This document shows, in pieces, positions 1 to 64,000 of a DNA stretch of 64,000 bases. The first letter of the stretch is position 1. Each line of letters starts with the position of its first letter. The DNA lies in contig NZ_BBWW01000001.1 in the NCBI RefSeq assembly GCF_001485215.1, positions 1,674,001 through 1,738,000 of the forward strand, read 5' to 3'. The DNA comes from Leptolyngbya sp. NIES-2104 (GTDB lineage Bacteria > Cyanobacteriota > Cyanobacteriia > Leptolyngbyales > Leptolyngbyaceae). The notes beneath the pieces are model-generated. The model searched no databases. It was not told the DNA's origin and worked only from the letters and a program-made list of their open reading frames with translations. Both the position numbers and the translations under genes were made by a program.

Positions 1-98
1 TACGAAGTCCAGGAAGACACGGCTTCGAGCGGCAATCCAGGCTGATTGGAAATACGATCGAATAAAATTTCACCTAAACAAATCACGCGGGGGTGCAT
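1..98 (-). CDS. PfkB-family carbohydrate kinase (fructokinase-like), N-terminal fragment cut by window start
   Basis: Only the first 32 codons are inside the window, read leftwards from an ATG at 96-98. The peptide starts MHPRVICLGEILFDR and continues through a stretch ending SSWTS. This matches the usual start of PfkB/ribokinase-family sugar kinases: a beta strand, then GE(I/L)L(F/I)D, before the GGAPANVA motif that would follow outside the window. The gene is divergent from the P450 gene, with about 70 bp between the two starts, so they may share a control region. The substrate (fructose or another sugar) cannot be decided from this fragment. Confidence 0.72.
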   Translation of the reverse strand, partial: MHPRVICLGEILFDRISNQPGLPLEAVSSWTS

Positions 99-168
99 TA
101 CGGTTTCATCTTCGAGTGTTTCCTTTATAGTATTTACGATCGCTCTCTTCAAACCTAAAGAATTCACG

Positions 169-1464
169 ATGTCTCTTTTACCTCCCGGAAAATTTGGTTT
201 ACCGTTTGTGGGTGAAACCTTCGAGTTTCTCCTTGATCCGCAGTTTGTCGAAAAGCGCTATCGCAAACATGGCGCAGTGTTCAAAAGTCGCATTCTCGGA
301 AAGCCAGCGGTGTTTATGGTTGGAGCAGAAGCGGTTGAATTTTTGCTTTCAACGGGATTCGAGAATTTTACTTGGCGGGATGGGTATCCGGAGACGTTTC
401 AGAAATTGTTAGGTCGATCGCTGTTTGTTCAAGAAGGCGAAGAACACCGCAGAAATCGCCGTTTGATCATGCCTGCATTTCATGGGGCAGCATTGGCGCG
501 ATATTTTGACACGATGGATAAATTAATCAATAAGTACCTCGTGAAATGGGAACAGCAATATGAATTTAAATGGTTTGATGAATTCAAACAACTGACGTTT
601 GAAATTGCAAGCCAGATTTTTTTAGGAACAGCGAACAGCGACGAAACGAAGCAACTGAGTGATTTATTTGCAACATTAACTGCCGGATTTTTCGCATTTC
701 CAAAGCTACCAGGCAGTAAATTTCATCAGTCTATGAAAGCGCGTCAAGCACTGTTAGCGCATTTAGACCAAGTGATTGAAAGCCGCAGAGAGCACCCGAC
801 CGATGATGCGCTGAGTTTGCTAATTCAAGCTGAAGATGAAAATGGCGATCGCTTAAGTCACACCGAAATTCGCGATCAAGCCTTGTTACTGTTATTTGCA
901 GGACATGAAACGACCACAACAATGCTGACTTGGTTTGCGCTAGAACTCGCGCAGCATCCAGATGTATTAGAAAAAGCGCGATCGGAACAAAGCACCTTCG
1001 AGCATCCAATCACATTAGACCAACTCTCGAAAATGCCCTACCTCGATCAAATCTGGAATGAGGTAGAACGCCTGCATCCTCCAGTTCCAGGTGGTTTTCG
1101 AGGCGTGATCAAACCGTTTGAATTCAACGGTTATCGAATTCCTCAAGGTTGGATGGCGCAGTATTCGATCTATTTCACGCATCGATTACCCGAACTGTAT
1201 CCGAATCCTGATGTGTTTGATGTCGATCGCTGGAAAGATACCAAGCAAAAACCTTTTAGCTTAATCGGTTTCGGTGGCGGTTCTCGCATCTGTATCGGGC
1301 TTGCTTTTGCCAAACTCGAAATGAAACTAATCGCGGCTCATCTGTTGCGAAACTACACTTGGGAGCTTTTACCGAATCAAAGCCTTCAGCCTGTGTTTAT
1401 TCCCACAATCCGCCCGAAAGATGGATTAAAGGTAAGATTCCAGCGACAACAGGAGGGATTTTAG
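169..1464 (+). CDS. Cytochrome P450 (CYP120-like)
   Basis: A heme-thiolate monooxygenase of 431 residues. The proximal heme loop FGGGSRICIGLAFAKLE near the C-terminus carries the axial Cys. The I-helix oxygen-activation motif is AGHETTTT, and the K-helix ExxR is seen as EVERLHPP. The N-terminus LLPPGKFGLPFVGETFEFL is typical of the cyanobacterial CYP120/CYP26-like group, whose studied member acts on retinoids; the substrate here is inferred only from that resemblance. The frame is open from 46, but the first 41 residues do not look like P450, so the ATG at 169 is preferred. There is no N-terminal membrane anchor, so the protein is probably soluble. It is divergent from the PfkB kinase and followed by a 186-bp gap before carB. 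Confidence 0.9.
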   Translation: MSLLPPGKFGLPFVGETFEFLLDPQFVEKRYRKHGAVFKSRILGKPAVFMVGAEAVEFLLSTGFENFTWRDGYPETFQKLLGRSLFVQEGEEHRRNRRLIMPAFHGAALARYFDTMDKLINKYLVKWEQQYEFKWFDEFKQLTFEIASQIFLGTANSDETKQLSDLFATLTAGFFAFPKLPGSKFHQSMKARQALLAHLDQVIESRREHPTDDALSLLIQAEDENGDRLSHTEIRDQALLLLFAGHETTTTMLTWFALELAQHPDVLEKARSEQSTFEHPITLDQLSKMPYLDQIWNEVERLHPPVPGGFRGVIKPFEFNGYRIPQGWMAQYSIYFTHRLPELYPNPDVFDVDRWKDTKQKPFSLIGFGGGSRICIGLAFAKLEMKLIAAHLLRNYTWELLPNQSLQPVFIPTIRPKDGLKVRFQRQQEGF

Positions 1465-1650
1465 AATGACCAAAACAATAAAAGATTGTGAAAAGAATAG
1501 AAAATTCTCTGCAAATTGAGGAAGTGCGTAGTCTATGTTACTGTTCCGCTGAACCTGGTTCAATTCTGCGAAATAGATAAAGTCACGACAGAAATCCAAA
1601 CGAAACCCTCTAGAATGTATTGGATTTAGAGAAGAGAGCAGAGTGAGACT

Positions 1651-4600
1651 ATGCCCCGTCGCCAAGACCTCCACAAGATTCTGTTAATCGGTTCCGGTCC
1701 GATTGTGATCGGGCAAGCGTGTGAGTTCGATTATTCTGGAACTCAAGCCTGTAAAGCCCTGCGAGATGAAGGATTTGAAGTGATTTTGGTCAATTCTAAT
1801 CCAGCGACCATCATGACTGATCCAGAGACTGCCGATCGCACTTACATCGAGCCACTCACTCCCGAACTGGTCGAACAAATCATTATCAAAGAGCGTCCTG
1901 ATGCGTTGTTGCCGACGATGGGCGGTCAGACAGCGCTAAATTTGGCGGTGTCGCTGGCGAAAAGTGGCGTTTTAGAAAAGTACAACGTTGAACTGATCGG
2001 GGCGAAGCTGCCCGCGATCGAAATGGCGGAAGATCGCAAGCTGTTTAAAGAAGCGATGGAGCGAATCGGGGTCGGGGTCTGTCCGTCGGGATTGGCGGAA
2101 ACGCTCGAAGAAGCGAAAGCGATCGGGCAACAGATCGGCTCGTATCCGTTAATTATTCGTCCGGCATTTACGATGGGCGGCTCTGGTGGTGGGATCGCTT
2201 ACAATCAGCAGGAATTTGAGGAAATTGCTCAATCGGGATTAGATGCGAGTCCGGTTTCGCAGATTTTGATCGAGAAGTCGCTGCTCGGTTGGAAAGAGTA
2301 CGAACTTGAAGTCATGCGCGATTTGGCAGATAACGTCGTGATTATTTGTTCGATCGAGAACTTAGATCCGATGGGGATTCACACGGGCGATTCGATCACG
2401 GTCGCGCCTGCTCAAACTCTGACCGATAAGGAATATCAGCGGCTTCGAGATGCGTCGATTAAGATCATTCGCGAAATCGGCGTGGAAACGGGTGGATCGA
2501 ACATTCAGTTTGCGGTGAATCCGGTCACGGGTGAAGTGGTCGTGATTGAAATGAATCCGCGTGTGTCTCGGAGTTCGGCTCTGGCTTCTAAAGCGACCGG
2601 ATTCCCGATCGCGAAAATGGCGGCAAAACTCGCAGTCGGTTACTCGCTTGATGAAATTCCCAACGATATTACGAAGAAGACTCCGGCGAGTTTTGAACCG
2701 ACGATCGATTATGTCGTGACGAAAATTCCTCGATTCGCTTTTGAGAAATTTCCAGGTTCTCAGCCGTATCTCACCACTCAGATGAAATCGGTCGGGGAAG
2801 CGATGGCGATCGGGCGAACCTTTCAAGAGTCGTTTCAAAAAGCATTGCGATCGCTCGAAACCGGACGGGCGGGATGGGGTTGCGATAAGCAGGAAGTGTT
2901 GCCGAGTTTAGAGCAAATTCGAGCAGGATTGAGAACGCCGAATCCTGAGCGAATCTTTACCGTTCGACACGCGATGTTGATGGGAATGCCCGTTGAAGAG
3001 ATTTTTGAACTGACGAATATCGATCTTTGGTTTCTCGATAAGTTAGCAGATTTGCTCGAAACGGAGAAAGCACTAAAGCGATCGACGCTTAAAGATTTGA
3101 CCGCTGACAAGCTGTTAGCGATTAAGAAAAAGGGATTTAGCGATCGTCAAATTGCTTTTGCAACAAAATCGACTGAAGATGAGGTTCGCACTCATCGAAA
3201 ATCGCTCAATATCATTCCGGTCTACAAAACGGTTGATACTTGCGCCGCAGAATTTGAAGCATTCACGCCGTATTACTATTCGACGTACGAAGAAGAGAAT
3301 GAAATCCTGCCTTCGGACAAGCGCAAAGTCATGATTCTCGGCGGCGGACCCAATCGGATTGGACAAGGAATTGAGTTCGATTACTGTTGCTGTCATGCGT
3401 CGTTTGCCTTACGCGAAGATGGCTATGAAACGATCATGGTCAACTCGAATCCTGAAACCGTTTCGACCGATTACGATACCAGCGATCGACTTTATTTCGA
3501 GCCGCTAACGAAAGAAGATGTGCTCAACATTATCGAAGCAGAACAGCCCGAAGGTGTAATCATTCAATTCGGAGGACAAACGCCGCTAAAACTTGCAGTT
3601 CCGCTCGATCAGTTTCTCAAACAAGGCACCGTTCCAACCAAGATTTGGGGAACTTCACCAGACTCGATCGATACCGCAGAAGATCGCGAACGGTTTGAAA
3701 AAATCCTGCGTGAGTTGAACATCCAACAACCTGCAAACGGACTTGCCCGCGATTATGCGGACGCGAAAAAGGTCGCCCGCCAAATCGGATATCCGGTGGT
3801 GGTGCGTCCGAGCTATGTCTTAGGCGGACGAGCGATGGAAATCGTTTACTCGGATCAAGAACTCGAACGCTATATGGTGTATGCGGTTCAGGTTGAGCCG
3901 GATCATCCGATTTTGATCGATCGATTCCTCGAAAACGCGATCGAAGTCGATGTCGATGCGATCGCAGACCAAACCGGAAATGTCGTGATCGGCGGCATCA
4001 TGGAACACATCGAACAAGCAGGAATCCACTCTGGCGACTCGGCTTGCTCGATCCCAACGGTGACATTGAGTGCTGAAATTGTCGATCAAATTCGCACTTG
4101 GACGGTACAACTGGCGAAGGCTCTAAAAGTCGTGGGCTTGATGAATATTCAATTCGCAATCCAAGGCGATCAGGTATACATCATCGAAGCGAATCCACGA
4201 GCATCCCGGACGGTTCCATTTGTCTCCAAAGCGATCGGGGTTCCTCTAGCGAAAATGGCTTCTCGAATCATGTCCGGGAAAACCTTAGTAGATCTCGGTT
4301 TTACTCAAGAAGTGATTCCCAAACATATCTCTGTGAAAGAAGCGGTTCTCCCGTTTGAGAAATTCCCTGGAACCGATACGATTCTTGGACCTGAAATGCG
4401 ATCGACCGGAGAAGTGATGGGGATCGATTCCGATTTCGGTAAGTCTTATGCGAAAGCGGAATTGGCAGCGAGTCAACGACTCCCCCGTCAAGGAACCGTT
4501 TTTGTCTCGATGAACGATCGCGAAAAATTTGCCGTTGTTCCAGCGGTTAAAGAACTGATGGAACTCGGCTTTAAGGTGGTCGCGACTTCTGGAACTCGTA

Positions 4601-4887
4601 AAGCCTTAAAAGAACACGGTCTTGATGTGGAACTCGTTCTGAAACTGCACGAAGGAAGACCGCATGTGCTGGATTCGATTAAAAACGAGCAGATTCAGTT
4701 GATTATTAATACGCCCGCTGGACAGGAGGCACACGAAGACGATCGCTTAATTCGTCGAACAGCATTGACGTACAAGATTCCGATGATTACCACGATCGCG
4801 GGTGCAAAGGCGACCGCTGCGGCGATTCGATCTTTGCAGGCTGAAACCCTTACAGTCACGGCACTGCAAGACTACATTTCTCATTAG
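1651..4887 (+). CDS. carB: Carbamoyl-phosphate synthase large subunit
   Basis: The 1078 residues match the normal length for CarB, the ammonia-using synthetase subunit that makes carbamoyl phosphate from bicarbonate, ammonia and two ATP for arginine and pyrimidine synthesis. The two ATP-grasp halves are visible as an internal duplication. [17 protein letters not shown] opens the first half and [16 protein letters not shown] opens the second, each followed by the conserved VNSNP(A/E)T segment. A C-terminal MGS-like allosteric domain follows, with [10 protein letters not shown] and INTPAG. The glutaminase partner carA is not nearby, as is common in cyanobacteria. A hairpin terminator lies just downstream. 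Confidence 0.98.
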
Positions 4888-4898
4888 CACCGTCAGGG

Positions 4899-4921
4899 GC
4901 GGTACTCACATCGAGTACCGC
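4899..4921 (+). terminator. Hairpin terminator after carB
   Basis: A perfect 9-bp stem, GCGGTACTC paired with GAGTACCGC, has a 5-base loop and lies 11 bases after the carB stop. Only a weak pyrimidine-rich tail (TCTTCT) follows, so termination may be incomplete. Confidence 0.6.
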
Positions 4922-5469
4922 TCTTCTACCACTTGATAGATGACAAACTTCGATCGAAACCTGTATCCCTATGAAACGATTTACGGAAACGATGGCACTA
5001 ATTTAACCCTTCCGACTCTTAACTCGGCTTGCTCTAATTATTAAAGCAATGTAAAGATCTCTCATAAACATGCTCGTTGTCACTCCGCCCTTTGAATTTT
5101 GCTGAAACCTGTTATTCTGTCTCACAGAAAACAGCAAGAGAAAATATTCTTGATAACCTACTCTCTATAGATTAAGAATCAAACGATCGCTTATCCTGAA
5201 TCATGTGCATTTCTTACTCAGAATCTTTACAAACCTTAATCGAATGATGGATAATCCTTAATACCATCGCTTAATGCTGCTGTGAAAGTGAATGTAAGAA
5301 GCAGCACCCCGATCCACCGCTCGTTCAGTAAGTTGCACCTGCCTGAATCCTTGAGATCTACCTTTGAAGTAAGTTGTACTGCCGGACACTTGAGAGCAAT
5401 CCTTTCTCCTCATCGATTCCTGCTATCTCTTATCGTTTCTTCCTACCTCTCACACCGACTAACGCCGCT
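4922..5469 (+). promoter_or_regulatory. Long leader/intergenic region upstream of the sigma factor gene
   Basis: About 550 bp without a convincing gene. It is AT-rich at 4980-5280 with several TATTCT/TATAGA-like hexamers, none of which can be assigned as the promoter by eye. The last part holds an imperfect direct repeat. One unit starts AGTAAGTTGCACCTGCC at 5327 and the other starts AGTAAGTTGTACTGCC at 5368, each followed by CTTGAGA. The spacing of 41 bp is close to four helical turns, which could suit paired binding of a regulator. A 6-bp inverted repeat GCTGCT/AGCAGC spans about 5276-5305. Confidence 0.4.
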
Positions 5470-6426
5470 ATGAAAACCGCTCAAACTCCTACTGACTCCG
5501 TTCGGGCTTACCTGCGTGAAATTGGTCGTGTGCCTCTGTTGACGCACGAACAAGAAGTGCTCTACGGCAAACAAGTTCAGCGCTTCGCGATCGTTAATTC
5601 GATCAAAGCCTCGCTCACCGAAAAACTCGGAACTGCTCCAGATGATGCCACGTGGGCAAAAGCGGCTGAACTCTCAGAAACCGAACTGCGGCAAATTCTA
5701 GCGGAAGGCGAACTCGCAAAACGTCGCATGGTCGAAGCGAATTTGCGTTTAGTCGTTTCGGTTGCCAAAAAATATACGAAACGTAACGTTGATCTCATGG
5801 ACTTGATCCAGGAAGGCACGATCGGGATGCAGCGGGGAGTCGAAAAGTTTGATCCCACGAAAGGCTATCGATTTTCGACTTATGCGTACTGGTGGATTCG
5901 GCAAGCGATCACAAGAGCGATCGCAGAAAAAGGTCGGACGATTCGCCTCCCGATTCACATTACTGAGAAGCTAAACAAAATTAAGAAAGCGCAGCGAAGT
6001 TTATCTCAGCAGTTAGGACGGGCGGCAACGCTGTCTGAATTAGCGACTGAATTAGAATTACCCGTGGCGCAGATCCGGGATTACCTCGAACGTGCACGAG
6101 TCCCGCTGTCCTTAGATTTGCGAGTCGGTGATAATCAAGATACTGAGTTAGGAGAACTGCTCGAAGATCCCGGACTGTCACCAGAGGACTTTACGACTCA
6201 GACTTCGCTGAAGCTGGATCTCGATGCGCTGATGGCAGATTTGACGCAGCAGCAGCGGGAAGTTCTGATTTTGCGGTTTGGTTTGGATGATGGCAAGGCG
6301 TTGACGTTGGCGAAAATTGGCGATCGACTGAATATCAGTCGTGAACGGGTGAGACAAATCGAACGCGAAGCCCTAACGAAATTGCGGAAGCGTAAAGGTG
6401 ATATGGGTGAATATCTTGCAAGTTAA
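5470..6426 (+). CDS. Group 2 RNA polymerase sigma-70 factor (SigB/SigD-like)
   Basis: The 318-residue protein has no long region 1.1, as in the non-essential group 2 sigma factors that cyanobacteria use for stress, light and nutrient responses. Region 1.2 reads [21 protein letters not shown]. Region 2 contains [19 protein letters not shown] and the melting motif [15 protein letters not shown]. Region 4.2 has the helix-turn-helix [19 protein letters not shown]. The start is the ATG at 5470; the frame is open further upstream but those residues are not sigma-like. The assignment to the SigB or SigD lineage is uncertain without a tree. The long leader suggests regulated expression. Confidence 0.92.
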
Positions 6427-6460
6427 TGTGTTTTGAAGCTTTTTTGCTTCGATTCAGTCT

Positions 6461-6797
6461 CGCCCCGGAATGGAATTCTACTGTGTATACGCAAGTCTGA
6501 ATCGCTTGGTTTTAGTCGGCTTCTGCCCCCTAAATCCCCCATTCTGAGGGACTTTGAGTAAGAACAATTTTCAGAATTCAGAACGATTTCAAGCATTCAA
6601 AGTCCCCCAATTTTGGGGGATTTAGGGGGCGAAGGATTTCGGCAACGACAGATCAATCGATTTGCGTATACACAGTAGGAATGGAATTCGGGGCTAATCG
6701 AACGAAGTCCACTGAAGGGGACTAAAACCAAGTCGAGCGTCTTCAGTCCGTTAAAAACGGACTTCGCACTGTCAGCCCCGAATTCTATTCTGGGGCG
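6461..6797. repeat. Palindromic intergenic repeat, copy 1 (interrupted by a MITE)
   Basis: Without the insert this is the same roughly 126-bp palindromic repeat seen at 11445, 18146 and 38246. It begins CGCCCCGGAATGGAATTC and ends GAATTCTATTCTGGGGCG. Between the outer arms are two small hairpins: AGTCC/GGACT, and AGTCCGTT/AACGGACT. A flanking imperfect arm (a GAAGC/GCTTC motif on the left, GCAGCGAGAAAAC on the right) extends the structure by about 30 bp each side. The left arm is split by a 199-bp inverted-repeat element at 6479-6677, with a 12-bp duplication of the target. Confidence 0.75.
6479..6677. mobile_element. MITE (199 bp) inserted in the palindromic repeat, with 12-bp target duplication
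   Basis: The ends are a perfect 16-bp terminal inverted repeat, TACTGTGTATACGCAA at 6479-6494 and its complement at 6662-6677. The inverted similarity continues inward and includes GCCCCCTAAATCCCCCA against TGGGGGATTTAGGGGGC, so most of the element folds back on itself. The 12-bp sequence GGAATGGAATTC is present on both sides (6467-6478 and 6678-6689) but only once in the uninterrupted copies of the host repeat, which marks it as a target-site duplication. No transposase frame is inside, so movement would need a transposase supplied in trans. Long target duplications are known for IS4-type elements; the family here is not established. Confidence 0.82.
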
Positions 6798-6873
6798 ATT
6801 AAGCAACGCAGCGAGAAAACTTTAACCCACGCTCTAACGCGATTTAACTCCCAAGATAGTTTGGTCAAGCCTC

Positions 6874-6915
6874 TTCACCTTGGTACAGTCGGAGAATCTT
6901 CTGAGCCAAGGTGAA
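6874..6915 (+). promoter_or_regulatory. Inverted repeat overlapping the ribosome binding site of the hydrolase gene
   Basis: TTCACCTTGG at 6874-6883 is perfectly complementary to CCAAGGTGAA at 6906-6915, with a 22-base loop. The right arm contains the Shine-Dalgarno-like AAGGTG, ending 7 bases before the ATG at 6921. If the RNA folds, the ribosome site would be masked; alternatively the dyad is a repressor operator. Confidence 0.5.
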
Positions 6916-6920
6916 AAGCC

Positions 6921-7706
6921 ATGATCGATCGCACAATTCAGCTAAATGAGTGCAAACTTCACTACCAACAGTGTGGGGAGGAATGTCGATCGCTGCCGAT
7001 TCTATTTCTCCACGGTTGGGGAATCTCGGCGGAACCGTACGGCGAAGTGTTAGAACAACTTGGAAAAATTCATCCCGTTTATGCGCCTGATTTACCGAGC
7101 TTTGCGCGATCGGAATACGATAAGCTGATCCCCGATTACAAAACCTATGCGGCGTTTTTGGTCGAATTTTTGGACAAGCTGAATTTAGAGCAAGTTCATT
7201 TAGTCGGGCACTCGTTTGGGGGTGGAATTTCGTTGACGATCGCGGCTCTGTTTCCAGAACGAGTCAAAAGTCTTGCGCTTCTCGGCAGTACTGGAATTCC
7301 GACGGTTTCAGTTCCAGAAATCATTCCGAGACGAGCGATCGAGATGACGGCACAATTAGCTTTACCAAAACCAGAATTGAAATTCGCCACGATCCCGAAA
7401 GTATTCACGCACAATCTTTTAACCAATACTGCAAATCTGCTTCAGGCGTTGTTGCTTTCGCTGTATGGAGATTTGCGGCATTTGTTACCGAGTATTCAAA
7501 CGCCTGCATTGTTGCTTTGGTCGGACAAAGACTTGACTGAACCGTTAGCGATCGCGAATGAAATGGCGACTTTGCTCCCGAATTCGAGATTAGCGATCGT
7601 GCCTGAAGGCTTCCACGAATGGGGACTTTGGTATCCAGAAAAATTCACCTCAATGGTCTTGGAGTTCACTCAACAGATTGAGCGTTATTCGTTCATTTCT
7701 CGGTAA
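6921..7706 (+). CDS. Alpha/beta-fold hydrolase
   Basis: The 261-residue protein has the full alpha/beta-hydrolase pattern. The oxyanion segment is LFLHGWG, the nucleophile elbow is GHSFGG, an acidic residue lies in LLLWSDKDLTEP, and the catalytic His is in PEGFHEWGL. There is no signal peptide, so it is probably cytosolic. The substrate cannot be read from the sequence; esterases, C-C hydrolases and haloperoxidase-like enzymes share this fold. The 3' end overlaps the convergent pxcA gene by 22 bp, which leaves no room for a separate terminator. Translation may be controlled by the hairpin over its ribosome site. Confidence 0.85.
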   Translation: MIDRTIQLNECKLHYQQCGEECRSLPILFLHGWGISAEPYGEVLEQLGKIHPVYAPDLPSFARSEYDKLIPDYKTYAAFLVEFLDKLNLEQVHLVGHSFGGGISLTIAALFPERVKSLALLGSTGIPTVSVPEIIPRRAIEMTAQLALPKPELKFATIPKVFTHNLLTNTANLLQALLLSLYGDLRHLLPSIQTPALLLWSDKDLTEPLAIANEMATLLPNSRLAIVPEGFHEWGLWYPEKFTSMVLEFTQQIERYSFISR

Positions 7707-9133
7707 GTTGCCACCGCAGAAGGCGAAACACGATTGAGATAACGGAAGATCCAATACTTAAAAATCGTGTCTAGAATCACTGGAAAAGTTGCAATAAACA
7801 AGAAAATAAAATCGCGATTTGCAGGTAAGCCAAAATGTTTTGAAACACCTTCGAGAATGATTTCCCAACCGTGTGGTGAGTGGAATCCGACAAAGACATC
7901 AGTAAACAGAATGATAATAAATGCTTTAGCACTATCGCTCAGACCGTAAACGGTTTCATCCATGAATGACTTGAGAATCTCGATTTCGCGTTTACCGTTG
8001 AGAAGAACCACGACAAAAGCGATCGTGCCTAAAATATCTGCAATCCAGTTCTTAATCGCGTTTGCGCTTTGATTTGAAAAAGTTTCTGCAATTTCAGTCG
8101 CTTTCTCACGCACTAAAACTTCGACTTCTCCAGCGCGTTCTTTTGCTCTAGTTTCGACTTCTTCCGCTGTTAAAACATTCCGTTCTAACGCTTCTTTGAT
8201 CATATTCTCAAACTTTAGCCGCTCCTCGTATCGCTGCATTTCTCGGATTGCTTCTTCTGCCATTTCACCGTTTAGGAAAATGCGATCGGGATTCTCGATT
8301 TTGAACTGGCGAGAAATCCAGGCACCAGGGGGTAACGCATTAGTCAGAACGAAATTTCGCGTCACTTGCTGAACTAATAACGGAATGACGATCAGAATTA
8401 AAATAAAGCGAACTGCCAGTAAAGTTTTTACTTTAGAAACTCGATAGCTTTGAACGAATTCAGCTTCAGATTTAGGGTCAAGGTCGCGTCTTAAGCGGTT
8501 CAAAGTAGCAAGAATCGATCGTGGAAGTAACCCCGTTTTATCAGAAATACTTTCAAAATCTTCAGAAGTCGTTGCCGCTGTGGTGGGAACTTTTTCAGTA
8601 TCGGGAGTTGTTAAATTTCGATTAGAATTCTTTTTCTCAAGGCTGCCATTATTTTCAACCGAAAGTAGCGAGGTTGAAACGGCTTCTAATGTTAATTGTT
8701 CATTTGCATATCGAGCGAGCATCTCATCAATAAATCGCAGTTTTTCTAATGTAATCGCTGGCTTATCGCGGATGGTTGGGACAAATCGAGCCGAACCAAT
8801 CTCAGCCGTTTCAATCGTCCGAACTTCTTGCACCCGTTTATTCGGATTGGTGATAGCGAGTGCTGACCGACTCCGACGAAATTCGGTCAATCGCATCCGA
8901 ATAACGCGGAGGTACTTTTGTAAATCAGCAGAGAAATAGTCATAAGCACTGCCCCGCAGTTGTGTCGATTGCGGAGAAATCTTTTTGCCACCGAAATGCT
9001 CGTTTTCGATCGCTTTAATTTTCAGTGCTGCATCGTAAGCCTGGTCAAGGGCACGATCGGGGGTTTCTAAGTACCATTGCTCAGCCCGACGCACGTAAGC
9101 TCTTAGTTGAGAAAGTAGCGAATTGTTGTTCAT
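7685..9133 (-). CDS. pxcA: Proton extrusion protein PxcA (CemA family)
   Basis: A 482-residue membrane protein of the PxcA/CemA family, involved in light-induced Na+-dependent proton extrusion and pH homeostasis in cyanobacteria and in the chloroplast envelope. A long hydrophilic N-terminal half, with a conserved start RAYVRRAEQWYLETPDRAL, is followed by four hydrophobic segments. These are around LLAVRFILILIVIPLLV, ILGTIAFVVVLL, AFIIILFTDVFVGFHSPHGWE and FIFLFIATFPVILDTIFKYW. The GFHSPHGWE motif and the C-terminal RYLNRVSPSAVATY are family hallmarks. The ATG at 9133 is chosen because the upstream in-frame start is a TTG without a ribosome site. Confidence 0.93.
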   Translation of the reverse strand: MNNNSLLSQLRAYVRRAEQWYLETPDRALDQAYDAALKIKAIENEHFGGKKISPQSTQLRGSAYDYFSADLQKYLRVIRMRLTEFRRSRSALAITNPNKRVQEVRTIETAEIGSARFVPTIRDKPAITLEKLRFIDEMLARYANEQLTLEAVSTSLLSVENNGSLEKKNSNRNLTTPDTEKVPTTAATTSEDFESISDKTGLLPRSILATLNRLRRDLDPKSEAEFVQSYRVSKVKTLLAVRFILILIVIPLLVQQVTRNFVLTNALPPGAWISRQFKIENPDRIFLNGEMAEEAIREMQRYEERLKFENMIKEALERNVLTAEEVETRAKERAGEVEVLVREKATEIAETFSNQSANAIKNWIADILGTIAFVVVLLNGKREIEILKSFMDETVYGLSDSAKAFIIILFTDVFVGFHSPHGWEIILEGVSKHFGLPANRDFIFLFIATFPVILDTIFKYWIFRYLNRVSPSAVATYREMNE

Positions 9134-9295
9134 AGCTGGACGCAAAATCGGAGTCAAAAGAGGTGTCTAATGTTACAGAGTAGCGGATTAACGGGTTAGA
9201 GTTGGACGATCGAGCTATTCTGAAGCCGCTTTTTTCAGAAGGTTTAGGATAGAGGAAGCGGATCGTATCCTAGCAAATCCGACCGAGGAGATTTC

Positions 9296-11377
9296 GTGCA
9301 AATGCAAACATTTCGATCAGTCTGGATTCAAGGCGCGTCGAGAACTGGGAAAAGTGCCCGTTTGGTAGCTCAGGCGTGTGAATGGATGCGGGTGAAACGA
9401 TCTGGAATTTTAGTTTTAGCCGCGATCGGAGATAATCGTCTGGATTTAAGCGATCGATTAACCGATGCGACTCAAGGCAAATTTCCCTTCCGCGCAACAA
9501 CCCCGCTCGGATTTTTTGAAGATGAAGTGACGCTTTTCTGGTCGCTATTAGTTCAACACTTAGATCTTAAAGCGCAATTTCCAGTCAGGTTGCGCCCCGA
9601 AAATGAGCAGGAGTTAGCGACGAAATTATGGCGGGTTGAGTTGGATCATGCGATCGACGAATCCGGTATTCCCGAAGCGCGATTAGTTCGGCGTGTTTTG
9701 GACTTGATGCAGCTTGGAGCTTTGGGCGGAGTCGCGATCGAGGACATTCCCGCGATGCTAAATCAGGGTTTACCTAAATCAGAAGAAGGGTTCGCTGAAT
9801 TGCCGCTGTCCCCAGAAACGATCGGGGAAATGATGCAGCGTTGGCGATCGTGGTGTTTGCGGCGTGGATTATTAACCTACAGTTTGATTACAGATTTATA
9901 CGGGCGTTATCTGCTGCATGATCCGACGTATCAACAGCATTTAACCGAGCGATATCAAGCGGTGATTGCAGATGATGTCGATGAGTATCCTGCCGTCGTG
10001 CGTCAACTGTTTGAATTTTTGATCGATCGACAAATTCCCTGTGCGTTTACGTTTAATCCTGATGGAGCGGTGCGATTGGGATTAGGAGCCGATCCGGTCT
10101 ACTTGATGGAATTAAGCGATCGCTGTTCGGTTGTGGAATTAAGCGAACGCGGAGCGCACTGCAAGCATCGGATGAATTCCTGCCTCATGGACGAACTCGG
10201 AGAATCAATCTTAGATTTGGTCACTGATCCGGTTTTCTTTGCCAGTCTGCCCGATTCGATTCAAACGATTCAAACGACAACTCAGGCGCAATTGATTCGC
10301 CAAACCGCAGAAATTATCATCAAAGGGGTGCAATCGGGAACGGTTGAGCCGCGTGATATTGCTCTGATTGGTCCAGGGATTGACCCGATTTCTCGATATG
10401 CGCTGCGGGAAATTCTCACTCGTCAAAATATCCCAGTCGAGTTTCTAAACGATCAGCGACCGCTTGCAAGTAGTCCGATCGTGCGATCGCTTCTCACACT
10501 CTTGACGCTGATTTACCCCGGACTCGGACGATCGACGAATCGAGATACGATCGCTGAAATGCTCGTGATTCTCAGTCAGAAATCCGAATCGCCTGCAAGC
10601 TATGCGATCGATCCCGTTCGAGCCGGATTGCTTGCTGATCATTGTTTCGAGCCGCATCCGGATCAGCCGCGTTTACTTCCAGCAAATACGTTTCCGCGTT
10701 GGGATCGATTAGGGTATCAGGCTTCTGAAGCGTATGAAAATCTGGTGCGCTGGATTGAATTGCAGCGATCGCAGTTAGAAACGCGCATGATTTCGAGTCC
10801 GGTTGTGATGCTCGATCGAGCCATTCAGCGGTTCTTTCTCGGTGGTAGTCATCTGCCGTTTGATCAATTAGCAGGACTGCGGGAATTAATGGAAACGGCG
10901 CAACATTACTGGGAAGTAGACGATCGACTTAGACGCAGTGATTTAAGCGATGCGCCTCAATCGTTAACGGTGCGGAACTTTATTCAAATGCTTAGAAGTG
11001 GAACTGTGACGGCGAATCCTTTCCCAGTGCGGTTAGTGCAGCCGAATTCGGTCACATTGGCGACTGTGTTTCAGTATCGATCGGTACGTCGATCGCATCG
11101 GTGGCAGTTTTGGTTAGATGCGGGTTCGTCTCGCTGGCTCAGTGGGGTTGATTCGCTGTTTGCGGCTCCGTTATTTCTGCAAGATTGGTCGGGGCAGATG
11201 TGGGATGTCGAAGACACACAGCAAATGAACGAACAGCGATTACGGCGGATTTTGCTCGATTTGCTGGGACGGACAGAAGAGCGATTATTCTTGTGCTACA
11301 GCGATCTTTCGACCAGCGGGCAGGAACAAACGGGAATTTTGACCTCATTGGTGAATGCGGCGATTCCGATCGGTTGA
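9296..11377 (+). CDS. UvrD/RecB-like superfamily 1 ATPase with degenerate helicase motifs
   Basis: The 693-residue protein begins with a Walker A loop, GASRTGKSA. Further along, VIADDVDEYPAVVRQLFEFL resembles UvrD motif II, D-E-x-Q-D-x-x-x-x-Q. The next segment, FNPDGAVRLGLGADP, aligns with the GDxxQSIYxFRGADP motif III region but lacks its Gln, Ser and Tyr. The C-terminal part holds VTLATVFQYRSVRRSHRWQFWLDAG in the place of the late SF1 motifs. Similar proteins in cyanobacteria are often labelled recombinase family proteins; the function is not established. The GTG at 9296 has GAGGAG five bases upstream; an ATG at 9302 is the alternative start. The gene is followed by palindromic repeat copy 2. 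Confidence 0.6.
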   Translation: MQMQTFRSVWIQGASRTGKSARLVAQACEWMRVKRSGILVLAAIGDNRLDLSDRLTDATQGKFPFRATTPLGFFEDEVTLFWSLLVQHLDLKAQFPVRLRPENEQELATKLWRVELDHAIDESGIPEARLVRRVLDLMQLGALGGVAIEDIPAMLNQGLPKSEEGFAELPLSPETIGEMMQRWRSWCLRRGLLTYSLITDLYGRYLLHDPTYQQHLTERYQAVIADDVDEYPAVVRQLFEFLIDRQIPCAFTFNPDGAVRLGLGADPVYLMELSDRCSVVELSERGAHCKHRMNSCLMDELGESILDLVTDPVFFASLPDSIQTIQTTTQAQLIRQTAEIIIKGVQSGTVEPRDIALIGPGIDPISRYALREILTRQNIPVEFLNDQRPLASSPIVRSLLTLLTLIYPGLGRSTNRDTIAEMLVILSQKSESPASYAIDPVRAGLLADHCFEPHPDQPRLLPANTFPRWDRLGYQASEAYENLVRWIELQRSQLETRMISSPVVMLDRAIQRFFLGGSHLPFDQLAGLRELMETAQHYWEVDDRLRRSDLSDAPQSLTVRNFIQMLRSGTVTANPFPVRLVQPNSVTLATVFQYRSVRRSHRWQFWLDAGSSRWLSGVDSLFAAPLFLQDWSGQMWDVEDTQQMNEQRLRRILLDLLGRTEERLFLCYSDLSTSGQEQTGILTSLVNAAIPIG

Positions 11378-11444
11378 TTTTGGAACGATCGCATTTCCAA
11401 ATCTTTTAGAGCCTGTTTGAACAGTCTTCGTCGTTGGCATAGTC

Positions 11445-11570
11445 CGCCCTGAAATGGAATTTCGGGCTAATCGGCGCAAGTCCATTAGAAATGGACTAAG
11501 AATCCGAAACTGGCTCTGAGTCTACTTCAGTAGACTTTCGTCGATTAGCCCGAAATTCATTTCAGGGCGG
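11445..11570. repeat. Palindromic intergenic repeat, copy 2
   Basis: This copy begins CGCCCTGAAATGG and ends CATTTCAGGGCG. It encloses two hairpins, GTCCATT/AATGGAC and GTCTACT/AGTAGAC. Relative to the other copies, both arms changed together (CCCCGG/CCGGGG became CCCTGA/TCAGGG), so pairing is kept. It sits between two convergent genes. Confidence 0.75.
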
Positions 11571-11612
11571 GAAGCAATCGAAGCGAAAAGACTATCTACA
11601 CCTCTCAAACAC

Positions 11613-12542
11613 CTACAACGCCTTCGTTGCCTTGATCATGTGATACACAATCAATAATTGAGTCATCGCCAGCGGATAGCTCTGAATCATCTCCCCAGTC
11701 GTTCCCGACACTTTCCCTAATTCCGTATCGCCTGTTGGATTACACACATTTGACAACGCTGGAAGCTCATCGCAAATAAATCGCTCTAAATGCACCACCT
11801 GATCTTTTGTTGCGTGTCCATCGATTTCCAGCACATCCACAGGCTTACCCATATCTCGATCGAGTCCCAACCGAATCGCCGATCGCGTCGGGTCATCCCC
11901 TCCTACCACTCGCGTTAACTCCGGATGTGGAATCGTCGGACGCAACACCAATTTCACATCCAAATGTCCGTTAATGGGTAAAGCGCTCGGCGGACAAAAG
12001 CTCACCACCATATCCGACCAAGCTCGCTGCGGGCGAATATACTCGGCTGAATCTGGCTCTCGTTTCTGCAACTCTTCTAAAACTTGTTCCTCTGTATAAC
12101 CCCGCTTCTGAGTATCCCGTTTAACCTTCCATCGAGCACGTAGCTCTTCAGGCGGCGCAAGATACACTTTCACGTCATAACAATCCCGCGCCACACGAGT
12201 CGAATACCCCAGCAAGCCCTCGATAATCACAAAGCGATTCGGCTTAATGTAAGTTGGAGCCTCAAACGTTCCGGTTTTGTGACTGTAATTTGGCTTCAGA
12301 ATCGGTTGACCCGATCGCAATAACGACAAATGCTGCTGCATGATGTCTAAATGATTACAGTCCGGGTGCAGTGCCGTGATTCCGATTTGAGAACGTTCAG
12401 CGCGATCGTATTTGTGATAATCGTCCGTACAAATAATCGTCACATTCTCTTCGCCCAGTACCTGAGCAATTCCACGTGTTAGGGTTGTTTTTCCAGCCGC
12501 ACTATCTCCAACAATGCCAAGAATAATTGGGCGCTGTGACAT
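11613..12542 (-). CDS. Phosphoribulokinase-family kinase, paralogue without the regulatory cysteine pair
   Basis: Phosphoribulokinase makes ribulose 1,5-bisphosphate from ribulose 5-phosphate and ATP. This 309-residue protein has the P-loop GDSAAGKTT, the CTDDYHKYDR segment with catalytic Asp, FVIIEGLLGY and RDxxKRG, all typical of the family. The main cyanobacterial/plant enzyme has GDSGCGKST, with Cys19 in the P-loop pairing with Cys41 for thioredoxin/CP12 control. Here the P-loop Cys is absent, although the Cys before TDDYH is kept. The C-terminal half also differs from the Calvin-cycle enzyme. It may therefore be a light-independent PRK or use another substrate. The ATG at 12542 follows TAGGAG by 6 bases. 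The gene is convergent with the UvrD-like gene. Confidence 0.75.
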   Translation of the reverse strand: MSQRPIILGIVGDSAAGKTTLTRGIAQVLGEENVTIICTDDYHKYDRAERSQIGITALHPDCNHLDIMQQHLSLLRSGQPILKPNYSHKTGTFEAPTYIKPNRFVIIEGLLGYSTRVARDCYDVKVYLAPPEELRARWKVKRDTQKRGYTEEQVLEELQKREPDSAEYIRPQRAWSDMVVSFCPPSALPINGHLDVKLVLRPTIPHPELTRVVGGDDPTRSAIRLGLDRDMGKPVDVLEIDGHATKDQVVHLERFICDELPALSNVCNPTGDTELGKVSGTTGEMIQSYPLAMTQLLIVYHMIKATKAL

Positions 12543-12658
12543 GATCGCTCCTACCAGTCTCAAAGAGATTTGAATGATAGAAACATCCTAAGCGCACTCT
12601 CGTTCTGGTTTTGTTCAAGAATCATTAATCATAATTTTTCATTGTGGCGTAAATTGCC

Positions 12659-12671
12659 TCATACCGTATAC
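12659..12671. promoter_or_regulatory. GTATAC-N-GTATAC type dyad upstream of comB
   Basis: TCATACCGTATAC is a near-perfect 13-bp dyad with one central base. It is the same motif seen twice upstream of the MFS gene and twice in the 63-kb intergenic region. It lies between the divergent PRK-like gene and comB, 148 bp before the comB start. The binding protein is unknown. Confidence 0.4.
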
Positions 12672-12818
12672 ACAATAGCGACTTTGGTCTATCATCGACT
12701 TCACTCTATGCTTAGCCGTTAAGATATATTTCGCAGTTTCGGTCTGCATTTAGTATTCTGAAGCTGCGACCCCCTTCAACTTCACTTGAGTCTCCGCAGT
12801 TTCTCTACTCTACACATT

Positions 12819-13607
12819 ATGAAATTTTCTGTTTTCCACACGCCCGAACTCACGCCCGTACAGAACTCTGCTGATTGTGCGATCGCGATTGATGTGCTCC
12901 GGGCAACCAGCACGATCGCGACGGCTTTGTCTTCGGGTGCGGAGGCGGTTCACGTCTTCAGCGACATGGAAAAGCTAGTTCACGAGAGTGAGGCACTTCC
13001 ACCCGAAAAGCGCCTGAGAGCTGGAGAACGCGGCGGCAGTAAAGTTGCAGGCTGCGATTTAGGCAATTCTCCGCTCGATTGCACTCCTGAACTGATGAGC
13101 GGCAAACGCCTGTTTATCAGTACCACGAACGGAACTCGCGCCCTGCAAAAGATTCAAGCGTCTCCGACTGTGTTAGCTGCTGCCCTGATCAATCGTCATG
13201 CGGTTGTAGAGTATTTGGTCGAGCATCAGCCAGAAACGGTCTGGATCGTGGGCGCAGGGTGGGAAGGGTCATTTGCGCTAGAAGATACGGTCTGCGCGGG
13301 CGCGATCGTACAAAGTGTGGCGGAACGTCTCGGATTATCGATCGGGGAATTGGTCGGAAATGATGAGATGGTCGGCGCGGTGTCGCTGTATCAGCAGTGG
13401 AAGGACAATCTTCTCAGTCTGATGTATCACGCCAGCCACGGGAAGCGGTTACTGCGATTGAACTGTTTGGAAGATTTGAAGTATTGTTCGACGCTGGATT
13501 CGCTTGATGTGCTGCCGATTCAGACCGAGATTGGGACACTTGTGAAGCACAAAGCGATCGTGAATTCTGTGCTGAATCCACAATTGTCGAACGCGGCTTC
13601 GAGATAG
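12819..13607 (+). CDS. comB: 2-phosphosulfolactate phosphatase family protein (ComB-like)
   Basis: The 262-residue protein matches the ComB family, first described as the Mg2+-dependent phosphatase of coenzyme M synthesis in methanogens. Visible motifs are [15 protein letters not shown] near the N-terminus, a [19 protein letters not shown] segment, [10 protein letters not shown] and a late GNDEMVGA. Cyanobacteria do not make coenzyme M, so the physiological substrate is uncertain; sulfolactate-type or other phosphoesters are possible. The ATG at 12819 is used, since the extra upstream residues start from a TTG and are not family-like. The gene is convergent with hflX. Confidence 0.85.
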
Positions 13608-13640
13608 AGGAACTGTGCCCCGGTGCTGTCTAACCGTGGC

Positions 13641-15161
13641 TCAGTTCGTCATCGCATAGCGAACCAGTTGACACAATCGTTGCCGGAGTGTTTCCAGTCC
13701 TAACCGTTCGTTTGCTGAGATAAATGCCGCTTGCGGAAACTCTTCACGAGCGATCGCTAATCTTTCCGCATCGACTTGATCGATCTTATTGAATGCCAGC
13801 AGTGCAGGACCCGGAGTAATCGGCATCTCAGACAGAATTTGCATCACTGCTCGAATTTGACTCTGCCAAGCAGGATGCGATAAATCTACGACATGCAAAA
13901 GTGCATCCGCTTCGGTCACTTCTTCGAGTGTGGCTCGAAACGCATCCATTAACGAAGGCGGTAACTCATGTATAAACCCTACAGTGTCGGTTAGAAGTAA
14001 CTCTGTATTTTTATACGTTTCTAAATCTGATACCGTGAGTCTCCGAGTGGTTGGATCGAGTGTTGCAAAGAGTTGATCCGCAGTATAAACTTCTGCGTTG
14101 GTCAAAGCGTTTAACAAAGTCGATTTTCCAGCGTTGGTATAACCCACAACTGCGATCGAGGGAACTTCTTCGTGCTGTCGTCGCTGCCGCAATCGTGCGC
14201 GATGTGCCTGAAGCTGGTTCACTTCTCGCTGAAGCCGAGTAATTCGCCGCTGAATCGATCGACGTTCTGTCTCTAATTTGGTTTCTCCAGGTCCTCGTGT
14301 CCCGATGCCGCCACCGAGTCGAGACATCGCCTGCCCGCGTCCGGTCAGTCTTGGCAACATATATTCAAGTTGAGCGAGTTCGACTTGGAGTTTTCCGGCT
14401 CCAGACTGAGCGCGTTGAGCGAAAATATCGAGAATCACTTCAGTCCGATCGACAATTCTGATGCCGATCTGCATTTCTAAATTGCGGATTTGAGCCGGGG
14501 ACAAATCGCGATCGAACACAATCAAATTCGCCCCAACGGTCTGAGCCGCTAAGGTAATTTCCTGGACTTTTCCCTCTCCCACAACGGTTTGAGGATGCGG
14601 GCGGGGGCGTTTCTGGCTCATCGTTTGCAGCACTTCACCGCCCGCCGTTTCAACTAATCGCGCTAATTCCTGAATACCCGTTTTGAATACTTGCGGGGAT
14701 TGATCATCAGTTTGTATTCCAACAATGAGAACTTGATCGTGATCTCGATCGACTTGTTGCGCGACGTATTCCCGGCGGAATTCTTCTTCTAGTCCTTCAA
14801 CCAGTGCGAGAAAGTCCTGCTCTGCAACAATATCCAAACTCAACGGTGGCGAAATCGTCCAATTTGCTTCTGGATGCGGGACTAAATGAGCGAGATATGC
14901 ACCTCTGACATATCCCGTTGCACCGCCACCTCGCCGCTCAAATCCGCCACCTGTCAGCGTTAACGCGACATACGCATCTAATCGCTGCAGCGCCATCACC
15001 GTTAACATCGATTCACCCGGTGGATCTTGCTTCAGTTGGGTTGCAATACAGCGAATGCCACAAAGCCGCTCCGCCCCGTAGCGTGGAAGTTCCAGCATCG
15101 GAATCTGAGTTTGCCTCAGCGTTCCGACTCCGACGCGAATCACTTGACCGCGACGATTCAC
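13641..15161 (-). CDS. hflX: Ribosome-associated GTPase HflX
   Basis: HflX is a GTPase that binds the 50S subunit and rescues or splits stalled ribosomes. The 506-residue frame contains the HflX N-terminal domain, with VGIQTDDQSPQVF and the conserved RPHPQTVVGEGKVQEI. It also has the Gly-rich linker RLGGGIGTRGPGETKLE, then the G domain: G1 GYTNAGKST, G3 DTVGFIHELP and G4 NKID. The first canonical start is a GTG at 15161, which falls inside the conserved N-terminus. The same frame stays open and family-like for another 165 bases upstream, described separately. It is divergent from higBA. Confidence 0.92.
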   Translation of the reverse strand: MNRRGQVIRVGVGTLRQTQIPMLELPRYGAERLCGIRCIATQLKQDPPGESMLTVMALQRLDAYVALTLTGGGFERRGGGATGYVRGAYLAHLVPHPEANWTISPPLSLDIVAEQDFLALVEGLEEEFRREYVAQQVDRDHDQVLIVGIQTDDQSPQVFKTGIQELARLVETAGGEVLQTMSQKRPRPHPQTVVGEGKVQEITLAAQTVGANLIVFDRDLSPAQIRNLEMQIGIRIVDRTEVILDIFAQRAQSGAGKLQVELAQLEYMLPRLTGRGQAMSRLGGGIGTRGPGETKLETERRSIQRRITRLQREVNQLQAHRARLRQRRQHEEVPSIAVVGYTNAGKSTLLNALTNAEVYTADQLFATLDPTTRRLTVSDLETYKNTELLLTDTVGFIHELPPSLMDAFRATLEEVTEADALLHVVDLSHPAWQSQIRAVMQILSEMPITPGPALLAFNKIDQVDAERLAIAREEFPQAAFISANERLGLETLRQRLCQLVRYAMTN

Positions 15162-15326
15162 GTAGGTACAGACGGGCTGGCTGATTTCTGAGCTAATCGC
15201 GGCAATCCGCTGAGCGAATTCGGCTGTGGTGATGCGATCGCCCGGTAAGCGCTGGTGATATAACCGCTGTAGCTGTTTGATTTGGCTTGTCTTTAAGCCG
15301 TTGAGGTTTCCGTAGACGGTTTCGAT
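15162..15326 (-). other. In-frame N-terminal extension of HflX without a canonical start codon
   Basis: Reading leftwards from 15326, the hflX frame encodes IETVYGNLNGLKTSQIKQLQ and continues to QPVCTYV, joining the annotated HflX without a stop. Cyanobacterial HflX proteins usually begin M-ETV-x-GN, so the ATC codon at 15324-15326 sits where ATG is expected. No ATG, GTG or TTG occurs in this frame between the upstream stop (TGA) and 15161. The choices are a rare AUC start, a real N-terminal truncation starting at the GTG, or a base error. Confidence 0.6.
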
Positions 15327-15425
15327 AACTAAACTTTGCCAAACGCGACTTCATTTTATTCTAGATCGACCCCGAAGCTTGCAGGTTAAAGTTTGTAAAA
15401 TGTGCGATCGAGTGTTGGACAATCC

Positions 15426-15725
15426 ATGAGAGTTATCAGTCGAAAGAAACTGCGAGAATTTTGTAAGGGTCATGCTGATGCTTGTGATGCCCTTTACAAT
15501 TGGTATCGAGTCTCAAGCAAAGCGAATTGGCAAGATTTATTGGAGGTGCAGCAGGTTTATCCTAATGCGGAAGCCGTTGGAAATTTTACGGTATTTAATA
15601 TCAAAGGAAATCGATATCGATTAGTTGTCGATTTGGTTTATCGGACTCAACGAATTTACATTAAATATATTCTGACTCACGCAGAGTATGACAAGGATGA
15701 GTGGAAAAATGACCCATACTTTTGA
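15426..15725 (+). CDS. higB: HigB-type toxin (type II toxin-antitoxin)
   Basis: A 99-residue RelE/HigB-fold mRNA interferase candidate. It shows MRVISRKKLREF, a conserved Trp in ANWQDLLEV, the FNIKGNRYRLVV strand with basic residues, and the ending IKYILTHAEYDK, all typical of the HigB family. HigB cleaves mRNA on the ribosome when free of antitoxin. Toxin-first order with a 17-bp overlap onto the antitoxin gene is characteristic of higBA. The ATG at 15426 is chosen over an upstream GTG. Confidence 0.9.
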   Translation: MRVISRKKLREFCKGHADACDALYNWYRVSSKANWQDLLEVQQVYPNAEAVGNFTVFNIKGNRYRLVVDLVYRTQRIYIKYILTHAEYDKDEWKNDPYF

Positions 15726-16116
15726 TAGACAGTCTTACACTGATTTGCTAGTTCGATACCAACCAAAACCAATCTTAACGGACGCTGAAAATGAAGCTGC
15801 GATCGCACTTGCACAAGAACTTGAGCATCGCCCTCAAAGAACTCCAGAAGAAGACCTATTTCTAGAGCTTCTAGTTACGTTAATTGAGAAGTTTGAGAAT
15901 GAACATGAGCCGATTCTATCGGGAAGTGCAAGTTCGATCGTGCAGCATTTAATGGAAGTAAGAGAATTAGACGCAGTTGATTTGCTTCCAATTCTTGGGA
16001 CACAAACAGCCATAACAGAAATTTTAGAGAACAAACGGCAAATTCAGCAGAATGAAGCTAGAAAGCTCGCAGATTTCTTTCATGTAGATATCAGTTTATT
16101 TCTTGAAACATCGTGA
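15709..16116 (+). CDS. higA: HigA-type antitoxin with helix-turn-helix
   Basis: The 135-residue partner overlaps the toxin end by 17 bp. A hydrophilic N-terminal half rich in acidic residues is followed by a C-terminal Cro/XRE-like helix-turn-helix (ELDAVDLLPILGTQTAITEI and KRQIQQNEARKLADFFHVD). This matches the transcription-regulator part of HigA proteins. It is expected to bind and silence the toxin and to repress the shared promoter upstream of 15426. It starts at the ATG at 15709, inside the toxin gene. Confidence 0.88.
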   Translation: MTHTFDRQSYTDLLVRYQPKPILTDAENEAAIALAQELEHRPQRTPEEDLFLELLVTLIEKFENEHEPILSGSASSIVQHLMEVRELDAVDLLPILGTQTAITEILENKRQIQQNEARKLADFFHVDISLFLETS

Positions 16117-16152
16117 GTTTTTCCAGTTTAGAGATTTTTACCGTAAAAAATC

Positions 16153-18009
16153 TCAACTTGCATCTGTCGTCGATTCAATCAAAATCTGCCGCACTTGATC
16201 ATGCGTTAGGTTCGGGTTTGCACTTAGCATCAATGCGACCACACCAGAAATATACGGTGCTGCGATCGATGTACCCCACCAACCGGATTGGCAGGAATTT
16301 CCTGGAATCGTCGTTTCGATGCCGCGTCCTGGAGCGAGAACATAGCGCATCTGAGGATCAGTACCGGAACGATTTGAGAATGAGGATAAACGTTGATCGC
16401 GATCCACCGCTCCTACTGCTACACCGAATTGAGTCGCATATCGTGCAGGATGACTCGGCTGGTTTGCTCCTTCATTGAGTGCTGCTGCTACCGTGATCAC
16501 ATTTCGACTTGCAGCATAGGCGAGAGCGTCTCTTAACTGTGGAGAGTCTGACCACCATAGCGATAAATTGATTACCTTCGCACCGTTATCAACTGCGTAT
16601 CGGATTGCATTGGCTAAATTACCATTCCAGTTATCCTGAGCATTTGTCACTCGAATTGGCATTAATTTAGCATCGTAAGCGACCCCTGTGATCCCGATAT
16701 TGTTTCGAGCTGCGGCAATAATTCCACTCACTGCGGTTCCATGTGCGCTAGACGGTGAAACATCATTGTTGTTTAAGCTGAAATTCCAGCCGTGAATATC
16801 ATCGGTAAAACCATTACGATCGTCATCGATTCCATTCCCCGCAATTTCTCCCGAATTCGTCCAAAGATTGGATTTGAGATCTGAATGCGTTAGATCAAGA
16901 CCAGAATCGATCACCGCGATCGTAATTCCTTGCCCGGTATATCCACGCGCCCAAACCTCTGGAATGTTCATCATATCGAGTGCCCAAGACGTGTCTTGCA
17001 CCTGAGCAAACGGAGCTTGACCGATCGCTGCTCCAATTGCAATTCCAGCATTTACGATTCCATAACCAGAATTCGGATTATACGTTGGTACTTTGGTTGT
17101 AAATTCTGATTGCTTGAATGGTTGGATTTGCCAGCTATTGAAATTTTCAGGACTGATCGATCGCTGCGGTTGCAATTGATTCATCGCCCAATATTGAAGC
17201 GTTCCAGCCTGTGTATGCTGCCAGAGAATATCATCGGTTCCGTCTTGGTTGTAATCGTGAATGCCTTTAACTTGCCAACTGGGATCAACCGCGATCGACA
17301 AAGAAATTCCCTGTTCGATGCTCATTCCATTCATCTGCCAAATTGCAAGCTGTCCTGCTTGATTGTGCCGCCACAACAAATCCAACTTTTGATCGCCGTT
17401 GAAATCACCGCTACCAACAATTTTCCAATTTGGATCTGGAACTGAAGCGATGAAAAATCCAGACTCGATCGCGGCTCCATTCATCCGCCAAATCACATTT
17501 TCTCCAGATCGATCGTGTCGCCATAAAATATCTAAATCGCCATCATTGTCATAATCCTGCACATCCGCAATTTTCCAGGCTCGATCGCTCACGGTTGCGA
17601 GAACTCGTCCTGTCTCTATCTGCATTCCGTTTAATTGCCAAAGTGCAACCTCTCCGGTCGTTTGATTGCGCCAAAGAATATCGCGATCGCCATCTCGATC
17701 GAAATCGCCAACTCTCTGAATTTGCCAGTTTAAATCGTTGAGTGTATGAAGATTGAAACACTGATCGTTACTTGAAAAATACAGTGAATTATCGCGTCGA
17801 TCATTCCAAAGGAGATCGGAGCGACTATCGCGATCGTAATCGTAAATATCAACGATTTGAAGATTCGGATCAGCAACGGGAATCGAAGCGCGATTGATGA
17901 TGCGATTATCTGCGATCGCAAACCAAGCCGTTTCACCCGTATTGAAATTTGAGGCAATTAAATCTGTTGATTGAGCAATTGCGCTCCAAGTCGGCTGCAA
18001 AGAAGCCAT
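16153..18009 (-). CDS. S8 (subtilisin-like) serine peptidase with N-terminal VCBS/FG-GAP repeats
   Basis: In this 618-residue protein the N-terminal half (about residues 40-310) has repeated D(F/Y)DxDGDxDILWR and LWQLNG/IWRMNG units, the pattern of VCBS/FG-GAP repeats that form Ca2+-binding propellers. The C-terminal half is a subtilisin domain with all three catalytic sites: Asp in IAVIDSGLDLTHSDL, His in HGTAVSGII, and Ser in GTSIAAPYISG. No signal peptide is visible, so export would need another route, or the protein acts inside the cell. Its start faces palindromic repeat copy 3. Confidence 0.9.
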   Translation of the reverse strand: MASLQPTWSAIAQSTDLIASNFNTGETAWFAIADNRIINRASIPVADPNLQIVDIYDYDRDSRSDLLWNDRRDNSLYFSSNDQCFNLHTLNDLNWQIQRVGDFDRDGDRDILWRNQTTGEVALWQLNGMQIETGRVLATVSDRAWKIADVQDYDNDGDLDILWRHDRSGENVIWRMNGAAIESGFFIASVPDPNWKIVGSGDFNGDQKLDLLWRHNQAGQLAIWQMNGMSIEQGISLSIAVDPSWQVKGIHDYNQDGTDDILWQHTQAGTLQYWAMNQLQPQRSISPENFNSWQIQPFKQSEFTTKVPTYNPNSGYGIVNAGIAIGAAIGQAPFAQVQDTSWALDMMNIPEVWARGYTGQGITIAVIDSGLDLTHSDLKSNLWTNSGEIAGNGIDDDRNGFTDDIHGWNFSLNNNDVSPSSAHGTAVSGIIAAARNNIGITGVAYDAKLMPIRVTNAQDNWNGNLANAIRYAVDNGAKVINLSLWWSDSPQLRDALAYAASRNVITVAAALNEGANQPSHPARYATQFGVAVGAVDRDQRLSSFSNRSGTDPQMRYVLAPGRGIETTIPGNSCQSGWWGTSIAAPYISGVVALMLSANPNLTHDQVRQILIESTTDAS

Positions 18010-18145
18010 AAGTCTGACAAAGCATCAGGAACAATGCCTTCAGAGTTCCCGCCCCACTTTGTCAAAGCTTTATAAAATGAGTGATCCTCGTCACGCTCAA
18101 ACTGTGATTAGAACGTGCTTCAAAGTTCCTCGCTTCGTTCACCCC

Positions 18146-18271
18146 CGCCCCGGAATGGAATTCGGGGCTAGTCGAACGAAGTCCGCTGAAGGGGACTAAA
18201 AGCCAGTATCGGTTTCTTCAGTCCTTTTCAAAGGACTTCGCACTGTTAGCCCCGAATTCCATTCCGGGGCG
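18146..18271. repeat. Palindromic intergenic repeat, copy 3 (intact)
   Basis: An uninterrupted copy: CGCCCCGGAATGGAATTC on the left pairs with GAATTCCATTCCGGGGCG on the right. Two hairpins lie inside, AGTCC/GGACT and AGTCCTTT/AAAGGACT. It shows the empty form of the site into which the MITE inserted in copy 1. It lies between the 3' end of moaE and the 5' end of the VCBS-subtilisin gene, within a 309-bp stretch that holds no other recognisable feature. Confidence 0.78.
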
Positions 18272-18318
18272 AGTCAGCAACGTAGTGAGAAGACTATAAA
18301 GCACACCCTAGGCTATGA

Positions 18319-18795
18319 TTAGCAACACTTCACCCAACTCGAACACACTTCACCAGATTTGCCGTAGTAAAATTCTTTTTTCCAAATCGGTGCCCGATGC
18401 TTCAGAGTGTCGATCGCATATTGACACGCCTCAAACGCTTCTTTGCGATGCGGACAACCTACCGCAATCAAGACACTCATTTCGCCAATTTCTAAGCGTC
18501 CGACTCGATGATGAATCACCACATGAGTCACATCGCTCCAAGTCTGCCGAATCTCTGCTGCAATCTGTCTGAATACCTGAATCGCCATCGGTTCATACGC
18601 TTGATATTCCAGATGTAGCACCGAAAACCCTTCGCTATTGTTGCGAACCATGCCGCTCATCAGCACGATCGCACCATTCGCCGCATCATCCGCCTGCTGG
18701 TAAACTTCATCGATCAATAAAGGCGCGATCGTAATGACAAAGTGATCATTCGGATGTGCAGAAACGGATTGAGAACCTAACGAAGAAGCCAACAT
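18319..18795 (-). CDS. moaE: Molybdopterin synthase catalytic subunit
   Basis: MoaE transfers sulfur from the MoaD thiocarboxylate to cyclic pyranopterin monophosphate in molybdenum cofactor synthesis. The 158-residue protein shows GAIVLMSGMVRNNSEG, LEYQAYEPMA, HRVGRLEIGEMSVLIAVGCPHRKEAF and the active-site lysine region LKHRAPIWKKE. Its length is normal for the family. The moaA gene lies 4.5 kb away at 23246, so the pathway genes are dispersed. The C-terminus GEVCSSWVKCC is unusually Cys-rich. Confidence 0.95.
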   Translation of the reverse strand: MLASSLGSQSVSAHPNDHFVITIAPLLIDEVYQQADDAANGAIVLMSGMVRNNSEGFSVLHLEYQAYEPMAIQVFRQIAAEIRQTWSDVTHVVIHHRVGRLEIGEMSVLIAVGCPHRKEAFEACQYAIDTLKHRAPIWKKEFYYGKSGEVCSSWVKCC

Positions 18796-18826
18796 AGAAT
18801 TTCACGCTCACAGTGCACTTCTTATG

Positions 18827-19627
18827 TTAGCGGTTTGCTTGAATTGAATTTAAGGTTCTCAGAACTTCTGCGGTGGTCATTCCGGGTTTAATTTGCGGGA
18901 GGTAGAGCATTTGAATCAAAGCGCGATCGAGATCTGAAAAGCGCGTCGTATCTGTCCAAGGCTGATAAAACATACTATCTGCGTAACGGTAAGAGTCGCG
19001 CATCAAACCGAGCGCCTGAGTCAGTTCTTCACGAATTAAATGCGATCGTTCTTTCTGAGTGACTCCCGTTGTGGTAACCAAAACATTGGCACGATTAATG
19101 GTGTCTTGATTGTTCCAACGTGTCACGAAAAATCCAAAATTTACTGGAATGTAAGCAGGTTCGATTCGGCGGAATTGAGCTTCTGGAACAAAGTGAATCG
19201 TCACATTCGGATTGCTATTCACGAGTTGCATCCGAATTGCACCTCCGGTTAATCCATTTACTTCGCTAATTACCGTTCGCAGTGTTCTTAAGTCTTCGCT
19301 TGTCGGCTTGCCGAAAGCCTGAATCCGGACTTCTCCGCTCCATTTGCGAATTCTGGGTGCGCCTTGTTGGTTGTACTCTGACCCCATTGCAATTTCCATG
19401 AAATAGTCGATCTGAGCTTGGGAAAAAGCAGAATTAGAACGAATTGTTTTTGATTGAAGCTGTTTCGGTTGGGCAACGGGAGCATTCGAGGAAATAGATC
19501 CGCCGCCGAAAGATTCCATTGATCGAGCAGACAGCGATCGACCAATTCCTGCTGTCAAAATCCCTAAAGAGAGTGCGCCCGTCAGCGTCAAAATTCGACT
19601 CATTCGCTCTGCAACCTTTGGCTTCAT
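18827..19627 (-). CDS. Secreted DUF2927-family protein
   Basis: A 266-residue protein with an N-terminal hydrophobic segment (LTLTGALSLGILTAGIG) that looks like a signal peptide or anchor, then a low-complexity Ser/Gln linker. The domain from about residue 65 has IRKWSGEVRIQAFG and HLIREELTQALGLMRDS. The latter resembles a zinc-peptidase helix with HxxxEExTQ in place of HExxH, as in the DUF2927 family. Its function is unknown. It is oriented with moaE 32 bp downstream and could be cotranscribed with it. Confidence 0.7.
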   Translation of the reverse strand: MKPKVAERMSRILTLTGALSLGILTAGIGRSLSARSMESFGGGSISSNAPVAQPKQLQSKTIRSNSAFSQAQIDYFMEIAMGSEYNQQGAPRIRKWSGEVRIQAFGKPTSEDLRTLRTVISEVNGLTGGAIRMQLVNSNPNVTIHFVPEAQFRRIEPAYIPVNFGFFVTRWNNQDTINRANVLVTTTGVTQKERSHLIREELTQALGLMRDSYRYADSMFYQPWTDTTRFSDLDRALIQMLYLPQIKPGMTTAEVLRTLNSIQANR

Positions 19628-19932
19628 GATTCTTCCCCCAGGTAGACTTTAGATGCCTCCTAGAGTTCCCCGGTGCTTTTTGAACTCACCTTCCCTAAGT
19701 TCGGGCAATAATTCTCTATATCGGGATAATCTATCGAAGATTCTTGCAACATTGATTAATTCTTCATCAGAAATTCCGATATAAAATGCAAGATTTGCAA
19801 AATTGATTCTCTATCTTTGGTCGTACCTCTCAAAATCTGACTTTGATTAATCTAATGAACTATCGATCGAGCGATTTCCCACTCAATCTGCACCTCACTT
19901 CGTTTCACTAGAGATGAGAGTAGTCAAATTAT
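19628..19932 (+). promoter_or_regulatory. Upstream region of psaB, without psaA
   Basis: These 305 bp contain no psaA and no other coding frame. They are AT-rich, with TATAAAAT at about 19791-19798 as a possible -10 element and a TTGCAA hexamer roughly 45 bp upstream. The region separates psaB from the divergent DUF2927 gene, so this psaB must have its own promoter rather than being read from a psaA promoter as in the standard psaAB operon. Confidence 0.4.
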
Positions 19933-22149
19933 ATGGCGACTAAATTTCCAAAATTTAGCCAGGATCTCGCGCAAGATCCCACAACGCGACGGCTTTGGTA
20001 TGGGATTGCCACCGCTCACGACTTTGAAAGTCATGACGGCATGACCGAGGAGAAGCTTTATCAAAAGATTTTTGCGACTCACTTTGGTCATGTAGCAATC
20101 ATTTTCTTATGGACTTCTAGCCTGTTGTTCCACGTTGCATGGCAGGGCAATTTTCCGCAGTGGATTAAAGATCCGCTGCATATTCGTCCCATTGCTCATG
20201 CGATCTGGGACCCTCAATTCGGTAAACCTGCGATCGAAGCTTATACGCAGGGTGGTGTGAACTATCCCGTGAACATTGCCTATTCAGGTGTGTATCACTG
20301 GTGGTATACGATCGGCATGAGAACGAATGCTGATTTGTATCAAGGCGCAGTCTTTTTGCTCTTGATTTCAGCATTGTTCTTATTTGCAGGTTGGCTGCAT
20401 TTGCAACCGAAATTCCGTCCGAGTTTGGCTTGGTTTAAGAATGCGGAATCTCGACTGAATCACCACTTAGCAGGACTGTTCGGGGTGAGTTCTCTCGCTT
20501 GGGCGGGTCACTTGATTCACGTTGCAATTCCTGAATCTCGTGGTCAGCACGTGGGCTGGGAGAACTTCTTAACGACACTTCCACACCCTGCGGGATTGAA
20601 GCCCTTCTTTAGTGGAGATTGGGCAGCTTATGCTCAAAATCCTGATACGGCGAATCACATTTTTGGAACGGCTGAAGGTTCGGGTAGTGCAATTCTGACC
20701 TTCTTGGGAGGATTCCACCCGCAAACTGAATCGCTGTGGTTGACTGACATGGCGCATCACCATTTAGCGATCGCAGTTATTTTCATTGTTGCGGGTCACA
20801 TGTACCGCACTAACTTTGGCATCGGTCACAGTATCAAAGACATTCTTAATGCAAAGAGCTTCTTTGGTAATCGGATCGGTGGTCAAGGCAACTTGTCGCA
20901 TACCGGACTGTATGACACCTACAACAATTCGCTGCACTTCCAGTTAGGGATTCACTTAGCTGCCTTGGGTACGGCGCTTTCTGTTGTAGCTCAACACATG
21001 TACGCGATGCCGCCGTATGCGTTTATGTCAAAGGACTTCACGACTCAGGCATCGTTGTACACTCACCATCAGTATCTTGCCGGATTCTTTATGGTGGGGG
21101 CGTTTGCTCACGCAGCGATTTTCTGGGTGAGAGACTATGACCCAGACAACAATGCGGACAATGTGCTAGCTCGATTGTTAGGACACAAGGAAGCGATCAT
21201 TTCTCACCTCAGTTGGGTTTCGCTGTTCCTCGGTTTCCATACGCTCGGCTTGTATGTTCACAATGATGTACAAGTAGCGTTTGGTGCCCCAGAAAAGCAA
21301 ATTCTGATTGAGCCTGTGTTTGCTCAGTTTGTGCAAGCTTCACATGGTAAAGCGCTCTATGGATTTAATACGCTGCTATCGAATCCTGATAGTTTGGCAT
21401 CGAATCCGGGTGCGGCTTATTTACCCGGTTGGCTTGATGCGATTAACAGCGGCACGAATTCATTGTTCCTTACGATCGGTCCGGGTGATTTCTTAGTGCA
21501 CCATGCGATCGCACTTGGTTTACACGTCACGACGCTGATTTGCATTAAAGGTGCGTTAGATGCGCGTGGTAGTAAGTTAATGCCGGATAAAAAAGACTTC
21601 GGTTTTAACTTCCCGTGTGATGGTCCGGGACGAGGCGGCACTTGCCAAATCGCGTCTTGGGAACAGTCTTTCTATCTGGCGATTTTCTGGATGTTGAATA
21701 CGATCGCTTGGGCGACTTTTTACTGGCACTGGAAACATCTGGCGATCTGGTCGGGTAATGTGGCTCAGTTTAATGAAAGTTCGACTTACCTGATGGGTTG
21801 GCTGCGAGATTATCTCTGGCAGTATTCAGCACCGTTGATCAACGGATACAACGTTTATGGAACAAGCAATCTCTCAGTTTGGGCGTGGATGTTCTTGTTT
21901 GGTCACTTAGTGTGGGCGACAGGATTCATGTTCTTGATTAGCTGGCGGGGATATTGGCAAGAGCTAATTGAAACGCTGGTTTGGGCACATGAACGCACCC
22001 CGTTAGCAAACTTGATTCGGTTCAAAGATAAACCTGTGGCGTTGTCGATCGTACAAGGTTGGTTAGTGGGTTTAATTCACTTTACGGTGGGTTACATTCT
22101 GACTTATGCAGCCTTCTTAATTGCTGCGACGACAGGTAAGTTTGCTTAA
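19933..22149 (+). CDS. psaB: Photosystem I P700 apoprotein A2 (PsaB), solitary divergent copy
   Basis: PsaB is one of the two reaction-centre cores that bind P700, the antenna chlorophylls and the FX cluster. This 738-residue copy has the standard start [20 protein letters not shown], eleven hydrophobic helices, and the FX ligands in [12 protein letters not shown] (Cys562 and Cys571). The P700 region [20 protein letters not shown] is also present. It differs from common PsaB at conserved places: [11 protein letters not shown] for TSGNLFHVAWQ, and [13 protein letters not shown] for CDISAWDAFYLA, with one extra residue. No psaA is adjacent. It may be a second, alternative PsaB, or the main psaB of a genome with a split operon; divergence favours the former. 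A PsaX-like peptide follows after 2 bases. Confidence 0.95.
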
Positions 22150-22151
22150 CG

Positions 22152-22244
22152 ATGCTTGATTGGGCATTTCGTGCGATCGTCACTCTAAGTTTGCTCGGTT
22201 TGTTGCTTGTTGCTGCACTGTACTACGGTGCAATTAATCCTTAA
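22152..22244 (+). CDS. Small single-helix peptide, PsaX-like photosystem I subunit candidate
   Basis: A 30-codon frame starts two bases after the psaB stop and is followed at once by a terminator. The peptide begins MLDWAFRAIVT and ends VAALYYGAINP. It has one hydrophobic helix preceded by FR and followed by YY-x-x-I. PsaX, a small peripheral PSI subunit that binds a chlorophyll near PsaB, has the same layout (FRT..., a hydrophobic helix, VAAYYF-x-I). The resemblance is by eye over about 25 residues, so the identity is tentative. The position and tight spacing strongly suggest co-expression with this psaB. Confidence 0.6.
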   Translation: MLDWAFRAIVTLSLLGLLLVAALYYGAINP

Positions 22245-22249
22245 ACGGT

Positions 22250-22281
22250 AAAAGGTGGAGTCAGTTGGCTTCACCTTTTTT
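22250..22281 (+). terminator. Rho-independent terminator of the psaB unit
   Basis: AAAAGGTG at 22250-22257 pairs with CACCTTTT at 22272-22279 across a 14-base loop, and the right arm runs into TTTTTT. It lies 6 bases after the small peptide stop, so psaB and the peptide form one transcript. Confidence 0.75.
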
Positions 22282-22411
22282 CGATCGCTGTGGATGATCG
22301 ATCGTGCGATTATCAACAAATGGGCAATTTTTGGAAAATTATTCGGTTTTCTAAATCGGCGTGATGGGTTGATCGATTTATCCGACAACGACGATCGATT
22401 TACCCGATAAC

Positions 22412-22462
22412 GTAGAGACGCGAACACCAAAGGTGCAGCGAAGCTCCTAATCGCGTCTCTAC
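22412..22462. repeat. Inverted repeat GTAGAGACGCGA, dispersed cyanobacterial type
   Basis: GTAGAGACGCGA at 22412-22423 is perfectly matched by TCGCGTCTCTAC at 22451-22462, with a 27-base centre. Sequences with GTAGAGACGCG arms are frequent intergenic repeats in cyanobacteria. It sits between the psaB terminator and the end of the glutathione transferase gene, and may act as a terminator for the latter on the minus strand. Confidence 0.6.
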
Positions 22463-22474
22463 AATTTGGAACCA

Positions 22475-23170
22475 TTAATGTTTCACGGTTCCCGCCGATT
22501 GATTGAACAACAATTCTCGCGCTTGATCGGGGCTGATTTGTTCCGCCTTAAATGCGTCCGCCTTCTCGTACGCCCGAATCGTGGCAGGACGCGATCGAAT
22601 CGCCTCAAACCATCGCTTCAAATTCGGAAAATCTTCGAGGTTTTGTCCTTGGCGCTCGTACGGCACAATCCACGGATAACTAGCAATATCGGCGATCGAA
22701 TACTCACCCGCTACAAATTCGCGATCGCTCAATCGCTTATTCAACACCGCATACAATCGCCCCGTTTCATTCACATACCGATCGATCGCGTAAGGAATTT
22801 TCTCAGGTGCATACTGGCTGAAATGATGGTTCTGTCCCGCCATCGGACCTAAACCGCCCATCTGCCAAAACAACCATTGCAAAACTTCAGTGCGCCCCCG
22901 CAAATCAGAAGGGATTAATTGACCTGTTTTTTCAGCGAGATATAGCAAAATTGCGCCTGATTCAAAAACGGAAATCGGTTCACCGTCTGGGGGATCACGA
23001 TCGACGATCGCTGGAATTCGATTATTTGGAGAAATCTTCAAAAAATCCGGCTGAAACTGATCACCCTTTCCAATATTAATCGGCACAAGGTTGTAAGGAA
23101 GTCCAACTTCCTCTAGAAACATCGTAATCTTGTGACCGTTTGGCGTTGTCCAGTAGTAGAGATCGATCAT
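22475..23170 (-). CDS. Glutathione S-transferase (YfcG/Ure2p-like)
   Basis: A 231-residue two-domain glutathione transferase. The thioredoxin-like N-domain starts IDLYYWTTPNGHKITMFLEE; TPNG replaces the classical catalytic Tyr/Ser, as in the YfcG/Ure2p class with disulfide-bond oxidoreductase activity. NRIPAIVD with the cis-Pro and FESGAILLYLAEK, the glutathione gamma-glutamyl site, follow. The all-helical C-domain includes FVAGEYSIADIASYPW. The ATG at 23170 is preferred over 28 upstream residues that are not family-like; GGAG lies just upstream. It is divergent from moaA. Confidence 0.92.
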   Translation of the reverse strand: MIDLYYWTTPNGHKITMFLEEVGLPYNLVPINIGKGDQFQPDFLKISPNNRIPAIVDRDPPDGEPISVFESGAILLYLAEKTGQLIPSDLRGRTEVLQWLFWQMGGLGPMAGQNHHFSQYAPEKIPYAIDRYVNETGRLYAVLNKRLSDREFVAGEYSIADIASYPWIVPYERQGQNLEDFPNLKRWFEAIRSRPATIRAYEKADAFKAEQISPDQARELLFNQSAGTVKH

Positions 23171-23245
23171 AACCACTCCGGTAATCAATGCCTCAATTCT
23201 AGGATCGGGTTTGATGCTGCGGTGTGAATCCGGCAGAATGGATTT

Positions 23246-24232
23246 ATGAATCAAGTGGATTATTTGCGGATTAGTTTAATCGATCGCTGTAATTTCCGGT
23301 GTCAGTACTGTATGCCGGAAGGAAGCGATCTCGAATATGTGTTGCAGCAAAACCTTCTCACGCAGGAAGAATTAACAACGCTGTTGCGAGAAGTGTTTAT
23401 TCCGGTGGGATTTACTCGGTTTCGACTGACCGGAGGCGAACCGCTGATTCGTCCGGGAGTCGTGGAGATTGTCAGAACGATCGCACAATTTCCCGAAACT
23501 CAAGATCTTTCGATGACGACGAATGCGTTTCTGCTCGATTCGATGGCGCAAGATCTTTATGAGGCGGGATTGAGACGGATTAATATCAGCTTGGATTCAT
23601 TAGAGCCGGAAACGTTCGATCGCATTATTGGAAATCGTGGTCGAACGCGCTGGCAACAAGTCTGGAACGGGATTCAAACCGCTTATCGAATTGGATTTAC
23701 TCCGCTTAAATTAAACGTGGTCGTTGTTCCGGGTGTGAATGATCATGAAGTGCTGAATTTAGCGGAATTGAGTGTCGATCGAGAATGGCACGTCCGATTT
23801 ATCGAATTTATGCCGATCGGAAACGATAATCTTTTCAGTGATCAAGGTTGGATTGATTCAGAAACGATTCGTCAACAGATTCGACAACGCTGGGGATTGA
23901 CTGAAGCAAACGTCAAGGGAAATGGTCCCGCTGATGTTTTTAGAATTCCAGGAGCGAAAGGAACATTAGGCTTTATTAGTCAAATGTCAGAATGTTTTTG
24001 CGATCGCTGTAATCGAATGCGCCTTTCTGCGGATGGCTGGTTGCGTCCGTGTTTGCTGAATGAGATTGGACAAATTGATTTGAGATCACAACTGCGATCG
24101 GGTATTTCGACAAAAGAACTCCGCGAACAAGTCAGCGAACTTCTCAACTTAAAGCCTGAGATTAACTATAAACAGCGCGAATCGGGCACCACTGGCAAGT
24201 ATCAGCGAACCATGTCACAGATTGGGGGTTAG
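23246..24232 (+). CDS. moaA: GTP 3',8-cyclase MoaA
   Basis: A radical SAM enzyme that, with MoaC, turns GTP into cyclic pyranopterin monophosphate, the first step of molybdenum cofactor synthesis. In its 328 residues, the SAM [4Fe-4S] motif is [12 protein letters not shown], and the SAM-binding [11 protein letters not shown] follows. The C-terminal cluster has [20 protein letters not shown]. The end [15 protein letters not shown] keeps the C-terminal Gly-Gly needed for activity. It probably shares a control region with the divergent glutathione transferase. Confidence 0.97.
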
Positions 24233-24287
24233 ACTCCAACTCAAAAACCTTGTACGATGAGCAAAGATTAAGCACGACAGATGTACT

Positions 24288-25766
24288 ATGCCGAGAATGC
24301 CCAGTCTGTCCTACGATCGCGGAACGCTGATTCTCCATCCGCCGCCTAGAGGGAAGGCGTGGGTTGAGTTTGCGGTGTGGGACGATCGCATCGAAAAATT
24401 TCGCATTCCCGCAAATCAGTATCGGGAGTTGGTTCTGGCATTGCGATCGGAAGGAACCGAGATCGACGATCGAGCTAAAGGATTTGATGCGATCGAGCTG
24501 GTTCCCGCTGTCGAAATGGAACCTTACCCACATCAAAAAGAAGCCCTCACAGCCTGGAAAAATTCAGGTCACTTAGGCGTTGTCGTCTTACCTACCGCAG
24601 CAGGTAAAACTTATCTCGCTCAACTTGCAATTCAAGCCACACAGCGCAGTACATTAATCATGGTTCCAACGCTGGATCTCATGCACCAATGGTATGCAAA
24701 TCTCTGTGCCGCATTTCCAGATACAGAGATTGGATTGTTAGGGGGCGGATCACGCGATCGTACTCCCATTCTCATCTCCACTTATGACAGCGCAGCAATC
24801 AATGCTGAAACATTAGGTAATCAATACGCGCTCTTGGTCTTCGATGAATGCCACCATTTGCCGAGTGACTTCAATCGAGTAATCGCGGAATATGCGATCG
24901 CGCCTTATCGATTAGGGTTAACCGCAACACCAGAGAGAAGCGACGGTAAACACGAAGATCTAAAAGTTCTCATCGGTGAAGAAGTTTACCGAAGAACGGC
25001 AGAGGAATTATCAGGATCAGCACTTGCAAAACACGAAGCGATCGAGATTAAAGTATCCCTTTCAAAACAAGAACGTGAACGCTACGATCAATTGATTCAA
25101 GTTCGTAACGCATTTCTAAAAGAATCAAATATTTATCTCAGTAATGCTCAAGGATGGCAACGATTTGTACAAGCGAGTGCGCGATCGAAAGCCGGACGAA
25201 AAGCGATGTTAGCTCACCGAGAAGCGAAATCGATCGCATTCGGAACCGAAGGAAAATTGCGAGTTCTCGCTGATCTTCTCGCTCGTCATTATCCCGAACG
25301 CACTCTAATTTTCACAGACGATAACGCAACCGTTTATCGCATTTCTCAAGATCTATTAATTCCTGCAATCACCCATCAAACCCCGGTGAAAGAGCGTCAC
25401 GAGATTCTGACGAAATTTAAGCAAGGGGAATATCGATCGCTCGTCGCTTCCCGTGTGCTAAACGAAGGGGTCGATGTGCCCGATGCGAGTATTGCGATCG
25501 TGCTTTCAGGAACCGGATCAGCCCGCGAATACATTCAGCGCATGGGACGAATTCTGAGAAAGAGCAAAGACCCCAAAAAACTTGCAATCCTTTACGAAGT
25601 CGTGGCAGAAGATACGAATGAAGAAGGCGTTTCGCGCCGACGTAAACCCAATCAGAAATCGAAACCCAAATCAACGAATCGCCAACTCGAATTAGTCCCC
25701 TACTCCCCACCCCCCACCGTGATCCCCAGAGCCGCAGAAGGCGAAGCAAATTACGACGATTGGTAA
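24288..25766 (+). CDS. DEAD/DEAH-box helicase, XPB/SSL2-like
   Basis: A 492-residue superfamily 2 helicase. An N-terminal domain of about 80 residues precedes the Q-motif region PYPHQKEALTAW. Walker A is LPTAAGKT, the DEAD box variant is VFDECHHLP, motif III is GLTATPERSDG, and the second RecA domain carries ASRVLNEGVDVPDASIAI and RMGRILRKS. The organisation resembles bacterial XPB homologues rather than RNA helicases. The C-terminus is basic and Pro-rich (RRRKPNQKSKPK). A role in DNA repair or transcription is plausible but not shown. Confidence 0.88.
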   Translation: MPRMPSLSYDRGTLILHPPPRGKAWVEFAVWDDRIEKFRIPANQYRELVLALRSEGTEIDDRAKGFDAIELVPAVEMEPYPHQKEALTAWKNSGHLGVVVLPTAAGKTYLAQLAIQATQRSTLIMVPTLDLMHQWYANLCAAFPDTEIGLLGGGSRDRTPILISTYDSAAINAETLGNQYALLVFDECHHLPSDFNRVIAEYAIAPYRLGLTATPERSDGKHEDLKVLIGEEVYRRTAEELSGSALAKHEAIEIKVSLSKQERERYDQLIQVRNAFLKESNIYLSNAQGWQRFVQASARSKAGRKAMLAHREAKSIAFGTEGKLRVLADLLARHYPERTLIFTDDNATVYRISQDLLIPAITHQTPVKERHEILTKFKQGEYRSLVASRVLNEGVDVPDASIAIVLSGTGSAREYIQRMGRILRKSKDPKKLAILYEVVAEDTNEEGVSRRRKPNQKSKPKSTNRQLELVPYSPPPTVIPRAAEGEANYDDW

Positions 25767-25798
25767 CGGACGTTTTCTGATAAGATTAACGGTTCTGA

Positions 25799-27830
<2,032 letters not shown>

Positions 27831-27858
27831 CTCAGTATTTTTCGGGAATTATGCCACT

Positions 27859-28308
27859 CTAGAGAATTGTCAGATAAGTTCCAGTTGAGTCATCCGGCAA
27901 AACTTTCAGCGTTTGATTTTTCAAATCCGGCTCCAATCCCATCGCTTCTAGCGGAATCACTCCAAGTAACGCGCTCCCTCCACCAGGCAATTCAAGGCAT
28001 TCAAACGTGCCTTCTCGTCCACTGATTGAAAGTTTTGCGTCTTGAAAAATGCGAGCGCTTCCGGTTCCCATTGCAGTTTCAACCAGGACTTCTCGCGCCA
28101 GTTCTAGCCCTAATCGATCGATGACACTCGCAGGTAAACATAACGTTGTCGCACCTGTATCTACCAAAACGTTCTCGATCGTCATCGATCGAATTTCATC
28201 CGGTGAAATCGTGCCGTCGTTTGCGCGAATCTGATCTGCACGGTTTGTCACCGTGATTGTCGTATACACTTTGCCCATCGTTGAATGCTCATTTGTTGCA
28301 GAGTGCAT
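27859..28308 (-). CDS. Retropepsin-like aspartic protease domain protein
   Basis: A small 149-residue protein with the retroviral/clan AA signature VLVDTGATTLCLP. ALLGVIPLEAMGL follows near the C-terminus, as in bacterial single-domain retropepsins that work as homodimers. The ATG at 28308 has a very strong AGGAGG ribosome site four bases upstream, so it is favoured over an upstream ATG. The substrate is unknown. It lies downstream of a subtilisin gene on the same strand, separated by a terminator-like hairpin. Confidence 0.82.
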   Translation of the reverse strand: MHSATNEHSTMGKVYTTITVTNRADQIRANDGTISPDEIRSMTIENVLVDTGATTLCLPASVIDRLGLELAREVLVETAMGTGSARIFQDAKLSISGREGTFECLELPGGGSALLGVIPLEAMGLEPDLKNQTLKVLPDDSTGTYLTIL

Positions 28309-28350
28309 ATTACCTCCTAAATGCAAAGGACGACGTTCTTCTATTATCGC

Positions 28351-28390
28351 GCTGAAAAAGTTGATAGCTCAGAAGCACAACTTTTTCAGC
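28351..28390 (-). terminator. Terminator hairpin between the subtilisin and aspartic protease genes
   Basis: GCTGAAAAAGTTG at 28351-28363 pairs perfectly over 13 bp with CAACTTTTTCAGC at 28378-28390. It begins 8 bases after the subtilisin stop. There is no separate T-run after the stem, but the stem itself carries A5/T5 tracts. Confidence 0.65.
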
Positions 28391-28398
28391 ATGGTGTT

Positions 28399-29628
28399 CT
28401 AGCTTTGAGGGGCACGAACCATTCCGGCACCGATATCAAATGGATCAAATTCCGCAGCAATGCCATCCGGGGTGGAATTTCCGATCACACGCGCTGTTAA
28501 TTCCAATGCGGTTAATCGTCCACTCTGCTTCAGTTTTTGTGCCCAAAGTGCCGCTACACCTGAGACATGAGGAGCCGCCATACTGGTTCCATTGAGCGCG
28601 ACCAGTCCGCCGCCCGCTTTGGCAGATAGCACTTGTACACCGGGTCCTGAGAGATTCGCTCCAGTGTTCGAGAAAGGCGCGATCGTATAGCCCTTTTCTC
28701 CCCGACCCAGCGCCGCCACCGAAATGATTCCTTCTGAAACCGCTGGAGGTGCGACCGCGATTTCCCAGTCTTTATTTGTTTGACGACGGCTTTCATTTCC
28801 TGCTGCTGCCACTAACACAGTCGGTTGAGCGAATGCAGTCCGAGCATTTGCCAGTGCGGCTAAGCTTTGAAACAGTTGAACATTGGCGCGATAGCCTTCG
28901 AGAGCGCGAGAGGTCGCAAGCTCGATCGGTAAACCGCGCCCGACAAAGAACTGCACAAATCCCGGAAAATCAATTCCCAGCGACATCGAGATCACATTTG
29001 CGCCATTTTCAAATGCCCACAGAATCGCATCGGCAATCTGATCACTAGAGCCGCCTTGCTCCCCGATGACTTTTCCAATTAAGGCTTTGCTCACTCCGGG
29101 TGCAACCCCAATTCGAGTGTCCTCGACTGCACGCCCAAAGATCGTTCCGGCGCAGTGGGTTCCGTGTCCGTCTTTGTCGCCGTCGCCTTCACCTGTAAAG
29201 TCTTTTTGAACGATTTCCACGCCAGCAAAGGCGGGATGAGTCGCATCAATTCCCGAATCGAGCACTGAAACGACAATGCCTTCTCCGGTAAACGGTGAAG
29301 TATCGGCTCCCACTGCTTGGACTCCCCAGGTTAATTTAGGAGCGGTTTGTGTCGAAGCCGTCAAACTTGCCGCATTTTCGACGGTGGTGCCTTCGAGTTC
29401 GACGTTTTCTAGGGCGACCGGGCGAATGAGATTCATCGGCATCACAGGCGCGATCGCGACCACATCCGGATCGCGATTCAATGAGCTAATATCTTTACGC
29501 TCAATGTCGTCCACTGCGACTTGGAGCGTAGGAGGTGCGGATTGTGCGGATTCGAGTGAACCAGGACCCGCAAAGAAATCGCGAGTCGTTGCATTGAGGT
29601 TTCTTAGAACAATGTGTTTGGTTTTCAT
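28399..29628 (-). CDS. S8 (subtilisin-like) serine peptidase
   Basis: The 409-residue protein has a propeptide-like N-terminal part of about 100 residues and then a full subtilisin domain. The catalytic Asp is in VVSVLDSGIDATHPAF, the His in GHGTHCAGTI, the oxyanion Asn region is AAAGNES, and the Ser is in LNGTSMAAPHVSG. No signal peptide is seen, so it is probably intracellular or exported by a special route. The ATG at 29628 is chosen; it lies 7 bases after the stop of a 29-residue frame, so the two are likely translated together. Confidence 0.9.
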   Translation of the reverse strand: MKTKHIVLRNLNATTRDFFAGPGSLESAQSAPPTLQVAVDDIERKDISSLNRDPDVVAIAPVMPMNLIRPVALENVELEGTTVENAASLTASTQTAPKLTWGVQAVGADTSPFTGEGIVVSVLDSGIDATHPAFAGVEIVQKDFTGEGDGDKDGHGTHCAGTIFGRAVEDTRIGVAPGVSKALIGKVIGEQGGSSDQIADAILWAFENGANVISMSLGIDFPGFVQFFVGRGLPIELATSRALEGYRANVQLFQSLAALANARTAFAQPTVLVAAAGNESRRQTNKDWEIAVAPPAVSEGIISVAALGRGEKGYTIAPFSNTGANLSGPGVQVLSAKAGGGLVALNGTSMAAPHVSGVAALWAQKLKQSGRLTALELTARVIGNSTPDGIAAEFDPFDIGAGMVRAPQS

Positions 29629-29635
29629 GGTGCTC

Positions 29636-29725
29636 TTAAATAGAAAGAATGACGATCGCTTCAGGAACATCAGCTTGAGTTTCGGAACTCTGCCGTAGAA
29701 AATTTTTGATAGAAGTCTTCAGCAT
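29636..29725 (-). CDS. 29-residue peptide directly upstream of the subtilisin gene
   Basis: This small frame begins MLKTSIKNFLRQSS and ends AIVILSI. Its TAA is seven bases before the subtilisin ATG, and AGAG lies seven bases before its own ATG. A basic N-terminal helix is followed by an acidic middle (ETQADVPE) and a hydrophobic end. It could be a leader peptide, a regulatory upstream frame, or a small substrate of the protease. No homologue is recognised, so coding status is uncertain. Confidence 0.4.
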   Translation of the reverse strand: MLKTSIKNFLRQSSETQADVPEAIVILSI

Positions 29726-29776
29726 GATATTTCTCTTGTTGAAAATGAAGCAGAAAGTTTTCACAAGTTGTAATCG

Positions 29777-31984
29777 ATGCGATCGTTCTTCCGGTATAAA
29801 CAGACAGAGAGTGTTAGGTCTGCTGTGCGAGCGTTTTTTACTGTTTTATTCGCAATTTTGATTTGGGTTTGGGCGGTTCCGGTTGAGGCAGCTTCCCTCG
29901 ATCGCGTGCCTCTCACGTTGGAATTGTTACAGGAACGATTGCGATCGCCCATTCCGAGTGAAGGAACGCGTATCGTCGATCTTAGAAGAATGTCGATCGA
30001 TCTACGTCCCGAAAATGCTGCATTTCGCGATCAGTTTTACAGTTTGGTGCAGGCACAATTGCAAAAACCGGGAGTGCCGCTCGGATTAGATTTAAGTAAT
30101 TCGCTGATCGAGGGGGACTTTACGACGAGTAAATTGGGATTACGGGCACCGATTTACGATGGAGCCGCATTGTCGAAATTGTTTACGTCTGCGGAACAGG
30201 AACAATTGAAGCGCGATCGTAGACGTTTATATCGGTTAAGTACGTTATCACAATCGTTGTTAATTAAGCCAACCGAAACGATAACGCCGCTGCAATTAAC
30301 GGTGTTTCGTGCACCGATTAAATTAGTGCAAACTCGGATTACAGGATTTGCAGACTTAACGAATACATTTTTTCTGAATCGATTTGAAGCGCAAGGAATT
30401 CAATTTCCAACGGGAGCAGATCTTTCACAATCACGGTTTAGTTTACCGATGAATTTTGCTAGTGCGAATTTTGGTCGAGAAGTTCAGTTTCGCAACACGA
30501 TCTTTTTTGCTAAAGCAGAATTCAATCAGGTTCAATTTCGGGGCGACGTGAATTTTCAAGGGGCAGAATTCCAGAACACCGCAAATTTTAATCAAGCGGT
30601 GTTTTATCAGCCTGCAAATTTTACGCGGGTTCAATGGCAAGGGAATGCTGATTTTGCTCAAACTCGATGGCGCGATCAAGCGAATTTTAGTAAAGCTCGA
30701 TTTGGTCGATCGCTGTTTCTTACCGATGCCACATTCGAGAAATCTGCGGTGTTTCGAGAAGCTCAGTTCGATTCATTGGCAAATCTTAGAGGCGCGACGA
30801 TTCTCGATCGAGCGGATTTCAGTTATTGCAGTTTCACCAAAGGCGCATATCTGAATGTTCCAGGATTGCGATTCGATTCAGATAAAGCGAAAATTCTCGG
30901 TGATCCTGGACAAATTGGACGAGTGATTTCTGTCCCAACCCTGCAAGGAAACGAAAATTTACTGCGGGAGTTGGTGCGAAACTTTCGACGATTAGAACAG
31001 ATTTCTGATGCGAATCAGGTAGACTATCTCACTCAAACTTTGCGATCGCGCCAACTCAAACGCCTGCTTTTCGGCACTGATCTCAACACCGCAACTGTCG
31101 CGAAATTAAACCAAATCGGATTTAGTGAGTCTCAAGCGAATGCAATTATTCAACGCCGCAAAGATCAACCGTTTCGGAATTTAACAGAATTACTCGCAGT
31201 TGATCAGATTGGCATTGCGACTTACATTAATGTTCGCGATCGCGTGATTGCTGCTGATCCGTTACCGCCTGCGTTGAATCTTTGGCGAAAACTCTCGATC
31301 GCGTTTCGTTGGATTAGTTCAACGCTGCTGTTGTTACTCAGTCGAAACGGCACGAGTTTTTGGCTAATTTTCGGAATCGGGATCGTGACCGTTGCTTATT
31401 TCAGCGTTTTGTTTTGGATAGTCGATCGCGTTCGTCGTCGCCATCCAAAACCCATTTTGCCAACCGTTTCTGAAATCATTTCGACGATCAGTTTTGCGAT
31501 CGTTCTGTTTCTTCTCGGCTTAACTGCGGTGATTCAAACTGCCGATCGTCCGTTGATTACGCTGCTGTGGTGGTCGATCGTTGCGATCCCTGTGCCCTTA
31601 ATTCTCATTGCACTCCTTTATCGCCAAGGTCGATATCACCCAATGATGGAAGTCAGCTACTTTTCAGAAGAAGGCACATTGCGGCAACTGCGAATTTTAA
31701 TCGGCAGACTTCCCACAATTCCGAGATATCCCTTATTTCGAGAGCGATACTTACCGATTCTCTGGGATCGTAAATGGAACTGGTTAAATTACTTCGACTT
31801 CAGCTTTAATAATTTTCTTCGCTTTGGATTTAATGACATCCGCTTACGAGACGAACACTTACCCGGATTGATCTCTGTCTTAGTTTGGTACCAATGGGCG
31901 TTAGGAACCCTGTACATTGCATTACTTTTGTGGACTCTCTCTCGGACGATTCCAGGATTGAACCTCTTGATCTACTTTAAGTAG
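29777..31984 (+). CDS. Membrane protein with signal peptide, pentapeptide repeats and a ComEA-like HhH domain
   Basis: The 735-residue protein starts with a cleavable-looking signal (AFFTVLFAILIWVWAVPVEAAS). Pentapeptide-type repeats of the A(N/D)F form cover roughly residues 185-365 (FRGDVNFQGAEFQNTANFNQAVF...). A helix-hairpin-helix follows, with LNTATVAKLNQIGFSESQAN and FRNLTELLAV, like the ComEA/DNA-binding HhH. The last third has about four transmembrane helices. This puts a beta-helix and an HhH together outside the membrane. The function is unknown. Confidence 0.75.
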   Translation: MRSFFRYKQTESVRSAVRAFFTVLFAILIWVWAVPVEAASLDRVPLTLELLQERLRSPIPSEGTRIVDLRRMSIDLRPENAAFRDQFYSLVQAQLQKPGVPLGLDLSNSLIEGDFTTSKLGLRAPIYDGAALSKLFTSAEQEQLKRDRRRLYRLSTLSQSLLIKPTETITPLQLTVFRAPIKLVQTRITGFADLTNTFFLNRFEAQGIQFPTGADLSQSRFSLPMNFASANFGREVQFRNTIFFAKAEFNQVQFRGDVNFQGAEFQNTANFNQAVFYQPANFTRVQWQGNADFAQTRWRDQANFSKARFGRSLFLTDATFEKSAVFREAQFDSLANLRGATILDRADFSYCSFTKGAYLNVPGLRFDSDKAKILGDPGQIGRVISVPTLQGNENLLRELVRNFRRLEQISDANQVDYLTQTLRSRQLKRLLFGTDLNTATVAKLNQIGFSESQANAIIQRRKDQPFRNLTELLAVDQIGIATYINVRDRVIAADPLPPALNLWRKLSIAFRWISSTLLLLLSRNGTSFWLIFGIGIVTVAYFSVLFWIVDRVRRRHPKPILPTVSEIISTISFAIVLFLLGLTAVIQTADRPLITLLWWSIVAIPVPLILIALLYRQGRYHPMMEVSYFSEEGTLRQLRILIGRLPTIPRYPLFRERYLPILWDRKWNWLNYFDFSFNNFLRFGFNDIRLRDEHLPGLISVLVWYQWALGTLYIALLLWTLSRTIPGLNLLIYFK

Positions 31985-32243
31985 GAAAACAATATAGAGG
32001 TACAGTTTCAAAAAAGTGATTCATTTTCATCTTTGCTTCTAAAATCAATGCAGTTACAAAACAAGTTCTTGATTTTATCCAGTTTGTACCGCCAAAATCA
32101 GGGAAATATGGTTAGCATACTGCCTTTAGTCATTCACTTTGCTCGTGAATGACCCTGAAAAATCTCGCTGATTCGGGTTTCATTGCGTACCATTGAAGTC
32201 CGAGATTTGCGAAGTTCCGAGTTCAATCGAAAATTATGGTGTG
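31985..32243 (+). promoter_or_regulatory. Intergenic region upstream of the LCP gene with a 9-bp hairpin
   Basis: The 259 bp hold no gene. GTCATTCAC at 32129-32137 pairs with GTGAATGAC at 32145-32153 across a 7-base loop and could serve as a terminator or operator. No clear promoter can be assigned. Confidence 0.4.
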
Positions 32244-33764
32244 ATGAGGGTACCTGTGAAAAGCGTCAATCAGCAACGTCCGGTTAAGAAGAAAGTCCAG
32301 CCCGCACAAGTCAAATCGGGACAGCCGATCAAAGCGGGACAATCCCCGAAACCGGGACAACCCCGCAAAAAGAAACCCACACAGCGATCGCGCAAAATGC
32401 GATTGCTGTTCATGGCACTTTCTCTGAGCGGAATTGCAATGATTTCCGCGACCGCTGGCGCACTTCTCGCGGTTTCCCTCGCCAGCACTCCTTTAATGCA
32501 GCGACAACTCTCGCCGTCTGAAGCTTCGATTTTCGGAAAAGGCGATCGCTTTTCGACGCGAATGAGTCTCCAGCTTCCTGCTCTAACCCGCCCTGTTAAC
32601 ATTCTTGTTCTCGGTACAAAAGTTCTCACGACCGATGTTGGTAATGCGCCTGAACACCTGAAAAAACTTCCGTATCAAGCACTGGTCAACTCGTTCGAGG
32701 GTTTAACCGATACGATGTTGCTGCTCCGATTTGACCCGGAGAATAAAAAAGTCGTGGTGATGTCGATTCCGCGTGATACCCGCACTTATATCGCGGATCA
32801 CGGCATGACCAAGATTAACGAAGCGAACTATTACGGGGGTCCAGCACTGAGCGCAAAATCTGTAAGTGAACTGCTCGGCGGCGTGGGTATCGATCGCTAT
32901 ATCACAATCAATGTTCAAGGGGTGCAAGCGCTCGTGGATGCGCTCGGTGGTGTCACGGTTCACGTTCCCAAAGACATGAAATATCAAGACGATAGCCAAC
33001 GTCTCTACATCAATCTCAAAGCCGGACGGCAACAGTTAGACGGCAATAAAGTGCTGCAACTTTTACGCTACCGTCACGACGAAAATGGCGATATCGGGCG
33101 GATTCAACGCCAACAGATGGTGATGCGGTCACTGATGGAACAATCGTTGAATCCTTCGACAGTGGCACGATTCCCAAGTTTGCTCAATGTCGTGCAGTCT
33201 CACATCGATACTAATTTGACGGTCGAAGAACTGGTCGCACTCGTTGGATTTGCGTCGCAGGTGAATCGATCGAACACGAAAATGCTGATGGTTCCGGGTG
33301 AATTTAGCTCACCAGGTGAATATAAAGCGAGTTACTGGTTGCCGAATCCCGATCGCATTAAAGGCATGATGTCGCAGTACTTCAATTTCGGCACGTCCAG
33401 CTTAGAATCTCCTGAGCCAGCTTCGATCAAAATCGCAATTCAAGACAGCACGAAGCAAACCAAGAGCGTTCAAACAGCGATGTCTGCCTTGAACAAAGCG
33501 GGCTATGAGAACGTTTACGAAGGGCAAGACTGGAGCGAACCGCTCAGCGTGACTCGAATCGTGGCGGAATGGGGCGATGTCAGTAGTGCGGAAGCGATTC
33601 GACGAGCATTAGGGTTTGGAGAAGTGCGAATCGAAAATACGGGCGATCTGCGATCGGATATCACCGTCCAATTGGGTCGAGATGCGCTGCAACCGAGAAA
33701 AGCCGTGAAGCGTCCCACGACAGATTCCGAACGATTGCAGCCCGCGAATAAATTATCGAACTAA
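32244..33764 (+). CDS. LCP-family (LytR-CpsA-Psr) glycopolymer ligase/regulator
   Basis: LCP proteins attach glycopolymers to peptidoglycan or cell-surface acceptors at the outer face of the membrane. In the 506 residues, a basic Pro/Gln-rich cytoplasmic tail (SGQPIKAGQSPKPGQPRKKK) is followed by one transmembrane helix near residues 52-76. The LCP domain has DTMLLLRFDPENKKVVVMSIPRDTR, the INEANYYGG segment and LLRYRHDENGDIGRIQRQQ, with the conserved Arg/Asp residues. A C-terminal LytR_C domain follows (IAIQDSTKQTKSVQTAMSAL). The ATG at 32244 is preferred over an upstream TTG. Confidence 0.92.
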   Translation: MRVPVKSVNQQRPVKKKVQPAQVKSGQPIKAGQSPKPGQPRKKKPTQRSRKMRLLFMALSLSGIAMISATAGALLAVSLASTPLMQRQLSPSEASIFGKGDRFSTRMSLQLPALTRPVNILVLGTKVLTTDVGNAPEHLKKLPYQALVNSFEGLTDTMLLLRFDPENKKVVVMSIPRDTRTYIADHGMTKINEANYYGGPALSAKSVSELLGGVGIDRYITINVQGVQALVDALGGVTVHVPKDMKYQDDSQRLYINLKAGRQQLDGNKVLQLLRYRHDENGDIGRIQRQQMVMRSLMEQSLNPSTVARFPSLLNVVQSHIDTNLTVEELVALVGFASQVNRSNTKMLMVPGEFSSPGEYKASYWLPNPDRIKGMMSQYFNFGTSSLESPEPASIKIAIQDSTKQTKSVQTAMSALNKAGYENVYEGQDWSEPLSVTRIVAEWGDVSSAEAIRRALGFGEVRIENTGDLRSDITVQLGRDALQPRKAVKRPTTDSERLQPANKLSN

Positions 33765-33771
33765 AGGAACT

Positions 33772-33800
33772 GAGCGATCGCGAAAGGTCGATCGCTCTTT
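33772..33800 (+). terminator. Terminator after the LCP gene
   Basis: GAGCGATCG at 33772-33780 pairs with CGATCGCTC at 33789-33797, followed by TTT. It begins 7 bases after the stop. The stem contains the HIP1 core. Confidence 0.6.
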
Positions 33801-33814
33801 CACGCTTAGAAGTG

Positions 33815-34465
33815 CTATTTCCCCAAAACGTTGCCAATCCACTCTTGTTCTTCTCTGACGCAACGTGCATAAGCGGGATGATTACGGTCATTTCTAATAT
33901 CAATGTTACAAGCTGCGTCTTTCCCTCCCTCTTGCGTCATTGACCCGTACTGTGAACTGAGTGCAGCGAGACCCAGAATAAACAGCAGTGCAGCTTGATC
34001 CGCTTCTCTTTTTCGTCTTTGCTGCTGTGCCAAATACGCTTTTTGTTCTTGTGGTGAAAGACTATTAAAATATTGCTGCCGTCTTTCTGCTTCTAGTCGC
34101 TGTTGTTCGGTTGAACGTTTGCGGGCGGCTTCGAGTTCTACTCGGCGCTGTTGTCGGCTTGCTTCGATTTCGCGCCGTAACCGTTCGCGCTCTGCGGCTC
34201 GTTCGCGGCGTTTTTGGGCTTCAAGCTCTCTTTTTCGTTGTCGTTCGCGGCGGCGTTCTTCTGCTTGAATCTTGCGGCGAATTTGATCCGCTTCTCTCGT
34301 GCCTTGGTTGATGACATCGATAACACTGGCGACTTCAAGTTGAGCGGAGGTTTCTGATAGTGGTTGATCGTTCAGCAAGTTTACTGTTTTACTGAGGGCA
34401 AAAACCGGGGCGATGTTCACAAACGAGAGGAGGACAAGGCTCGAAAGCGCGATTGTAGATTTCAT
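33815..34465 (-). CDS. Secreted protein with a long charged ER/K-type helix
   Basis: The 216-residue protein has a signal peptide (MKSTIALSSLVLLSFVNIAPVFALS). It is followed from about residue 55 to 150 by an almost pure Glu/Arg/Lys/Gln helix, with runs such as IQAEERRRERQRKRELEAQ, likely a coiled coil or single alpha-helix. A short hydrophobic segment (AALLFILGLAAL) and a tail with two Cys (ACNIDIRNDRNHPAYARC) close the protein. No family is recognised. It converges on the LCP gene, with which a surface role may be shared. Confidence 0.7.
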   Translation of the reverse strand: MKSTIALSSLVLLSFVNIAPVFALSKTVNLLNDQPLSETSAQLEVASVIDVINQGTREADQIRRKIQAEERRRERQRKRELEAQKRRERAAERERLRREIEASRQQRRVELEAARKRSTEQQRLEAERRQQYFNSLSPQEQKAYLAQQQRRKREADQAALLFILGLAALSSQYGSMTQEGGKDAACNIDIRNDRNHPAYARCVREEQEWIGNVLGK

Positions 34466-34642
34466 AAACAGAAGTACTTGAACGCTGGATCTGCGATCGA
34501 TGCGGAGACGGGGGCTTCAATCCTGCGCTGATCATACTTCTCGCTATAGAAAAAACATCAGTCAAGGCTGAAACTGATAAATTCTTTACACTTTCTTCAA
34601 ACTATTTCATGTACATCTGCTGAATTGTTATTTCTTCAAATC

Positions 34643-34676
34643 AAGGAGTCGATCGCAGACGGTCGATCGACTCCTT
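34643..34676 (-). terminator. Hairpin after the enolase gene
   Basis: AAGGAGTCGATCG at 34643-34655 is perfectly complementary to CGATCGACTCCTT at 34664-34676, a 13-bp stem with an 8-base loop. It lies 7 bases beyond the eno stop. No T-run follows on the minus strand. Confidence 0.6.
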
Positions 34677-34683
34677 AATCTTC

Positions 34684-36039
<1,356 letters not shown>

Positions 36040-36083
36040 CTAGAATACGACCTTCCTGCTCCATTCTTGTAGCGAGTCACACA

Positions 36084-36143
36084 ATCCCCATCGCAAGACA
36101 GTAGAAAAAATTTCGGGATCACGTTCAATCTGAGAAGTACACT
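36084..36143. repeat. Direct repeat, left copy, upstream of the Rpn-type nuclease gene
   Basis: These 60 bp match 36983-37042 at 53 positions. The shared core is GTAGAAAAAATTTCG, then ATCACGTTCAATCTGA and GTACACT. The two copies are 899 bp apart and bracket the nuclease gene, each ending shortly before the start region of the gene that follows. Both may carry promoter elements. Confidence 0.75.
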
Positions 36144-36150
36144 TGTTTTT

Positions 36151-36927
36151 ATGAAAACTGACTCAATTTTCTACAAAATATTCCAAACTGCTCCCAGTAC
36201 GTTCTTTGAGTTGATTGGTGAGACTGATCCTCGATCGAGCGCTTACGGGTTTGGCTCTCAAGAAGTGAAGCAAACGAGTTTTACGATCGATGGCATCTTT
36301 TTTCCACCGCTCCGAATGCGTCAAGCGCCCATTTATTTTGTGGAAGCTCAAGGGTACAGAGAGGAGGAAAACTTCTATTACCGATTCTTTGGTGAAGTTC
36401 ATCTGTACCTGAAAGACTACAAACCCGTGAATCCCTGGCAAGCGGTGGTTATCTTTACTGAGAAACGCTTTGACCCTGGACTGCCACATCCTTATTCTGA
36501 ATACGATAATAATCCGAGGTTACAACGGATCTATCTCAACAAACTACCGCCGGAGATGGGCGATCGCTCAATAGGACTGGGACTTCTGCAACTGATCGGG
36601 ACGAAACCGAAACAGGCTCCAACGAAAGGACGGGCGTTAATCGATCGCACTCGTCAAGAAGTTACAGATGTGACAGTACAGCGAAATTTCATAGAATTGA
36701 TCGAGACCGTTTTCGTATACAAATTTCCACAGCTAACTTTCGGGGAGATAGGCGAAATGCTAGGACTTGGGGATCTAAGACAAACTCGTGCATATCAACA
36801 GGCGCAAGAAGAAGTGCTTGAAAAAACCGTGCCTCTTTTGCTTCAGAGTGGAATGACTGTTGAGCAAATCGCTGCACAAACCGGTTTTCCAGTAGAAACT
36901 ATTCAGCGCTTCGTTCCTCAAAATTAG
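36151..36927 (+). CDS. Rpn-family (DUF2887) recombination-promoting nuclease/putative transposase
   Basis: The 258-residue protein is of the DUF2887 type, related to the RpnA/PD-(D/E)XK nucleases that are common, often multi-copy, accessory genes in cyanobacteria. It starts MKTDSIFYKIFQTAPSTFFE. The nuclease core includes TIDGIFFPP and PIYFVEAQGYREEENFYYRFF, with the Asp and Glu-x-Gln expected for the active site. The C-terminal tail (GMTVEQIAAQTGFPVETIQRF) looks like a helix-turn-helix. It is flanked by 60-bp direct repeats, which suggests it arrived by insertion or duplication between eno and the permease gene. Confidence 0.85.
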   Translation: MKTDSIFYKIFQTAPSTFFELIGETDPRSSAYGFGSQEVKQTSFTIDGIFFPPLRMRQAPIYFVEAQGYREEENFYYRFFGEVHLYLKDYKPVNPWQAVVIFTEKRFDPGLPHPYSEYDNNPRLQRIYLNKLPPEMGDRSIGLGLLQLIGTKPKQAPTKGRALIDRTRQEVTDVTVQRNFIELIETVFVYKFPQLTFGEIGEMLGLGDLRQTRAYQQAQEEVLEKTVPLLLQSGMTVEQIAAQTGFPVETIQRFVPQN

Positions 36928-36982
36928 GAGCGGTGCAATGTGGAGACTGGAAGATTTGAAGAAAACTGATCGTCGATGTCGC

Positions 36983-37042
36983 ATCCCTCTCGTAAGGCAG
37001 TAGAAAAAATTTCGAGATCACGTTCAATCTGAAGAGTACACT
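36983..37042. repeat. Direct repeat, right copy, upstream of the permease gene
   Basis: The partner of 36084-36143, with seven mismatches in 60. It ends 28 bp before the permease GTG, so it is likely the original promoter region of that gene, with the left copy duplicated in front of the nuclease. Confidence 0.75.
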
Positions 37043-37070
37043 CAATCAGGTTCGATAAGGAGTGATCACG

Positions 37071-38195
37071 GTGGGACTCGGCAAATGGATCGGATTTTTG
37101 GCATTCACGATTTCGCTCTATATTCTCTGGGAGCTTCGTCAAGTCTTGCTGCTAGTCTTCGCGGCAGTCGTATTTGCGACCGCGCTGAGTAGTCTGGCGA
37201 AGTCGCTGCAACGATTTGGATTGAAGCGCGGAGGAGCAGTGCTAGTCTCGATCGTGACGCTCATTGTGCTGATGGTGTTATTTGTCGGGCTGATTGTGCC
37301 GCCGTTTATTTCACAGTTTCAGCAGTTGATTGAATTAGTGCCGAGAGGCTTCGATCGCGCTCAAACTTGGTTTGATCAAATGCAGCAGATGATTCCTGGA
37401 TCGTCGCAGTATTTACCAGGTGTCGATGATTTGGTGCGGCAGGTTCAACCGCTGGTCACTCGATTGTTAGGAAATTTCGTTGCGCTGTTCTCGAATGCGT
37501 TGACGGCACTATTGAATGTTTTGTTGGTGTTGATCTTGACGATCATGTTGTTGATTAATCCCCAACCGTATCGCCAAGGATTTATTGCGCTGTTTCCGTC
37601 GTTTTATCGCAGACGTGCGGATCAAATTCTTTCATTGTGCGAAGTGTCGCTAGTGAACTGGATTATTGGAATTTTGATCAACATGGTCGTGATTGGTCTT
37701 GTAAGTGGAATTGCTTTGCTGATTCTGGGTGTGCCGCTTGTGTTGGCGAATGCCCTTTTAGCGGGATTGTTAGAGGCGATTCCGAATGTGGGTCCGGTGT
37801 TGAGTGTGATTCCACCGATCGCGGTTGCGCTCCTCGATGCGCCTTGGAAAGCTTTGGCAGTTCTAATCGTTTACGTTTTGATTCAGCAGCTTGAACAGTA
37901 TTTGCTCGTTCCGTTTGTGATGTCGAAGCAGGTGTCAATTTTGCCAGCGGTGACTTTGATTTCGCAGGTTGTTTGTGCGATCGCGTTCGGGTTTCTCGGT
38001 TTGTTTCTGGCAATTCCCTTAGTGATTGTGGGTCAGATTTGGGTGAGAGAAGCGCTCGTGCGCGACATTCTCGATCGCTGGCGCAAAGATGAATACGAGG
38101 CGCAAATTATCGAACACGCACAAGTGGAATTAGAGAAATTGCCAGAAGCACCGCAAGAAGTAATTGATGCGCCAGACAAATCAGATGTGTCCTAA
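37071..38195 (+). CDS. AI-2E/PerM-family transport protein
   Basis: The 374-residue protein has about seven to eight membrane segments and the AI-2E (PerM/YdiK/TqsA) pattern: an N-terminal helix pair, an amphipathic extracytoplasmic region (PPFISQFQQLIELVPRGFD), then VNWIIGILINMVVIGLVSGIALLILGVP. The signature LLEAIPNVGPVLSVIPPI and the C-terminal LGLFLAIPLVIVGQIWV follow. Members export diverse substrates or act as Na+/H+ antiporters, so the substrate is unknown. The GTG at 37071 has AAGGAG eight bases upstream; a GTG nine bases earlier overlaps that site and is less likely. Confidence 0.87.
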   Translation: MGLGKWIGFLAFTISLYILWELRQVLLLVFAAVVFATALSSLAKSLQRFGLKRGGAVLVSIVTLIVLMVLFVGLIVPPFISQFQQLIELVPRGFDRAQTWFDQMQQMIPGSSQYLPGVDDLVRQVQPLVTRLLGNFVALFSNALTALLNVLLVLILTIMLLINPQPYRQGFIALFPSFYRRRADQILSLCEVSLVNWIIGILINMVVIGLVSGIALLILGVPLVLANALLAGLLEAIPNVGPVLSVIPPIAVALLDAPWKALAVLIVYVLIQQLEQYLLVPFVMSKQVSILPAVTLISQVVCAIAFGFLGLFLAIPLVIVGQIWVREALVRDILDRWRKDEYEAQIIEHAQVELEKLPEAPQEVIDAPDKSDVS

Positions 38196-38245
38196 ATTGA
38201 CGCGAGTTTGACAAGTCTTTAAGTCTTTTCGCTTCGATGCGGTCT

Positions 38246-38372
38246 CGCCCCGGAATGAAATTCGGGGCTAATCGCGCGAAGCCCACTAAAGGGGGCTGAA
38301 GACGGGTGAATCTAGCGGCTTGCAGTCCTGAAGGGACTTCGCACCGTCAGCCCCGAATTCTATTCCGGGGCG
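38246..38372. repeat. Palindromic intergenic repeat, copy 4
   Basis: The outer arms are CGCCCCGGAATGAAATTCG and GAATTCTATTCCGGGGCG. The first inner hairpin is AGCCC/GGGCT instead of the AGTCC/GGACT seen in copies 1 and 3, a compensated pair change. The second is AGTCC/GGACT. It lies between convergent genes (permease and ald). Confidence 0.75.
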
Positions 38373-38395
38373 AATGGACAACGGAGCGAAGGAAC

Positions 38396-39490
38396 TCATT
38401 GATCGGACGTTAAATCGGGAAAGACTTCTTGAACTGCGGGATGAATCAAATGGTGATTTTGCACATTTAATCCTTTGGCTAAGGCAGAATCCCGATCGAG
38501 TGCCGTCATTCCATAGTTTGCCAACTTGATCACATACGGTAGCGTACTATTATTCAACGCTTGCGTTGCCGTCCAGGGAACAGCTCCAGGCATATTGGGC
38601 ACACCATAATGCACGACACCTTCATCGACATAAGTTGGCTCTGTGTGAGAGGTTGGATGCAGCGTTTCAATACAGCCACCTTGATCGACTGCGACATCGA
38701 CGATTACAGAACCCGATCGCATTTGTTTCACCAAGTCTCTCGATACCAAGGTCGGAGCTTTTCGCCCTGGAATCAGCACTGAGCCAATCAGTAAATCAGC
38801 CTGCGGCACAAGTTCCTCAATATGGCTGGAATTGCTGTAAAGTAGCTCAACGCGTGAACCGAAAATCGTTTCGAGATACGACAAGCGATCGACATTCACA
38901 TCGAGAATTGTCACTTGTGCACCCATCCCGATCGCCATTCTCGCCGCTTCCGTTCCGACCATTCCGCCACCAAGAATCACGACTCGCCCCGGTCTAACTC
39001 CCGGAACACCGCCGAGCAAGACACCCCGACCGCCTTGTTGTCGTTCTAAATAGCGCGATCCGAACTGCACCGATAAGCGTCCGGCGATAATGCTCATCGG
39101 GGTTAATAAGGGCAAACGTCGATCGGGAAGTTCAACGGTTTCATACGCGATCGCGCTCACGCCTGAATCTAATAATTGCTCGGTCAATCGTCGATTCGCT
39201 GCTAGATGCAAATAGGTAAAGAGCAATTTCCCTTTTTGCAGAAAATCGTATTCCGAGGAGAGCGGTTCTTTGACTTTCACGACCAATTCGCGATCCCAGA
39301 CTTCCTTGGCGTGAGAAACGATCAAGGCTCCTGCTTGTGTGTATTCTGCATCAGTAAACCCCGATCCCGTGCCCGCATTCGACTCGACAAAGACCGAATG
39401 CCCCTGCTCTACCAACACCCGCACACTACTTGGACTTAGACCCACTCGGAACTCTTGATCCTTTGTTTCTTTGGGCACACCAATTTCCAT
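38396..39490 (-). CDS. ald: Alanine dehydrogenase
   Basis: Ald interconverts L-alanine with pyruvate and ammonia using NAD. The 364-residue protein starts [20 protein letters not shown]. It has the substrate Lys in VVKVKEPL, the His in [12 protein letters not shown], the Rossmann motif [19 protein letters not shown], and [33 protein letters not shown] follows near the end. The ATG at 39490 is used because 13 further upstream residues are not family-like. Confidence 0.96.
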
Positions 39491-39604
39491 AGTCAACCTC
39501 GATCGATATATCTCTAATTTAATCGGCAATTTATGGGAGAGCCGTCATTCGAGAGCGAGTCATGTTTAGAATGAGGACGAAGAATTGTAAAAGCTTTGTT
39601 CACC

Positions 39605-39775
39605 ATGACCCAGACTCAACCCACCGTGACTCCGAAACTGGAGAATCCGAAATTTGGCTTTAATGATTATGCCGAGCGATTGAATGGACGGGCTGCAATG
39701 ATCGGTTTTGTCGCAGCGCTGATCGTGGAATATGTTACCGGACAAGGCGTACTCACCTGGCTGGGACTGATTTAA
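39605..39775 (+). CDS. hli: High-light-inducible protein (one-helix CAB-like protein)
   Basis: The 56-residue peptide begins [20 protein letters not shown]. It carries the chlorophyll-binding helix motif [21 protein letters not shown] (Glu, Asn and Arg ligands) and the usual tail [12 protein letters not shown]. Hlips bind chlorophyll and carotenoid as dimers, protect photosystem assembly and quench excess energy. Such genes are normally induced by high light. It is monocistronic, with a hairpin about 10 bases after the stop. Confidence 0.93.
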
Positions 39776-39786
39776 GCGTGTCTGAA

Positions 39787-39814
39787 GACTGAGGGATTTC
39801 ACCGTCTCTCAGTC
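39787..39814 (+). terminator. Hairpin after the hli gene
   Basis: GACTGAG at 39787-39793 pairs with CTCAGTC at 39808-39814. A short CCTTT follows. It is a modest terminator candidate. Confidence 0.45.
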
Positions 39815-39855
39815 GAAGCCTTTAAAATAGAATTCAGCGTATTCCCGGAAAATCT

Positions 39856-40161
39856 ATGAACGTTTTATGGTTTCGCTTTTTGAGAACGTTTTATCGCAAA
39901 GAGCCACTGACCGCATTTATTCTGACCGCAGGTGCAATGAATGTCGCGATCGGAGGATTTGATCAAAGCACGTCGCTTGTGATGTTTGGACTAAGTACGG
40001 TTTCACTTTCCTTTCTCTTCCGCTGGTGGTCGCTGTCTCAACGTCCTGCACCCGTGCGCGTCACTCCTTCAGACGATCGCCCGACTCGAATGCCTCGCGC
40101 CTTACCCGAACGGTCTTCCCGTCCTTCGCTCCCTGATTTAAGAAATGCTGAAAATCGGTGA
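39856..40161 (+). CDS. Small membrane protein of unknown function
   Basis: The 101-residue protein has two hydrophobic stretches (LTAFILTAGAMNVAIGGF and SLVMFGLSTVSLSFLF). A Pro/Arg-rich soluble tail follows (RPAPVRVTPSDDRPTRMP). The end overlaps the MerR gene start by 17 bp, so the two are probably one operon. No family motif is recognised; similar short proteins occur in other cyanobacteria. Confidence 0.65.
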   Translation: MNVLWFRFLRTFYRKEPLTAFILTAGAMNVAIGGFDQSTSLVMFGLSTVSLSFLFRWWSLSQRPAPVRVTPSDDRPTRMPRALPERSSRPSLPDLRNAENR

Positions 40162-40555
40162 AGCTGCTGCGAAAAGCGGTTTACCTGTTAAAACGATTCG
40201 CTATTACGACGATATTGGATTGCTTGCGCCGACCGTCGAGCGATCGCAGTCTGGATATCGGTTATTTCTGCCGCAGGTTGTCGATCGATTGGCATTCATC
40301 AAACGAGCGCAGTCACTAGGACTGAGTTTAGAAGAAGTGAAAGAAATTCTGGCAGTACACGATCGAGGGGTGTTGCCTTGTGAAACCGTGAAAGGGCAGA
40401 TTCAAGACAAAATCGCTCAAATCACGGAACAGATCGAACAGTTGAATACGCTCCGAACGGAATTACAATCGGTTCTGTCGCAGTGGCAAGAACCCGCACC
40501 AGAATTCGTCGAAACTACGATTTGTCCGAATTTGGAAGCCAAGAGATCGTTCTAG
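40145..40555 (+). CDS. MerR-family transcriptional regulator
   Basis: A 136-residue regulator. The winged helix-turn-helix is KIGEAAAKSGLPVKTIRYYDDIGLL with GYRLF, and a long dimerisation helix (DKIAQITEQIEQLNTLRTEL) follows. Two cysteines sit where metal-sensing MerR proteins have ligands: LPCETVKGQI before the helix and TTICPNLE at the end. This suggests a heavy-metal or redox sensor of the ZntR/CueR type, though the metal cannot be named. The overlap with the small membrane protein gene upstream implies coupling. Confidence 0.88.
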   Translation: MLKIGEAAAKSGLPVKTIRYYDDIGLLAPTVERSQSGYRLFLPQVVDRLAFIKRAQSLGLSLEEVKEILAVHDRGVLPCETVKGQIQDKIAQITEQIEQLNTLRTELQSVLSQWQEPAPEFVETTICPNLEAKRSF

Positions 40556-40621
40556 AGAGAGTCGTCTCGATCGTTCCTCTCGAATAGCTTGTGAAATAAC
40601 AAGTCGATCGAGGAAAGAAGA

Positions 40622-41236
40622 ATGCAACCTCATACACCACTTCCCGCCACTGAAGATGATTCTCTTGTTCATAAATTAGGACAGATTGGACGGATTTTGC
40701 GTCTGATTGGATGGTCGGGGATCGTGACTCAGCTTGGACTCGGAATTGCCGCAGGAGTTCTACTACTGTTCGCGATCGCGGGACGCAATTTTAACAACGC
40801 GATTAGTTCTCAAGAAAATAATACCGCTGGCACGACTCCTGGACTTGGAATTGCTACGTTTTGGGCAGTGTGCGCGATCGCGGTTTTACTGTACACGGCG
40901 TTTCTGGCATTTCGTCAATTGCTGTTTGCTCGTCGGTTGCGTCATGCAAATCACGATCGACATCCGAAAAAAAGCGACGTGATTCAAGTCTTAAAACTTG
41001 GCATTTTGGCAGGTTTTATCGGTATGGCGTTTTCTATTTTGGGTGGCGGTTCAGCATTGGGGGTGTTGTTATCAAAATCGATTTCACAACCGCAAGGAGT
41101 CGCCATTTATGATCCGACTCGAATTATTCGCCCACTCGATGTGTTTCTGGCAATGGCGAACATGATCACGATGACGGCGCATTTTCTCGGAACGATCGCA
41201 TCGGTGGCAACGGTGAATTGGTTACATCGTCAGTAA
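40622..41236 (+). CDS. DUF3611-family membrane protein (Tic21-like)
   Basis: The 204-residue protein has four hydrophobic helices and the DUF3611 pattern: LGQIGRILRLIGWSGIVTQLGLG at the start, FRQLLFARRLR in the middle, and DVFLAMANMITMTAHFLGT near the end. Plant Tic21/PIC1 at the chloroplast inner envelope belongs to the same family and is linked to protein import or iron transport. The bacterial role is unknown. Confidence 0.8.
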   Translation: MQPHTPLPATEDDSLVHKLGQIGRILRLIGWSGIVTQLGLGIAAGVLLLFAIAGRNFNNAISSQENNTAGTTPGLGIATFWAVCAIAVLLYTAFLAFRQLLFARRLRHANHDRHPKKSDVIQVLKLGILAGFIGMAFSILGGGSALGVLLSKSISQPQGVAIYDPTRIIRPLDVFLAMANMITMTAHFLGTIASVATVNWLHRQ

Positions 41237-41352
41237 ATGCGCTGGAATTGAAGCTCGATCGCTTGGGTACTCTGAACCAGTCAGACTCGCGACTCTAGAT
41301 AGAGCGCGGTTTTGACTTTTCCGAGTTTTGACTCTATCGCGGCGGCTTCAAT

Positions 41353-42519
41353 ATGCAGAGCATCTCTCCTAGCGTTCCATTCGTTGATCTCGCTCCTCTT
41401 CACCAACCGATTCAGGCTCAGATCGAGCAGGCGATCCACGGTGTGCTTCAGCGCGGGGATTATGTGATGGGGCAGTCAGTGAAGGACTTCGAGCAGGCAT
41501 TTTCTAAAGCTTGTGGAGTCGCGCATGGGGTTGGGGTCGCTTGTGGAACGGATGCGATCGCACTCGGTTTACAAGCTTGCGGAATTGGTCACGGCGATGA
41601 GGTGATTCTCCCTGCGAATACGTTTGTCGCAACCCTGATCGGGGTTTTGCGCTGTGGCGCGACACCGATTTTAGTTGATTGCGATCCAAAGACTGCTTTG
41701 ATCGATTTAGCAGCAGCAGAACGGGCGATTACACCCCGAACAAGAGCGATCGTACCTGTGCATCTTTACGGGCAAATGGTTTCTCCCTGTTTGCTCAGAG
41801 ATTTAGCGCACACTTACGAATTGATTATTTTTGAAGATGCTGCACAAGCGCATTTAGCAGAACGTGAAGGGATTCGGGCAGGCTCGATCGGGCTAGCGGC
41901 TGCATTTAGTTTCTATCCGAGTAAGAACCTAGGCGCGTTAGGCGATGGCGGCATGGTCGTCACAAAAGACGAAGCGATCGCAACAAAATTACGCACGTTA
42001 AGAAACTACGGTGCACCCCGCAAATATTTTCATACCGACTTCGGAACCAATAGCCGACTCGACTCGATTCAAGCGGCGATTTTGAATGTGAAACTACCAC
42101 ATCTTCACAGTTGGAATCGCGATCGTGCTCAAATTGCCGAACAATACAACGCCCTTCTAAAACCGTTGCAGTCACGTGGATTAGTCCCAATTTTTAATCA
42201 AAGCGGAAAAGGTCATGTTTATCACCTGTATGTGATGCGGGTGCTGAAATCAGGAGTGATCGATCGAGAAATGCTACAAGAACGCCTCGAAGCTCAAGGC
42301 ATTCAGACGGGAATTCACTATCCGTTACCGTGTCACTTGCAGCCCGCGTTTAGAAATTTGGGCTATCGAGCAGGCGCTTTTCCGATCGCTGAAAGTCTGT
42401 GTGACGAGATCATTTCGCTGCCGATGTATCCCGGTTTGACTGAAGCGCAAGTGATTCAAGTCGTTGGCGCGATCGAAGAAAGTCTCGCAACTCCCGTTAC
42501 TGTCGAACTCCCGGTGTAA
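41353..42519 (+). CDS. DegT/DnrJ/EryC1/StrS-family aminotransferase
   Basis: A 388-residue PLP-dependent enzyme of the sugar aminotransferase class. Motifs are YVMGQSVKDFEQAF, ACGTDAIALGL, the PLP Asp in IIFEDAAQAH, and the Schiff-base Lys in FSFYPSKNLGALGDGG. RNYGAPRKYFH and GTNSRLDSIQAAIL with the conserved Asn/Arg follow. Such enzymes make amino sugars for glycans. The exosortase gene follows after 4 bp, so it heads a surface-polysaccharide operon. The exact nucleotide sugar is not deducible. Confidence 0.92.
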   Translation: MQSISPSVPFVDLAPLHQPIQAQIEQAIHGVLQRGDYVMGQSVKDFEQAFSKACGVAHGVGVACGTDAIALGLQACGIGHGDEVILPANTFVATLIGVLRCGATPILVDCDPKTALIDLAAAERAITPRTRAIVPVHLYGQMVSPCLLRDLAHTYELIIFEDAAQAHLAEREGIRAGSIGLAAAFSFYPSKNLGALGDGGMVVTKDEAIATKLRTLRNYGAPRKYFHTDFGTNSRLDSIQAAILNVKLPHLHSWNRDRAQIAEQYNALLKPLQSRGLVPIFNQSGKGHVYHLYVMRVLKSGVIDREMLQERLEAQGIQTGIHYPLPCHLQPAFRNLGYRAGAFPIAESLCDEIISLPMYPGLTEAQVIQVVGAIEESLATPVTVELPV

Positions 42520-42523
42520 GGCT

Positions 42524-43405
42524 ATGCAAATTCGGCGTTTTTCATTTCTCGATCGACATTGGAGCGATCTGGTTCTCCTGGGATTACTGGCAATCTTATA
42601 TGTTCCGTTGCTGATTCATTGGTACGACGGCTGGATCAGAAAATCGATCAGCATTGAACATGAATATTTTAGTCACGGCATCATTGGTTTACCTTTCGCA
42701 GCAAATATCGCTTGGTACAACCGGAAACGCTGGACTCGACTTTCAGACACGGTTGGATCAGCCAGATTTGTAAGTCTTGGATTGATTCTGCTTGCAGGAG
42801 TGTTTTATCTCAGCGGACTGCCTGATCCGGTCAATCTTTCATTGCCGATTTTATTGACCGCAATCTGTCTCTGGCTTAAAGGATTACCCGGATTGAAGCT
42901 GCAATCCTTTCCTCTATTGCTCGTCTTCTTGGCAACCCCGAACGAAATCCCATACTTGCTTGCACCATATACAATGCCGCTTCAAAGTTTTATTGCGGGG
43001 ACAGCAGGCTTTATTTTGAATCAGATCGGCATGGATGTCACGGTTCAGAACATTTACTTATCTGTCAACAATCGCCGAGTCGAAGTGGCTCCCTATTGTG
43101 CTGGCTTGAAAATGCTTTTCACCAGTTCGTACGTGGCATTGATGATTCTGTATTGGACAAACAATTTACGATCGCGTTCTTTCTCGATCGTTTTTCTCAT
43201 CGCCACTCTCTTCATCAGCGTCACTGCAAACGTTATTCGCAATACGCTTCTCACTTTCTTCCACGGTACGGGTCAAGATTCAGCATTCCACTTACTTCAT
43301 GATGGCTGGGGTGGCGATGTCTACTCGGCTGCAATGCTGGGTTTACTAATAGTGCTGTCAAACCAGATGGAAAAATTCTTCGCACCATCCAGCCCCCAAT
43401 CCTGA
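42524..43405 (+). CDS. Cyanoexosortase (B-type)
   Basis: Exosortases are integral membrane transpeptidases that process PEP-CTERM proteins and are usually tied to exopolysaccharide loci. The 293-residue protein has about eight membrane helices and the catalytic triad segments: Cys in VEVAPYCAGLKML, Arg in ANVIRNTLLTFFHG, and His in LLHDGWGGD. The B-type call rests on the partner gene that follows. The ATG at 42524 comes 5 bases after the DegT stop; the longer frame inside degT is rejected. Stop and next start overlap as TGATG. Confidence 0.88.
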   Translation: MQIRRFSFLDRHWSDLVLLGLLAILYVPLLIHWYDGWIRKSISIEHEYFSHGIIGLPFAANIAWYNRKRWTRLSDTVGSARFVSLGLILLAGVFYLSGLPDPVNLSLPILLTAICLWLKGLPGLKLQSFPLLLVFLATPNEIPYLLAPYTMPLQSFIAGTAGFILNQIGMDVTVQNIYLSVNNRRVEVAPYCAGLKMLFTSSYVALMILYWTNNLRSRSFSIVFLIATLFISVTANVIRNTLLTFFHGTGQDSAFHLLHDGWGGDVYSAAMLGLLIVLSNQMEKFFAPSSPQS

Positions 43406-44076
43406 TGTTAGTTTCGTTCGCCAAGTCTAATGTTCCGAAGGTTGTTCTACTGCTCATCTTGCTCGGATTGATTTGCTTTGGTGCACTGCCCGGATATTTA
43501 TCAGGGGGAGAATGGCGCTGGAAAGCTCCGCCTCAAGTGGCAGTATTAAACCAAATGAAAGCGCTGAAAAAAGACGGCATTGAAATTTCAGGTTGGCAAA
43601 CGATCGAGAAAAACGTGATGCAGATCGGCGATCGTAAATGGATGGTGGAAGCGCTCAAAGATTCCAAGCAAACCCAAGCCACCGTTTTCTTTTTGCCGCA
43701 AGCTCGATCGATCGACCAACCGCAAGTGGAATGGGTAGACCTCGATGGTGCTCAAGGCTTAAAAACCGATTCCCATCGCCAAATTCAAATCGGTTCGATC
43801 ACGGTTGAATTTCTTCGAGCTTGGACACCGAGACAAACTTATGCGGTGATGCGGTGGTATGCCTGGGAAGACGGGGGACATCCTGCGCCGTTTTGGTGGT
43901 TTGTTCGCGATCGTGCGCTTCAATGGCAGAATCGCCGCGCTGCTTGGATTGCCGTGAATGTCAGTTTAGCGATCGAGCCACTCGACGAAATCGCGCCGCA
44001 CCGTAACACACTAGAGTCCTTAGTCCAAACCGTACAATCCGCCTTGACGACTCAAGTTTTGCGTTCTAACTCGTAA
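43405..44076 (+). CDS. Cyanoexosortase B system-associated protein
   Basis: The 223-residue protein has one N-terminal membrane helix (VVLLLILLGLICFGALPGYL) and a soluble extracytoplasmic domain with RKWMVEAL and RWYAWEDGGHPAPFWWF. This is the layout of the single-pass proteins encoded next to cyanobacterial exosortases (comparable to EpsI/DUF3485). Its start overlaps the exosortase stop by one base, so the two are coupled. Its biochemical role is not known. Confidence 0.8.
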   Translation: MLVSFAKSNVPKVVLLLILLGLICFGALPGYLSGGEWRWKAPPQVAVLNQMKALKKDGIEISGWQTIEKNVMQIGDRKWMVEALKDSKQTQATVFFLPQARSIDQPQVEWVDLDGAQGLKTDSHRQIQIGSITVEFLRAWTPRQTYAVMRWYAWEDGGHPAPFWWFVRDRALQWQNRRAAWIAVNVSLAIEPLDEIAPHRNTLESLVQTVQSALTTQVLRSNS

Positions 44077-44176
44077 ATCTGGGCATACTGAGCGCGGAAA
44101 ACTCGGATGTCATTTGGGTGCATCTCAATACAATGTTGCTCACGATTGAGCTAGAAACCCCGCTGGACTGCTTCCC

Positions 44177-45388
44177 ATGCGTTTAGTTGAATTTCATTTT
44201 CTCCGGTCTGCTCCGTATGGATGGATCACGTCACTGTTCATGGCGGGCGTGTACTCGATCGCTCCTGCAAGTTCGATCTGGCTATCTGCCCGAAGCGTTT
44301 CGGCTCAGCCTTCTGCACCCTTACCGACTCGTCCTTCTCCACTGGAGTTGATCGAACAAGCGCGGCAAAAATTACGCGACTCTGCGACTCCAGAAGTTCC
44401 CACGACTTCTAACAATACGTCGATCGCTCCCCCTGTGAATTCTTTTAATCTCTACCGACTCGGAGCAGGTGACACAATTTCTGTTCAAGTCCAGCGATTT
44501 GCTGATCTAAATTTTCAAGCGACGATCGACCAAGAAGGCAACATCACCGCGCCATTATTAGGAAAAGTTCCGCTTCAGGGATTAACGATCGCTCAAGCAC
44601 AAGAACGCATCCAGCAAGGCGTGAATCGATTTGTGATTAATCCGGTCGTATTCGTTGCCCTAACGGGTCAGCGTCCGGTTCTCGTCACAGTGACAGGCGA
44701 AATTGCCAAACCGGGACTTTATACCCTGACGTTGCCTCGGACTTCTGCCGCTTTGTTACTAGCAGGTGGCGCAACCGGGCGGGCGGATTTGCGATCGGTA
44801 CAAGTTAAACGATCGTTATCCGATGGCTCAATCCTTGAAGAAAAGCTCGATTTAGTCACACCCTTACAAGAAGGAACCCCCTTACCGGATCTCAAACTGC
44901 AAGATGGGGATGTGGTTGTAATTCCGAAGTTATCCGAGCAGGAGCAAAACTACGATCGTTTGCTCATGGCTCGATCGACGTTAGTTAAACCCCAAATCAC
45001 CGTCCGACTTCTCAGCTATGCCAACAACGGACTTGGAACGCTAACCCTTCCAAATGGCAGCACTTTTCTGGATGCTCTGACGGCTGCAAGACCCGGACCT
45101 GATAACTCAAATCTGCGTCGAATTGCCTTAATTCGCTTCGATCCGATTCAGAAAAAAGCAGTCACTCGTGACATTGATGCCCGGAGCATTCTGAGCGGCA
45201 ACATGGCTCAAAACGTTCAGCTTGAAGACAACGATGTGATTGTCATCGGTCGAAATCTCGTGGGCAGAATCACGTATGCGCTCAACACTTTCACCCAACC
45301 CTTCCGAGATGTGCTGGGCTTCTTGCTGTTCTTCCGTGAACTCCGCAGTGGAGCCGATAGCTTATTTGGTCCCACCGGACGCGAGTAA
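44177..45388 (+). CDS. Polysaccharide export protein (Wza-like, Poly_export/SLBB domains)
   Basis: A 403-residue exported protein with a signal or anchor near the N-terminus (WITSLFMAGVYSIAPASSI) and a Ser/Pro linker. The Poly_export domain has YRLGAGDTISVQVQRFADL and EGNITAPLLGKVPLQGLT. At least two SLBB-type domains follow (VTVTGEIAKPGLYTL; DALTAARPGPDNSNLR). Wza-like proteins form the outer-membrane channel for exopolysaccharide. No lipobox Cys is visible, unlike E. coli Wza. The Wzc-like gene follows after 29 bp. Confidence 0.9.
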   Translation: MRLVEFHFLRSAPYGWITSLFMAGVYSIAPASSIWLSARSVSAQPSAPLPTRPSPLELIEQARQKLRDSATPEVPTTSNNTSIAPPVNSFNLYRLGAGDTISVQVQRFADLNFQATIDQEGNITAPLLGKVPLQGLTIAQAQERIQQGVNRFVINPVVFVALTGQRPVLVTVTGEIAKPGLYTLTLPRTSAALLLAGGATGRADLRSVQVKRSLSDGSILEEKLDLVTPLQEGTPLPDLKLQDGDVVVIPKLSEQEQNYDRLLMARSTLVKPQITVRLLSYANNGLGTLTLPNGSTFLDALTAARPGPDNSNLRRIALIRFDPIQKKAVTRDIDARSILSGNMAQNVQLEDNDVIVIGRNLVGRITYALNTFTQPFRDVLGFLLFFRELRSGADSLFGPTGRE

Positions 45389-45417
45389 TCACTTTAACTT
45401 CTAGTCAGGGCTTTCTT

Positions 45418-47589
45418 ATGGTTCCACCGATCGTCAAACGTTATTTACTCGCGGTAAATCGCTACAAGTGGGTGATTCCAGCAGGGGTCATTGTAGGTTT
45501 GGGTGCAGGCGGTGTTGTGGCAGTCCAGCCTGAGCCGCCACTAAGCTACATCGGGGAATCCATACTCGTCTCGAATGCGCCCCCAATTACGTTTTCGACG
45601 ATCGGTTCTCAAGTTCGCCAACCTGTAGAAGCCTTTACAGCAGAGACACTCCTCACCAATGAAGTCATAGAAGGGATTGCCAAAGAAGTGGACATCCAGC
45701 CAGATGTGCTGAGGAAAGGAACGACCATCAAAGTTCAGGCGGGCGGTGATGCCAAAGATCCTGCGGCTCAAAAAGCTCAGGTGAATATCGCTTACAAAGA
45801 TGGCGATCAGAAGCGGGCTGGAGATGTCATTAGTCAATTATCTCGTCGCTTAGTGGAACAAAGTCGATTGAATAACACGGCTCGACTCCGATCAATTATC
45901 GGCGCGATCGAACAACGCCTACCGAAAGTGAAGCAAGAACTTTCCGACGCGGAACGCACTTTAGAACAATACGATCGCGTTGAAGGACCTCAGCTATTTG
46001 CCGCTCAAGATGGCAATATCATCAAATCAATTTCAGGCAGCCAACAACAGCAACAACAGCTTCGATTGCAGTTAGATGGCATCAATGCTCAAATTAGTAG
46101 CATTCAAGCAAAGCTTGGACTCGATCCGAATCAAGCTTATGTTTCCTCAGCTTTGAGTGCTGATCCGATCATTGCCAGTCTACGTGCTCAATTGCAGCAG
46201 ATTGAATCACAAACGTCTGTTTTGCTAAAAGACTTACGCCCTGAACATCCTCAAGTCGTCACATTACGAAAACAGCAGCAAGCCTACGAAGAAGAGATTC
46301 GCAAACGAGCAACTGAAGTGATCGGTGGAAACGGTCAAGTGACCCCATTCATCGCCAATGTGCGCCAAGATAGCAGTCTTGATCCGGCTCGCCAACAATT
46401 AGCAAATACATTAGTTAACCTACAAACTCAGAAAGAATCTTTAGAGCAGCAAATTGTTTCAACCATTCGATCGGAACAAGAACTTAGACAACAGTTCTCA
46501 AGCATTCCAAACAAGCAACTAGAACGAACCCGGCTTGAAGATCAAGTCAAGCTGAAAAAGAACCTCTACGATCAAATGCAGCAAAAACTCGTGGATGCGA
46601 GAGCGGCTGAAGTTGAAATCGTGAGTAGCTTAGGATTGTCTCAATCTCCGACCGTTTCGCCAACAGGTATCAAAGCTCCGAAAAGTATTCCGATCACCCT
46701 AGCAGTTGGCGCGATCGTCGGTTTAGTCGTCGGTGCAGGTGTGATCTTCCTGCTCGATACGCTTGAAGGCACAATCTACACCGCAGAAGATCTACGCGAA
46801 GCCATTCGCCAAAGAGATGTGGTAATTCTCGGCATCTTACCGCTGGTGAAATCCTTTATCCCGAACGATTCCCCGATTCTAGTCAATCCCGATTCACCTT
46901 ATGCAGAATACTATGAGCGCTTCCGCAGCAATCTTCGCCTTACCGAATCGAAGAATCTGCGGGTGATCATGATGATTAGCACGATCGAGAACGAAGGTAA
47001 AACAGTCACAGCGTATAATTTAGCGATCGCGTCCGCCCGCGCTGGCAAACGCACGTTATTGATCGAAGCCGATTTACGATCGTCCTCTGCCGCCCATCAA
47101 GTCAATCTCACCCCTGATCCCGATAGCCAACTCGAACCGCTCCGCTACTTCGGACAAATCAGCGATTGTATTCGACTCGCCCCCGATGTAGAAAATCTAT
47201 ATGTTGTCCCAAGTCCCGGTCCTCAACCAACCGCAGCATCATTACTCGAATCAAGCGAACTCCGCCGCTTACTCGAAGATGCACGCGGACGATTTGATCT
47301 GGTGATTCTCGACTCCCCACCACTTAGCAGATGTAATGATGCCCTGATTCTAGAGCCGTTCACAGATGGCATGGTGTTGGTGACTCGTCCGGGTGTCACT
47401 CAGCAAAGCTTGCTCGAAGAAGCGATCGACCAACTCACTGAAACCGCAAGTCTTCGTTTACTCGGTGCAGTCACGAACGGCGTTGAGGTGCAATTACCGC
47501 GTACCGCTGAAGAAGCATTGATGAATGATGCGAAACAGTGGTTATTTAACTCGGAGCCGGAAAACGTGGTAATGAGCGATCGTAACTAA
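45418..47589 (+). CDS. Wzz/Wzc-like polysaccharide co-polymerase with divergent tyrosine-kinase domain
   Basis: The 723-residue protein starts with a membrane helix and Wzz domain. A long coiled-coil region follows (ISGSQQQQQQLRLQLDGINAQ and more), then a second helix (ITLAVGAIVGLVVGAGVIFLL). The C-terminal cytoplasmic domain is of the BY-kinase type. Walker A is IENEGKTVTAYNLA rather than the usual GEGKS/T, A' is LLIEADLR, and B is LVILDSPP. The C-terminal tail has no tyrosine cluster, so the autophosphorylation seen in Wzc is doubtful. It likely controls chain length of the polysaccharide made by this operon. Confidence 0.88.
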   Translation: MVPPIVKRYLLAVNRYKWVIPAGVIVGLGAGGVVAVQPEPPLSYIGESILVSNAPPITFSTIGSQVRQPVEAFTAETLLTNEVIEGIAKEVDIQPDVLRKGTTIKVQAGGDAKDPAAQKAQVNIAYKDGDQKRAGDVISQLSRRLVEQSRLNNTARLRSIIGAIEQRLPKVKQELSDAERTLEQYDRVEGPQLFAAQDGNIIKSISGSQQQQQQLRLQLDGINAQISSIQAKLGLDPNQAYVSSALSADPIIASLRAQLQQIESQTSVLLKDLRPEHPQVVTLRKQQQAYEEEIRKRATEVIGGNGQVTPFIANVRQDSSLDPARQQLANTLVNLQTQKESLEQQIVSTIRSEQELRQQFSSIPNKQLERTRLEDQVKLKKNLYDQMQQKLVDARAAEVEIVSSLGLSQSPTVSPTGIKAPKSIPITLAVGAIVGLVVGAGVIFLLDTLEGTIYTAEDLREAIRQRDVVILGILPLVKSFIPNDSPILVNPDSPYAEYYERFRSNLRLTESKNLRVIMMISTIENEGKTVTAYNLAIASARAGKRTLLIEADLRSSSAAHQVNLTPDPDSQLEPLRYFGQISDCIRLAPDVENLYVVPSPGPQPTAASLLESSELRRLLEDARGRFDLVILDSPPLSRCNDALILEPFTDGMVLVTRPGVTQQSLLEEAIDQLTETASLRLLGAVTNGVEVQLPRTAEEALMNDAKQWLFNSEPENVVMSDRN

Positions 47590-47637
47590 GCGTGAGTCTG
47601 GCTTTTAGAATAGAAATAACCTCGACCAAGCCGTAAA

Positions 47638-47907
47638 ATGACAGAAATCACCCTGCAACTGAATCATGAACTGCTACAAAAAGTGAATCGTTGGGCAGAA
47701 AGTAGAGGAATTTCTGTGAATGAAGCGATCGTGAATCTAATCGACCAGCTCCCTGAGTCAACTTTAGAACAGCGAAAAGCATTTCTCAGGCTGCCGCTTG
47801 CAGAGCGTCAGCGCATCTTGGCGGAACAGGCAGACGCGCTGACGTTTCATTATGAGCAAGATACCGAGTGGAAAGAGCTACAGGCAGGAGACATCGTTGA
47901 GTATTAG
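47638..47907 (+). CDS. Antitoxin of a MazEF/PemIK-like pair
   Basis: The 89-residue protein begins MTEITLQLNHELLQKVNRW and has a ribbon-helix-helix-like segment (ISVNEAIVNLIDQLP). An acidic C-terminal tail (YEQDTEWKELQAGDIVEY) follows, the usual toxin-wrapping part. The stop codon is immediately followed, in the same frame, by a MazF-like sequence. The antitoxin looks intact whereas the toxin does not. Confidence 0.72.
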   Translation: MTEITLQLNHELLQKVNRWAESRGISVNEAIVNLIDQLPESTLEQRKAFLRLPLAERQRILAEQADALTFHYEQDTEWKELQAGDIVEY

Positions 47908-48255
47908 TCCGAAGCGGGTGAAATTTGGCTGGTTAACTTCGATCCTACTGTCGGATCAGAGATAAAAAAGGTTCGACCTGCCATTATCGTGAGTTCTGAT
48001 CAGATTGGACGATTACCGCTGAAGTTAATCGCACCAATCACAGACTGGAAGAGCTACTTTGAGCAAAATCTCTGGCATATCCAAATTCAGCCTGATATTC
48101 AAAACGGACTTTCCAAAGTTTCAGCGATCGATGCGCTACAGATTCGGGGTGTGGATGTGCAGCGCATCAATCGCAAACTGGGAGAGGCTTCGGAAACAAT
48201 CATGCAGGAGCTTGGAATCGCGATTGTCAGCATCATCGAGTTTCAACCCGAATAG
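47908..48255 (+). pseudogene. MazF/PemK-like toxin, start region damaged
   Basis: Right after the antitoxin TAG the same frame encodes GEIWLVNFDPTVGSEIKKVR, then PAIIVSSDQIGRLPLKLIAP and the rest of a MazF/PemK endoribonuclease, to the stop at 48255. No ATG, GTG or TTG lies between the TAG and the conserved GEIW. The first usable start (GTG at 47989) would remove the catalytic N-terminal strands. Shifting by one base, the preceding DNA reads ATT AGT CCG AAG CG, giving SPKR, the common MazF beginning. This points to loss of one base near 47915-47918 and a degraded start codon. Read-through of the TAG is the alternative. Confidence 0.65.
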
Positions 48256-48354
48256 TTTCTCAGGTTGGATCGTATCGAATTCCCTGAAAAATCAGATCAA
48301 ATCGAGATGCAGGTACGCTAGGCTGAAAAAGCTAAAAACTCGATCGGAAAACCA

Positions 48355-49701
48355 ATGTCTGAGCAAGTCTATGATGTCGTTGTCGTGGGTGGGGGTGTTG
48401 CTGGAGCCGCGTTACTGTATTCCCTCGCAAAATTCACAGATCTCAAACGAATCGCGCTGATTGAAAAGTATCCACGAGTTGCGACCGTTAATTCAAAACC
48501 GACGAACAATAGCCAAACGATTCATTGCGGCGACATTGAGACGAACTACAGTCTAGAAAAAGCGCTCAAAGTGCGGCGATCGGCAGACATGCTCGTGCGC
48601 TATGCCACCGAATTACCCTCTGAGATTCGCGATCGCGTTATTTATCGCTTTGACAAAATGGTCATCGGTGTCGGAGCCGAAGAATGCAACATCGTCCGGC
48701 AACGCTACGAGACTTTTAAGCCGCACTTTACAGGAATGCAACTGCTCGAAAAGTCACAGATTGCAGAGATTGAACCGCACGTCGTCAAGGCGAACGGACA
48801 CGATCGACCTGAAGAATTAGTCGCGATCGCGGTTCTAAATGAACACAGCGCGGTGAACTATGGCACTCTAGCGCAGTCGATGGTCGAGCAAGCTCAGGAA
48901 GTTTCAGATAAGACCGTGAACCTGATTTTAGGGAGTCCGGTGCAAGCGATCGAGCAAGTGGGGGAAAATTATCAAATTACGATCGCCAACGATTCGATCA
49001 CGGCTCGATTTGTGGTGGTTTCTGCTGGAGGGCACAGTCTATTATTCGCTCACCGAATGGGCATTGGATTGGAATATTCTTGTTTACCTGTTGCGGGAAA
49101 TTTCTACTACACGCCTCAAGTTCTAAATGGCAAAGTGTACACGGTTCAAAACGATAAACTGCCGTTTGCGGCGATTCATGGCGATCCGGATGTGACTGAG
49201 CCTGGAAAGACTCGATTTGGTCCGACTGCGCTCCCGTTGCCCTTGTTAGAGCGCTACAATCTCCAGACTTTTGTGGACTATCTAGAAGTGTTGCGGCTCG
49301 ATCGTAGTGTGAGTGCTGTGCTTTGGGATTTGTTCAGCGTGCGAGACATTCGCAACTATATTTTCAAGAATTTCGCCTTTGAAGTGCCGCTGATCAATCG
49401 TCGTCTGTTCCTCAAAGATGCGCGGAAGATTGTGCCATCGTTGCAGCTAGAGGATTTGACCTTTGCTCAAGGGGTCGGCGGCATTCGTCCTCAGCTTATT
49501 GATAAAACTCAGAATAAGTTAATTCTGGGACAAGCAGAAATTGATCCAGGTCACGGCATTCGATTTAATGTCACTCCTTCACCGGGCGCGACTACTTGTT
49601 TAGGGAATGCCGAAACGGATTTGCTACGAATTCAGCAACATTTAGGGTGCAATGTCGATCGGACTTGGTTTGATGCAGCGGATTTTGCGCGATCGATCTG
49701 A
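48355..49701 (+). CDS. FAD-dependent malate:quinone oxidoreductase-like protein
   Basis: The 448-residue flavoprotein has the FAD motif DVVVVGGGVAGAALLYSLAK, followed by EKYPRVATVNSKPTNNSQTIHCGDIETNY. This is the pattern of membrane-associated malate:quinone oxidoreductase (Mqo), which passes electrons from malate to quinone. RPQLIDKTQNKLILG and FNVTPSPGATTCLGNAE near the end also fit. The substrate is inferred from family resemblance; other hydroxy-acid oxidases (such as the L-2-hydroxyglutarate type) share parts of the fold. Confidence 0.75.
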   Translation: MSEQVYDVVVVGGGVAGAALLYSLAKFTDLKRIALIEKYPRVATVNSKPTNNSQTIHCGDIETNYSLEKALKVRRSADMLVRYATELPSEIRDRVIYRFDKMVIGVGAEECNIVRQRYETFKPHFTGMQLLEKSQIAEIEPHVVKANGHDRPEELVAIAVLNEHSAVNYGTLAQSMVEQAQEVSDKTVNLILGSPVQAIEQVGENYQITIANDSITARFVVVSAGGHSLLFAHRMGIGLEYSCLPVAGNFYYTPQVLNGKVYTVQNDKLPFAAIHGDPDVTEPGKTRFGPTALPLPLLERYNLQTFVDYLEVLRLDRSVSAVLWDLFSVRDIRNYIFKNFAFEVPLINRRLFLKDARKIVPSLQLEDLTFAQGVGGIRPQLIDKTQNKLILGQAEIDPGHGIRFNVTPSPGATTCLGNAETDLLRIQQHLGCNVDRTWFDAADFARSI

Positions 49702-49719
49702 TTCACTTCAGAAAAATTT

Positions 49720-51660
49720 CTACTTCTCAGCAGCGATCGAACATGGCTCACACCCCATTTGAATTCGATCGCGCCCCTGCTGCTTTGCACTGTAAAGAGC
49801 TGCATCAGCCTGCTTGATTAGGGATACAAACGTTGTTTCTGAATGGGGGATGAAACTCACGACACCAAGACTCAGCGTTACGAATTCGCTGATTTTAGAG
49901 CCAGAGTGAGGAATCTGAGCCTGCAAAATTTGCGCTTGAATTTTTTTCGCAACAGTCACCACTCCAGTCAACGAAGTATTCGGCAAAATCACGGCAAACT
50001 CTTCACCCCCGTAACGCGCCACTAAATCCGCTGGACGAGCGATCGCACATTTGATGTGCTGCGCTACCCGCTGCAAACACTCATCTCCCGCTAAATGTCC
50101 ATAGCAATCATTGTACTGTTTGAAAAAATCGACATCACAAAGAATCAGTCCGAGCGGTTGCTGTTCACGACGGAGCCGCAACCATTCCTGAGCTAAATAC
50201 TCATCAAAACACCGCCGATTTGCAACCTGAGTGAGTCCGTCTAGGTGCAAAAGTTGCTGAAGTTCTTGATTGGCAGCCTCTAGCTCAACCGTCCGCTGAG
50301 CAACCTGCTCCTCTAGGGTGGCGAACATCATTTTTAACTGGTCTGACATTTGGATAAATGCTTTCGACAGTCGTCCCAGTTCGTCCTGCCTTGAGGTCGG
50401 TAACTGCACCTCAAAATCGCCCTGAGTTAACTGCTCGGTCGAGTGCAGAAGTTGAGCGAGGGGTTGGGTGACTTGCACATTTAAAGCACGATAGATAAAC
50501 ACCATTTCGACCAAGAGCGCAATTCCGCCAGACAGCAAAACGAATCGTGCTGCACTCCCGGCACTACCCTGCATCAAAGATTGAGGATAAACCGTGACAA
50601 AATACCAGTCCGGACCCGCTAGTCGAGTCACTGCAATATATTCGCGATCGCGATCGTTTTCAATCACTCGTGCAGTCTGCAACTGATCATCCGAGTTGGT
50701 GGATTGAATCAAAGCGAGAATACGACTGAGATGGGGATCGGCTAGGTCTTGTACTCTCAATGTTCCGCGCTTTGCCGCGATCTGAGTCGTGAAATCGGGA
50801 TGAGCAATCAATTGACCATCCTGCCGCACAATCAGGTTATACGTTCCAGCTAAGCGATCGACATTTGTGCGGTCGATCAAACTGTTCAACACAATATCAT
50901 TGCCCACACTGGCAACGTGCTCTCCTGCGGCATTGTCGATCGGAGTGACGACAGAAACGACCCAATCTGGGCTAGCTGGATCTTGATAAGCATCTGTCCA
51001 AACGGTTTTCCGCTGCGGATCATGATCGCGATCGGAGAGGTAGAAAAACTTTTCATTGCGAACATCAAAATCACCCGCGACCATTAGCGGTCCGGGCACT
51101 TCGGGCCAGTAAGTGACAGCGACATTTTCCGGGGATGCGATCCAGGTATTGATAAAGCGATCGCGCCATGCAGGGGCATACTGCAACAGCAACTGCTCAA
51201 AGCGCTGAATCTGACGTTGAAGCGGTACAGTTAGAGGAACATTTCGCCCGACAAAAATCGATGGCTTTGACTGACCCTCAAACTGATGCCAATCCTGGTG
51301 TTCTGGAAAATTGCGGTGCGTGCCATCTGACCAATCAAGCAACCGCGTCAAAGGTTGAGCAGGCGAGGGTTGAGCAGCAAAAGCTTGCTTGAGCAAATTA
51401 TGACGATCGGCGGCAAGTTGAAAGATAGCTTCCTCACGCTTACCCCGCTCAGTGACGTATTTCTGAAGCTGTTCCTGTGTGGCAAACTGCGCTTGTCCGA
51501 CAATGTGCCCATAAGTCAGCAGCGCAGAAATGAGGAATATTCCTGTCATCCGAATCAGCAAATTGATCAAGGTATGGCGCGTCAACGAAGGCTGAACTTG
51601 CACAAGCGGAATCAATGGCTGAATCAAGAATTTTCCAGCTTGGCGCACCGTAAACATCAT
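49720..51660 (-). CDS. Membrane diguanylate cyclase: extracytoplasmic sensor (dCache-like), HAMP, GGDEF
   Basis: The 646-residue protein has a first helix (LLIRMTGIFLISALLTYG) and an extracytoplasmic domain of about 300 residues, with VVSVVTPIDNAAGEHVASVG like Cache sensors. A second helix (FVLLSGGIALLVEMVFIY), a HAMP domain and a short coiled coil follow. The GGDEF domain has LDGLTQVANRRCFDEY and the active site ARYGGEEFAV. The product-binding I-site RxxD is present as RPAD five residues before GGEEF, so feedback inhibition by c-di-GMP is expected. The ATG at 51660 (or 51657) is preferred over a TTG at 51678. Cell-surface genes nearby fit a c-di-GMP output, but no link is shown. Confidence 0.92.
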   Translation of the reverse strand: MMFTVRQAGKFLIQPLIPLVQVQPSLTRHTLINLLIRMTGIFLISALLTYGHIVGQAQFATQEQLQKYVTERGKREEAIFQLAADRHNLLKQAFAAQPSPAQPLTRLLDWSDGTHRNFPEHQDWHQFEGQSKPSIFVGRNVPLTVPLQRQIQRFEQLLLQYAPAWRDRFINTWIASPENVAVTYWPEVPGPLMVAGDFDVRNEKFFYLSDRDHDPQRKTVWTDAYQDPASPDWVVSVVTPIDNAAGEHVASVGNDIVLNSLIDRTNVDRLAGTYNLIVRQDGQLIAHPDFTTQIAAKRGTLRVQDLADPHLSRILALIQSTNSDDQLQTARVIENDRDREYIAVTRLAGPDWYFVTVYPQSLMQGSAGSAARFVLLSGGIALLVEMVFIYRALNVQVTQPLAQLLHSTEQLTQGDFEVQLPTSRQDELGRLSKAFIQMSDQLKMMFATLEEQVAQRTVELEAANQELQQLLHLDGLTQVANRRCFDEYLAQEWLRLRREQQPLGLILCDVDFFKQYNDCYGHLAGDECLQRVAQHIKCAIARPADLVARYGGEEFAVILPNTSLTGVVTVAKKIQAQILQAQIPHSGSKISEFVTLSLGVVSFIPHSETTFVSLIKQADAALYSAKQQGRDRIQMGCEPCSIAAEK

Positions 51661-51798
51661 TGAAGCAATCTGAGTCAACTAAGATGAGAGACAGGAGAAG
51701 GTTAGTCAGTTCGTAGTGTACCTGTCAGGGAAGATTTCCGACACACAAAAATTTTCATTTCTTGTGAAAAAGCCAGCCAGGCTGAGTTTTGGTTAGTT

Positions 51799-51948
51799 TT
51801 AGCGTGCTGCGATCGTACTCAAAAATTTTCCGCTTTGCAGATTCAACCGCAGTGTTGATTGGTCTAATAGCTCGATCGACATTCGATCGGTTTCAATTGA
51901 CCAATCTGTTGCAACATCAAGCAGTTCTTCAAACCGTAGTTGCATCAT
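51799..51948 (-). CDS. 49-residue small protein directly downstream of hicB
   Basis: The frame begins immediately after the hicB stop (TGA then ATGATG) and reads MMQLRFEELLDVATDW to SGKFLSTIAAR. It is acidic and amphipathic and does not resemble HicA. The tight junction implies translational coupling with hicB. It may be a remnant of another protein or a novel partner; coding status is unproven. Confidence 0.4.
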   Translation of the reverse strand: MMQLRFEELLDVATDWSIETDRMSIELLDQSTLRLNLQSGKFLSTIAAR

Positions 51949-52158
51949 TCAAGCTTCTACATCGTTGCAAAGCGTTGTAGGCTCTGGGATTTGTAATTCT
52001 TCTTCCCGCATTCCCTCTAAATGAAACTCTACTGCTTCCCGGATTTGCTGTTCGATTTCTTCAAGCGTTAATCCAGTTGCCACGCAGCCAGGTAAATCCG
52101 GCACGTAGGCAGAATAATTTCCAGGTGCTTTTTCTATCACAACTGCGTAGCGCATCAT
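51949..52158 (-). CDS. hicB: HicB-family antitoxin (no HicA seen)
   Basis: The 69-residue protein has the HicB fold: RYAVVIEKAPGNYSAYVPDLPGCVATG, then TLEEIEQQIREAVEFHLEGM. It has a strong ribosome site AAGGAGG six bases upstream of the first ATG. A typical HicA toxin (a small dsRBD-like protein with a catalytic His) is not found on either side. Orphan HicB proteins are frequent in cyanobacteria. Confidence 0.88.
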   Translation of the reverse strand: MMRYAVVIEKAPGNYSAYVPDLPGCVATGLTLEEIEQQIREAVEFHLEGMREEELQIPEPTTLCNDVEA

Positions 52159-52189
52159 AATCTTCCTCCTTGAAATCTTCAGTAAACAG

Positions 52190-52216
52190 AAAAGCCCCCA
52201 GAATTTCTGAGGGCTT
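52190..52216 (-). terminator. Rho-independent terminator of tkt
   Basis: On the minus strand AGCCCTCAGAA pairs with TTCTGGGGGCT (one mismatch) with a single-base loop, followed by TTTTCTG. It lies 32 bases after the tkt stop. Confidence 0.75.
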
Positions 52217-52247
52217 GCAATTTATCACTCAAAGCAAAACTTGCAGG

Positions 52248-54257
52248 TTATTTGCCGATGACCGCTTTCGCACGATCGACAACATTTTCAACGGTGTAGC
52301 CGAATTTCTTCATCGCTTCACCGCCCGGAGCCGAAATTCCGAAGCGCTCGATGCTGATCATGTCGCCTTCGCTGCCCATGTATTTCTGCCAACCGAAGCT
52401 AGAAGCTGCTTCAACGACGAGACGTTTTTGATCCGCTTTCGGGAAAATGGTGTTCTTGTAAGCTTCGTCTTGCTCCTCGAACAGTTCCCAACAGGGCATC
52501 GATACGACGCGAACTTTGTGACCTTCAGCCCGAAGTTTTTCAGCCGCAGTGACACAAAGACTCACTTCGCTTCCAGTTCCTACCAAAATGATGTCGGGTA
52601 GGTCGTCGCTGCCAGAAAGGATGTAAGCACCGCGAGAAACGGCATCGATCGAGCTTCCATCCAAGTTCGGTAACGCCTGACGAGTCATTGCCAAAAGTGA
52701 CGGCTGATTGCGACGCTCGATCGCAATTTTGTACGCGCCAGAGGTTTCGTTACCATCTGCGGGACGGAACACTAAGAGATTCGGGATTGCACGTAAAGAT
52801 GCGATCGTTTCAACCGGTTGGTGAGTCGGACCGTCTTCACCTAACGCCACTGAATCGTGCGTCATCACATAGATCACTTGAGCTTCGGACAGTGCCGAGA
52901 GACGAATCGCTGCTCTCATGTAGTCGGCAAACACCAAGAAAGTCGCGCAGTACGGAATCAGACCGGAACCGTGTAGAGCAATCCCGTTACAGATTGCGCC
53001 CATACCGTGTTCGCGCACTCCGAAGCGGAGGTTACGATTTTGGTAAGAGCCTTTTTGGAAGTCACCGAAGCCTTTGAGTAAGGTCAAGTTCGAGTGAGTC
53101 AAGTCAGCGGAACCGCCGATCAGTTCGGGAACAACTTGAGCGATCGCATTCAGCGTTTTTTCTGAAGTTTGACGAGTCGCCAGTCCTTTATCTTCGGGGG
53201 TGTAAGTCGGTAAAGCTTTCTCCCAACCATCAGGAAGTTTGCCGCTGATTTGCCGCTCGAATTCTGCCGCTTCGTCTGCATACTTCGATTTATAGTTTGC
53301 AAATGCTGCATTCCAGTCTTCTTCGAGTTTTGCACCGCGCTCGATCGCTTTACGCCAGTGGTTCAGTGCATCTTCAGGCACTTCAAACGGTTCGTAATCC
53401 CAACCTAAATTCTTCCGAGTTGCGCTCACTTCATCGCCACCCAACGCTGCACCGTGAACGCCTGCGGTGTTGGCTTTGTTCGGTGAACCAAAACCGATCG
53501 TGGTTCTGACTTTGATCAGGGTCGGTCTTTCGGTGTCTTTTTTCGCTTCTTCGATCGCTGCTTGAATGGCTTCTAAATTAGTATCCCCATCGGGAACGAC
53601 AATGACTTGCCATCCGTAAGCTTCATAACGCTTACCGACATCTTCAGTAAACGAAACAGCGGTGTCACCATCGATCGAGATGTGGTTATCGTCGTACAGT
53701 GCGATCAGTTTGCCCAGTCCCAAGTGTCCAGCCAGCGAACACGCTTCACCGGAAACGCCTTCCATATTGCAGCCGTCGCCCAAAATCACATACGTGTAGT
53801 GATCGACGATCGTGGCATCGGGCTTGTTAAACTTCGCGGCTAAGTGCGCTTCCGCCATTGCCAGACCGACACCGTTACAGATGCCTTGACCTAAAGGACC
53901 TGTGGTGACTTCAATGCCCAGAGTTTCAAAGTTTTCGGGGTGTCCAGGAGTGCGCGATCCGAGTTGGCGAAACTGTTTGATATCCTCGATCGTTACACTG
54001 TCGTAACCCGCCAAGTAAAGCAGTGCATATTGCAGCATCGAACCGTGACCCGCGGACAGAACGAAGCGATCGCGATTAAACCATTTCGGATTCTTCGGAT
54101 TGAACCGCAGGAACTTATCCCACAGCACGAACGACATCGGAGCCGCACCCATCGGCAAACCTGGGTGTCCGGATTTTGCCTTTTCAACGGCATCGATCGC
54201 TAAAAAGCGAATCGAATTAATGCAAAGTTCTTCGAGTGACTGGGCTGCAACGACCAT
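52248..54257 (-). CDS. tkt: Transketolase
   Basis: The 669-residue thiamine-diphosphate enzyme exchanges two-carbon units in the Calvin cycle and pentose phosphate pathway. The N-domain has [40 protein letters not shown], and the ThDP/metal motif [13 protein letters not shown]. The pyrimidine domain has [18 protein letters not shown], and the C-domain ends normally ([20 protein letters not shown]). The length is full. The gene ends at a strong terminator. Confidence 0.97.
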
Positions 54258-54426
54258 GATTTCTAGTAAGAATGAACGACGAGTGAGCGATAACGGAACA
54301 ATCCTATTTACCTGGTTCCATTATGTAGTTAAGTAGGTAAAGATACCTAATCAGAAAAAACTATCGAGGATCGGAGATTCGATAACGGCTTCCTAATAAT
54401 CCTCGATAACGGTAGACAGTTCAAGC

Positions 54427-55680
54427 TCAAGGCACAAACTTTTTAAACGCCAGCGTGACATTGTGACCGCCAAACCCAAACGAGTTTGAGAGTGCCACAT
54501 TGACAATATGATCGCGGGACTCATTCGCCACGTAATCCAAGTCACACTCTGGATCGGGTTCGACTAAGTTGATGGTCGGAGGAACGCGATCGTGTTGAAT
54601 CGCCATCACGGTCGCGACTGCTTCGATGCCACCCGAACCGCCAAGTAAGTGTCCGGTCATGGATTTGGTCGAACTGACGAGAATTTGACGAGCGCGATCG
54701 CCCAATGCCGTTTTAATTGCCATCGTCTCATTTGGATCGTTGACAGGTGTACTCGTTCCATGAGCATTCACGTAGTCCACCTGATCCGGAGTCAATTCTC
54801 CGTCTTTCATGCAGAATTGCATTGCTCTAGCGGCATCTTTTCCACCTGGAGTCTGGCTTGTAATGTGGTACGCATCGCAGGTGACACCATAGCCGACAAT
54901 TTCCGCGTAAATCTTCGCACCACGGGCTAAAGCGTGTTCCATTTCTTCGAGCAAGAGGATTCCTGCACCTTCACCAAGAACGAAGCCATCACGATCTTTG
55001 TCAAAGGGACGACTGGCATGAGTGGGATCGTCATTTCTCAATGAAAGCGCTTTACAGGCGGCAAATCCAGCGACCGCCAGCGTAGTCACAGCGGCTTCTG
55101 TTCCACCGCAAATCATCGCTTGAGCATAACCGCGCCGAATCCATTGGAACGCATCCCCGATCGCATTTGATCCTGCCGCACAAGCGGTGACAGAACAGGA
55201 GTTTGGACCTTTTGCGCCGATGTGAATCGCGGTTAAGCCTGCTGCCATGTTCGCGATCATCATCGGAATCATGAACGGACTACAGCGATCGGGTCCTTTG
55301 GTCAGATTTACTTCTTGCTGATCTTCGAGGACTTTCAAGCCGCCGATTCCAGTTCCAATCAAGACTCCGACCTGTTCCGCGTTCAGATCAGTGATTTTGA
55401 AATTTGCGTCTTCAAGGGCTTGTTTGGTGGCTGCGATCGCGAATTGACAAAAGCGATCCATGCGTTTCGCTTCTTTGCGATCCATATACTGATGCGGGTC
55501 GAAGTTTTTGACTTCCGCCGCAAACCGGCAATCGTGCCGAGCCGCATCAAACAGCGTAATCGGACCAATTCCGTTACGCCCCGCCATTAAGCCGTCCCAA
55601 TATTCAGAGAGCGTATTGCCGATCGGTGTAACCGCACCCAGACCAGTCACAACGACGCGCTTATTTACCGAATTTGTCAT
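54427..55680 (-). CDS. fabF: 3-oxoacyl-[acyl-carrier-protein] synthase II
   Basis: FabF elongates acyl-ACP by condensation with malonyl-ACP. The 417-residue protein has [13 protein letters not shown] at the start and the active-site Cys in [13 protein letters not shown]. The two His residues are in [12 protein letters not shown] and [15 protein letters not shown], and the C-terminal Gly-rich [10 protein letters not shown] follows. The acpP gene lies 89 bp upstream on the same strand, the classical acpP-fabF order. The ATG at 55680 is used. Confidence 0.97.
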
Positions 55681-55697
55681 GATGTCCAAAAAAGAAA

Positions 55698-55732
55698 GGG
55701 AGTAGGGAGTAGGGAATTAGGGAGTAGGGGAG
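55698..55732. repeat. Short tandem repeat AGGGAGT (STRR-like) between acpP and fabF
   Basis: The stretch GGGAGTAGGGAGTAGGG, then AATTAGGGAGTAGGGG, is made of degenerate 7-base AGGGAGT units. Such heptamer repeats are common in cyanobacterial intergenic DNA. It interrupts the acpP-fabF spacer and may affect read-through or message stability. Confidence 0.7.
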
Positions 55733-55769
55733 GGTAACGATTCTGCTCCTGACTCCCAACTCCCGCTCA

Positions 55770-56021
55770 TTATGCGGAGGCTGCAACTTTTCCGCTGATG
55801 TAATCAACCGCCGATTGAACGGTGGCAATTTCTTCTGCCGCTTCGTCGGGGATTTCGATGTCGAATTCTTCTTCGAGTGCCATGACTAACTCGACGGTAT
55901 CGAGTGAATCTGCCCCTAAATCATTCGCAAAGCTTGCAGCAGGAACGACTTTCTCAGCATCTACGCCGAGTTGGTCCGCCACGATTTTCTGGACTTTATC
56001 AAAAATTTCAGTCTCGCTCAT
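55770..56021 (-). CDS. acpP: Acyl carrier protein
   Basis: The 83-residue acidic protein carries the phosphopantetheine Ser in [20 protein letters not shown]. It has the usual start ([20 protein letters not shown]) and normal length. It carries the growing fatty acyl chain and is cotranscribed with fabF downstream. The 276-bp region upstream, shared with the divergent HdrB-like gene, holds no recognisable gene. Confidence 0.98.
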
Positions 56022-56297
56022 ATTTCCTCTTGGGTTGCAGCAGCAACAAATCTGACTAAATGAAAGAACTTACTCAGCCGATGTCTGGTGTTTGTGACGA
56101 TACGGTTTTGAGCATTTTTTCATCTTAATCTGAATTGTGGATACACTCATCAGATTCAAGGACGCGGAAAATATTTTGCCATGTTTCTGTGTTGAATCTT
56201 GAAATTCCTAATGATTGATCGCGATCGCACGAGAAAGTTTCCCAGCGGGAATGATTCGGCAGTACCATCAGAGGCGAACGCTTCTCTATAGAATGTT

Positions 56298-57182
56298 ATG
56301 GCACTGAAGTACGCTTATTTTCCCGGTTGTGTGGCGCAGGGAGCTTGCCGCGAGTTGGATCAATCGACGAAAGCCGTGACGCGATCGCTCGGTATCGAGT
56401 TGATCGAACTCAAAAAAGCCTCGTGTTGCGGATCGGGAACGTTTAAGGAAGATTCTCAACTGCTCGAAGATACGGTCAATGCTAGAAATATCGCATTAGC
56501 TGAAGAATTAAATCTGCCGTTATTGACGCATTGCAGTACGTGTCAGGGTGTGATCGGTCATGTCGATGAACGGTTAAAGTCGGCGGATTCAGAGTATTTG
56601 AATCAGGTGAATGGATTTCTGAAAAAAGAAGGCTGTTCGCCGTACAAAGGAACGAGCGAAGTTAAACATTTACTGTGGGCACTGGTGGCAGATTACGGAT
56701 TAGAAGCGATCGCCCAAAAAGTCACAAATAAACTCTCTGGGCTAAAATGTGCAGCGTTTTACGGTTGTTACTTACTGCGCGGACAAGAACACCCCTACGA
56801 TGATCCGTTTAATCCGAAATCGATGGAAAACTTGTTTGAAGCGATCGGCGCAACTCCAATTTACTACCGGGGTCGGACTCAGTGCTGTGGATGGCCGCTT
56901 TCGAGTTATGCGACTGAGCAATCTTTCAAAATGGCAGGAACGCATATCGAAGAAGCGATCGCTGCGGGAGCCGATTGTATCGTTACCCCTTGCCCGCTCT
57001 GTCACTTAAATTTAGATTCTCGTCAGCCGGAAGTCGAACAAGTGATCGGAAAAACGCTCGGTTTACCCGTGTTGCATTTATCGCAATTGGTGGCACTCGC
57101 GATCGGCGTTTCACCGCAAGAATTGGGACTCGATCGACATATTGTTTCGACGAAATCCGTTCTGGCAAAACTGGGACGATAG
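56298..57182 (+). CDS. HdrB-like cysteine-rich CCG-domain protein
   Basis: The 294-residue protein has two CCG domains, each binding a non-cubane [4Fe-4S] cluster in heterodisulfide reductase subunit B. The first has KASCCGSGTF and HCSTCQG; the second has AAFYGCYLLRG, TQCCGWPLSS and CPLCHLNLD. Similar proteins serve as SdhE of the archaeal-type succinate dehydrogenases found in cyanobacteria, a plausible role here. No HdrA, HdrC or sdh gene is nearby, so the partner is unknown. Confidence 0.88.
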   Translation: MALKYAYFPGCVAQGACRELDQSTKAVTRSLGIELIELKKASCCGSGTFKEDSQLLEDTVNARNIALAEELNLPLLTHCSTCQGVIGHVDERLKSADSEYLNQVNGFLKKEGCSPYKGTSEVKHLLWALVADYGLEAIAQKVTNKLSGLKCAAFYGCYLLRGQEHPYDDPFNPKSMENLFEAIGATPIYYRGRTQCCGWPLSSYATEQSFKMAGTHIEEAIAAGADCIVTPCPLCHLNLDSRQPEVEQVIGKTLGLPVLHLSQLVALAIGVSPQELGLDRHIVSTKSVLAKLGR

Positions 57183-57258
57183 AGAATTCCTGATACATAG
57201 TGCCAGCCCTGGACAGACTGAGTTAATTTAGACCTAAACGCCCCGAATCCAGGAATTT

Positions 57259-58641
57259 ATGCAGCTACACTGCACCCGTCCGAGTTGTGCCCGTCCGTTG
57301 AATCATCTAGCTGACTTAGATGATCCGAATGTGTTGAAGTCGGTTCCGCAAAAGTTTTGTACGTGCTGTGGAATGCCTTTGATTTTGGCTGGACGATACC
57401 TGCCGATGAAGCTGTTAGGAAAAGGCGGATTCGGGGCGGCATTTTTGGCACGCGATCGCTACACTCCAGGATTCAGACAGTGTGTGGTCAAACAGTTTCA
57501 GCCTTCTGGTAATCTAAGTTCTACTCAACTTAAAATCGCTCAGGATCTGTTTGAGCGAGAAGCCGAAGTTTTAGAACAATTAGGGCGTGAACATCCACAA
57601 ATCCCCGATTTGTTTGCATTCTTTGAACTCACAGTTCCAAATTCTCAGAACGGAAAAGACGAAAAGTTTTTCTATCTCGTTCAAGAATATATCGACGGAC
57701 AAACGCTCGAAGAAGAACTCGCACAAACCGGAAAATTTCCAGAAACAGAAATTCAAAAAGTGCTGGAACAAGTTCTAAAAATTCTGGACTTTGTTCACGA
57801 AAACGGTTCCATTCACCGAGATATTAAACCCTCAAATATTATTCGACACAAAAACGGGCGATTTTATCTACTCGATTTTGGTGCAGTGAAATTTGTCACC
57901 AAAGCGGTTGGACAGCCTCAGAATTCAACCGGAATCTATTCAGCCGGATTCGCACCACCCGAACAAATGTCAGGCGGTCAAGTGTTGCCCTGCAGCGATT
58001 TGTATGCGTTGGCAGTAACGTGCTTGATGTTTTTAACGAACAAGCTGCCGCAAGAATTGTTCGATAGTTATAACAACACTTGGAAATGGCGAAATTATGC
58101 CCAAGTAAATTCGCAATTAGCAGATGTCCTCGATCGTATGTTGCTTTATGCGCCCGCCGATCGCTATCAATCTGCGACAGAAGTTTTAGACGCGCTCACT
58201 CCAAAACCCGTTGTGACTCCGCCGCCAATCAATCCACCGCCGCAGAAAGTAAAGGCGCGTCCTACGATGCCGCAGTTTTCAACGATCGAACTGCTCAGTA
58301 GTGCATTATTTACCGGATTCGAGAGCGGAATTATCGCGATCGCGCTTGTAAGTTTACTTGGAACGACTTTGATTAGTGCCGGATTTTGGTTTGTGCTAGT
58401 TGGCATTCTGATCGGGGCACAATTGGCACGATTTATCGAAAAAGTTGATTTCTTAATTCTGGCGGTAATTTCTCTCTTAGTCGTAGGATTTGTGGGACAA
58501 CTGAACTGGGCGAGTTGGTTCATTCAAGCTGGACATCCATTTCTGAATATCTTGGTCATTGCTGGATTTACAGGATTATTAGCGCTGGCGATCGCGATTC
58601 TATTTCGTCTGATTTATAAACTCATCTCTCGACTTTTATGA
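57259..58641 (+). CDS. Membrane-anchored Ser/Thr protein kinase with N-terminal zinc-ribbon-like motif
   Basis: The 460-residue protein opens with a Cys cluster (LHCTRPSCARP and FCTCCGMPL) typical of many cyanobacterial kinases. The kinase core is complete: LLGKGGFGAAFLARD, the ATP Lys in CVVKQF, IHRDIKPSNII, LLDFGAVKF and FAPPEQM. A Pro-rich linker (PKPVVTPPPINPPPQK) leads to about four C-terminal membrane helices from residue 345. The next gene starts inside the stop (ATGA), so it is translationally coupled to a PstS-like protein. Confidence 0.92.
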   Translation: MQLHCTRPSCARPLNHLADLDDPNVLKSVPQKFCTCCGMPLILAGRYLPMKLLGKGGFGAAFLARDRYTPGFRQCVVKQFQPSGNLSSTQLKIAQDLFEREAEVLEQLGREHPQIPDLFAFFELTVPNSQNGKDEKFFYLVQEYIDGQTLEEELAQTGKFPETEIQKVLEQVLKILDFVHENGSIHRDIKPSNIIRHKNGRFYLLDFGAVKFVTKAVGQPQNSTGIYSAGFAPPEQMSGGQVLPCSDLYALAVTCLMFLTNKLPQELFDSYNNTWKWRNYAQVNSQLADVLDRMLLYAPADRYQSATEVLDALTPKPVVTPPPINPPPQKVKARPTMPQFSTIELLSSALFTGFESGIIAIALVSLLGTTLISAGFWFVLVGILIGAQLARFIEKVDFLILAVISLLVVGFVGQLNWASWFIQAGHPFLNILVIAGFTGLLALAIAILFRLIYKLISRLL

Positions 58642-59675
58642 CCCAGAAAAACGAAACTCCCGCTCTCATTGCGTCGTTGTTGATTACTGGTGGATTGATC
58701 GGTGGAGGAATTTGGTGGTTTACGAATCGATCGGGCTTCAATTTGACTCAGATCAACAATTCATCGCCTCAATCTACAGCAACAAACAACGCCAATTCTC
58801 AAACTTCCAATACAGATTGGTCAAGCGTTCAGAATGTGCCATCTGGTATTTTTAACTACGGTGGCAGTACCAGTTGGGCACCGATCCGATTAAGTGTGGA
58901 TTCAGCGTTGCAAGCGGCTCGCCCTGAATTTCGGTTGCGCTATATTGATCCCGCAGGTAGCGCAGCGAGTTCGACTTCTGGAATTCGGATGCTGATCGAC
59001 GGTCAGATTCAGGTTGCTCAATCGTCGCGTCCGGTGATGACTCAGGAACAACAAGAGGCACAGCAAAAAGGATTTAGTTTAAGAGAAATTCCGATCGCGA
59101 TTGATGGACTCGCGATCGCGGTCAATCCCTCGCTGAACATTCCTGGTTTAACGTTCGATCAACTCAGAGGCATCTACACCGGACAACTCACGAACTGGAA
59201 ACAAGTCGGCGGCACTGATTTGCCGATCACTCCTTTTTCTCGCGATGCTAAATCCGGCGGAACAGTCGAACTTTTTATCGAGCAAGTTCTAAACAAACAA
59301 TCTTTTGCCCCGTCGGTTCAAATCGTTTCAACGACCACGGAAGCTTTGAGAAAACTGGGATCAACTCCGGGTGGAATCTATTTTGCGTCGGCTCCGGAGG
59401 TCGTTCCACAATGCACAGTCCGACCGATCCCGATTTCTAGAGGCAGTCAATTTGTTTCACCGTATCAAGAGCCGCTTGCTACTTGTCCGACTCGCAACCA
59501 ACTGAACACGGGTGCTTTTCAGGATGGAACTTATCCGCTGACTCGCAATTTATCGGTGATTGTGAAACAGAACAATGGCACAGAACAGAAAGCGGGTGAA
59601 GCGTATGCGAATTTGTTGCTGAGTGCACCCGCGCAAGATGCGATCGCGAAAGCCGGATTTGTCCGAATTCGTTAA
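58638..59675 (+). CDS. Membrane-anchored PstS-like phosphate/substrate-binding protein
   Basis: The 345-residue protein has one N-terminal helix (LIASLLITGGLIGGGIWWF) without a lipobox, so it is probably tethered rather than free. A Ser/Asn/Gln linker follows. The PBP-like domain has INGS-type phosphate contacts replaced by YGGSTSWAPIRLS, then QVAQSSRP, IDGLAIAVNPSL and FSRDAKSGGTVELF, as in the PstS family. It overlaps the kinase stop by four bases. Its position suggests a sensing role with the kinase rather than uptake, since no pstCAB genes are present. Confidence 0.85.
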   Translation: MTQKNETPALIASLLITGGLIGGGIWWFTNRSGFNLTQINNSSPQSTATNNANSQTSNTDWSSVQNVPSGIFNYGGSTSWAPIRLSVDSALQAARPEFRLRYIDPAGSAASSTSGIRMLIDGQIQVAQSSRPVMTQEQQEAQQKGFSLREIPIAIDGLAIAVNPSLNIPGLTFDQLRGIYTGQLTNWKQVGGTDLPITPFSRDAKSGGTVELFIEQVLNKQSFAPSVQIVSTTTEALRKLGSTPGGIYFASAPEVVPQCTVRPIPISRGSQFVSPYQEPLATCPTRNQLNTGAFQDGTYPLTRNLSVIVKQNNGTEQKAGEAYANLLLSAPAQDAIAKAGFVRIR

Positions 59676-59749
59676 ATTCTTTCCTGTGGGGGAGACTCGA
59701 TCGCGTACGTATCTTCCAAACTAGATTCCATTGAATTTAGGAGTTTCCG

Positions 59750-60004
59750 ATGGCTTCTCCCACTCGTTTGACCGGATTAGATTTAGTCGATTGCGCGAGA
59801 GCAAACGCTAAACAAGGAATCGAAACCGCTGCAAATCTCTGTGGTTATGGAACGGATTTAGAAGGATTTCGATCGCAGTTAAAGCAAGCCTGTGATCATA
59901 TGCGGATCGAGTTTCACGAACTCAGCGATTTGATTAAAGATCAGCCTGTTGCCGTGAGTTTAGATGGGGTGATTGTTGAGCCAGATTCACCGGGAGAATT
60001 GTAG
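59750..60004 (+). CDS. Conserved small hypothetical protein
   Basis: An 84-residue acidic soluble protein, starting MASPTRLTGLDLVDCARAN and ending VEPDSPGEL, with two Cys and a helical pattern. AGGAG lies six bases before the ATG. No domain is recognised. It stands alone after the PstS-like gene and is convergent with ndhN. Confidence 0.65.
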   Translation: MASPTRLTGLDLVDCARANAKQGIETAANLCGYGTDLEGFRSQLKQACDHMRIEFHELSDLIKDQPVAVSLDGVIVEPDSPGEL

Positions 60005-60021
60005 GGTTTCTAAAACTACAG

Positions 60022-60078
60022 CAGTTCGATGAAATTTTTCGCTTCGCAGACAGCGAAGCGAAAAATTTCATCGAACTG
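60022..60078. repeat. Perfect 26-bp inverted repeat between convergent genes
   Basis: The arm CAGTTCGATGAAATTTTTCG, continuing CTTCGC to 60047, is exactly complementary to 60053-60078, leaving a five-base loop. It begins 18 bases after the stop of the small hypothetical gene. The internal T5/A5 tracts could help it terminate transcripts from both sides. Confidence 0.75.
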
Positions 60079-60107
60079 ACATTAATTCATCGATTTTTGT
60101 GTAACAA

Positions 60108-60142
60108 ACGAAAACCTCCCATTCTTGTAAGACAATAGGGGG
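60108..60142 (-). terminator. Rho-independent terminator of ndhN
   Basis: On the minus strand CCCCCTATT pairs with AATGGGAGG (one mismatch), followed by TTTTCGTTTGTT. It lies about 25 bases past the ndhN stop. Confidence 0.65.
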
Positions 60143-60166
60143 CTTCCATAAAACTAATTAGTTTAT

Positions 60167-60640
60167 CTACGCCGCAATCACTTGTGCTAAAGGTTGCCAA
60201 CGGAAATATCGCTCACCACCAACTTCAATCACAACCTTGACACGCGGTTCAATCTTCGGCAGATTCGCTAAATACTCAAGCTCTTGGCTCGACAGAATGT
60301 GCCCCTCAATAATCCAGAGCAACAAGCCTTTCGATTTTGGCGGCAACTGTTCGATCTGCGTCGTCACGATCGGCGGAATGAAATAGGTATACCCTACTGC
60401 CGCTCCCGATCCCGTACTCTTCTTACCCAAGTGAGCCGGACGAACGCCATGCACTCCGGTCAAATATGCCGCGACATCTCCTAATCCCCGTGCCGTAATG
60501 CTGAGCGACTTGTAGCCAGCGGAGCGAATTCGACGACGATACCGACCTTCAAAGCCACCTTCGAGCGGCACATAAGCAGCGATCGCGCCGTGAGTTTCCA
60601 GGTCTTTGATCAATTGTCCACCAGTGGTCAAAAGTGCCAT
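60167..60640 (-). CDS. ndhN: NAD(P)H-quinone oxidoreductase subunit N
   Basis: NdhN is an oxygenic-photosynthesis-specific subunit in the hydrophilic arm of the NDH-1 complex, used in cyclic electron flow and respiration. The 157-residue protein has AAYVPLEGGFEGRYRRRIRS, GLGDVAAYLTGVHGVRP, HLGKKSTGSGAAVG and LPPKSKGLLLWIIEG, all strongly conserved. The length is normal. Confidence 0.96.
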   Translation of the reverse strand: MALLTTGGQLIKDLETHGAIAAYVPLEGGFEGRYRRRIRSAGYKSLSITARGLGDVAAYLTGVHGVRPAHLGKKSTGSGAAVGYTYFIPPIVTTQIEQLPPKSKGLLLWIIEGHILSSQELEYLANLPKIEPRVKVVIEVGGERYFRWQPLAQVIAA

Positions 60641-60758
60641 GTCGCCCGAACCTTCCTAAATAACGAGAGTGACCAATGCTTTTTCAAGACGCGAAGCATC
60701 CATTGATATTCTAATGGGTTATCCCACCGGAAACCTTCAAGAATCTCTATATTGGGTA

Positions 60759-61502
60759 TCAATTACTCACGATTTGCACGACCAGCGATCGGAGTGCGAT
60801 CGTAAAGGGATGCTCTGGATACTGTAAGCAAAATAATCGGCTACTGCCCGTTTGTGCAACCTCTTTCGTCCACTCAAATACTCCCGCAACCGGAAGCCGA
60901 TAAGCCCGCTCAACTTGATCTTTCAAACTTTGACTCTGCGATCGATCCGCGACTTGATTCAAAATGACCCGAACCGAACCGCCAAAGCCCTTTAATGCGG
61001 TCGCGATCATCGCAGTGCCCTGAAAATCCTGCTGGTCTGGACGCATCACCAGCAAAACGAGATCCGCAACGGTCATCCAGGGCGCGTCGATGCCAGGATA
61101 GGTATCAATTAATAAATAATCGAGATCCAATGCTCGAATTAATTGTCGGCTGCCTTGTCTGAGTTGCATTGGATCGTAGCTCTCTTTCAAAGTTTGCGTG
61201 AGGACGGGAAGCGTGGCACTGGATGGAACGATGAATAATCGACCTCGATCGCTCAAGAAATGCGTTGCATCGTAAGCGAGTTCTGCGATCGGTTGTCCAT
61301 TTTGTAAATATGCAGCATTGAAGGTTCGATTCAGAGATTCGCCAGTGATGCCAAATAGTAAGTGCAATCCAGGCGTATACAAGTCCGCATCAATTACGCC
61401 TACTCGCGCTCCACGCATGGCGAGCAAGATCGCTAAATTTGCAGTTAAGCTCGACGTTCCCGATCCGCCTCGATAGGCATGAAGAATCACAGTTTTGGGC
61501 AT
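60759..61502 (-). CDS. MinD/ParA-like protein with an altered P-loop
   Basis: The 247-residue protein has the SIMIBI fold pattern: VILHAYRGGSGTSSLTANLAI at the start, the A' motif GVIDADLYTPGLH, and DYLLIDTYPGIDA. VLLVMRPDQQDFQGT and VRVILNQV follow. The usual KGGxGKT/S loop is here RGGSGTSS, so both the signature Lys and the P-loop Lys are missing and ATP hydrolysis is doubtful. It may be a regulatory pseudo-ATPase. No minC, minE or parB is nearby. The gene is divergent from the MFS gene. Confidence 0.72.
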   Translation of the reverse strand: MPKTVILHAYRGGSGTSSLTANLAILLAMRGARVGVIDADLYTPGLHLLFGITGESLNRTFNAAYLQNGQPIAELAYDATHFLSDRGRLFIVPSSATLPVLTQTLKESYDPMQLRQGSRQLIRALDLDYLLIDTYPGIDAPWMTVADLVLLVMRPDQQDFQGTAMIATALKGFGGSVRVILNQVADRSQSQSLKDQVERAYRLPVAGVFEWTKEVAQTGSSRLFCLQYPEHPFTIALRSLVVQIVSN

Positions 61503-61669
61503 CTAAAACCTCAAATGCACAGGATTGACTTATCTCAATGGTTGTGCATTACACATTTTCAGATTAAACAAAATTGCGCTTGATTTCTTCTCCCTATAGG
61601 AATGATGAAGACTTCTTTAAACTTGACCTGCCTTTAGAGGGGTGAGATTTCTCGATCTCCAGTTTATTT

Positions 61670-61682
61670 GTATACAGTATGC
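61670..61682. promoter_or_regulatory. GTATAC-N-GTATAC dyad, MFS upstream site 1
   Basis: GTATACAGTATGC, a near-perfect 13-bp dyad with one central base, lies 95 bp before the MFS start in the MinD-like/MFS divergent region. Confidence 0.5.
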
Positions 61683-61724
61683 CTTTCTACAAATTAGTGA
61701 TAAAGTACACCGCTTCATTCGCTT

Positions 61725-61737
61725 GTATACAGGATAC
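61725..61737. promoter_or_regulatory. GTATAC-N-GTATAC dyad, MFS upstream site 2
   Basis: GTATACAGGATAC lies 55 bp downstream of site 1 and 39 bp before the MFS start. The same motif is found at 63018 and 63134. Two sites close to the start suggest repression of the MFS gene. Confidence 0.5.
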
Positions 61738-61776
61738 TCTTGAAGTAAAAAAGCCATCCCTTGCCCGACGAAACTC

Positions 61777-62871
61777 ATGAATTCAGCGATATCTCTGCAT
61801 CAGAAAACTCTTTGGCTAATCACGATCGCTTGTACGATTTCAATCGGTAGCCTCTATTACAATCAACCGCTTCTAGCACTGATCAGTACTGATCTTCAGA
61901 TTTCCGTGTCAGATGTCAGTGCAGTGCCAACTTTGACTCAGATTGGATACGCGATCGGGCTTTTATTATTTGTGCCATTAGGCGATCGCATTGATCGAAG
62001 AAAGTTGATCGTGGGACTGAGTGGGCTAAATGCGATCGCGCTCATTCTGGCTGCTCTTTCTCCAAGTTTATTTGGATTGTTAACGGCGAGTTGTGCGATC
62101 GGGCTGACCGCAGTGGTTCCTCAGTTGCTAATTCCATTTGCAGCACAGTTAGCGGATGCTGAACAGCGAGGGCGAATCGTAGGAACGGTGATGAGCGGGT
62201 TACTCGTTGGAATTATTCTAGGTCGGGTTGCAGGGGGATTGGTTGGCGGCTCGTTGGGTTGGCGATCGATGTTTTGGATTGCAGCCGCGTTGATGATTAC
62301 ATTAGGAATCGTGTTACTTAAACAATTGCCGTTTACGGTTCCTTCAGCGATTAATATTTCATATTTTGGCTTACTACGATCGTTACCGCTGCTGTTGTCG
62401 GAACATGCTGCCTTGAGAACGCGATCCATTGCCGGAGCAGTTTTATTTGCATCTTATAGTGGGTTCTGGGCAGTGTTGCCTTTCTTGTTAGAGCGTCCGC
62501 CGTTTGAATTTCACAGCGAGGTTGCGGGATTGTTCGGCTTGGTTGGAATGATTAGCGCCACGGCTTCTCCTTGGCTGGGACGAATGACCGATCGAACCAG
62601 TCCACGCTTAACGTTGAAGATTGCGATCGGGCTTTTTGCGATCGCGCTTCTGATTCTCTGTCAGTTCTACACCACTCTTTGGGGACTGATCCTAGGCGCG
62701 GTCTTACTAGATTTGGGAACGCAAACCGGGCAAATCTCGAATAAAGCAAAAATTTACAGTTTACCGATCGAGTTTCACAATCGTCTCACCACAATCTACA
62801 TGGTGATCTTCTTTACTGGAGGCGCGATCGGCTCTTGGCTATTCGCTTATGGTTTGCGATTCACAAGTTAA
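61777..62871 (+). CDS. MFS transporter
   Basis: The 364-residue permease has about 11-12 hydrophobic helices. The MFS motif A is seen as PLGDRIDRRKLIVG between helices 2 and 3, and a related loop LGRMTDRTSPRLTLKI lies in the second half. The layout resembles the drug/efflux-type permeases of the YnfM/Bcr sort, often with repressor-controlled promoters. Its substrate is unknown. Dyad motifs upstream may be operator sites. Confidence 0.9.
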   Translation: MNSAISLHQKTLWLITIACTISIGSLYYNQPLLALISTDLQISVSDVSAVPTLTQIGYAIGLLLFVPLGDRIDRRKLIVGLSGLNAIALILAALSPSLFGLLTASCAIGLTAVVPQLLIPFAAQLADAEQRGRIVGTVMSGLLVGIILGRVAGGLVGGSLGWRSMFWIAAALMITLGIVLLKQLPFTVPSAINISYFGLLRSLPLLLSEHAALRTRSIAGAVLFASYSGFWAVLPFLLERPPFEFHSEVAGLFGLVGMISATASPWLGRMTDRTSPRLTLKIAIGLFAIALLILCQFYTTLWGLILGAVLLDLGTQTGQISNKAKIYSLPIEFHNRLTTIYMVIFFTGGAIGSWLFAYGLRFTS

Positions 62872-63017
62872 TACAATTCTCAATATTTTTAATAATTTTA
62901 AGCATCTGGAAGAATGTAAAAAATATACATACAGCACACTACCGCGGTGGTCAATTTGTATTGAAGAAAACAGTTTCATGATTTTCTTGCCGCTATAAGT
63001 AGTATCGAACGTACTCA

Positions 63018-63030
63018 ATATACGGTATAC
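63018..63030. promoter_or_regulatory. GTATAC-N-GTATAC dyad, downstream site 1
   Basis: ATATACGGTATAC, one mismatch from a perfect dyad, lies 147 bp after the MFS stop. Confidence 0.45.
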
Positions 63031-63133
63031 GCTTCTCAAAAGATTGCTCGATCGCTTCATGAAGCCCGCTCATTCCTAGTCCATATTCACAATTTGTAAA
63101 ACAGATCTATCTTGAGAGGAACAAGACTCTTTT

Positions 63134-63146
63134 GTATACTGCATAC
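63134..63146. promoter_or_regulatory. GTATAC-N-GTATAC dyad, downstream site 2
   Basis: GTATACTGCATAC, one mismatch from a perfect dyad, lies 256 bp before the start of the ABM-domain gene. Confidence 0.45.
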
Positions 63147-63402
63147 CTAAGAGCGAATCAATCTCAATTTGTAAACAGAGCCAAAGTTCAGAGCGCCCGT
63201 TCTCGCAAACTATATGATCACTTTTGTATTCGTTTAACTAATTAAAAAGTGTTGTAGCATTCGATACTGTTTGCGTTGTTTCAAATATTGTAAAAGTCTT
63301 CAAAGTTCTTAAGACTTTTAATTCTGTACGATGTTTTTAACAATCTTTTATGTAGCTTTTCTTGCAAATAACTAACATCGAAAAATGGAGAAAGATAGTC
63401 CT

Positions 63403-64000
63403 ATGGGTAGCTTGTTCCGCCGTCAGTTCAGTGCGATCGCACTGTCGATTCTCCTGAGCTTGATGATCCTCATCGGGTTTCCCGCTCGTGCGGAAGCGAT
63501 GAAAGCTCTAAAAGCGATCGCATTTGATCCAGGTGCAACCGCTGTGAATGTGGCAGCGATCTACGAAACCACCCCTACCACGCAGAAATCGACGATGAAA
63601 TCGCTCAAAAGCACGAACAAAGCCCTGAAGAAAGCACCGGGTTTTGCTGGATCTGCAATGCTACAAGGCGATGACGGAACTCGATTCATTGTTCTGTCAC
63701 AGTGGCAAGATCTCGCGAGTTATCAAGCCGCGATCGCCACTCCAACCGCTGAGAGCAGCAAAGAAACAAACACAGAGAAAGCCACTGCGATCGCGCCCTC
63801 TCGCACCGTTGTCTTTGAAATTAGTAAAGCGCAAACCGCTCGTGAAGGACTGGTTCCCGCTGTAAAAGGCAAGCAGGCTGTCGTGGAATTTAGCGAGTTC
63901 AAGCTAAAAGCTCCCGAAGATCAGGCAAAGATTGTTGCGAGTGCTGAGAAGCTTATTCCTGCAACTTTACTGAAACAACCAGCGCCCCAGTCCGTTGTGT
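63403..64000 (+). CDS. Secreted antibiotic-biosynthesis-monooxygenase (ABM)-like protein, cut by window end
   Basis: An open frame to the window edge with at least 199 codons. A clear signal peptide (FSAIALSILLSLMILIGFPARAEA) is followed by a dimeric alpha-beta-barrel type segment with KKAPGFAGSAMLQGDDG and RFIVLSQWQDLASYQAAIA, as in ABM-domain proteins. A Ser/Thr/Glu linker and a second segment (VFEISKAQTAREGLVPAVKG) follow, possibly a repeat of the fold. An in-frame ATG at 63385 is the alternative start. The function is unknown; some ABM proteins act on quinones or heme. Confidence 0.72.
   Translation, partial: MGSLFRRQFSAIALSILLSLMILIGFPARAEAMKALKAIAFDPGATAVNVAAIYETTPTTQKSTMKSLKSTNKALKKAPGFAGSAMLQGDDGTRFIVLSQWQDLASYQAAIATPTAESSKETNTEKATAIAPSRTVVFEISKAQTAREGLVPAVKGKQAVVEFSEFKLKAPEDQAKIVASAEKLIPATLLKQPAPQSVV

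Follow-up and report, generated by a model that had tools for sequence, protein, structure and literature searches.

A solitary psaB3 gene with an adjoining PsaX-like peptide in Leptolyngbya sp. NIES-2104, a candidate alternative photosystem I core

Introduction

PsaB3 is a class of photosystem I (PSI) core proteins already known in print, all members of which carry a Gln insertion beside FX, and it is the same as the protein named PsaB2 in Nostoc punctiforme (Gisriel et al., 2023, PMC10694217; for N. punctiforme PsaB2, Ekman 2011 and Magnuson 2011, as cited in PMC10694217). According to the passages of that work on PsaB3, the class has been reported from Nostocales, Leptolyngbyales and Oscillatoriales, and within the PSI of C. 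fritschii PCC 9212 and L. ohadii; published data are read there as indicating constitutive PsaB3 expression, and the role of the protein is described as unresolved (PMC10694217). Its function is likewise called unknown in PMC6424891, according to which far-red light raises psaB3 transcript levels approximately 2.5-fold in C. fritschii PCC 9212. The psaB2 gene of Nostoc PCC 7120 is alr5314 (PMC7699953), and passages of PMC4582080 describe changes near FX and phylloquinone in PsaB2, as well as a model that predicts better efficiency without oxygen.

Other PSI variants offer partial parallels. The PsaB2 of FaRLiP also represents a paralogous PsaB swap; however, it comes with psaA2, and its C. fritschii copy has an ordinary FX loop. 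The PsaX2 of Acaryochloris marina NIES-2412 is a divergent PsaX-type subunit accompanying a variant PsaB, but as portrayed in the relevant passages of PMC13251853 it is associated with chlorophyll d red forms and PsaB loops, with no FX change reported, and it resembles the peptide studied here by description only. The portions of PMC10694217 and PMC6424891 on which we draw make no mention of psaX, and no paper combining PsaX, Nostoc and psaB2 was met in the literature searched.

In this work, we analysed a stretch of 64,000 nucleotides from Leptolyngbya sp. NIES-2104 (hereafter, the window), in which a reading made from the sequence alone had pointed to a divergent, solitary psaB and a dedicated small subunit as parts of an alternative PSI core. 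As in the PsaB3 of PMC10694217, the window gene is an extra psaB outside the psaA-psaB operon, with the Gln insertion and with changes around FX and phylloquinone; unlike the PsaB3 portrayed in those passages, where no such companion is mentioned, it is linked to a PsaX-like peptide.

Gene content and organization of the locus

The window sits on a 5.7-Mb contig of a 6.39-Mb genome assembled in 5 contigs. Three PsaA/PsaB genes were found in this genome, namely a psaA-psaB pair approximately 3 Mb away and, additional to it, the window gene, which is a second psaB because the normal psaA-psaB operon is present elsewhere. The genome count proposed by the sequence-only reading thus locates the main gene at the distant pair, and the case in which the window would hold the only psaB of the genome does not apply. 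The window protein matched PF00223 with 1253 bits and belongs to PsaB by the NCBIfam equivalog (1485 bits, cut-off 922); with the NCBIfam psaA model it gave 645 bits, under the cut-off of 863. Its identity to the PsaB1 of the same genome is 88% overall. The features of the locus are the following (window coordinates):

19628..19932, + strand: upstream region of 305 bp, probably the gene's own promoter region
19933..22149, + strand: psaB3, intact, encoding an alternative PSI core subunit PsaB of 738 aa (ATG at 19933, TAA at 22149)
21541..21666, + strand: codons 537-578 of psaB3, with class-specific places; Cys537, FX loop with Cys ligands 562 and 571, Gln572, Glu577 and the inserted Gln578
22060..22062, + strand: codon 710, Trp, against Arg in 57 of 59 ordinary PsaB rows (X and a gap in the other two)
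22152..22244, + strand: PsaX-like one-helix peptide of 30 aa with C-terminus YYGAINP, 2 bp past the psaB3 stop
22250..22279, + strand: hairpin with a T run, by its fold energy a probable terminator for psaB3 and the peptide

The psaB3 gene is solitary, and its neighbours on both sides lie on the opposite strand: upstream a DUF2927 gene whose start codon at 19627 leaves the 305-bp gap, and downstream of the peptide a GST gene. This gene order bears out the earlier description of a psaB standing alone behind its own 305-bp region. No + strand sigma-70-like site was listed for this region (19628-19932), and its conservation was seen by eye, between the window and locus L004 only. At the other end, the peptide had been proposed to close the unit, and this agrees with a same-strand ORF that begins 2 bp past the psaB stop, followed by the hairpin, whose energy of -20.6 kcal/mol (22245-22285) corresponds to a z of -7.2 and was equalled by 0 of 200 shuffles. 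The hairpin at 22250-22279 was not among the sites listed by the consensus terminator scan, and Rfam gave no match within 19500-22600.

As a side observation, psaB3 is placed between moaE and moaA (window 18319-24232), with the DUF2927 and GST genes in between. Genes for DUF2927, GST, MoaA, an XPB-like helicase and KARI are likewise near psaB3 in locus L004; when seven neighbour genes were queried in seven other loci, none was found there.

Class-specific residues of PsaB3

From 130 collected PsaB proteins (at least 715 aa), 85 full-length sequences were used for the tree and the residue counts, the other 45 being left out; the alignment comprises 25 rows with the insertion, 59 without it, and 1 taken as the far-red form. 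The 80 named psaB loci are the best 80 matches of a scan and not an even sample. Because the PsaB3 class was defined by its FX loop, the specificity of the Gln578 insertion is given by construction, which does not hold for all of the other four places.

Five places (window numbering) told the 25 PsaB3 rows and the 59 ordinary PsaB rows apart without overlap. PsaB3 has Cys at 537, where ordinary PsaB has Leu; Gln at 572, against Asp (one Glu); Glu, as in the window, or Gln at 577, against Asp (one Ser); the inserted Gln578, found in 25/25 PsaB3 rows and 0/59 others; and Trp at 710, with the ordinary residues listed above. Three of these places belong to or adjoin the FX loop; 537 precedes the first FX Cys by 25 residues, and 710 is near the C-terminus; we take both 537 and 710 to be close to the quinone. 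In the PsaA of this genome, the second FX Cys is immediately followed by Gln, so that PsaB3 is PsaA-like at 572.

The one-residue insertion noticed just after the FX loop in the earlier reading is therefore real, namely Gln578, and the FX ligand region is kept as stated there, with Cys562 and Cys571 present. With its insertion and its changes next to FX and phylloquinone (Gln572, Glu577, Cys537, Trp710), the window gene is, by its residues, of the PsaB3 type set out in the passages of PMC10694217 and PMC4582080. The same reading had also noted SL in place of GN at a normally invariant position. The letters are correct, own PsaB1 having GN and the window protein SL; the supposed invariance fails, since SL is present not only in 25/25 PsaB3 rows but also in at least 21 of the 59 ordinary ones, and the pair was dropped as a PsaB3 marker.

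Phylogenetic analysis of PsaB3

When the FX columns were removed, the window protein grouped with the PsaB1 of its own lineage (SH-aLRT 98), and well-supported branches forced 6 changes of the PsaB3 label over the tree. Forcing all 25 PsaB3 into one clade under the same conditions cost 314 log units (AU p 7.7e-7). A constraint that joined the window clade to the Nostocales PsaB3 cost 34 log units and was not rejected (AU p 0.22), and neither was the equivalent placement of Spirirestis (p 0.16); it was rejected for L011 (p 0.0002), L033 (p 0.008) and L040 (p 0.014). In the tree of the FX segment, all rows nearest to the window protein were PsaB3. The PsaB tree suggested by the sequence-only reading thus gave a divided answer: the FX segment falls with PsaB3, and the rest of the protein differs from Nostocales PsaB3 in grouping with its own lineage's PsaB1 instead, with the AU test allowing the Nostocales grouping. 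A separate origin of the backbone of the window PsaB3 is therefore favoured by the tree and not required by the AU test.

Regional trees required 7 changes of the PsaB3 label for 1-290, 5 for 291-385, 7 for 386-498, 2 for 499-600 and 6 for 601-738. The number remained at 2 for the region 530-600 without the four marker columns, and was 9 for 601-738 without place 710. Support in short regions was low, and the supported branches of 499-600 force one change only. Because PsaB3 does not form one clade without the FX columns, while the FX segment needs only two changes, these results suggest recombination between psaB copies that spared the FX segment, a feature that may be new; repeated convergence appears less likely. 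In C. fritschii PCC 6912, third-position identity between psaB3 and psaB1 (L209 vs L021) was 0.93 for codons 31-60 and 0.90 for codons 181-210, and 0.28 for codons 511-540.

In the window, codons 575-605 of psaB3 (21655-21747) show 21/24 third-position identity to own psaB1, elsewhere about 0.4-0.7 (p 8e-4 for this one segment against an assumed 0.55, uncorrected for the 24 segments compared). This tract, beside the FX insertion, might be a recent conversion tract, of which it gives no more than a hint.

PsaA and PsaB gene sets in related genomes

Seven genomes, MAGs that may be incomplete among them, were examined for their PsaA/PsaB gene sets by way of the named loci. Microcoleus sp. FACHB-1515 has a single psaA and a single psaB; this psaB encodes a PsaB3 and lies within the psaA operon (L033: psaA at 1715-3976, PsaB3 at 4001-6220). 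In a Spirirestis MAG (L009, L023), one psaA and two PsaB3 were found and no PsaB1, with PsaB3 behind psaA in L009. In a Thermosynechococcaceae MAG (L011), the sole psaB is PsaB3, next to a psaA with an interrupted frame, and no PsaB1 was found. In C. fritschii PCC 6912, psaA-psaB is accompanied by another psaA-psaB pair, presumably the far-red one, and by a solitary psaB3.

Because PsaB3 is the sole psaB beside psaA in Microcoleus FACHB-1515 and the sole PsaB class in the two MAGs, these gene sets point to a PsaA/PsaB3 heterodimer as the simple reading. The same genomes speak against the PsaB-type homodimer that the sequence-only reading had entertained, while its broader proposal of an alternative PSI core accords with an additional psaB that keeps the FX Cys ligands. 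Its suggestion that this core is made under special conditions is set against the constitutive expression that PMC10694217 reads from published data. Tandem pairs of ordinary psaB were also seen in L026, L034 and L064 (Rhizonema MAGs and Nostocales HT-58-2), located behind psaA in L026 and L034.

Distribution of the peptide and its linkage to psaB3

A scan of 83 loci for the C-terminal motif found the peptide in 15 of 24 PsaB3 loci and in 0 of 59 others, and a looser motif raised the PsaB3 loci with the peptide to 16 of 24. Its position varies. In the window and in Leptolyngbya sp. Prado105 the peptide gene lies downstream of psaB3; 13 loci bearing Nostocales-type names have it upstream in the same orientation, and in strain CCP2 it is upstream in divergent orientation.

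For genome-wide counts, a profile (A1) was built from 11 peptide members, and PsaB3 was searched by a DNA signature tolerating up to 2 mismatches, all matches being exact. The signature was present in only 9 of 386 genomes of a phylum sample, this genome included, and therefore the counts were moved to the family of genome G024 and to the order of the window genome. Among 210 genomes of that family, A1 matched in 54, the signature was present in 54, and both in 47 (odds ratio 143, p 1.1e-31); within one genus of 51 genomes, the peptide occurred in 16 and PsaB3 in 14, each of the latter also having the peptide (p 9e-11). Shared ancestry among the genomes makes these p-values too small. The peptide lay just upstream, on the same strand, at 35 of the 55 psaB3 signatures of the 210 genomes and was not adjacent at the other 20; seven of the 54 PsaB3 genomes lacked the peptide, and seven of the 54 peptide genomes lacked the signature. 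Twelve unlinked or PsaB3-less cases were inspected, and in ten of them the motif ORF or profile match stood alone or among unrelated genes.

In L178, L180, L181 and L187, the motif scan gave no ORF of at least 40 aa although A1 matched. The peptide was also seen alone among other genes at L184, L185, L186, L189 and L179, in Nostocales-family genomes, and G461, G468, G471, G473, G489 and G503 had more than one A1 match, the extra ones being mostly weaker and several near contig ends.

In the order of the window genome (42 genomes), PsaB3 was found in 11, including 8/8 of its own genus, and the peptide in 5, all within these 11 (p 5e-4). Three of the five are own-genus genomes with the peptide directly behind psaB3; in another it lies approximately 130 bases behind, and in the last on another contig. 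The remaining 5/8 own-genus genomes have psaB3 without the peptide, so that the latter comes and goes; in three of them, sequence alignable to the window hairpin occurs soon after the psaB3 stop. In the window genome, A1 gave one clear match, the window peptide (2.6e-10), the next being at 0.13. The peptide family is thus one that accompanies PsaB3 and is not obligatory.

Relationship of the peptide to PsaX

The window peptide and that of G571 differ by a pS of 0.45 and a pN of 0.075 over 27 codons, and the 861 pairs of 42 peptide sequences have a mean pS of 0.59 and pN of 0.28, a codon-level pattern that shows purifying selection on the peptide.

With the Pfam PsaX model (PF08078), the window peptide gave 15.5 bits, below the gathering cut-off of 25. 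Among the 11 members, 2 matched PsaX at E<=1 (best 6e-4), and nine other Pfam families matched one member each. Profile A1 retrieved 13 rows at E<=10 from PDB sequences, of which the top five have PsaX sequences (best E 0.0097), including one labelled Phosphorylase that matches PsaX at 1.3e-16; the PsaX chain of Anabaena PSI structures was retrieved with an ordinary PsaX query (E 3.9e-11) and not with A1. Profile-profile comparison with ordinary PsaX indicated homology (89% probability, E 2.3e-6 over 28 columns). The peptide resembles PsaX in its single helix, a conserved Arg before the helix and an alignable core; it differs in scoring below the Pfam cut-off, in ending with YYGxINP and in its linkage to psaB3, ordinary PsaX being a separate gene. 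Judged from these comparisons, it belongs to a family that is PsaX-like, separate from standard PsaX and associated with PsaB3, and this too may be new. The linked PsaX-like subunit anticipated by the sequence-only reading thus finds support in the co-occurrence with PsaB3, the PDB matches and the profile-profile result.

Ordinary PsaX (PF08078) was detected in 202 of the 210 genomes of the G024 family, with one match each, and in 25 of the 42 of the own order, where it occurred in 2 of 11 PsaB3 genomes and 23 of 31 others, a difference driven by one genus. None of the 8 own-genus genomes, the window genome included, had an ordinary PsaX over the Pfam model, so the peptide could also serve the ordinary PSI here.

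Discussion

The gene set, the residue patch, the conservation and linkage of the peptide, and the relatives having PsaB3 as their only PsaB are direct results. We consider it likely that PsaB3 replaces ordinary PsaB in a PsaA/PsaB3 PSI with retuned FX and A1 and with a PsaX-type peptide as subunit. PsaB3 would take the place of ordinary PsaB in the heterodimer assembled in this organism, retaining the FX cysteines in an altered patch (Asp572 to Gln, Asp577 to Glu, inserted Gln578, Leu537 to Cys and Arg710 to Trp), which probably alters the energetics of both FX and the B-branch quinone and probably lessens the difference between the two sides of FX. Peptide and psaB3 would share one transcript, and the probable binding site of the peptide is the outer face of PsaB3.

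More tentatively, and with somewhat more doubt than confidence, PsaB3 and the YYGxINP peptide may form a two-part PSI swap module, consisting of an FX-retuned core and its own PsaX paralog, in which the FX segment would be kept apart or passed between psaB genes by recombination, the rest would follow the local psaB, and PsaB3 would serve as sole PsaB in a few species. A candidate partner subunit, together with the cultured Microcoleus FACHB-1515, whose only psaB is PsaB3, would make the role of PsaB3 directly testable: this strain would provide a pure PsaA/PsaB3 photosystem I with no paralog interfering, and the peptide is a small gene removable on its own. Such work bears on how both sides of the FX site are tuned against oxygen.

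Among other explanations, it seems rather unlikely that psaB3 is an ordinary spare psaB copy with no special role. The high identity to own PsaB1 (88%), a function of PsaB3 never shown, and the constitutive expression reported in other strains in the passages of PMC10694217 would suit such a copy, but the five differences that run through the whole class, around FX and close to the C-terminus, persist across distant lineages, and the history of the FX segment is nearly a single one. We find it quite improbable that the gene has its role in nitrogen fixation or in low-oxygen cells, the original idea for heterocysts: PsaB3 was first noted in the heterocysts of N. punctiforme and the published model favours efficiency without oxygen (passages of PMC4582080), yet nifH above the cut-off was present in 4/11 PsaB3 and 9/31 other genomes of the own order (p 0.71), and none exceeded it in the window genome. 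The nitrogen-fixation link is thus not supported; nifH bears on nitrogen fixation and not on low oxygen. As for the 30-aa ORF, it is very short, has no Pfam match above cut-off and is missing behind psaB3 in 5/8 own-genus genomes, as a chance ORF might be; that it is no gene is nevertheless very unlikely given its pS and pN against G571 (0.45 and 0.075) and the recurrence of its C-terminal motif in many genomes, at varied places relative to psaB3 and also unlinked to it.

A PsaB3-type homodimeric PSI would agree with the position of psaB3 apart from psaA and with Gln572, which makes one place PsaA-like. It is hardly credible, however, in view of the below-cut-off match to the psaA model, of PsaB3 being the partner behind psaA in L009, L033 and L011, and of the reports, as cited in PMC10694217, that put PsaB3 in ordinary PSI particles. 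Identification of the window gene with the far-red PsaB of FaRLiP, for which an extra psaB paralog might speak, has a negligible probability: FaRLiP comes with a second psaA, and the single psaA of this genome excludes this identity unless a psaA2-psaB2 pair is absent from the assembly. Furthermore, the C. fritschii PsaB located beside the second psaA has an ordinary FX loop and sits on a long separate branch.
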